Shown one piece after another: positions 1 to 23,339 of a DNA stretch of 23,339 bases. The notes beneath the pieces are model-generated. The model did no database searches. It was not told the origin of the DNA and worked only from the letters and a program-made list of their open reading frames with translations. Source of the stretch: a virus; IMG/VR virus record IMGVR_UViG_3300020552_000096, positions 1-23,339 of that record; one strand, written 5' to 3'. Position 1 is the first letter of the stretch. Each line of letters starts with the position of its first letter. The position numbers were made by a program, and so were the translations under genes.

Positions 1-228
1 AGCGGACGGACAGCATCCGGTATGCGTCATCACTATGGGGTGGCGCATAGAACCTTACCATTTGGAACAACGGTTTGTATCCACAACCCGTCGAATGGTA
101 GGCAAGTAGAAGCCGTTGTAACCGATAGAGGGCCATTCGTCAGAGGAAGAACAATTGACGTCAATCAAAACGTGGCTCGTGCCCTTGGTTTCCGAGGAAC
201 CGCACATCTAAATTACCATCCGTGTTAA
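1..228 (+). CDS. RlpA-like double-psi beta-barrel protein (5' end outside window)
   Basis: The reading frame is open from the window edge, so the true start lies upstream. The visible 75 residues begin SGRTASG and continue with AHRTLPFGT, then TDRGPF and GRTIDV. This order (RTASG, AHRTLPFGT, V.DRGPF, R.IDVS/N) is the signature of the RlpA double-psi beta-barrel domain, found in cell-wall-acting lytic transglycosylases and in small secreted proteins. Only the C-terminal part of the barrel is visible, and the protein ends soon after it with no SPOR domain. It is followed after 35 nt by a gene for an exported peptidase, so a shared role at the peptidoglycan is likely. Whether it is enzymatically active cannot be told from this fragment. 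Confidence 0.8.
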   Translation, partial: SGRTASGMRHHYGVAHRTLPFGTTVCIHNPSNGRQVEAVVTDRGPFVRGRTIDVNQNVARALGFRGTAHLNYHPC

Positions 229-263
229 GGGTCGGTTGCACATAACAGAAAGGTAAATCCCAA

Positions 264-791
264 ATGAAGAAGATTATTCTAGCTGCGATGACAGCAGCTG
301 CTGTGCTTGCGTATGCAAGTGTGGCAGAAGCAAAAGTTCATCCTGGCAAACATAGTCAGTATTCAGCAAATCTCGAAGAACCAGATCCGATTGGATCGAT
401 CTTCGATGGTTGGGGAGACGTTACTCCTCAGCTACGTTTTAAAAACAAACGACAGGCTCGCATTTACAGCGAGCGTAGAGAAGCAACTTATGGCTTTGAG
501 CGTGCGGACGATGGATACTCAGGTTCGATCGTAGCTCTTGGTCATCAGCTTCAGCATCAGGGTCTCCGTGTGTCTGAGCATCCATCATTCGGTGGAGTGC
601 ACCATGTTCATCATGGTTGGGCACACTACGCAGGGCGTGCGATCGACGTAAATGTTGGTCGTGGCGTTTTCGAGGCTCACTCAGCGTATGCACACAATTT
701 TGATCACCTTGCTGCTCAGTTAAGATCAGAAGGTTACACAGTGCTCTGGAGAGTTCCAGGTCACTATAATCATATGCATATTCAAAAATAA
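264..791 (+). CDS. Exported M15-like zinc peptidase (peptidoglycan peptidase candidate)
   Basis: 175 residues. The N-terminus is a clear Sec signal peptide (MKKIILAA, Ala-rich core, cleavage probably after VAEA). The C-terminal half carries the two metal-site motifs of the VanY/endolysin-type M15 fold: H-Y-A-G-R-A-I-D near residue 128 (H-x-x-G-x-A-x-D) and H-Y-N-H-M-H near the C-terminus (H-x-H). Members of this group cut peptide bonds in peptidoglycan stem peptides. The central region is rich in His and does not match a family I know. A purine-rich AGAAAGG lies upstream of the ATG. The gene follows the RlpA-like gene and is closed by a strong terminator. A lysis or cell-wall-remodelling role is inferred; no holin is visible next to it. 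Confidence 0.7.
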   Translation: MKKIILAAMTAAAVLAYASVAEAKVHPGKHSQYSANLEEPDPIGSIFDGWGDVTPQLRFKNKRQARIYSERREATYGFERADDGYSGSIVALGHQLQHQGLRVSEHPSFGGVHHVHHGWAHYAGRAIDVNVGRGVFEAHSAYAHNFDHLAAQLRSEGYTVLWRVPGHYNHMHIQK

Positions 792-796
792 CAACG

Positions 797-826
797 AGGG
801 TGGCAATGTCCGTGCCACCCTTTTTT
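797..826 (+). terminator. Rho-independent terminator
   Basis: An 8-bp perfect GC-rich hairpin (GGGTGGCA / TGCCACCC, 7-nt loop) is followed directly by six T residues. It begins a few bases after the stop of the exported peptidase gene and separates it from the ClpP-like gene, whose ribosome binding site lies immediately downstream. Confidence 0.92.
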
Positions 827-839
827 CTTGGAGGCTATT

Positions 840-1406
840 TTGAATTTAGAAAAAGAAGACAAAACAATAGACATTCCGAATATCGAAGACCACCACTATT
901 ATCTATTCAACTCAACATTCGACGCAAGTTCTACGGGCGAAGCATTAAAGTTTATTCTTGCCCGTAACCTAATGAAAAAAGACCGCCCGAAGTTTATGAA
1001 ATTTATTATTAACTCTCCTGGCGGCGAAGTTCCCTCAGCCTTTTCTCTCATCGATACGATGAAGGGTTCAAAGATTCCGGTATATACATATGGACTTGGT
1101 GAAATTGCTTCTTGTGGTCTACTTACGTTTATGGCGGGAGCAAAAGGACATCGTTACATTACTAGAAATACCGCAATTCTATCCCACCAGTTCTCATGGG
1201 GATCTATGGGTAAAGAACATGAATTGATGGCATCAGTCAAAGAATTTAATAATACCAGTCAGCGCATTGTAGATCATTATAAGAAGTGCACTGGTCAAAC
1301 CGAAGCAACTATTAAGAAGTATCTACTACCACCAGAAGATGTTTGGTTAACTCCAAAGGAAGCAGTGAAATATGGAATCGCAGACGAAATTGTGGATTTT
1401 TATTGA
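840..1406 (+). CDS. ClpP-like serine protease
   Basis: 188 residues from a TTG start at 840, chosen because TTGGAGG at 828-834 is well spaced before it; the frame also contains a TTG at 828, inside that site. The ClpP/crotonase core is intact: I-N-S-P-G-G (about residues 57-62, oxyanion strand), nucleophile Ser91 in E-I-A-S-C-G, His116 in L-S-H-Q, and an Asp candidate in P-E-D-V-W-L-T-P-K-E-A before Y-G-I-A-D-E-I. Host ClpP works with a ClpX/ClpA ATPase; no ATPase partner is visible here. ClpP-like genes in T4-like phages have been proposed to act in protein turnover or head maturation. The absence of structural genes nearby does not favour the prohead role, but does not exclude it. Confidence 0.88.
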   Translation: MNLEKEDKTIDIPNIEDHHYYLFNSTFDASSTGEALKFILARNLMKKDRPKFMKFIINSPGGEVPSAFSLIDTMKGSKIPVYTYGLGEIASCGLLTFMAGAKGHRYITRNTAILSHQFSWGSMGKEHELMASVKEFNNTSQRIVDHYKKCTGQTEATIKKYLLPPEDVWLTPKEAVKYGIADEIVDFY

Positions 1407-1608
1407 GTGGGTAGCAACTGTTGTTCTAATCGTAGGTGTTGCTCTGACTTCATGGAATATCTATCCAGCTAATATATACGTAAGTGCTGCTGGTAATCTA
1501 TTGTGGTTTGTGATAGGTTGGCACTGGAGAAAATTGTCTCTAATCACAATCCAAATTATAGTTACTGGTATATATGCAGTTGGGTTGTGGAAGTATTGGT
1601 TCTTATAA
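1372..1608 (+). CDS. Small membrane protein
   Basis: 78 residues, starting inside the 3' end of the ClpP-like gene (35-nt overlap in another frame), which suggests translational coupling. Three hydrophobic stretches can be seen: WVATVVLIVGVALT, the middle AAGNLLWFVIGW and the C-terminal ITIQIIVTGIYAVGLW, giving two or three membrane passes with short charged ends (W-R-K-L between the second and third). Similar short membrane proteins are common in T4-like phages of marine and soil bacteria (I recall them as a DUF6552-type family, not verified). No function can be given. Confidence 0.65.
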   Translation: MESQTKLWIFIEWVATVVLIVGVALTSWNIYPANIYVSAAGNLLWFVIGWHWRKLSLITIQIIVTGIYAVGLWKYWFL

Positions 1609-1629
1609 ATAATCCAAAAAGGAATCAAT

Positions 1630-2352
1630 ATGCAGAACTTCTCAGAATTTATTGCCGAGTTAAAAATAACTCTAAAATGTCACGAAGAGCTTAATGAGAA
1701 GCTCTGGGATGGCGATAAAATAAAGCCAGAAGTTCGTAAGGCTCTTATAAAATTCGGCGAGACTTGGGCTGACTTTGCTAAGATTCCCAAGAGTATGATT
1801 GAAGATATCGTAATGACAGGTGGTAACACTAACTTCAATTACACTTCTAAATCTGATATTGATGTTCATCTTATCGTCGACCGTTCTAAATTGTTTAGCG
1901 ATCCAAAATTCGTAGAGGAATATCTCCAGGATAAAAAATCTCTCTGGACTCTATCTCACGATGTTAATGTATATGGATATCCGCTAGAACCTTACGCTCA
2001 AGATAATAGTATTAAATATCCGAAAGATCAGGGCGTCTATTCTCTTAAAAACGATGAATGGTTAAAGAAACCTGGTAAGTGCGACTACGATTATCAGAAC
2101 GATCACCTTCTTAAACAGAAGGTTAAGCACTATATGCACGCCATTGACCATCTAATCAAAAATAAGATGGGCGAGGGTGCAGTCAATGTTTTGAAAACAA
2201 AACTAAAGAACATGCGAGCCGCTGGCATCCAGCAGTATGGTGAATATTCCAGAGAGAACCTAGTATTCAAAGAGCTACGTAACAGAGGATATCTGGATAA
2301 GATGAATGCCTATGATAAGGGCGTCCAAGATCAAGAGCTCTCGCTAAAATAA
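1630..2352 (+). CDS. Nucleotidyltransferase-fold protein
   Basis: 240 residues from ATG, preceded by AAGGAA. The diagnostic segment is G-G-N-T-N-F-N-Y-T-S-K-S-D-I-D-V-H-L, near residues 64-81: the G-[GS]-x(n)-D-x-D signature of the DNA polymerase beta-like nucleotidyltransferase superfamily, with both metal-binding Asp present in S-D-I-D. The downstream half is rich in Lys and Tyr and helical, with no domain I recognise. Stand-alone proteins of this kind occur in T4-like phages, where the substrate is unknown. Nucleotide transfer to an RNA, protein or small molecule is possible. It ends just before a promoter. Confidence 0.6.
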   Translation: MQNFSEFIAELKITLKCHEELNEKLWDGDKIKPEVRKALIKFGETWADFAKIPKSMIEDIVMTGGNTNFNYTSKSDIDVHLIVDRSKLFSDPKFVEEYLQDKKSLWTLSHDVNVYGYPLEPYAQDNSIKYPKDQGVYSLKNDEWLKKPGKCDYDYQNDHLLKQKVKHYMHAIDHLIKNKMGEGAVNVLKTKLKNMRAAGIQQYGEYSRENLVFKELRNRGYLDKMNAYDKGVQDQELSLK

Positions 2353-2355
2353 ATA

Positions 2356-2384
2356 TTGCTTTCCACTAAAAAATAAGTTATAAT
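2356..2384 (+). promoter_or_regulatory. Sigma70-like promoter
   Basis: TTGCTT (2356-2361), a 17-nt spacer and a perfect TATAAT (2379-2384) lie between the nucleotidyltransferase gene and the 39-aa ORF. The expected start of transcription is around 2391. It would drive the 39-aa ORF, glutaredoxin and, since the genes are nearly contiguous, probably the whole sugar cassette. The -10 is perfect; the -35 matches four of six. Confidence 0.7.
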
Positions 2385-2409
2385 GTTCTGATCTAACTTG
2401 GAGGTTGTC

Positions 2410-2529
2410 ATGAATATGAGCAGTGATCTAGAATTTATGGTTGAGACGGACATGATTTTGCTGGGCTATAATCCGTATAACCCTGCTGATGTCAATTTGT
2501 ATTGGGAGGATTACTTTAATGGCCATTGA
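2410..2529 (+). CDS. 39-residue small protein
   Basis: A short ORF from ATG at 2410, with a strong ribosome binding site (TTGGAGG) ending about 7 nt before the start and a sigma70-like promoter 26 nt upstream. The product is acidic (several Asp/Glu) and includes the aromatic-rich segment Y-N-P-Y-N-P-A-D-V-N-L-Y-W. Its last 11 nt overlap the start of the glutaredoxin gene, so translation may be coupled. I do not recognise it. The good initiation site and the overlap are the reasons to treat it as real; it could also act as a leader ORF. Confidence 0.55.
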   Translation: MNMSSDLEFMVETDMILLGYNPYNPADVNLYWEDYFNGH

Positions 2530-2794
2530 GATTTATTCAAAGACTAATTGTGTGCATTGCGATCAAGCAAAGCAAATCCTACGCACACACGGTAAAGATT
2601 TCATTGAGTATAAGTTAGACGAAGACTTTACTCGTGAGATTCTACTATCAAAGTTTCCAGAAGCTAAGACTTTTCCTGTCGTAGTCGTTGATGGTTTTAA
2701 CATCGGCGGATATGAGCAGCTAAAGCAGCATCTTGTTGAAGAAACTTCAGACACTCGCAAGGTTCTATTGGAAAATAATTACCACGGAGCATAA
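2519..2794 (+). CDS. Glutaredoxin
   Basis: 91 residues. The start at 2519 (MAIEIYSK) was preferred to an in-frame upstream start at 2489 because GGGAGGA lies 8 nt before it and the thioredoxin fold begins immediately. The active site is C11-V-H-C14, an unusual C-V-H-C in place of C-P-Y-C. The cis-proline is in T-F-P-V-V and the GSH-binding G-G-Y-E-Q-L follows, so the redox-active dithiol is complete. In T4-like phages, glutaredoxins supply electrons to phage ribonucleotide reductase. No reductase gene lies in this window. Confidence 0.92.
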   Translation: MAIEIYSKTNCVHCDQAKQILRTHGKDFIEYKLDEDFTREILLSKFPEAKTFPVVVVDGFNIGGYEQLKQHLVEETSDTRKVLLENNYHGA

Positions 2795-2797
2795 ATT

Positions 2798-3079
2798 ATG
2801 GCTACCTACGATCGTGACACTCTGCTAGAAGACCTACGCAAGAATGTTGTTGCAGTTTATTTCACAAAGGTTAATGGCGAAAAGCGAGAGATGCGTTGCA
2901 CTCTCATGCCAGGTCTACTTCCTCCGACATATGTCGAAGAAGAAAAAGACGTAAAGAAATTCCATGACGAGAACAAAGAAGTTCTTGCTGTATGGGACGT
3001 GATGAAGGGTGGATGGCGTTCATTCCGTATCGACTCTATTGAATATGTTCAAGTTTTAGATCCATATCAATATTTTTAG
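2798..3079 (+). CDS. WYL_2/SH3-barrel-like small phage protein
   Basis: 93 residues. The order D-L-R-K-N-V-V-A-V-Y-F-T-K-V-N-G-E-K-R-E, then M-R-C-T-L and W-R-S-F-R-I-D-S-I matches the small beta-barrel proteins of T4-like phages formerly called DUF2693 (WYL_2, Sm/SH3-like barrel). The W-R-S-F-R-I-D end is the characteristic strand. The family is widespread in large phages and thought to bind nucleic acid or ligands, with no proven role. It lies 3 nt after glutaredoxin in the same transcription unit. Confidence 0.7.
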   Translation: MATYDRDTLLEDLRKNVVAVYFTKVNGEKREMRCTLMPGLLPPTYVEEEKDVKKFHDENKEVLAVWDVMKGGWRSFRIDSIEYVQVLDPYQYF

Positions 3080-3088
3080 GAGTCAAGA

Positions 3089-3451
3089 ATGAACGAAAAG
3101 ACCTACTGGGGTTATCACCTAATCATCAATGCGGGCGATTGCGATAGAGCAGCAGTAACAAGTCCAGCAACAATTTACGAATTCGTTACCGATCTAGTTG
3201 AGAAGATTGACATGGTTGCTTATGGCGAACCACAGATCGTTCACTTTGGCGACGGTAATAAGTCTGGATATACTCTTGTCCAGCTAATCGAAACAAGTAA
3301 CATTTGTGCACATTTCTGCGACGATTCAGGTGATATGTACCTAGACGTCTTTTCGTGCAAGCCTTTTGATAAAAACGTAGTTGCTCAACTTGTTGATGAC
3401 TATTTCCTACCTACTAGATCAAATACTACATATCTAGAAAGACAAGCATAA
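3089..3451 (+). CDS. speD: S-adenosylmethionine decarboxylase (prokaryotic, pyruvoyl type)
   Basis: 120 residues, the usual length for the bacterial SpeD/SpeH class. It starts with W-G-Y-H-L-I-I-N, the family's N-terminal strand. The self-cleavage region is I-E-T-S-N-I-C-A-H-F: Ser70 would become the pyruvoyl group, His75 matches the processing His, and Cys90 in D-V-F-S-C-K-P-F matches the catalytic Cys. The residue after the cleavage Ser is Asn rather than the usual His, and the W-P-E segment is replaced by C-D-D. The enzyme makes decarboxylated AdoMet for spermidine synthesis. No spermidine synthase is visible, so the phage may feed a host synthase; polyamines help condense phage DNA. An AGGAG lies 8 nt before the ATG. 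Confidence 0.85.
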   Translation: MNEKTYWGYHLIINAGDCDRAAVTSPATIYEFVTDLVEKIDMVAYGEPQIVHFGDGNKSGYTLVQLIETSNICAHFCDDSGDMYLDVFSCKPFDKNVVAQLVDDYFLPTRSNTTYLERQA

Positions 3452-3469
3452 CATAATTGGAGTTTGGTA

Positions 3470-4300
3470 ATGAATATTATTTGGTCGGACTTTGATCCGA
3501 ATTCAGAATGGTCTGTGAAGCAGCGTGAAGCTAAAGCGGTAAACGGGTCAGATTATTGGCCAACGATGCGGGAAGTGTTCAAGCATGATTGTGCTACACT
3601 CCCGCTCAATCGTTTTCGTTTGTGGGCTAGTATCCACAACGTTCCTCTTGTAACACAGTACAGAACATCTCGTTTCTTTGGCGAAGCATTCTATCATGCT
3701 TATCGTGACGAAGAAATCTATAATGCTCTGCTAGAAAACTGGATTGGTATTCCAGAAGGTATGGCAGAAGCACTTCGCCCAACTAATGATTTTGATACAT
3801 CAACGCAGCGTATCCAGAACCTTGGTCATCTTATGATTACTGGGTTCGGTAAGGAGAAGCTACGTTCTATCAAGTCAATTGTTGAAATTGGTGCTGGCTA
3901 TGGTGACATGTGTTCACTAATCCACGACCTTGGTTTCGAGGGCGAATATACTATCGTTGATATTCCAGAGACTCAGCCAATTCAGGAATTCTATCTTGGT
4001 AAGCAGGGCATTACTCCAAAGTGGTCTTTCGAAGACGACAACGTCTCTCATGCTGATCTTGTAATTGCTACTTGGTCTCTATCAGAAACGCCACTCGAAT
4101 ATCGTGCGCAGCTAATGCCAAAGATCGACCAGTCAAAGAACTGGCTAATCATGGCACAGTCTGAAATCTTTGGACAGAAGGTAAATGACGAATATTTTAC
4201 TAACTTCTTCAAAGATAAGAACATGACAAAGATTCCACTTGGTTCAGAGCAGATGAAGCAGTGGGATGGTGATAACAATTATTATGTTGTGAGGGATTAA
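3470..4300 (+). CDS. Putative sugar O-methyltransferase
   Basis: 276 residues. The ATG at 3470 is favoured over an in-frame TTG at 3464 because GGAG at 3459-3462 is correctly spaced. The AdoMet-binding motif I is V-E-I-G-A-G-Y-G-D-M near residue 141, followed by the acidic strand end Y-T-I-V-D-I-P. The N-terminal third is helical and specific to the 'putative sugar O-methyltransferase' type. The gene opens a run of sugar-nucleotide genes and its stop overlaps the next start by one base, so methylation of a cassette-made sugar is a reasonable inference. The exact acceptor is not shown by the sequence. Confidence 0.72.
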   Translation: MNIIWSDFDPNSEWSVKQREAKAVNGSDYWPTMREVFKHDCATLPLNRFRLWASIHNVPLVTQYRTSRFFGEAFYHAYRDEEIYNALLENWIGIPEGMAEALRPTNDFDTSTQRIQNLGHLMITGFGKEKLRSIKSIVEIGAGYGDMCSLIHDLGFEGEYTIVDIPETQPIQEFYLGKQGITPKWSFEDDNVSHADLVIATWSLSETPLEYRAQLMPKIDQSKNWLIMAQSEIFGQKVNDEYFTNFFKDKNMTKIPLGSEQMKQWDGDNNYYVVRD

Positions 4301-4806
4301 TGCTTAACGTTCGTTCAACTTATCCTATGGCAGAACCTTGTTATAACCATGCAGAAAAGTGGCGTCCTAATAATGGTATTACATTCGGAACGTTTGATCT
4401 GATGCATGCTGGCCATGTTACAATGCTCGAGGTATGTCGAGCGCAGTGTGATCATCTAATCGTTGGGTTGCAGTCTGACCCAACGATCGACCGTCCAGAT
4501 ACAAAGAACAAGCCAGTTCAATCTCTTTTTGAAAGATATGCGCAGTTATCTGCTTGTCGGTTCGTAGACCAGATCATTCCCTACGACACAGAAGAGGATT
4601 TAGCAAATATGCTAAGTATCCTGGACGTTAAAAAGAGATTCCTTGGCGAAGAATATAAGGGACAATTCGTATATGCCGCTGATGTCTGCAGACAGCGAGA
4701 GATTGAAGTCGTATATATTGATCGCAAACACTATTATTCTTCATCAAATTTAAGAGGCAAAGTATATGCTAGAGAGTTGTCTAAACGCTCCAATAATCCA
4801 TCTTGA
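4300..4806 (+). CDS. Cytidylyltransferase-like nucleotidyltransferase
   Basis: 168 residues. The catalytic H-x-G-H motif is in G-T-F-D-L-M-H-A-G-H-V (residues 30-40), with a late S-S-S-N-L-R, as in TagD-type glycerol-3-phosphate cytidylyltransferases and the C-terminal half of HldE. These enzymes join a nucleotide to a sugar or polyol phosphate. In this setting it is the best candidate for activating heptose 1-phosphate made by the GmhA/HddA/GmhB set that follows, although the classical enzyme after HddA (HddC) has a different fold. The start overlaps the preceding stop (TAATG) and a GAGGG lies just before. An ATG at 4327 is an alternative start. Confidence 0.8.
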   Translation: MLNVRSTYPMAEPCYNHAEKWRPNNGITFGTFDLMHAGHVTMLEVCRAQCDHLIVGLQSDPTIDRPDTKNKPVQSLFERYAQLSACRFVDQIIPYDTEEDLANMLSILDVKKRFLGEEYKGQFVYAADVCRQREIEVVYIDRKHYYSSSNLRGKVYARELSKRSNNPS

Positions 4807-5320
4807 ATATTTCGCACAACAAGCTCAGAACCTTGATGGTTTGGTTCTAGAGTTTGGTGTAGCTACAGGCGGAACTATCAAAAGAATTGCATCAACATTA
4901 CCAGACAGAACTGTGTATGGATTTGATTGGTTCCAAGGTTTGCCAGAAGATTGGACTAACGGTTACAACGCTGGGCATTTTTCTTGTGAGAAACCATCAG
5001 ACCTACCAGAGAATGTAGTAATCGTAGAAGGTCTATTCAAGAAAACTGTTCCAGGATTTATCAAACAACACAAAGAAGAAAAAGTTGCATTCATGCATGT
5101 TGATTGCGATATCTATTCTTCTGCAAAATATGTTCTTGATAAGTTCGAAAAGAAGTTCCAAGATGGTTCTGTTATTGTCTTTGACGAATTTATCATATAT
5201 AATAATTATCAGCATCATGAATGGAAAGCATGGAATGAATTCTTAGAAAAGACTAAGTATAAGTATGAAGTGCTCGGTAGAGCTCATGCAGAAAGCGTGG
5301 CGTTTAGAATTTATAAGTGA
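4766..5320 (+). CDS. TylF/macrocin-type O-methyltransferase
   Basis: 184 residues, starting 41 nt inside the preceding gene with AGAGG ahead of the ATG. Motif I is V-L-E-F-G-V-A-T-G-G-T, followed by V-Y-G-F-D-W-F-Q-G-L-P. The metal-site region H-V-D-C-D-I-Y-S-S and V-F-D-E-F are as in the TylF family of sugar 3'-O-methyltransferases. Together with the other methyltransferase upstream, this suggests that the cassette product is O-methylated at more than one position, as known for heptoses in some bacterial capsules. Which sugar is used is inference. Confidence 0.78.
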   Translation: MLESCLNAPIIHLEYFAQQAQNLDGLVLEFGVATGGTIKRIASTLPDRTVYGFDWFQGLPEDWTNGYNAGHFSCEKPSDLPENVVIVEGLFKKTVPGFIKQHKEEKVAFMHVDCDIYSSAKYVLDKFEKKFQDGSVIVFDEFIIYNNYQHHEWKAWNEFLEKTKYKYEVLGRAHAESVAFRIYK

Positions 5321-5326
5321 GGCATA

Positions 5327-5911
5327 ATGACATTTAGTGATCAATATTTTAACGAAGTAGTAGACATCGCAAATGCAATCGATAAGAACAAAATTGATAA
5401 GCTGGCTAAAGCTGTTGCAGATGTCGGTGCGCATGCTGGTCGTGTGTTTGTTCTTGGCGTTGGTGGTAGCGCTGGCAACGCTTCCCATATGGTTAATGAT
5501 CTACGTAAACTATGCGGAATCGAATCATACTCTCCAACAGACAACGTGTCGGAACTTACCGCAAGGACTAACGATGAGGGCTTCGACACCATCTTTACAG
5601 AATACCTCAAAGTCAGCAATTTTTCTTCACGTGATGCGCTGTTCGTCTTATCAGTAGGCGGTGGTAATAAAGAGAAGAATGTATCAGTTGGTCTAGTTAA
5701 TGCCATTGATCTAGCAAAAGAATACGGTGCGAAGGTATTCGGTATTGTTGGTAAGAAAGATGGTTATGCTGCTAAGAATGGTGACATTGTTGTAGTTGTC
5801 CCGCAACTATCTCCTGATAGAGTTACTCCTCACTCCGAAGCATTCCAGGGCGTAGTCTGGCATTGCTTAGTTTCTAATCCTGTCCTACAGAAGAACAAAA
5901 CCAAATGGTAA
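5327..5911 (+). CDS. gmhA: Sedoheptulose-7-phosphate isomerase (GmhA-like SIS protein)
   Basis: 194 residues, the normal GmhA length. The SIS-domain phosphate loop is L-G-V-G-G-S-A-G-N-A-S-H, very close to GmhA G-x-G-G-S-A-x-x-A-x-H; the second site is L-S-V-G-G-G. The C-terminal helix T-P-H-S-E-A-F-Q-G-V-V-W-H holds the Glu and His positions that act in GmhA catalysis. The reaction converts sedoheptulose 7-phosphate to D-glycero-D-manno-heptose 7-phosphate. The gene overlaps gmhB by 7 nt and lies in one operon with a transaldolase that can make the substrate. GAGG lies before the start. Confidence 0.82.
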   Translation: MTFSDQYFNEVVDIANAIDKNKIDKLAKAVADVGAHAGRVFVLGVGGSAGNASHMVNDLRKLCGIESYSPTDNVSELTARTNDEGFDTIFTEYLKVSNFSSRDALFVLSVGGGNKEKNVSVGLVNAIDLAKEYGAKVFGIVGKKDGYAAKNGDIVVVVPQLSPDRVTPHSEAFQGVVWHCLVSNPVLQKNKTKW

Positions 5912-6447
5912 AAGCAGTATTCCTTGATCGTGATGGCACGCTCAACGAGCTAGTCCATGGTAGAGATAATCCAAAGCACGTTTGTCCTTGGTATTTCTCT
6001 GAGTTCAATTACATCAATGGTGTAGAGGAAGCAATTAAGGGATTGAGATCTCTTGGATTTTCTCTACACGTTGTGACCAATCAGCCAGACGTTGATGATG
6101 GATACACAACCGAAGAAACTATGAATGTCATTCATGATTGTTTAAAGAACGACTTAAAGGTTGATACAATTCAGGCAGCAAGAACACGTGGTACTGAAGA
6201 GTATAAACCTAATCCTGGTATGTTGAATAAGATCATCAAAGAATGGATGGTAAGTAAGGAACGTAGCTGGATGATTGGTGATACATGGCGTGACGTTGTT
6301 GCAGGAAATCGTGCTGGCGTCAAGACTATATACCTTGGTGATATATACAATGCGCCTCAAGAATATTTGCATATTACTCCAGATTTCTATGCCAAAAACC
6401 TTCTTGAAGCAGTAACAATTATTCAACAAAATGTAGGTGGACAATGA
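5905..6447 (+). CDS. gmhB: Heptose bisphosphate phosphatase (GmhB-like HAD)
   Basis: 180 residues, HAD subfamily IIIA. Motif I is F-L-D-R-D-G-T-L-N, motif II V-T-N-Q-P, motif III Lys in Y-K-P-N-P-G-M, and motif IV M-I-G-D-T-W-R-D-V-V-A-G, which is full catalytic equipment. The GmhB zinc loop (C-P-H...C-x-C-R-K-P) is not conserved: the corresponding segment reads A-A-R-T-R-G-T-E-E-Y-K-P-N-P with no Cys, so this is a zinc-less variant, as seen in related histidinol-phosphate phosphatases. In context it should remove the 7-phosphate from heptose 1,7-bisphosphate. It overlaps gmhA (7 nt) and the next gene (ATGA). Confidence 0.8.
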   Translation: MVKAVFLDRDGTLNELVHGRDNPKHVCPWYFSEFNYINGVEEAIKGLRSLGFSLHVVTNQPDVDDGYTTEETMNVIHDCLKNDLKVDTIQAARTRGTEEYKPNPGMLNKIIKEWMVSKERSWMIGDTWRDVVAGNRAGVKTIYLGDIYNAPQEYLHITPDFYAKNLLEAVTIIQQNVGGQ

Positions 6448-7184
6448 TTGAGATTTATGCAGACGGTGCAGACTTTGATGGTATTATGAAGGCTGCTGAG
6501 AATCCAAGAGTTACAGGATTTACTACTAACCCAACACTAATGAAGCAAGCTGGTATTACAGACTATGAATTATTCGCAAAGAATACAATTCGTTCTCTTG
6601 CTGAAAAGCGCCCAGGAACTAATATCTCTCTTGAAGTATTCGCTGACGATACAAATAATATGTATCTACAGGCAAAAAAGATTGCTTCGTGGGGAGCAGA
6701 ATGTAACTACGATGTGTTCGTAAAGATTCCAGTTATGAATACAAAGGGCGAACCAAATTATGGTTTAATTAGATTGCTTAACGAAGAAGGCGTAAAGGTA
6801 AACGTTACTGCGGTCTTTACTCCTAACCAAACTCACAATATTATAGAGAACATTACTAACCCAGATGTTCCCGTTATTATCTCTATTTTCTCTGGCCGTG
6901 TTGCTGATACTCTACGCAATCCTATTACTTGGACTAAGCAGTGTATTGGTGAATCAAACAACAAGCCAGCAGAGTTCGATAAGATTAAGTTCCTTTGGGC
7001 TTCTTGTAGAGAAATCTATCATCTGCAGATGGCAGAAGCTGCTGGTTGTGATATCATTACCATGCTTCATGATCAGATCAAGAAGTTAAACCTACAAGGT
7101 AAAGATCTAACAAAGTTTTCTCAGGAAACTGTTGAAATGTTTTATAATGATGCTGTTGCATCTGGATATAGGATTGAAGTATAA
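6444..7184 (+). CDS. Transaldolase
   Basis: 246 residues. T-T-N-P-T-L-M-K-Q-A-G-I near the N-terminus and V-K-I-P-V-M-N near the middle carry the transaldolase signatures; the Lys of V-K-I-P is the Schiff-base lysine. W-A-S-C-R-E-I-Y and G-C-D-I-I-T-M match the C-terminal barrel strands. The enzyme transfers a three-carbon unit from fructose 6-phosphate to erythrose 4-phosphate, producing sedoheptulose 7-phosphate. Cyanophages carry transaldolase to redirect the pentose phosphate pathway. Here its place between gmhB and a glycosyltransferase points to precursor supply for heptose synthesis. Start and stop overlap both neighbours (ATGA, TAATG). Confidence 0.88.
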   Translation: MIEIYADGADFDGIMKAAENPRVTGFTTNPTLMKQAGITDYELFAKNTIRSLAEKRPGTNISLEVFADDTNNMYLQAKKIASWGAECNYDVFVKIPVMNTKGEPNYGLIRLLNEEGVKVNVTAVFTPNQTHNIIENITNPDVPVIISIFSGRVADTLRNPITWTKQCIGESNNKPAEFDKIKFLWASCREIYHLQMAEAAGCDIITMLHDQIKKLNLQGKDLTKFSQETVEMFYNDAVASGYRIEV

Positions 7185-8185
7185 TGAAGGGGTTTGAAGA
7201 AAACGAAATTTCCGAAAAGGCGTTTGGTGGTACAGAGATTGCCAAGCGTAAGTTGGCAGAGATTCTACCAGAAGATTTGCTCGAGAATTTCCAGATTATC
7301 TGTTCACGTCCTCGTGATCTAGACGAAAGCAAGATTCGTTTATTCTGGTGTCATGATCTTCCAGAAGATCCAGAGTCTGCTAAGTTCCGTGACGCTAATT
7401 GGCGTTCTAAGTTTCATAAGTTTATCTTTATTTCTAACTGGCAGTATCAACGCTATCAGTTAGTGCATGGACTACCTTATGATCAGAATTCTCTAATTCT
7501 AGAATCAGGTATTGTTCCTGCTCCTGAAACTTGTTTTGATAAGCCAGACGACAAGATTCGTTTAGTATACACATCAACTCCACAACGTGGTCTTGATATT
7601 CTTGTTCATGTATTCAAGGAGCTAGCAGAGAAGCATCCAGATATTCACCTTGATGTATTCTCTTCGTTTAAGATTTATGGTTGGGATGATGCTGACAAGC
7701 AGTTCGAACCGTTGTACGACGAGATTCGTAATCATCCACAAATGACATATCATGGATTCGTTCCGAATGAACAACTCAAAGAGCACCTTAACAAGTCTCA
7801 TATCTTCGCTTACCCCTCTATTTGGACAGAGACATCCTGCCGAGCCATGCTCGAAGCTATGTCCGCTGGTTTGGTTTGTGTTCATCCTAATCTTGGCGCT
7901 CTACCGGAATCTTCCGGTGGGTTAAACGTAATGTTCCAGGGTGATCTTACTAACATTAATAATCATGCAGCTGCCTTTGCTGGTAATCTAAACGCTGCTA
8001 TTGATTTTGTTAGAACAAAGAACCACGACAAGATGATTCGCTTTAACAAAATCTTTGTTGACAGCCGTTACAATATCGATTATGTTAAGACTCGTTGGCA
8101 AGCAAATCTAGAAAAGCTACTTGCTCATTATCCCGACGAGGAATCAAGAAAGTTTCCAAAGGAAATGTTTACTTACAAGGCATAA
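7184..8185 (+). CDS. Glycosyltransferase (GT-B fold, GT4-like)
   Basis: 333 residues. The N-terminal half includes F-G-G-T-E-I-A, the usual glycine-rich acceptor-side loop; the second Rossmann domain starts at R-L-V-Y-T-S-T-P-Q-R-G-L-D-I-L. The donor-site E-x7-E motif is T-E-T-S-C-R-A-M-L-E-A-M-S-A-G. These features define a GT4-type retaining glycosyltransferase. It lies in the heptose cassette with one-base overlap to the transaldolase, so it probably uses the NDP-heptose (or its methylated form) as donor. The acceptor could be host envelope glycan, phage DNA or a virion protein, and cannot be decided here. Confidence 0.82.
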   Translation: MKGFEENEISEKAFGGTEIAKRKLAEILPEDLLENFQIICSRPRDLDESKIRLFWCHDLPEDPESAKFRDANWRSKFHKFIFISNWQYQRYQLVHGLPYDQNSLILESGIVPAPETCFDKPDDKIRLVYTSTPQRGLDILVHVFKELAEKHPDIHLDVFSSFKIYGWDDADKQFEPLYDEIRNHPQMTYHGFVPNEQLKEHLNKSHIFAYPSIWTETSCRAMLEAMSAGLVCVHPNLGALPESSGGLNVMFQGDLTNINNHAAAFAGNLNAAIDFVRTKNHDKMIRFNKIFVDSRYNIDYVKTRWQANLEKLLAHYPDEESRKFPKEMFTYKA

Positions 8186-8189
8186 TGAA

Positions 8190-9179
8190 ATGATTCTAAC
8201 AAAGACTCCGCTACGTGTATCGTTCTTTAGTGGAGGAAGTGATATGCCGTCCTTCTATGAACAGGAGGACGGCGCTGCTCTCTCCGTCACCATCAACAAA
8301 TTCATTTACGTATTTGCTCATAAGGTTCCACATATGGGAGTGCGTTGTATGTATGATGACGTTGAAGAGCAACATGATATCGAACAGATGCAGCATGCAA
8401 TCACTCGTGAGACTTTGAAGTATTATGACATCAAAAAGGAGATGACCGTTGCTTCAATATCTGATATTGTTACTAAGGGTTCTGGCCTTGGTAGCTCTTC
8501 TGCTTTTACAGTGGGTCTTGTTAAAGCATTATCTACCACAAAATACGATAACAGCACACGTAAATATGTTGCCGACATTGCATGTCAGATAGAAATGGAA
8601 AGGTGTGGCTATCCTGTTGGTAAGCAGGATCAGTACGCTGCAGCTTGGGGTGGGTTTAATCTATTCCGTTTCCGTAAGAATGGTGAAGTAGAAGTTGAAG
8701 AACTTAGACTAACCAATCCTAATGTAATGGCTCTTGAAAAGAATCTAATGCTTGTTTATTCTGGCAGAAGTAGAAATGCTAATAACATTCTACAGAAGCA
8801 ACAGAAGGCGATGCTAGATGCAGATAAGTTCAACAAGGTTAAACGATCAAAGGATAAAGCATTCGAAGCATTGAACTTAATCCACAAGGGAAAGATCGAT
8901 GACTTCGGTAGACTGTTACACGAGTCTTGGATTGATAAGAAGGGTGTCTGTGAAGAAATTACGCAGGACTATTTCGACGAGATCTATCAGACAGCTATAG
9001 ATGCAGGCGCTCTTGGTGGTAAGCTACTCGGTGCTGGTGGTGGAGGATTCTTTATCTTCTACGTTCCAGAAAAAAGTAGAACAAAGGTTGAGGGAGCGAT
9101 CTCTACCAAACACAAAGATTGTAGGATCTATGACTTCGAGTTCTACGGGTCTGGATCTCATATGGTCTATACTAATTAA
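8190..9179 (+). CDS. hddA: D-glycero-D-manno-heptose 7-phosphate kinase-like GHMP kinase
   Basis: 329 residues. The ATG at 8190 is preferred to an in-frame upstream start at 8121, which would overlap the previous gene by 65 nt; the sequence then opens M-I-L-T-K-T-P-L-R-V-S-F-F-S-G-G-S-D, the family's N-terminal motif. The ATP loop is K-G-S-G-L-G-S-S-S-A and motif 3 is G-A-G-G-G-G-F-F. HddA members phosphorylate heptose 7-phosphate at C1 to the alpha-1,7-bisphosphate. Galactokinase-like GHMP kinases are the alternative, but gmhA and gmhB in the same operon support HddA. The gene ends the cassette and is followed by a promoter-like sequence. Confidence 0.8.
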   Translation: MILTKTPLRVSFFSGGSDMPSFYEQEDGAALSVTINKFIYVFAHKVPHMGVRCMYDDVEEQHDIEQMQHAITRETLKYYDIKKEMTVASISDIVTKGSGLGSSSAFTVGLVKALSTTKYDNSTRKYVADIACQIEMERCGYPVGKQDQYAAAWGGFNLFRFRKNGEVEVEELRLTNPNVMALEKNLMLVYSGRSRNANNILQKQQKAMLDADKFNKVKRSKDKAFEALNLIHKGKIDDFGRLLHESWIDKKGVCEEITQDYFDEIYQTAIDAGALGGKLLGAGGGGFFIFYVPEKSRTKVEGAISTKHKDCRIYDFEFYGSGSHMVYTN

Positions 9180-9188
9180 TAAATACTG

Positions 9189-9220
9189 TTGACATTTTAG
9201 TCAAGATAAGGTATTATAAT
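9189..9220 (+). promoter_or_regulatory. Promoter-like sequence upstream of the replication block
   Basis: A perfect TTGACA (9189-9194) lies 10 nt after the kinase stop. TATTAT at 9212-9217 gives an ideal 17-nt spacer; the overlapping TATAAT at 9215-9220 would need 20. Transcription would then begin near 9224-9227, at or just past the TTG codon proposed for the next gene, which makes that start doubtful. Confidence 0.6.
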
Positions 9221-9622
9221 TTGTCTGATAGTTCGAACAACGTTATATCTTTTCCAAAGTCTAACAAGAAGATTGTTATGGCAGCGGAGACTGTAGAACA
9301 TATTCATAACAATCTCGAGATGATGAAACATTATCACATTCAAGAGACAATTCTTAATATGGCGCCAATCCTTTTCAACCAGTTAGACATCGCAGGTTTT
9401 GGAATGACCGACGATGAAGACGAGGATGTAAGGGATGGCGCTTTTATTGTTGAAGCATTAAGAGCAGTTATGTGTAAGTATTATGGTATCTACCATCCGT
9501 TCCAAACAATCATCGAGAATATCTTCGAAGATAAATTAACCGAAGAAGGTTCTTATAAGATTGTGGATTATCTAGAATTAGATCTAACTGAACCAGAAGA
9601 AACAGAAACTGAAACCGAATAG
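9221..9622 (+). CDS. Conserved-type acidic phage protein, unknown function
   Basis: Up to 133 residues. The TTG at 9221 gives M-S-D-S-S-N-N-V-I-S-F-P-K, a beginning typical of such phage proteins, but the only promoter seen would start transcription at or after this codon. The ATG at 9278 (M-A-A-E-T-V-E) is therefore a serious alternative, though it has no good ribosome binding site. The body is helical and Asp/Glu-rich (T-D-D-E-D-E-D) and the C-terminus is almost only Glu and Thr. No catalytic motif is visible. It sits 7 nt before the RNase H-like gene. Confidence 0.6.
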   Translation: MSDSSNNVISFPKSNKKIVMAAETVEHIHNNLEMMKHYHIQETILNMAPILFNQLDIAGFGMTDDEDEDVRDGAFIVEALRAVMCKYYGIYHPFQTIIENIFEDKLTEEGSYKIVDYLELDLTEPEETETETE

Positions 9623-9629
9623 GTGATTT

Positions 9630-10487
9630 GTGATTATTGTTGACTTGAATCAGGTTATGTTATCCAATCTACTCATGCAGCTTGGTAATCATACCAATGC
9701 TCAAGTAGAAGAAAATATGGTTCGCCATATGATCTTAAACTCTCTCCGTTCTTATAAGGTAAAGTTCGGCGACGAATATGGCGAGATGGTTATCGCTTGC
9801 GACAATACCAACTACTGGCGTAAGCAGCGCTTCCCTTACTATAAAGCTAATCGTAAAAAGAATATTGAGGCTTCTGAGCTTAATTGGAAGAGCATTTTCG
9901 AATGCATGAATAAGATTCGTGCAGAGCTAAAAGAGTATTTCCCCTACCGAGTTCTTGATGTAGAGTCCGCAGAGGCTGACGATATTATCGCAACTCTTGT
10001 CTCTAAATTCGGTACAGAACTAAATACTGGCGAGAAGATTCTAATTCTTTCTGGTGACAAGGACTTCATTCAGTTGCATGTTTATGCCAACGTAGAACAG
10101 TATGACCCCACCCGTAAGAAGTGGATTAAACATGATGATCCAGAACGATATCTACACGAACATATTCTAAAGGGAGATGCAGGAGATGGTATTCCTAATG
10201 TTCTTTCTCCTGATAATGTTTTTGTTGTGGGTGATCGCCAGCGACCCCTGACAGCAAAGAAGCTAGAAAAGATTATGGGCACAGACCTAGAAGAAATGGA
10301 TACTACTCTTGCCCGAAATTATTCTCGTAATGCTAACCTTATTGATCTCAGTTTTACCCCAGATACTATTCGTGAGAAAGTTATGGAACAATACAATGCT
10401 CAAGAAGGACGTGATCGCAGTAAACTACTAAATTACTTTATCGCAAACAAACTAAAAAATCTAACTGACCACTTGAGTGAGTTCTAA
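9630..10487 (+). CDS. rnh: T4 RNase H-like 5'-3' exonuclease (FEN family)
   Basis: 285 residues from a GTG start. The FEN/5' nuclease acidic residues appear in order: V-D-L-N-Q near the N-terminus, the arch region with R-K-Q-R-F-P-Y-Y-K-A-N-R-K, S-A-E-A-D-D-I-I-A, L-S-G-D-K-D-F-I-Q-L, and G-D-A-G-D-G-I-P-N (helix-turn region). T4 RNase H removes RNA primers and some adjacent DNA from Okazaki fragments during phage replication. The length is close to T4 Rnh (305 residues). This places 9221-12692 in the replication/early metabolism part of the phage genome. Confidence 0.9.
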   Translation: MIIVDLNQVMLSNLLMQLGNHTNAQVEENMVRHMILNSLRSYKVKFGDEYGEMVIACDNTNYWRKQRFPYYKANRKKNIEASELNWKSIFECMNKIRAELKEYFPYRVLDVESAEADDIIATLVSKFGTELNTGEKILILSGDKDFIQLHVYANVEQYDPTRKKWIKHDDPERYLHEHILKGDAGDGIPNVLSPDNVFVVGDRQRPLTAKKLEKIMGTDLEEMDTTLARNYSRNANLIDLSFTPDTIREKVMEQYNAQEGRDRSKLLNYFIANKLKNLTDHLSEF

Positions 10488-10497
10488 GGAGAAAATA

Positions 10498-10917
10498 ATG
10501 GCTGTTCTCGGCATGTATGAATTTTTACATCGTGTATCTAAACTAAAAAAGACACAAGAAAAAGTAGACAATCTAAAAGCTAATGATACATTCGCACTAA
10601 GAATTATTCTTCAAGCTGCGTTTGACCCATCTATTAAGTTCCTTCTCCCAGAAGGCGAGCCTCCATATAAGCCAACCGAAGTAGTTGATCAGCAGCATGT
10701 GCTCCACAGAGAAGCAGAAAAGCTACGTTACTTCGTAGAAGGTTTCTATCCAGACCTCAACCAGAATAAGCGAGAGATGATGTTCATTGAAATGCTTGAA
10801 CGTGTAGATCCTCTCGATGCAAAACTTCTAGTCGCAATCAAGGACAAGAAGATGCCATTCCCTGGCATTACAATCGGACATGTTAAAGAAGCACTACCAG
10901 GATTAATCGCAGAATGA
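10498..10917 (+). CDS. Small T4-like phage protein (DUF6433-like)
   Basis: 139 residues. The ATG at 10498 is chosen because AAGGAGA ends 6-7 nt before it; an in-frame upstream start at 10477 would overlap the RNase H gene. The segments F-L-H-R-V-S-K-L-K, F-A-L-R-I-I-L-Q-A-A-F-D-P and the ending I-T-I-G-H-V-K-E-A-L-P-G resemble a conserved protein found beside rnh in T4-like phages of cyanobacteria and alphaproteobacteria (recalled as DUF6433, not checked). It is soluble and mostly helical. The role is unknown, but the position next to RNase H suggests replication. Confidence 0.65.
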   Translation: MAVLGMYEFLHRVSKLKKTQEKVDNLKANDTFALRIILQAAFDPSIKFLLPEGEPPYKPTEVVDQQHVLHREAEKLRYFVEGFYPDLNQNKREMMFIEMLERVDPLDAKLLVAIKDKKMPFPGITIGHVKEALPGLIAE

Positions 10918-11120
10918 GTAAGTCAGCATTAAAGAAGTTCAAGAAGAATGATTATTCAGACCGTGACGAGTATCATGATGATCCTCGTGAACGTGAGAAC
11001 AAGCGCAAGGCAAAGCGTGAACAACGTGCGCTAAAGACAAAAGATATTTCTTCTCTTGTCGAGGAAGATTATGAATCTGGTGATGATTACCAGTTTATTT
11101 GGAATCAGGAAACTGACTAA
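10914..11120 (+). CDS. Small highly charged protein
   Basis: 68 residues, with ATGA overlap to the preceding gene and one-base TAATG overlap to the next. It is very rich in Lys, Arg, Asp and Glu (for example R-E-R-E-N-K-R-K-A-K-R-E-Q-R), probably a long charged helix followed by an acidic tail with Y-E-S-G-D-D-Y. The basic then acidic layout could suit a nucleic-acid or protein adaptor. No family recognised. Confidence 0.55.
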   Translation: MSKSALKKFKKNDYSDRDEYHDDPRERENKRKAKREQRALKTKDISSLVEEDYESGDDYQFIWNQETD

Positions 11121-11353
11121 TGCCTATCTATAAGCTACGCAATACGCAGACTGAAGAAGAATGGGAAGAGCTAATTTCTATCTCTGAGATGGAACAGAAG
11201 TTAGCCGATCATCCTCATGTCGAACTTCTTATCAATGGAGCACCTATGGTTACTGGAACCATGGGAAAGAACACTCCCATGAAGACTAAGTATAAGGACT
11301 CTACTTCAGTAAAGAAACCTGTTCTAGATGCTACAAGTTATTCAGGAAACTAA
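11120..11353 (+). CDS. Small phage protein, paralogue 1 of a tandem pair
   Basis: 77 residues: M-P-I-Y-K-L-R-N-T-Q-T-E-E-E-W-E-E-L-I-S-I-S then H-P-H-V and N-G-A-P-M-V. The product at 11678-11920 has the same plan: M-P-T-Y-K-F, T-G-E-E-Y-E-D-F-M-S-I-S, N-P-N-V, N-G-A-P-M-I. The N-terminal M-P-x-Y-K/D-F recalls FmdB-type regulatory proteins, but no Cys zinc pairs are present. Such short proteins occur in the replication region of T4-like phages; their role is unknown. Confidence 0.62.
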   Translation: MPIYKLRNTQTEEEWEELISISEMEQKLADHPHVELLINGAPMVTGTMGKNTPMKTKYKDSTSVKKPVLDATSYSGN

Positions 11354-11357
11354 ATCA

Positions 11358-11678
11358 ATGGATCCTTTACAGTTTTGTTATTGGCTGCAAGGTTTTGCAG
11401 AATTAAACAGTGGCACACCACCAAACGATATGCAGTGGAAAGCTATTAGAGATCATCTAGCAACAGTCTTTAATAAGGTTACTCCATCATATCCTGGACT
11501 TGGTCCTGATTGGCAAAAGGAAATCATTAAAGATTGGAAGCCTAATCCAAGTTCTGCTCCAGAAAATCCATATCCAAATAGAATAAATTTGCCACCTGTT
11601 TGGTATGGTCCAAATGTATCGCCTCCAACTACCCCATATACGGTTACTTGTAATAACTCAACAATGAGTATTTGCTAA
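11358..11678 (+). CDS. Small phage protein, unknown function
   Basis: 106 residues. The ATG at 11358 (M-D-P-L-Q-F-C-Y-W-L-Q-G-F-A-E-L) is preferred to an in-frame start at 11328 that overlaps the previous gene, and AGGAA lies upstream. The N-terminal helix F-C-Y-W-L-Q-G-F-A-E and the segment W-K-A-I-R-D-H-L-A-T-V-F are typical of a small conserved protein of T4-like phages. The C-terminal third is Pro-rich and probably disordered. It stands between the two paralogues of the M-P-x-Y-K type and overlaps the second by one base. Confidence 0.62.
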   Translation: MDPLQFCYWLQGFAELNSGTPPNDMQWKAIRDHLATVFNKVTPSYPGLGPDWQKEIIKDWKPNPSSAPENPYPNRINLPPVWYGPNVSPPTTPYTVTCNNSTMSIC

Positions 11679-11920
11679 TGCCTACATATAAGTTTTTAAA
11701 TAATGAGACTGGCGAAGAATATGAGGACTTCATGAGCATCAGTGCACTTGAAGTTTACCTTGAAGAGAATCCAAATGTAACACAACTCGTAAATGGCGCT
11801 CCTATGATCCATTCTGGCAGAGGCATGGGTAAACCCGATCAGGGTTTCCGTGATCTGCTTAAACATATGAAGAAGGGAAACCAAAAAGGTATTTCGAGGA
11901 GCACTATTAACACATTCTAG
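11678..11920 (+). CDS. Small phage protein, paralogue 2 of a tandem pair
   Basis: 80 residues from the ATG at 11678, which overlaps the previous stop (TAATG); an in-frame TTG lies 6 nt upstream. It shares the M-P-x-Y-K, E-E-x-E, S-I-S, N-P-N-V and N-G-A-P-M features with the protein at 11120-11353, so the pair probably arose by duplication and was then separated by an inserted or retained gene. The C-terminal tail is basic (K-H-M-K-K-G-N-Q-K-G), unlike paralogue 1. No function assigned. Confidence 0.62.
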   Translation: MPTYKFLNNETGEEYEDFMSISALEVYLEENPNVTQLVNGAPMIHSGRGMGKPDQGFRDLLKHMKKGNQKGISRSTINTF

Positions 11921-11930
11921 TAGAGGAAAA

Positions 11931-12692
11931 ATGGAAGAAGAAACAAGAACACGTCGATTAACTCGCAAAGAAAAAAGACTTCTTCGTCAACAAGGTAAAG
12001 AACCAAAGGAAAATTACCAAGAGAAATTAAATTTTAATCTAAAACATTTTCATCCTCTTACAGAGAATCAGAAATTAGCATTTGATTCTTTTGATGACGA
12101 TAAAAATCTAATGCTACATGGTATTGCTGGTACTGGTAAATCCTTTATGGCATTATACCTTTCTTTGAAACAGATCCTCAGCGATCCAGAATGTATCTAT
12201 AAGAAAGTTGTTATTGTAAGATCTGTTGTTCCTACTAGAGATATGGGATTCCTTCCTGGTAGTGACAGAGAAAAGACTAAAGTTTATGAAGCGCCTTACT
12301 ATGCCATCTGTACCGAGTTGTTCGGTAGAGGTGATGCATACGAGTATCTAAAGAAGAGAAACGTAGTTGAGTTTATCTCTACTTCTTTTATCAGAGGCAT
12401 TACACTCAACGATTGTATTGTCGTTGTTGATGAGATGCAGAATGCTACTCTTCACGAGTTGGATTCTGTTATTACTCGTATTGGTCACAACTGTAAGGTA
12501 GTATTCTGCGGAGACTTCAGACAGTCAGACTTCACAAGAGAACACGAGAAGAGCGGTCTAACCGACTTCATGAGAGTGGTTCGCTCTATGAAATCTTTTG
12601 ATCTAGTAGAATTCGAAGCCAAAGATATTGTTCGTTCTGCTCTTGTTAAAGAATACATCATCCTTAAAGACAAGATGAGAATTATAACGTAG
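11931..12692 (+). CDS. phoH: PhoH-family ATPase
   Basis: 253 residues. The N-terminal 35 residues are basic and probably disordered. Walker A is G-I-A-G-T-G-K-S near residue 65, Walker B is V-V-V-D-E-M-Q-N, and the sensor strand C-G-D-F-R-Q-S-D follows, all as in PhoH. R-S-V-V-P-T-R-D-M-G-F-L-P-G is the family-specific loop. PhoH-like ATPases are common in marine and alphaproteobacterial phages; helicase or RNA-related activity is suspected, and the link to phosphate stress comes from the E. coli gene. Here phoH is directly followed by a PlcP-like gene, also from the phosphate-starvation response. GAGG lies before the ATG. Confidence 0.92.
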   Translation: MEEETRTRRLTRKEKRLLRQQGKEPKENYQEKLNFNLKHFHPLTENQKLAFDSFDDDKNLMLHGIAGTGKSFMALYLSLKQILSDPECIYKKVVIVRSVVPTRDMGFLPGSDREKTKVYEAPYYAICTELFGRGDAYEYLKKRNVVEFISTSFIRGITLNDCIVVVDEMQNATLHELDSVITRIGHNCKVVFCGDFRQSDFTREHEKSGLTDFMRVVRSMKSFDLVEFEAKDIVRSALVKEYIILKDKMRIIT

Positions 12693-12700
12693 GAGGAGTT

Positions 12701-13444
12701 GTGTCAAAAGATAAAAAGAAAAGTTATCGTTCGATCTTTATATCTGATGTGCACCTTGGAACCCGTCACTCTAACGCAAAATTGTTATTAGAATTTTTAA
12801 AAGAAACAGAAGCCGACAGATATTATCTTGTTGGTGATATCATTGATGGCTGGATGATGCGCAAAAACGTTTACTGGCCACAAGAACATAACGAAGTCGT
12901 GCAATTCTTTTTAAAACAGTCAAAGAAATCTGTTGAAGTTATTTTTGTCATAGGTAACCATGATGAGTTCCTTCGTGAATATTCGGGAACCGAGATGGGT
13001 AATATTAAACTGGTTAACGAAGTAATACATCATGGAGAAAATAATAAAAAATATCTAGTCATACATGGCGATCAGTTCGACCTTGTCACTAAAAACGCAA
13101 GATGGTTAGCATATATTGGCGGCTGGATGTATGATCGAATGATTGACATAAACCGTTATTTACAATGGGTTTATAATGCTCTTAACATAAATGGTTTCTC
13201 TCTATCTGCTTGGGCGAAATCTAATGTCAAAGAAGCAGTAAACTTCATTGGAGACTACGAAAAGGTAGTTGCCGATGCAGCCAAAAGGAGATGCGTCGAT
13301 GGGGTTATTTGCGGTCATATACATTCTGTTAATATATCTACTATTGATGGTATTGAATACGTAAACTGCGGTGACTGGGTGGAATCCTGCACTGCCATTG
13401 TTGAACATTACAATGGTAAATTTGAGATCATAAGGAAACTATAA
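12701..13444 (+). CDS. plcP: PlcP-like phospholipase C (calcineurin-type metallophosphoesterase)
   Basis: 247 residues from GTG, with AGGAGG directly upstream. The metal-binding motifs are complete: S-D-V-H-L-G, G-D-I-I-D-G-W, G-N-H-D-E-F, H-G-D-Q-F-D and C-G-H-I-H-S, with the late N-C-G-D-W-V-E-S-C-T-A. This pattern, including Y-W-P-Q-x-H-N-E-V-V-Q, is close to the alphaproteobacterial family often named 'UDP-2,3-diacylglucosamine diphosphatase' but shown in Sinorhizobium meliloti to be PlcP, which splits phospholipids to diacylglycerol during phosphate starvation. The next gene is an Agt-like glycosyltransferase, the normal chromosomal partner. LpxH is the alternative. Acquisition from an alphaproteobacterial host is inferred. 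Confidence 0.78.
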   Translation: MSKDKKKSYRSIFISDVHLGTRHSNAKLLLEFLKETEADRYYLVGDIIDGWMMRKNVYWPQEHNEVVQFFLKQSKKSVEVIFVIGNHDEFLREYSGTEMGNIKLVNEVIHHGENNKKYLVIHGDQFDLVTKNARWLAYIGGWMYDRMIDINRYLQWVYNALNINGFSLSAWAKSNVKEAVNFIGDYEKVVADAAKRRCVDGVICGHIHSVNISTIDGIEYVNCGDWVESCTAIVEHYNGKFEIIRKL

Positions 13445-14430
13445 TGAATATTACTATTTTTACTGATGCTTGGGATCCGCAGATCAATGGCGTTGTCACT
13501 ACGCTGAAGACAACGATCAAGCATCTCGAATCACGAGGTCACGTAGTGAAGGTGATTCATCCTGGTCTCTATAAACTAACGATACCACTACAACCATCTA
13601 CTGGCATTTTTATGCCAGTTTTGCCCATGGGTATTGCTGATGAAGAAGTAAAGAATGCTGACAAGATTCACATCTCAACAGAAGGAGCCATAGGTCTTGC
13701 CGCTAGATATAGCTGTAAAAAATACAAGAAGTCTTTTACAACTTCCTTTCACACTAAGTATCCGGAATACGTTAAGATACATACTGGTATTTCACCAAGA
13801 GTTAGCGGTGAGTATTTTCGTTGGTTCCATAGAGACAGCAGTGCTGTTATGGTTACAACCCCCAGTATGGTTGATTACTGTAAAGAATTGGGTATCAAAC
13901 ATCTAAAGATTTGGTCACGTGGCGTTGATACAAAACTGTTCCATCCAATTTACCCAAAGCCAAAGTCCGAACATATCTCGGCTGTATATTGCGGTAGAAT
14001 ATCAGCCGAGAAAAATTTAGAAGCATTTCTTTCTATCAATAATCCGTCAATCAGCAAAACTCTTATTGGCGATGGACCACAATTAGAAGAATACAAATCT
14101 AAATATCCAGAAGCTATCTTTCTCGGTAAGATGAACGCTAAACAAATTGCTGCAGAACTACCAAAGCATGACGTGTTTGCTTGGCCTTCTCTAACAGACA
14201 CTTTTGGTTTAGTGGTGTTAGAAGGAATGGCATGCGGATTACCTGTAGCAGCATTTAGAAATGATGTCAACGAATATATCATAGACGAAAAGTCAGGTGC
14301 GTTGATGGATTGGGATTTTGAAGAAGGTATATTGGTCGCCAAAACACTAAAACCAGAGGACGCTGTTGCTCGTGCAGCTAAATTCTCTTGGGAAGCGGCG
14401 ACAGATCAGTTCTTGGAGAACCTATCATGA
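13444..14430 (+). CDS. agt: Agt-like glycolipid glycosyltransferase (GT4)
   Basis: 328 residues; the ATG overlaps the PlcP stop (TAATG). It begins M-N-I-T-I-F-T-D-A-W-D-P-Q-I-N-G-V-V-T-T-L, the N-terminal signature of GT4 enzymes acting on lipid acceptors. The donor domain starts at A-V-Y-C-G-R-I-S-A-E-K-N-L-E, with G-D-G-P-Q and the E-x7-E motif in D-T-F-G-L-V-V-L-E-G-M-A-C-G. In Agrobacterium and marine alphaproteobacteria, Agt beside PlcP adds glucose, galactose or glucuronate to diacylglycerol to replace phospholipids. The tight coupling here suggests the same two-step reaction in infected cells. The sugar donor cannot be predicted. Confidence 0.75.
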   Translation: MNITIFTDAWDPQINGVVTTLKTTIKHLESRGHVVKVIHPGLYKLTIPLQPSTGIFMPVLPMGIADEEVKNADKIHISTEGAIGLAARYSCKKYKKSFTTSFHTKYPEYVKIHTGISPRVSGEYFRWFHRDSSAVMVTTPSMVDYCKELGIKHLKIWSRGVDTKLFHPIYPKPKSEHISAVYCGRISAEKNLEAFLSINNPSISKTLIGDGPQLEEYKSKYPEAIFLGKMNAKQIAAELPKHDVFAWPSLTDTFGLVVLEGMACGLPVAAFRNDVNEYIIDEKSGALMDWDFEEGILVAKTLKPEDAVARAAKFSWEAATDQFLENLS

Positions 14431-15137
14431 CAGAAGCAAAAGACATTATCAAAGCATGGGACTATTGGCCAGCGCCGCCAATAGATAAGATTGCTAAGTT
14501 CCATTACATCGATGTCGGTAGAGAACCAGACACCAATCTAACTGCTACAATGCCAGATATGCATTCTTGGTTTGCTTGGGATCAGAGCAGTCAGTCTATT
14601 TTATATGTCGATTATGACAAGGATATGAAATGGAAAGACACTTGGTATCTACGTTACAAACTTGGTTATGGTATTGCTGAATGGCGAGACGATAATATCG
14701 TTGATAAAGAAAGTATCTTTACTAAGATCTTTGGAAACAGAAACAAGATTGTATTCCAAGATAAGAATCCTATATGGTGGGGCAACTATTGCGAGATTGG
14801 TAAAGAATATGAGAACAATCCTAGGTCAGACTTCTTTGCTTGTTCGCCACCACAGTTACTAAATGGTATACAGTCTTTCGTTTATGAGAGAAAGATTGAT
14901 AAGTGGACCAATGCATTCGGCGAAACATATAAAGACGTCGTCACATTAGTGTATCAACAAGCATGGGGATCTAAGGTTGGTGGTGCCAGATATTGGATGG
15001 CCAGAGGTATTGGCCCCGTAGCAGTTCAGTGGATCTCAACCGTTAAAGAAGCGTCTGGAAATAAGATATATATAACTAATAGAATGGATGCGAAATATAG
15101 AATGGAAAACGGATTTGCGAAAGATATTCAAACATAA
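14427..15137 (+). CDS. Unknown phage protein
   Basis: 236 residues. The ATG at 14427 overlaps the glycosyltransferase stop (ATGA) and has TTGGAGA about 8 nt upstream; an in-frame start at 14388 would lie inside that gene. The protein is rich in Trp and Tyr (W-D-Y-W-P-A-P-P, D-M-H-S-W-F-A-W-D, W-K-D-T-W-Y), has no signal peptide or membrane segment, and shows no catalytic motif I recognise. It may belong with the nuclease gene that starts inside its 3' end. Function unknown. Confidence 0.6.
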   Translation: MTEAKDIIKAWDYWPAPPIDKIAKFHYIDVGREPDTNLTATMPDMHSWFAWDQSSQSILYVDYDKDMKWKDTWYLRYKLGYGIAEWRDDNIVDKESIFTKIFGNRNKIVFQDKNPIWWGNYCEIGKEYENNPRSDFFACSPPQLLNGIQSFVYERKIDKWTNAFGETYKDVVTLVYQQAWGSKVGGARYWMARGIGPVAVQWISTVKEASGNKIYITNRMDAKYRMENGFAKDIQT

Positions 15138-15774
15138 TATAGTCCCAGAAGTAGATATTACTACTGAGACTATTGACGGTAAAAGATATTATGTGTTACC
15201 GAATGGACAAAAGTTTCGTTCGGTAACTACTGTATTAGATTCAGCCCTAGACAAAACTGCACTAATGGAGTGGAAGAAACGTGTCGGTCACGAAGAAGCT
15301 CAAAAGATTACTGTCCAAGCTGCTCGTCGTGGAACCGCCGTACATTCCATCGCAGAGCGTTATGTCCTCAATGAAGAGAATTATCTTCGGGGTGCTATGC
15401 CTTCTGGAATTGATTCTTTTAAAGGTATTCAATCGCTCTTAGACAAACACGTCGATAACATTCTTGGTATCGAGTTGCCTTTATATTCTGTTGCCATGAG
15501 AACTGCTGGGCGCTGCGATCTTATTGCAGAGTTTAATGGTATACCTTCTGTGATTGATTTCAAAACAAGTCGTAAAACAAAAAAGGAGGAGTGGATTGAA
15601 TCCTACTTCCTCCAGACAACTTGTTACTCGATGATGTTCGAATGGATCTATAAAATAAAAATCCCGCAGATCGCAATACTAATAGCAGTGGACAACGAGC
15701 AGCCACAACTATTTGTAAAGGATCGTGCGGAATATGTTAATAGAGTATTAGAGATCTTTACACAACCTACATAG
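15088..15774 (+). CDS. PD-(D/E)XK exonuclease (RecB/Cas4-like)
   Basis: Up to 228 residues. The nuclease core is visible: G-T-A-V-H-S-I-A-E-R (helix 1), G-R-C-D-L-I-A-E-F and then V-I-D-F-K-T-S, the D...(D/E)-x-K pair, followed by Q-T-T-C-Y (the Q-x3-Y of RecB-type nucleases). Phages use such enzymes in recombination or genome degradation. The start is uncertain: the ATG at 15088 makes a 50-nt overlap with the previous gene and has a weak ribosome binding site, whereas a TTG at 15115 would give L-R-K-I-F-K-H-N, closer to the family's usual beginning. It is the last gene of the rightward block and converges with the deaminase. Confidence 0.8.
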   Translation: MRNIEWKTDLRKIFKHNIVPEVDITTETIDGKRYYVLPNGQKFRSVTTVLDSALDKTALMEWKKRVGHEEAQKITVQAARRGTAVHSIAERYVLNEENYLRGAMPSGIDSFKGIQSLLDKHVDNILGIELPLYSVAMRTAGRCDLIAEFNGIPSVIDFKTSRKTKKEEWIESYFLQTTCYSMMFEWIYKIKIPQIAILIAVDNEQPQLFVKDRAEYVNRVLEIFTQPT

Positions 15775-15792
15775 AGCCGTAGGCGTTTTCTT
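15766..15792. terminator. Possible weak terminator at convergent gene ends
   Basis: CCTAC (15766-15770) and GTAGG (15779-15783) form a 5-bp hairpin with an 8-nt loop, followed by CGTTTTCTT. It lies exactly where the rightward and leftward coding blocks meet and overlap by 8 nt. The stem is short and the T run is interrupted, so this is a weak call. Confidence 0.3.
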
Positions 15793-16177
15793 CTTCGAGA
15801 GAGAATACTGTTCTCTTAATACCAAAGTGTTCGATCGCTTTCTGGCACCCCGGACAAGGTTCGGCCAGTCCACTTACCCACCCAGTGTCTCCCTTGTTTT
15901 GTTTCTTAACACGGTAGACATATAGGGTGGCATCTTTTAGATCATCTTCTTCGACAACTTTCAATGCTTTGATAATACAATCCACCTCTGCGTGTTTAAA
16001 GATCGCATCGATATTCTTTGCGAACCTTTTCTGCAGAGGATGGGATTTATCTGAGTTGAAACCGACAGAGATAATCTCGTTACGAAGAACGAGACACGCT
16101 GCCAGTTTCATCTTCATATTATTGGAAGTAGCTAGTCTACGGACAAAGTCCATATATTTCTTATCACGAGAACTCAT
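15767..16177 (-). CDS. Cytidine/deoxycytidylate deaminase-like protein
   Basis: 136 residues. The zinc site is complete: H-A-E-V-D-C-I-I-K-A and P-C-P-G-C-Q-K-A-I, i.e. H-A-E...P-C-x-x-C. The Glu of H-A-E is the proton shuttle of nucleotide deaminases. It is shorter than T4 dCMP deaminase (193 residues) and closer in size to bare cytidine-deaminase folds, so the substrate (dCMP, cytidine or another base) is open. In T4-like phages dCMP deaminase supplies dUMP for thymidylate synthesis. It overlaps the upstream sulfotransferase by 14 nt and ends the leftward operon that begins with the Ro-like gene. Confidence 0.78.
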   Translation of the reverse strand: MSSRDKKYMDFVRRLATSNNMKMKLAACLVLRNEIISVGFNSDKSHPLQKRFAKNIDAIFKHAEVDCIIKALKVVEEDDLKDATLYVYRVKKQNKGDTGWVSGLAEPCPGCQKAIEHFGIKRTVFSLEEENAYGSM

Positions 16178-16724
16178 CTGAGTATCCTAGATTACGAAAG
16201 TCTCGGGCGTAGATCTTTCGAACCATATCCACGCTTTCCGAATCATAATCATTATTATACTCTTCTTTTGAATAAGAGCCAACGTTTATTTTTGGTATAC
16301 GAATGTTTAGATCTACCTCGAGCTCCCAGAGCTCTTCGTATCTGTAGATCTTATCCATCTCTGTTATATCTTCTTCAAAGATATAAAAAGATTGATCGTA
16401 TTTCATAAGAGGAGTTTTCTCGGTAACTTCTCCTACCATAATCATGGACAAAAAGTTTTTAAAAGATATTTGTATTTGATTGAATCGCAAAAAATGATGA
16501 TAATAACTATACGCTCTTGTGAAGGGATTTCTTACGACAGAGAACTTGAAGACTTCTGGAGTAATGTTATTATTAAGTTTGAGAACATGATAAGGATCGT
16601 GACCGATATGCCATGTTCTTAACCATGGTTGTTCTCTAAGTTGAGACCTGATAGCGATGCCACCAGTCTTAGGTATATGAACAAAGAGAAGAGGGGGAAG
16701 ATCCCCCTCTACATTAGTAATCAT
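16164..16724 (-). CDS. Sulfotransferase-family protein
   Basis: 186 residues. F-V-H-I-P-K-T-G-G near residues 14-22 is the 5'-phosphosulfate loop, and S-V-V-R-N-P-F-T-R-A-Y-S is the 3'-phosphate binding motif, both as in the sulfotransferase_2 family that uses PAPS. The protein is somewhat shorter than most members. Its start overlaps the Ro-like gene by 11 nt and its end overlaps the deaminase gene. Sulfation of a phage-directed glycan (compare the sugar cassette) is possible. Nothing in the sequence links it directly to the RNA elements apart from shared transcription. Confidence 0.8.
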   Translation of the reverse strand: MITNVEGDLPPLLFVHIPKTGGIAIRSQLREQPWLRTWHIGHDPYHVLKLNNNITPEVFKFSVVRNPFTRAYSYYHHFLRFNQIQISFKNFLSMIMVGEVTEKTPLMKYDQSFYIFEEDITEMDKIYRYEELWELEVDLNIRIPKINVGSYSKEEYNNDYDSESVDMVRKIYARDFRNLGYSDEFS

Positions 16725-18138
16725 AACGCTCGTTCATGATAGTGTCGAGCATAATCGATTCGGGAGTAAAGGTCTCTACGTTAGCCAAACCCTTCACCAG
16801 TGCTGGCGAGAATCCAGAAACAAGAGCAACTCCAGAAGTATCATACTTCACAGGCTGATTACCATACGCAGCATTTAGATTCCAGAACACGATCTTTGGT
16901 AGATCATAACCAGCATCCTGATACTTACGAGCAATCATCTGTAATGCGCTATCGTCGAAACGAGTGCACTGGTTGAACTGCATGTCTGATAGAATAAGCA
17001 GCATGTCAGGCATTTCTTCCTGAGGCACATTACCCTTCTTAGCTACATCAAGAACCTTATCCAGAGCACGGTGCAGATCAGTAGACATAGCCCACTTAGA
17101 CTGAACCATCTGCTGGCACTTCTGAACGATATTACCGTTTAGGTGCAGCAACTGTGGGTTGTCGCTGAAAGTCAAGAAGGTATCCTTGAACGCTCCAGTG
17201 TTCTTGTCTGCAAGATACAGACCAAGAGACACAGCAACGTCAATGCAAGTAGTACCACTCTTTGAGTTGTATCCACCAGCAGGAGTGGTCATTGAACCAG
17301 AAACGTCAACCAAAGGTAGGATACGGGCATCCCCAACGAAGTTAGGAAGAGCATCCCACTGAGCCTGAAGATGTCCAAGTTCAGTGGCATCATAGTCGTT
17401 TGACCAACGATATGAACATAGACCCTTTAGAACATCGTAAGGATACACAGCACCAGCGTTCACCTTTACGCCAGCTTCGCCCTTTACGAGCTTCTGAACA
17501 TACTCAGCAAACTTTACAGAGTGCTTGTTGAATGCCTTCTTGTAACGAGAAGCAGCAAGAGAAGGAACCTTGTTGTAGTCGATCTCTTCCCACTGCTTTG
17601 CGCACATCTGAGTTTCAACAACGTTGGTTAGATTAACCAAAGTCTTACGATACTGCTTTGGAGTCATACCAAGGAATGCACGTAGCTCTGCAGCCACTTC
17701 ACCCTTACGAGGCATCCACTTAGCAACTAGACCAGCAGTATTCTGGTTAGACAATCCTTCACGGATAAACTCGAACGCTTCCTTACGGACATCGCCCTTT
17801 GCAGTTAGGAGATCATCCCAACGACCAAGTTCCGGAACCTTATGCACGATACGAGCAGCAAGTGCAGGATCGTTGTCGCATAGGTACTGGAAAATATCAC
17901 GGAAGATCTTACGTTCACCAGATCCACCACGAGCATCACGTGCCCATAGAGCAATACGAGTTGCAAGTTCCTTGTTGGTAACATATGCAGCTACGAAAGC
18001 AGGGATGATATCCTTACCACGAGAAGCACCAATGTTGAAGTATAGATCAACTAGCGGAGACGCAGTTGACTTCAGAGCCTTCATACCATTTTCAGTACGT
18101 GCTTCCTGATTCTTCACGGCATTAACAAAAGTAGACAT
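16714..18138 (-). CDS. Ro60/TROVE-like protein with vWA domain (DUF2828-type)
   Basis: 474 residues. The first ~265 residues form an alpha-helical repeat region with the landmarks S-P-L-V-D-L-Y-F (27-34), W-A-R-D-A-R-G-G-S-G-E-R (65-76), E-L-G-R-W-D-D-L-L (103-111), V-V-E-T-Q-M-C-A-K-Q-W-E-E-I-D-Y-N-K-V-P-S (about 173-193) and Y-P-Y-D-V-L, the pattern I associate with DUF2828, a relative of the Ro60/TROVE fold. A vWA domain follows with a full MIDAS: D278-V-S-G-S282, Thr353 in M-S-T-D, and Asp385 in L-I-L-S-D-M. Ro60 binds Y RNAs and misfolded RNAs on its helical ring. Seven structured RNA elements end only 19 nt upstream on the same strand. AAGGAAAG precedes the ATG. Direct RNA binding by this family is an inference. 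Confidence 0.85.
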   Translation of the reverse strand: MSTFVNAVKNQEARTENGMKALKSTASPLVDLYFNIGASRGKDIIPAFVAAYVTNKELATRIALWARDARGGSGERKIFRDIFQYLCDNDPALAARIVHKVPELGRWDDLLTAKGDVRKEAFEFIREGLSNQNTAGLVAKWMPRKGEVAAELRAFLGMTPKQYRKTLVNLTNVVETQMCAKQWEEIDYNKVPSLAASRYKKAFNKHSVKFAEYVQKLVKGEAGVKVNAGAVYPYDVLKGLCSYRWSNDYDATELGHLQAQWDALPNFVGDARILPLVDVSGSMTTPAGGYNSKSGTTCIDVAVSLGLYLADKNTGAFKDTFLTFSDNPQLLHLNGNIVQKCQQMVQSKWAMSTDLHRALDKVLDVAKKGNVPQEEMPDMLLILSDMQFNQCTRFDDSALQMIARKYQDAGYDLPKIVFWNLNAAYGNQPVKYDTSGVALVSGFSPALVKGLANVETFTPESIMLDTIMNERYDY

Positions 18139-18156
18139 TTCACTTTCCTTTTCTAC

Positions 18157-18215
18157 AGATTGAACTTTGAGTCAAATTATCAGTTTGATTTTCATTGGAT
18201 TGCTGAACTCAATCT
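18157..18215 (-). ncRNA. Y RNA-like element A (anticodon-arm type, GAU loop)
   Basis: 59 nt, directly before the Ro-like gene. The terminal helix is AGATTGA / TCAATCT (7 bp); read leftward, the 5' strand is followed by the family motif GTTCAGCAA and the 3' strand is preceded by AAGT. Inside, 18172-18188 forms a perfect 5-bp stem with a 7-nt loop, TCAAA-CTGATAA-TTTGA. The loop has U33 and A37 at tRNA positions and equals the usual anticodon loop of tRNA-Ile(GAU). Its terminal helix differs from the other copies yet stays paired, which supports an RNA. The strand is set by the tRNA-like members of the same array. Confidence 0.7.
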
Positions 18216-18224
18216 AAAATTAAC

Positions 18225-18333
18225 AGGATAGATTTTACGTGCTCTACCGACTGAGCTACTCCCCCATAGGGAAGGTGGGGCTCGAACCCACGACCACGGC
18301 TGTGTAAAAGCAAAACATTGCGGAAACTATCCT
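18225..18333 (-). ncRNA. Y RNA-like element B (circularly permuted tRNA mimic, YrlA-like)
   Basis: 109 nt. The terminal helix is AGGATAG / CTATCCT. Read leftward, the core has: hairpin GCAA-TGTT-TTGC; stem TTTTAC/GTAAAA at the place of an anticodon stem; a canonical T-arm GTGGG-TTCGAGC-CCCAC (18275-18291); a 7-bp acceptor stem CTTCCCT/GGGGGAG capped by only 2 nt (18259-18274); TA; and a canonical D-arm GCTC-AGTCGGTA-GAGC (18241-18256). The 3' half of a tRNA thus precedes its 5' half. There is no CCA, so it cannot be a normal tRNA. This layout agrees with YrlA-type bacterial Y RNAs, whose tRNA-like module is joined to a Ro-binding stem. It lies about 10 nt after the predicted start of an internal promoter. 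Confidence 0.82.
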
Positions 18334-18349
18334 AAAACTCTATATTACT

Positions 18350-18377
18350 ATTATACTACACTTTGCTTAGAAGTCAA
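18350..18377 (-). promoter_or_regulatory. Internal promoter of the RNA array and Ro-like gene
   Basis: On the minus strand, TTGACT (18377-18372), a 16-nt spacer and perfect TATAAT (18355-18350) lie in the only long gap (55 nt) of the RNA array, between elements C and B. Transcription should start near 18343, about 10 nt before element B, and continue through B, A and the Ro-like gene. A perfect 7-bp inverted repeat (TTTGCTT-N7-AAGCAAA, 18362-18382) covers the -35 and may be an operator. The same TTGACT-16-TATAAT layout occurs at 20170-20197. Confidence 0.78.
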
Positions 18378-18388
18378 GCAAAAATAAC

Positions 18389-18454
18389 AGGATAACATCT
18401 TTCTTCGATTACAAGTCGAGTGCTTATTCAGCGATGGTTTGCTGTAGTTATCCT
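18389..18454 (-). ncRNA. Y RNA-like element C (anticodon-arm type, UGU loop)
   Basis: 66 nt with an 8-bp terminal helix AGGATAAC / GTTATCCT. The 5' strand is followed by TACAGCAAACC, the family motif. An inner hairpin at 18405-18419 is TCGA-CTTGTAA-TCGA, 4 bp with a 7-nt loop. This loop is the same as the anticodon loop of the tRNA-Thr(UGU) encoded 1 kb away (19381-19456), with U33 and purine 37 in place; the fifth stem pair would be C-A. Nine nt separate it from element D. No T- or D-arm is visible. Independent folding or decoy roles are inference. Confidence 0.68.
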
Positions 18455-18463
18455 AGAACTAAC

Positions 18464-18514
18464 GGGATCAACTTGGCTTGTTTGTGAGCAACAGTTGAAT
18501 GCTGAACTGATCCC
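18464..18514 (-). ncRNA. Y RNA-like element D (shortest member)
   Basis: 51 nt with terminal helix GGGATCA / TGATCCC and the family motifs GTTCAGCA on the 5' side and AAGT before the 3' strand. The inner part is less clearly folded: either TGTT-GCTCACA-AACA (4 bp, 7-nt loop lacking U33) or a bulged GCT/AGC stem. The first pair of the terminal helix is G-C here but A-T in most other copies, a compensatory difference. Its ends and flanks match its neighbours, so it belongs to the family although it lacks a good anticodon-like loop. Confidence 0.65.
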
Positions 18515-18529
18515 AAAACTTTATACAAC

Positions 18530-18636
18530 AGGATATATTTTTTAGCTCCATGGCTATTAACCACGATAGGATTTGAACCTATTATCTTCTGTAATAATAC
18601 AGATGCTTCGACCGAAGTGTTTGCTGAAAATATCCT
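18530..18636 (-). ncRNA. Y RNA-like element E (permuted tRNA mimic with extra hairpins)
   Basis: 107 nt with terminal helix AGGATAT / ATATCCT and motif TTTCAGCAA. Read leftward: hairpin CTTC-GGTC-GAAG (18606-18617); hairpin TCTGT-ATTATT-ACAGA (18588-18603); canonical T-arm ATAGG-TTCAAAT-CCTAT (18566-18582); 7-bp acceptor-like stem CGTGGTT/AGCCATG with two G-U pairs, capped by AAT (18549-18565); then GAGCT, a D-arm remnant, and an A-rich stretch. As in element B, the tRNA 3' half comes before the 5' acceptor strand and no CCA is present. T-arm and acceptor are directly stacked as in a real tRNA elbow, while the D-arm is almost lost. Confidence 0.75.
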
Positions 18637-18646
18637 AAAACTAAAC

Positions 18647-18847
18647 TGGATGGTTGAAGGAATTTTTATTATTGTTCTGGAGAGACCGATTAACTCGTAC
18701 GAGTATATCCTTCAACTCTCCCTATCTAATGATTCTCACTAGCAATATTTTCTCTCACCGTAGTGGAGAAACTCTCTGAACAGTAAGAACCAAAGTTCTT
18801 ACATCGGAGGAGCCTTACGACTCCGAGTGGTTTGCTGTATCCATCCA
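18647..18847 (-). ncRNA. Y RNA-like element F (large multi-helix member)
   Basis: 201 nt, about twice the other long members. The terminal helix is TGGATGG / CCATCCA, with the motif ATACAGCAA on its 5' side read leftward. Inside are several strong helices: TTGAAGGA (18654-18661) with TCCTTCAA (18708-18715) enclosing palindrome ACTCGTACGAGT (18693-18704); TTCTC-CAC/GTG-GAGAA (18750-18770); TAAGAAC-CAAA-GTTCTTA (18784-18801); and CGGAG/CTCCG (18805-18825). No T- or D-arm consensus is visible and there is no useful ORF. It is an elaborated member of the family, with an interior of unknown purpose. Confidence 0.65.
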
Positions 18848-18856
18848 CAATAAAAC

Positions 18857-18911
18857 AGGATCAACTTGCATTTTTCGTTCAAAGAAAAGTAGTTATTGCT
18901 GAACTGATCCT
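18857..18911 (-). ncRNA. Y RNA-like element G (anticodon-arm type, UGA loop)
   Basis: 55 nt, the first element of the array in the direction of transcription, only 6 nt after the encoded CCA of tRNA-Gly. The terminal helix is AGGATCA / TGATCCT with motifs GTTCAGCAA and GCAAGT. The inner hairpin at 18872-18888 is TTTTC-TTTGAAC-GAAAA: exactly 5 bp and a 7-nt loop with U33 and A37, so the anticodon position would read UGA (Ser). The short spacing to tRNA-Gly suggests a joint precursor cut by tRNA-processing enzymes. Confidence 0.68.
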
Positions 18912-18917
18912 AAAATT

Positions 18918-18992
18918 TGGAGCGGGCGACCAGAATCGAACTGGCGACCAACAGTTTGGAAGACTGTGACTCTACCCCTGAGTTACACCCGC
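18918..18992 (-). tRNA. tRNA-Gly(TCC)
   Basis: The full cloverleaf is visible: acceptor GCGGGTG / CGCCCGC, D-arm, anticodon arm ACAGT-CTTCCAA-ACTGT with anticodon TCC, T-arm CCAGTTCGATTCTGG, and encoded TCCA at the 3' end. Its 5' end overlaps the last 10 nt of the DUF2061-like gene, whose stop lies inside it. It leads directly into the Y RNA-like array. Confidence 0.95.
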
Positions 18993-19192
18993 AAACCCCA
19001 TTTAATTTTCAACCAAATCCTTTCATGAATATAATAATCTATACTAAGAAGAAGATGAAGTATTGTAGCAAATCCTGTAGACTTGCCAATGTCACCAGTA
19101 AAAACGAAAGTCCAGAATATCGTAAACACCCATGCGGTTAAACGATAACTAATCATTCTTACTACTGTACGTTTATGAGTTTCTTGTATCAT
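18983..19192 (-). CDS. Small DUF2061-like membrane protein
   Basis: 69 residues. M-I-Q-E-T-H-K-R-T-V-V-R-M-I-S-Y-R-L-T-A, hydrophobic V-F-T-I-F-W-T-F-V-F-T-G, then a second hydrophobic stretch and Y-Y-I-H-E-R-I-W, is the pattern of the DUF2061 inner-membrane family (E-S-x-x-R-S...S-Y-R...H-E-R-x-W). Two membrane segments are expected. Its ATG overlaps the stop of the 33-aa ORF upstream (ATGA), and its own stop lies inside tRNA-Gly. Function unknown; the family is common in alphaproteobacteria, so host origin is possible. Confidence 0.7.
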   Translation of the reverse strand: MIQETHKRTVVRMISYRLTAWVFTIFWTFVFTGDIGKSTGFATILHLLLSIDYYIHERIWLKIKWGLRV

Positions 19193-19290
19193 TGAGATAA
19201 CATATTTATATCAGAAAGAATAAAACCAGCGACTATCATCAGTCCAAAGAAACAAATAATTTTGATTATTGCGCTCAATTTATGATTCAT
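19189..19290 (-). CDS. 33-residue membrane peptide
   Basis: A short ORF starting M-N-H-K-L-S-A, then a hydrophobic stretch I-I-K-I-I-C-F-F-G-L-M-I-V-A-G-F-I-L that could cross the membrane once. GAGGA stands about 7 nt before the ATG, and the stop overlaps the start of the DUF2061-like gene. It is probably co-translated with it as a small membrane partner, or serves as a leader. No family recognised. Confidence 0.5.
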   Translation of the reverse strand: MNHKLSAIIKIICFFGLMIVAGFILSDINMLSQ

Positions 19291-19304
19291 AATATATCCT
19301 CGAT

Positions 19305-19379
19305 TGGATCAGGAACCTGGACTCGAACCAAGATTAACGGAGTCAGAGTCCGTGGTTTTACCGATTAAACTATTCCTGA
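19305..19379 (-). tRNA. tRNA-Gln(CTG)
   Basis: Acceptor TCAGGAA / TTCCTGA, D-arm GTTT-AATCGGTA-AAAC, anticodon arm ACGGA-CTCTGAC-TCCGT (anticodon CTG), T-arm with GGTTCGAGTCC, and encoded TCCA. Position 1 is T, as usual for tRNA-Gln. The Thr gene ends 1 nt upstream on the same strand. Confidence 0.93.
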
Positions 19380-19380
19380 A

Positions 19381-19456
19381 TGGTGCTGGCAGAAGGAATC
19401 GAACCCTCGACCTGATGCTTACAAGGCAACTGCTCTACCGTCTGAGCTATACCAGC
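19381..19456 (-). tRNA. tRNA-Thr(TGT)
   Basis: Acceptor GCTGGTA / TGCCAGC, D-arm GCTC-AGACGGTA-GAGC, anticodon loop CTTGTAA (anticodon TGT), T-arm GAGGG-TTCGATT-CCTTC, and encoded ACCA. One anticodon-stem pair is T-T. The same 7-nt anticodon loop recurs in RNA element C of the array. Confidence 0.94.
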
Positions 19457-19457
19457 G

Positions 19458-19817
19458 TTATTGACACACGGTGATCATAATAGGATCACCAAAAATATAT
19501 CCCAGCGTATCCCATGGATCAGGATATGAAGTGCAAACTGGTTGAACAGGAACTTGCTGAACAACTACCGTTGGCGTAACTGGCATCATGTAAACTTGAT
19601 TACTGACAATGCCAACTCCATTGGGAACGTATTGTGGAGGAATAACCTGCACAACTGGTGCTGGAGCAACTACAACAGGAGCAGGTCTTACGACCTTCTT
19701 AACAACTCGAGTTGTCTTGTATGTGATAGTGCAACCATTACATACATCGATCTCTTGACCTGCATAAGCAGGAGTAGCGAAGAGAATAAGAGCGAGAGCG
19801 AGCTTCTTAATATCCAT
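19458..19817 (-). CDS. Small exported Pro/Val-rich protein
   Basis: 119 residues from the ATG at 19817, where a signal peptide begins (M-D-I-K-K-L-A-L-A-L-I-L-F, cleavage probably after A-Y-A). The mature protein has a possible disulfide pair in D-V-C-N-G-C-T, a Val/Pro/Ala-rich middle (V-V-R-P-A-P-V-V-V-A-P-A-P-V-V) and a C-terminal C-T-S-Y-P-D-P-W-D. A longer frame opens at 19919 but lacks the signal sequence and overlaps the upstream gene strongly. It ends 1 nt before tRNA-Thr. A periplasmic or envelope role during infection is inferred. Confidence 0.62.
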   Translation of the reverse strand: MDIKKLALALILFATPAYAGQEIDVCNGCTITYKTTRVVKKVVRPAPVVVAPAPVVQVIPPQYVPNGVGIVSNQVYMMPVTPTVVVQQVPVQPVCTSYPDPWDTLGYIFGDPIMITVCQ

Positions 19818-20091
19818 AGTAGTATCCTGACGGACCAGAGTAATACTGATAGCGAACTCCCGGATAGGGACCATACGCATAGCCTGGACCAGTCGAGTAA
19901 TATGGATACGGAGCGCCACGATAATACGGACCAGAAGCTAGACCACCAATGAGACCACCAAGAGCAAAACCAGCAATGGCAGCACCACCGTAACCCCATC
20001 CTCCGCCATAGCCCCATCCGCCACGATACCAGGCATTAGCAGGAGTAGTAAGTATACCTAAAACAGCGGCAATAGCAACAATCTTTTTCAT
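19807..20091 (-). CDS. Small exported Gly/Tyr-rich protein
   Basis: 94 residues. The third of three close ATGs (20091) is chosen because GGAG lies 6 nt before it and M-K-K-I-V-A-I-A-A-V-L-G-I starts a signal peptide with cleavage near A-N-A. The mature part is Gly/Tyr/Pro-rich (G-G-W-G-Y-G-G, then A-G-F-A-L-G-G-L-I-G-G-L-A, a glycine-zipper-like stretch, then many Tyr). Such proteins often associate with the outer membrane. It overlaps the next exported-protein gene by 11 nt and is the first gene after the promoter at 20170-20197. Confidence 0.65.
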   Translation of the reverse strand: MKKIVAIAAVLGILTTPANAWYRGGWGYGGGWGYGGAAIAGFALGGLIGGLASGPYYRGAPYPYYSTGPGYAYGPYPGVRYQYYSGPSGYYYGY

Positions 20092-20169
20092 CTTCATCTC
20101 CATAAGATAGCAGATTAACCTTTGATCTACACGAGACTATTTCTGGCGTCCATCCCAATCTATAATTCT

Positions 20170-20197
20170 ATTATACCCTATTTATCCTACTAGTCAA
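20170..20197 (-). promoter_or_regulatory. Promoter of the exported-protein/tRNA/RNA-array operon
   Basis: On the minus strand, TTGACT (20197-20192), a 16-nt spacer and TATAAT (20175-20170). It overlaps the stop of the unknown gene at 20190 and points toward the Gly/Tyr-rich gene. It has the same layout as the internal promoter at 18350-18377. Transcription from here could run through tRNA-Thr, tRNA-Gln, tRNA-Gly and RNA elements G to C. Confidence 0.8.
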
Positions 20198-21116
20198 CAA
20201 GTAACTGTCTTTTTGTCTGAAAAAGATACTGCTCTCTAATTTTATCGCCAAGTTCTATATAACAACAATCGCCGCAATTCCTACCAGTAACGAGATAGTT
20301 AAGGACAGCATTTTTATAATTTGCTATGCGGTCTCCAACATTAAGAGCTCTCACATCAACCCCAAACCGATGTAACAAAGATATAGAGTTATCAATGTAA
20401 TACATATCTGAGTTATGGTCAAGTTTACATTCTCGGAGAAACTCTGCGTATTTATCAGGAGATAACTTACCAAGACTATAAAGAACAGAATAAACGGTAC
20501 CAAGTTTATTACCAAGGTTTCCGGATTTAAAAATGTCGCCCACATCCGATACAAGGCCATTGTATGAGATATCCTCTATAGAAGTCTTGTCCCAGATAAA
20601 GTTCCAATCGTTCTTGATCATATACTCTAGTAACATATACAAACAGCTTGGTTCGCCCAGTTCTAGATATTTAATCCTATCACATTTATAATTTAAAACA
20701 AAATAGTATTGCTGATTATCTTTATCGTAATTTACTGCTTTGATAACTTTAACAGAAGACAAATCAAATTCTTCTGAGTTTTCAATAATAGATAATTCTT
20801 TTACGCCACAAGAGCCAATGAAGTCTGTAAACTGTGGCTGATATTTCTCTTGAAAGATACCACTCTTATTATTGAACGCCCACTTACGAGCGTATGGTCC
20901 CATATAAAAAACGTCAGAGAAATCTACAACATCATAACCGTAAGTATTTACGATTGGATTACTATCCAAAAACTGGCCATGATATGGAGCACCAGCGCCT
21001 TTGTAATAATACTCTTTACCTTTCGACACTCTTCCATTTACATGCTGCAGGTCATCATCAATCTCTAGTTTGTCTACTACTTGGCCAACAGAATTATAAA
21101 TTGGAACAGTTGTCAT
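20190..21116 (-). CDS. Unknown phage protein
   Basis: 308 residues from the ATG at 21116; an in-frame GTG lies 6 nt earlier. The protein is acidic and rich in Tyr, Asp and Asn, without signal peptide or membrane segment. The C-terminal part has N-C-G-D-C-C, a possible metal or disulfide cluster, and basic ending Q-T-K-R-Q. The first part (V-P-I-Y-N-S-V-G-Q-V-V-D-K-L-E-I-D-D) looks like a beta-strand region. I do not recognise a family. It follows the 2OG-oxygenase gene by 2 nt and is probably in its operon. Confidence 0.6.
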   Translation of the reverse strand: MTTVPIYNSVGQVVDKLEIDDDLQHVNGRVSKGKEYYYKGAGAPYHGQFLDSNPIVNTYGYDVVDFSDVFYMGPYARKWAFNNKSGIFQEKYQPQFTDFIGSCGVKELSIIENSEEFDLSSVKVIKAVNYDKDNQQYYFVLNYKCDRIKYLELGEPSCLYMLLEYMIKNDWNFIWDKTSIEDISYNGLVSDVGDIFKSGNLGNKLGTVYSVLYSLGKLSPDKYAEFLRECKLDHNSDMYYIDNSISLLHRFGVDVRALNVGDRIANYKNAVLNYLVTGRNCGDCCYIELGDKIREQYLFQTKRQLLVD

Positions 21117-21118
21117 AA

Positions 21119-21703
21119 TCACTCGCTGTAATGCATATACGAACTTAGTAAATACTTATCGCCTCTTAATACTGCCTCGCCTGCATGCGGATACATCCAG
21201 AAAGGAGGGAACATTAACAGCTTACCTTTTGCTGGTTCGTAATGCAGATTGATATTCGTTATACAGGTATTTCCGCCACTCTCTGGTCTGTTTAGATACC
21301 AAAAGAAAATCATAAACCGTTTGCCAGAAATAAGATCATTCGAATCGATATGTTCATCGAACCGATCTATTGACTGTCTGTTAGGATACTCTCTGCCATC
21401 CGAATAATGTTTGATTCTAAACTCTTCGAATGCGAAATTCTTTGGCCAGAACCTAGTCTCCGGAACTTCCTTACGATATCTCTCGATACCATCGAATGCA
21501 CGTTCAACTAGATGCTGATGTAGTGTAGGATGTATTAGTTTATGACGACTAAAATTCATCTGCGTCATATTCGGAAAACCGTCATCATCATATCTGATAT
21601 GAAGATCTGGTTTCCATTTAAACATCGCAATCAATTCATCGCAAATATCTTCTCCCAAATGATTGGGATAGACCTTGCAATAATCATGTATGAAGGCAGA
21701 CAT
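21119..21703 (-). CDS. 2-oxoglutarate/Fe(II) oxygenase (prolyl 4-hydroxylase-like)
   Basis: 194 residues. The iron ligands are in D-R-F-D-E-H-I-D-S (H-x-D) and the distal His in W-M-Y-P-H-A-G-E-A-V; the following Lys in G-D-K-Y-L-L-S-S would bind 2-oxoglutarate. G-G-N-T-C-I-T and G-K-L-L-M-F-P-P match the double-stranded beta-helix strands of the 2OG-FeII_Oxy_3/P4H group. Such enzymes are very common in T4-like phages; targets (proteins, DNA bases) are mostly unknown. It stands between a tRNA-Asn gene and an unknown gene on the same strand. Confidence 0.82.
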   Translation of the reverse strand: MSAFIHDYCKVYPNHLGEDICDELIAMFKWKPDLHIRYDDDGFPNMTQMNFSRHKLIHPTLHQHLVERAFDGIERYRKEVPETRFWPKNFAFEEFRIKHYSDGREYPNRQSIDRFDEHIDSNDLISGKRFMIFFWYLNRPESGGNTCITNINLHYEPAKGKLLMFPPFWMYPHAGEAVLRGDKYLLSSYMHYSE

Positions 21704-21718
21704 ACAACATCCTAAAAA

Positions 21719-21793
21719 TGGCTCCCTGAGAAGGATTCGAACCTCCGGCCAAGTCGTTAACAGCGACCTGCTCTACCACTGAGCTACCAGGGA
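21719..21793 (-). tRNA. tRNA-Asn(GTT)
   Basis: Acceptor TCCCTGG / TCAGGGA, D-arm GCTC-AGTGGTA-GAGC, anticodon arm GGTCG-CTGTTAA-CGACT (anticodon GTT), T-arm GGAGG-TTCGAAT-CCTTC, and encoded GCCA. It begins 4 nt after the stop of the unknown gene at 21798. Confidence 0.95.
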
Positions 21794-21797
21794 ATAT

Positions 21798-22532
21798 TCA
21801 TTCTAAGAGATTATCTAAAACCTCTTCCATAAACTGTTTTCTAAGTTTTGATTTTCTAAACAAGTCATAATAATATTCTAAAGGACTAATCAAAGGATAT
21901 TTATTATTTCTTGCAGACAAATTTCGTTGCATCAAATGTAAAATTTTCTCTGATGGATAGAACTTTACCAGTTCTACATTTTCATCGGTCATAAACTTTA
22001 CATTAAGATAAGGATCTCCACGTTTTAAAGTTACCTCATTATATCCGTTCCTCACGAAAAAGGCAAACTCTATGTTTCTAATCCATTCATATATATTAAA
22101 CTGTCCTGGCATACCAATGGTTGTTTTACCAAACTCGGTATCGCCGAGATACGTAGGAGTCGTCTGAATCTCTACGCTTTGTTCTGGAATAAACCAATAG
22201 TATAAATTAAGAGAGATCAATCTCTCTTTTGCCATTCTAACTCTAACAACATCATCAAAAAATTTCTGATCATACATATCAGAATAGACATCGCCATCGT
22301 CAGTAAATTTTAAAGTGTAATCAATAGGAAATCTTAACTCATACGAATTATGAATTCTTCTTTTCATACTAGGACAATACTTAAAATTGTCCAACGGTTT
22401 TAGATCGTTCGAAGGTAATTTATTAAACAGTTCCGAAGTTTTCATCGGTTCGTAATAATTCAAAAACTGGAGCGAATGATTATCACTCTCATTTACATTG
22501 AATGTATTTACTGCTGTCCAATAAACTTTCAT
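21798..22532 (-). CDS. Unknown phage protein
   Basis: 244 residues from ATG. No signal peptide, membrane span or catalytic motif was seen. It is rich in Tyr, Asn and Phe, with Y-L-G-D-T-E-F-G-K-T-T-I-G-M-P-G-Q-F-N-I-Y-E-W-I-R as the most motif-like stretch, followed by a basic helix S-K-L-R-K-Q-F-M-E-E. Segments such as 'W-F-I-P-E-Q-S' and 'L-Y-Y-W' give it a distinctive character, and I would expect relatives only in T4-like phages. It lies between tRNA-His and tRNA-Asn. Confidence 0.58.
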   Translation of the reverse strand: MKVYWTAVNTFNVNESDNHSLQFLNYYEPMKTSELFNKLPSNDLKPLDNFKYCPSMKRRIHNSYELRFPIDYTLKFTDDGDVYSDMYDQKFFDDVVRVRMAKERLISLNLYYWFIPEQSVEIQTTPTYLGDTEFGKTTIGMPGQFNIYEWIRNIEFAFFVRNGYNEVTLKRGDPYLNVKFMTDENVELVKFYPSEKILHLMQRNLSARNNKYPLISPLEYYYDLFRKSKLRKQFMEEVLDNLLE

Positions 22533-22543
22533 AACAACCTCAA

Positions 22544-22617
22544 TGGTACTGGGACCAGGTATCGATCCTGAACTACAAGCTCCACAAACTCGTGTGCTAC
22601 CACTACACTATCCCAGC
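22544..22617 (-). tRNA. tRNA-His(GTG)
   Basis: Acceptor GCTGGGA / TCCCAGT, D-arm GTGT-AGTGGTA-GCAC, anticodon arm CGAGT-TTGTGGA-GCTTG (anticodon GTG), T-stem TCAGG/CCTGG, and encoded ACCA. Position 73 is A and no G-1:C73 pair can form, the state known from alphaproteobacterial tRNA-His. The T-loop starts with A instead of T54, which is unusual. Confidence 0.85.
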
Positions 22618-22621
22618 AAAC

Positions 22622-22696
22622 TGGATCGGGGACAAGGACTCGAACCCTGATAGACAGAACCAAAATCTGCCGTTCTACCAATTAAACTATCCCCGA
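22622..22696 (-). tRNA. tRNA-Gln(TTG)
   Basis: Acceptor TCGGGGA / TCCCCGA, D-arm GTTT-AATTGGTA-GAAC, anticodon arm GCAGA-TTTTGGT-TCTGT (anticodon TTG), T-arm AGGGTTCGAGTCCTT, and encoded TCCA. With the CTG isoacceptor at 19305 the phage covers both Gln codons. Confidence 0.93.
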
Positions 22697-22703
22697 ACAA
22701 AAA

Positions 22704-22787
22704 TGGTGCCGAGAGTAGGGTTCGAACCTACCGTGCTATAAGCGTCCGATTTACAGTCGGGTGCCCGTCCACTCAGGCGGTCTCGGC
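22704..22787 (-). tRNA. tRNA-Tyr(GTA), type II
   Basis: 84 nt with a long variable arm. Acceptor GCCGAGA / TCTCGGC, D-stem GCCT/GGGC, anticodon arm CCGA-CTGTAAA-TCGG (anticodon GTA), T-arm GTAGG-TTCGAAC-CCTAC, and encoded ACCA. Positions 8-9 read CC rather than the usual T8, a small oddity. Confidence 0.92.
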
Positions 22788-22792
22788 ATTAA

Positions 22793-22869
22793 TGGAGTCC
22801 CGAACAGGATTCAAACCTGTAGCCTTCGGTTTCGTAGACCGATGCTCTATTCAGTTGAGCTATCGAGAC
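22793..22869 (-). tRNA. tRNA-Arg(ACG)
   Basis: Acceptor GTCTCGA / TCGGGAC, D-arm GCTC-AACTGAATA-GAGC, anticodon arm TCGGT-CTACGAA-ACCGA (anticodon ACG, expected to need A34-to-inosine editing by host TadA), T-arm ACAGG-TTTGAAT-CCTGT, and encoded TCCA. Its 5' 23 nt overlap the end of the metallophosphoesterase gene. Confidence 0.94.
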
Positions 22870-23339
22870 AATCCAGTAATGGAACAGGTGTGTAATCAAT
22901 TACCTCAACGGAAACATTCTTATATGCTTCATCGGGCAAACTATTACGATGCACATGTCCATGAACATTATACTTTGTTTTATACAGACTAGAAACATGC
23001 AATGGAATATGCGACAGAGTAGCATTGTATTCCGGAAACATTCTCCAGACCATAATCTTTTGAAAGACATTCTGTATGTGTTCGTTCTTAGCATTATCAT
23101 GGTTGCCAAGAATAAGACGCTTACGCCCTTTCAATCTGTAAAGATGCTGATGACCTTTACCAAAATAAACATCACCTAGATGATACACAATGTCAGAGTC
23201 AGAAACAACACTGTTCCAACGTTCAACCATATGCTCATCCATTTCTTCAACAGAAGAAAAGTTTCTAACAGGAGAACCATCTGCCTGTTTGAAGTTGAGT
23301 ATATTAGCATGACCAAAGTGCGTATCACTAACAACAAAG
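22847..23339 (-). CDS. Metallophosphoesterase (start outside window)
   Basis: At least 163 residues; the frame stays open to the window edge beyond the internal Met at 23242, and the added part begins V-V-S-D-T-H-F-G-H-A-N, which is motif I of calcineurin-like phosphoesterases. Then follow H-L-G-D-V-Y-F-G (motif II), L-G-N-H-D (motif III), L-S-H-I-P (motif IV) and V-H-G-H-V-H (motif V). The active site is therefore complete. Phage proteins of this type are generic phosphoesterases of unknown substrate. The stop codon lies within tRNA-Arg. Confidence 0.85.
   Translation of the reverse strand, partial: FVVSDTHFGHANILNFKQADGSPVRNFSSVEEMDEHMVERWNSVVSDSDIVYHLGDVYFGKGHQHLYRLKGRKRLILGNHDNAKNEHIQNVFQKIMVWRMFPEYNATLSHIPLHVSSLYKTKYNVHGHVHRNSLPDEAYKNVSVEVIDYTPVPLLDCLDSSTE

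What the first reader, a model, noticed from the sequence alone, without database searches (positions are those of the whole stretch)
16714..18911. Array of seven Y RNA-like elements beside a phage Ro60/TROVE-like gene
Seven elements (18157-18215, 18225-18333, 18389-18454, 18464-18514, 18530-18636, 18647-18847, 18857-18911) share a plan: 7-8 bp terminal helix, conserved 5'-side motif N-T-W-C-M-G-C-A, in most AAGT or AAAT before the 3' strand, and flanks AGTTTT / GTT. Terminal helix strands differ among copies (AGATTGA, AGGATAG, AGGATAAC, GGGATCA, AGGATAT, TGGATGG, AGGATCA) but each has its exact complement, i.e. compensatory change showing selection on RNA pairing. The next gene on the strand encodes a DUF2828/TROVE-like vWA protein. 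Single Y RNAs are known in bacteria and some phages; a diversified tandem family with a DUF2828-type partner is not known to me. The protein may sort, store or present these RNAs; function is inference.
Basis: partly seen in the sequence, partly recalled or inferred. Interest (0 to 1): 0.95.

Follow-up and report, generated by a model that had tools for sequence, protein, structure and literature searches.

The report
Phage Y-RNA array displaying tRNA pieces
Next to its gene for a Ro60-like RNA-binding protein, this phage carries a row of small RNA genes that share one handle but show different interiors, several of them tRNA parts such as anticodon loops, and the same arrangement occurs in many other phages.

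Summary
Seven minus-strand elements lie directly upstream of a DUF2828/DUF7788 gene whose predicted fold is Ro60 (Z 19.5). They share a 7-bp terminal helix and a CAGCA-type motif always starting 10 nt from the helix start. In 76 related loci, 211 of 715 CAGCA sites have a perfect 7-nt complement in exactly that register; other offsets give 3-36, the opposite strand 6 of 559. Two helix pairs not used for selection are both Watson-Crick in 68 of 79 elements, 9% when shuffled. In seven phage genomes and one viral contig the elements are 46 times denser beside the gene than elsewhere.

New here: many interiors are tRNA parts. Element 2 resembles YrlA, a permuted tRNA. Short elements carry anticodon-arm mimics: 27 of 79, shuffled 0.95; 7 of 12 loops compared equal natural anticodon loops from the same loci.

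Best reading: a phage Ro60/Y-RNA RNP whose interchangeable RNAs present tRNA pieces to tRNA-recognising proteins. Binding and function are inferred. Phage Ro60 and Y RNAs were known; I found no report of the shared handle, the arrays or the anticodon-arm interiors. New variant of a known kind.

The parts
16714..18138 (-). Ro60-fold protein gene (474 aa; Pfam DUF2828 + DUF7788; PHROG 850 'RNA-binding protein'); N-terminal helical domain plus vWA domain with DVSGSM motif
18157..18215 (-). Element 1 (59 nt): handle plus anticodon-arm mimic at 18172-18188 (TCAAA-CTGATAA-TTTGA, GAU-type loop); lies 18 nt before the start codon
18225..18333 (-). Element 2 (109 nt): handle (CCGCA variant) plus YrlA-type permuted tRNA module; Rfam YrlA match at 18235-18299
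18350..18377 (-). Promoter-like TTGACT-16-TATAAT (11 of 12) between elements 3 and 2; such matches in the region are no more frequent than in shuffles
18389..18454 (-). Element 3 (66 nt): handle (8 bp) plus 4-bp hairpin at 18405-18419 with loop CTTGTAA, the same loop as the window's own tRNA-Thr(UGU)
18464..18514 (-). Element 4 (51 nt): handle; interior not clearly an anticodon arm
18530..18636 (-). Element 5 (107 nt): handle plus T-arm and closed acceptor-like hairpin
18647..18847 (-). Element 6 (201 nt): handle plus large multi-helix interior
18857..18911 (-). Element 7 (55 nt): handle plus hairpin at 18872-18888 (TTTTC-TTTGAAC-GAAAA), anticodon-arm-like by shape; this loop was not found among the natural tRNAs compared
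18918..18992 (-). tRNA-Gly (tcc), immediately upstream of the array; further tRNAs at 19305-19456 and 21719-22869

Best explanation
The locus encodes a phage Ro60/Y-RNA ribonucleoprotein. The DUF2828 protein has the Ro60 fold. Each of the seven RNAs carries the same Ro-binding handle: a 7-bp end helix, a KUWCAGCA-type strand facing an A-rich strand, and in most cases GUU after the helix. Each RNA presents a different interior. Several interiors are pieces of tRNA: a lone anticodon arm (elements 1 and 3, perhaps 7), a T-arm with a closed acceptor-like stem (element 5), or a permuted T-acceptor-D body as in bacterial YrlA (element 2). The RNAs are probably made and trimmed with the neighbouring tRNAs, are bound through the handle, and hold a set of tRNA surfaces on the outside of the Ro ring. 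There they occupy or recruit proteins that recognise tRNA, most likely nucleases or repair and modification enzymes met during infection. Shown by computation: predicted fold, handle, covariation, linkage to the gene, tRNA-like interiors. Inferred: binding, processing, and the effect on tRNA-recognising proteins. My estimates: Ro/Y-type RNP about 0.85; tRNA display about 0.8; decoy for tRNA-cleaving defence about 0.35; tether or gate for a nuclease, as D. radiodurans Y RNA does with PNPase, about 0.3.
For: Fold: AlphaFold2 model pLDDT 78, pTM 0.73; Foldseek hits 9kop, 2i91, 1yvp, 2nvo and 1yvr at E 4.8e-10 to 6.4e-7; VIA Z 19.5 over 387 residues to Ro60 1yvr, Z 16.0 to Ro60 of Thermus phage phiLo (9l5y), against at most 9.0 for the chains listed that share only the vWA domain. 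Handle register. Covariation without selecting on pairing: each free pair Watson-Crick in 91-92% (28% shuffled), both in 68 of 79 (mean 9%, maximum 20% in 500 shuffles). The helix stops at 7 bp: position 8 pairs in 14%. Linkage: 24 strict elements in 59.6 kb beside the gene on its strand against 17 in 1.96 Mb elsewhere, seven named phage genomes and one viral contig. 74 of 78 related viral loci have at least one element; 237 of 257 lie upstream of the gene (two of the 80 loci fetched, copies of the window's virus, were left out). YrlA match to element 2 and to elements of Enterococcus and Mycobacterium phages. Anticodon arms: 5-bp stem plus exactly 7-nt loop in 43 of 79 short elements (shuffled 10.2, max 14), of tRNA form YUNNNRH in 27 of 79 (shuffled 0.95, max 4); after removing similar interiors 20 of 41 (5.1, max 9) and 11 of 41 (0.52, max 3). 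Seven of the 12 loops compared are identical to anticodon loops of tRNAs in the same loci. Nine of 28 T-arm elements carry a 5-bp anticodon-type hairpin 4-6 nt before the T-arm, about the tRNA variable-loop spacing (no shuffle control was run for this).
Against: No binding or expression data for this virus. Element 2 is below the Rfam YrlA gathering score, and no other element of the window matches YrlA at E 1. No Pfam TROVE match and no Ro60 match in the PDB by sequence. Six of 17 named phages with the gene have no perfect-helix element within 3 kb: KVP40, Ochrobactrum OC, Serratia BF, Synechococcus B23, Citrobacter Ci1, Vibrio 1.081 (B23 has three with one wobble pair near the gene). Three more have one only, which may be chance, and the two of phiM7 are doubtful: one is 35 nt long and neither is followed by GT. 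Four of 78 viral loci have none; two of them, L102 and L103, have 4 kb of upstream sequence. The YrlA search also rings on other tRNA-like sequence: 9 of 14 control genomes, none over the cut-off, and several of the places in 16 of 23 records lie far from the gene; two of the 16 are the same virus. 39 of 79 short elements show no anticodon-arm hairpin, and the 130-260 nt interiors are mostly not recognisable tRNA.
Confidence: 0.8

Rival explanations
1. Decoy function: the RNP is a sponge that offers anticodon arms and tRNA bodies to tRNA-cleaving host defences, protecting real tRNAs. A specific version of the best explanation.
For: Seven of 12 loops equal natural anticodon loops; elements nearest the gene differ in anticodon between relatives (GAU in this virus, UGA in L093 and L096, GCA in L094, CAU in L099); phages are reported to use tRNAs against retron-Eco7 and PrrC (PMC11555353, abstract); YrlA as a competitive inhibitor of an anticodon nuclease was proposed in PMC7790460 (passages).
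Against: No nuclease is named by the data; the anticodons are mixed, not one known target; PMC7790460 (passages) reports that fragments of YrlA were not detected, so it was not a substrate of the nuclease studied there.
Confidence: 0.35
2. Tether or gate function: the RNAs attach the Ro ring to a host nuclease such as PNPase and redirect it to structured RNA, as reported for D. radiodurans Rsr, Y RNA and PNPase.
For: Ro60 fold; YrlA-type module in element 2; the known mechanism as described in PMC4726728 and PMC8394870 (passages).
Against: Many elements have only an anticodon arm or a non-tRNA interior; several different effectors per genome are hard to explain with one nuclease.
Confidence: 0.3
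3. The elements are processing or folding signals, or decayed tRNA genes, of the tRNA cluster, unrelated to the Ro60-like protein.
For: They lie in the tRNA cluster and many contain tRNA parts.
Against: Handle with strict register and covariation; 46-fold linkage to the gene; none fitting the whole plan in the stretches scanned of T4 (8 kb; no DUF2828 match in T4) and T5 (25 kb).
Confidence: 0.08
4. The terminal helices are chance inverted repeats in AT-rich spacer, or recombination sites.
For: Short helices are common in AT-rich DNA.
Against: Register and opposite-strand controls; fixed strand relative to the gene; no recombinase among the 20 window proteins scanned with Pfam (not all ORFs were scanned).
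Confidence: 0.01

Closest known systems
Bacterial Y RNA YrlA (Rfam RF02553) with Rsr
   Same: RNA closed by a helix of its two ends, beside a Ro60-fold gene; element 2 has the same T-acceptor-D permuted tRNA module
   Different: Below gathering score; the Rfam lower stem reads cggCga-AUGC..ucGccg with no CAGCA at that place; seven elements in an array; interiors other than YrlA, including anticodon arms
Vertebrate Y RNA / Ro60
   Same: Ro60 fold of the protein; Ro60 site described as a 7-bp helix followed by bulges (PMC4726728, passages)
   Different: Conserved bases not compared in detail here; vertebrates have four Y RNA clades, to which bacterial Y RNAs are described as not homologous (same passages)
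Ro60 of Thermus phage phiLo (PDB 9l5y; 9kop, titled 'Trove domain', gives the like match)
   Same: Phage protein of the same fold (Z 16.0 and 18.2)
   Different: 17-18% identity; not matched at E 1 by the profile of 33 relatives; its RNAs were not examined here
Listeria phage CKA15: CKA15_055 and highly transcribed non-coding regions (PMC12282133)
   Same: DUF2828-family gene with three handle elements just upstream, at 25290-25552 of the identical stretch; authors suggested Y RNAs
   Different: The region they give with coordinates, 26236-26727, is not the element array and shows no element on the plan; no handle or anticodon arms are named in the passages I read
Phage tRNA genes used against tRNA-cleaving defences
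   Same: Phage RNA presenting tRNA features from a tRNA cluster (PMC11555353, abstract)
   Different: Those are whole tRNAs; these are permuted or partial tRNAs on a presumed protein-binding handle

Membership tests
Ro60/Rsr proteins | Ring of helical repeats closed by a vWA domain | tested here: met
   Predicted model: Z 19.5 over 387 residues to 1yvr, 11.6 to D. radiodurans Rsr 2nvo
Ro60/Rsr proteins | Pfam TROVE domain by sequence | tested here: not met
   Only DUF2828, DUF7788 and a weak VWA match at E up to 10; hence filed as Ro60-fold, not as a member of the TROVE sequence family
Ro60/Rsr proteins | Metal-site (MIDAS) residues in the vWA domain | tested here: met
   D278-x-S280-G-S282, T353 and D385 invariant in 33 proteins; assignment to MIDAS is recalled
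Ro60/Rsr proteins | Binds Y RNA on its outer surface | not testable with these tools
   -
Bacterial Y RNA (YrlA, RF02553) | Rfam gathering score of 69 bits | tested here: not met
   42 bits for element 2, no match up to E 1 for the other six
Bacterial Y RNA (YrlA, RF02553) | tRNA-like T, acceptor and D arms in permuted order | tested here: met
   Element 2 only; element 5 has a T-arm and acceptor-like hairpin; not seen in the other five
Bacterial Y RNA (YrlA, RF02553) | Stem of 5' and 3' ends that binds Rsr | tested here: inconclusive
   Stem present and covarying; binding untested, conserved bases differ from YrlA
Bacterial Y RNA (YrlA, RF02553) | Gene beside a Ro60 homologue | tested here: met
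   with the Ro60 fold
Vertebrate Y RNA Ro60 site | 7-bp helix | tested here: met
   Helix ends at 7 bp
Vertebrate Y RNA Ro60 site | Bulged C and 3-nt bulge on the opposite strand | tested here: inconclusive
   A conserved KUWCAGCA strand facing an A-rich strand follows the helix; its detailed pairing is unknown
tRNA | Cloverleaf recognised by ARAGORN | tested here: not met
   None of the seven elements called in the window; 3 of 203 element sequences (196 related, 7 of the window) called when scanned alone

The most novel reading that the evidence does not exclude
Large phages of several families keep a library of interchangeable RNAs on a common Ro60 handle. It displays the anticodon arms and bodies of tRNAs, partly as circularly permuted tRNAs, so that the Ro60-like protein can blunt or sense host nucleases that attack tRNA. 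The repertoire of anticodons changes from virus to virus.
Probability: 0.3. Interest if true: 0.95.

Novelty: new variant of a known kind. Interest (0 to 1): 0.82.

Why it matters
A homologue of this gene is found in 672 of 50,697 phage records. Eight of the 17 named phages read have two or more perfect-helix elements within 3 kb of it, one of the eight (phiM7) doubtful; hosts of the others include E. coli, M. smegmatis, Listeria, Staphylococcus, Enterococcus and Campylobacter. The handle gives a simple rule for finding the RNAs, some of which databases may list as 'tRNA-OTHER' (not tested). Anticodon-arm interiors turn the open question of what phage Ro60 and Y RNAs do into direct tests with tRNA-cleaving defences and tRNA-binding proteins.

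Tried and rejected
Chance inverted repeats: rejected by the register and opposite-strand controls. Whole tRNAs missed by ARAGORN: rejected, 3 of 203 element sequences score as tRNA. T4 and T5 stable RNAs of unknown function (T4 RNA C and D; T5 RNAs I, III, IV and others): the stretches of the tRNA clusters holding them (T4 68000-76000, T5 21000-46000) were scanned. With a G required after the helix T4 gives none on either strand. Without it T4 gives one plus-strand hit and T5 four hits, none with an AGGAT-type strand and a following GTT. Bacterial relatives: one genome scan with the single protein confirmed none; that scan reaches close relatives only. The published most-read region of CKA15 as a handle element: no element on the plan in 26236-26727. 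Sequence-level link to Ro60 in the PDB: none. The VIA list does not exclude other folds that it lacks.

Papers: PMC12282133 passages and one whole section; PMC7824862, PMC7765460, PMC11208441, PMC7790460, PMC8394870, PMC8628891 and PMC4726728 passages only; PMC11555353 outline and abstract. The primary Y-RNA papers and reviews (PMC4201824, PMC6047535, PMC6281776, PMC10870794) are not held and were not read, so part of this may be described there. Searches bearing on novelty. Several list only part of what they found (30 of 40 papers; 15 of 38; 30 of 185; 10 of 49; 10 of 2,915; 12 of 65). In one search the term for phage phiLo also matched 'philosophical', so that list says little.


Full report
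WHAT IS THERE. The window is the whole of a 23,339-base IMG/VR record, probably a fragment; a 146.6-kb contig carries the same protein at 100% identity. On the minus strand a run of tRNA genes ends with tRNA-Gly at 18918-18992. Then come elements 7, 6, 5, 4, 3, 2 and 1, and the 474-aa gene starting at 18138, 18 nt after element 1. No listed ORF of 60 aa or more covers the array. The wording on flanks needs small corrections: GTT follows 6 of 7, TTTT precedes 5 of 7, and AAGT/AAAT stands before the 3' strand in 5 of 7.

CHANCE AND COVARIATION. I took all CAGCA sites outside the gene (within 3 kb of it; in the whole locus) and asked how often a 7-mer at each offset has its exact complement downstream. 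In 24 loci (7 viral contigs, 17 named phages), 50 of 179 sites do so at offset -10, against 0-14 at the other 36 offsets, and 3 of 162 on the opposite strand. In 76 further loci, some of them close copies of one another, the figures are 211 of 715, 3-36 (36 being offset -9, where 8-bp helices also count), and 6 of 559. To avoid selecting on pairing, I chose 5' halves and 3' halves by consensus alone and tested the two helix positions that the patterns leave free. 197 5' sites gave 79 distinct pairs of halves; the rest had no 3' pattern in range or were duplicates. Both free pairs are Watson-Crick in 68 of 79, against 9% on average in 500 shuffles (maximum 20%), with all four pair types present. 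Of 215 distinct elements with flanks, 19 without a following G were dropped; from the other 196 the consensus is TTTT-AGGATNN-KTWCAGCAA ... AAA-N-NNATCCT-GTT. The helix stops at 7 bp. CAGCA and the following G were part of the selection; KTW, TTTT and TT were not.

LINKAGE. Of 80 related viral loci fetched, two copies of the window's virus were left out. The other 78 hold 257 elements by the perfect-helix rule: 74 have at least one, 237 elements are upstream, and 177 of those lie within 1 kb. In seven named phage genomes and one viral contig the strict plan occurs 24 times in 59.6 kb beside the gene on its strand and 17 times in the remaining 1.96 Mb of both strands, 46-fold denser; three of the 17 are neighbours of the Milchi cluster just outside the 3-kb limit. 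Two or more perfect-helix elements lie within 3 kb in Synechococcus phage BUCT-ZZ01, Listeria cka18, E. coli EC6, Mycobacterium LeBron, Campylobacter NCTC12673, Sinorhizobium phiM7, Staphylococcus S-CoN_Ph1 and Enterococcus GVEsP-1 (8 of 17; 11 of 17 have at least one). The two of phiM7 are doubtful (one 35 nt long, neither followed by GT), and single ones may be chance. Six of 17 have none in that range: KVP40, Ochrobactrum OC, Serratia BF, Synechococcus B23, Citrobacter Ci1 and Vibrio 1.081. T4, which has no DUF2828 match, shows no element on the plan in the 8 kb round its tRNA cluster, nor does T5 in 25 kb. Two clusters are a thin negative control.

THE PROTEIN. Pfam gives DUF2828 and DUF7788 and no TROVE, even at E 10; PHROG 850 is named RNA-binding protein. 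An AlphaFold2 model from 33 proteins of this window and related viral loci (pLDDT 78, pTM 0.73) matches Ro60 over most of its length: Z 19.5 to 1yvr, 18.2 and 16.0 to 9kop and 9l5y (the latter is titled Ro60 dimer from Thermus phage phiLo), 11.6 to D. radiodurans Rsr, and at most 9.0 to the listed chains that share only the vWA domain. Some depositors already call relatives 'Ro-like RNA binding protein' or 'Ro sixty-related'. The Ro60 nature of the family is therefore not new.

THE INTERIORS. Element 2 matches Rfam YrlA at 42 bits, E 2.3e-6, below the gathering score; the same holds for elements in Enterococcus and Mycobacterium phages. YrlA matches in 16 of 23 records are weaker support: 9 of 14 control genomes ring too, several places lie far from the gene, and two of the 16 records are one virus. 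The Rfam lower stem has no CAGCA at the corresponding place. Of 196 elements, 79 are under 80 nt, none of them with a T-loop or D-loop by the patterns used. Among these, a 5-bp stem with exactly 7 loop bases occurs in 43, against 10.2 (maximum 14) in 30 dinucleotide shuffles; loop 9 is also raised (18 against 8.9, maximum 15) and the other lengths from 3 to 12 stay within the range of the shuffles. The tRNA anticodon-loop form YUNNNRH occurs in 27 of 79 against 0.95 (maximum 4 in 200 shuffles), and in 11 of 41 against 0.52 (maximum 3) after removing similar interiors. I compared 12 distinct loops, taken by hand, with the anticodon loops of 806 tRNAs that ARAGORN finds in the same and related loci (some loci overlap, so some tRNAs count twice): 7 are identical to a natural loop and 5 are not, while 103 of 768 possible loops of that form are natural. 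Loops with A in the first position, seen, were not in this comparison. With a looser pattern 40 of 79 short elements show such a hairpin and 39 do not. In the window, element 1 has CTGATAA on 5 bp, element 3 has CTTGTAA on 4 bp (the loop of the window's own tRNA-Thr), and element 7 has TTTGAAC on 5 bp, not a natural loop here. Elements nearest the gene differ in anticodon between relatives. Of 42 distinct elements of 80-130 nt, 28 have a T-arm, 13 an anticodon-type hairpin 0-9 nt before it, and 9 of these with 5 bp and a spacing of 4-6 nt; L134 at 3861 shows anticodon arm, T-arm, closed acceptor and D-arm in that order, a whole tRNA circularly permuted (no shuffle control). Elements of 130-260 nt are large multi-helix RNAs, mostly without tRNA marks.

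EXPRESSION. In Listeria phage cka15, identical to cka18 over this stretch, three elements lie at 25290-25552, in the unannotated gap between CKA15_055 and CKA15_056. The published study reports three very highly transcribed non-coding regions within 2 kb upstream of CKA15_055, one at 26236-26727, mentions promoters of two unannotated regions near tRNA genes, and suggests Y RNAs; it also found CKA15_055 in purified particles with 20 peptides (PMC12282133). By elimination the element array is probably one of those regions, but the text I read gives no coordinates for the other two. The TTGAC-18-TATCAT just before the array does not quite fit their TATAMT motif. In the window a promoter-like TTGACT-16-TATAAT lies between elements 3 and 2, but such matches are as frequent in shuffles (5 against 4.7).

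HOW IT MOST LIKELY WORKS. The fixed handle and the free interior fit one protein holding many RNAs, as Ro60 holds Y RNAs: a 7-bp helix with bulges is also how the vertebrate Ro60 site is described (PMC4726728, passages). That many interiors are tRNA pieces points to proteins that read tRNA. Decoy for tRNA-cleaving defence and tether for a nuclease are the two leading functions; I cannot separate them. RNA-repair genes lie near the gene in some phages (a tRNA splicing ligase in cka15; an RNA ligase in Serratia BF), which fits either.

VERDICT. Phage Ro60 and phage Y RNAs are known, so this is a new variant of a known kind. The shared handle, the arrays and above all the anticodon-arm and permuted-tRNA interiors are what I could not find in print (searches: several of them capped lists; the primary Y-RNA papers were not available to read).

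Noticed in passing
window 4300-9179: Sugar-nucleotide block: cytidylyltransferase-like, SIS-domain, HAD-hydrolase and GHMP-kinase genes with a transaldolase and a glycosyltransferase; the set looks like a phage-borne heptose-nucleotide pathway (inference).
   Followed up: partly
window 16164-16724: Sulfotransferase-like protein gene directly after the Ro60-like gene (Pfam Sulfotransfer_2, PHROG galactose-3-O-sulfotransferase).
   Followed up: no
L020 6489-6980 (cka15 26236-26727): The region of phage CKA15 with the highest read counts (two ORFs in it were reported to take about 67% of phage transcripts at 40 min, PMC12282133) is a roughly 490-nt probably non-coding stretch without the handle: an unexplained abundant phage RNA near the array.
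   Followed up: partly
L020 8001-9521 (CKA15_055): The Ro60-like protein was reported in purified CKA15 particles (20 peptides, PMC12282133): it may travel with the virion.
   Followed up: no
L018 7026-7138, L028 9866-9975, L029 10012-10125, L033 12125-13994: 'tRNA-OTHER' annotations near Ro60-like genes may be permuted-tRNA Y RNAs.
   Followed up: no
elements of 130-260 nt, for example L104 3766, L106 3549, L109 3481; and L106 3742, L111 1531, L113 2336: At least two recurrent classes of large multi-helix interior on the same handle, unrelated by eye to tRNA.
   Followed up: no
L026 6319-7578; L034 1-365: RNA ligase gene one small gene upstream of the Ro60-like gene in Serratia phage BF, and a tRNA splicing ligase gene near it in Listeria phage cka15.
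   Followed up: no
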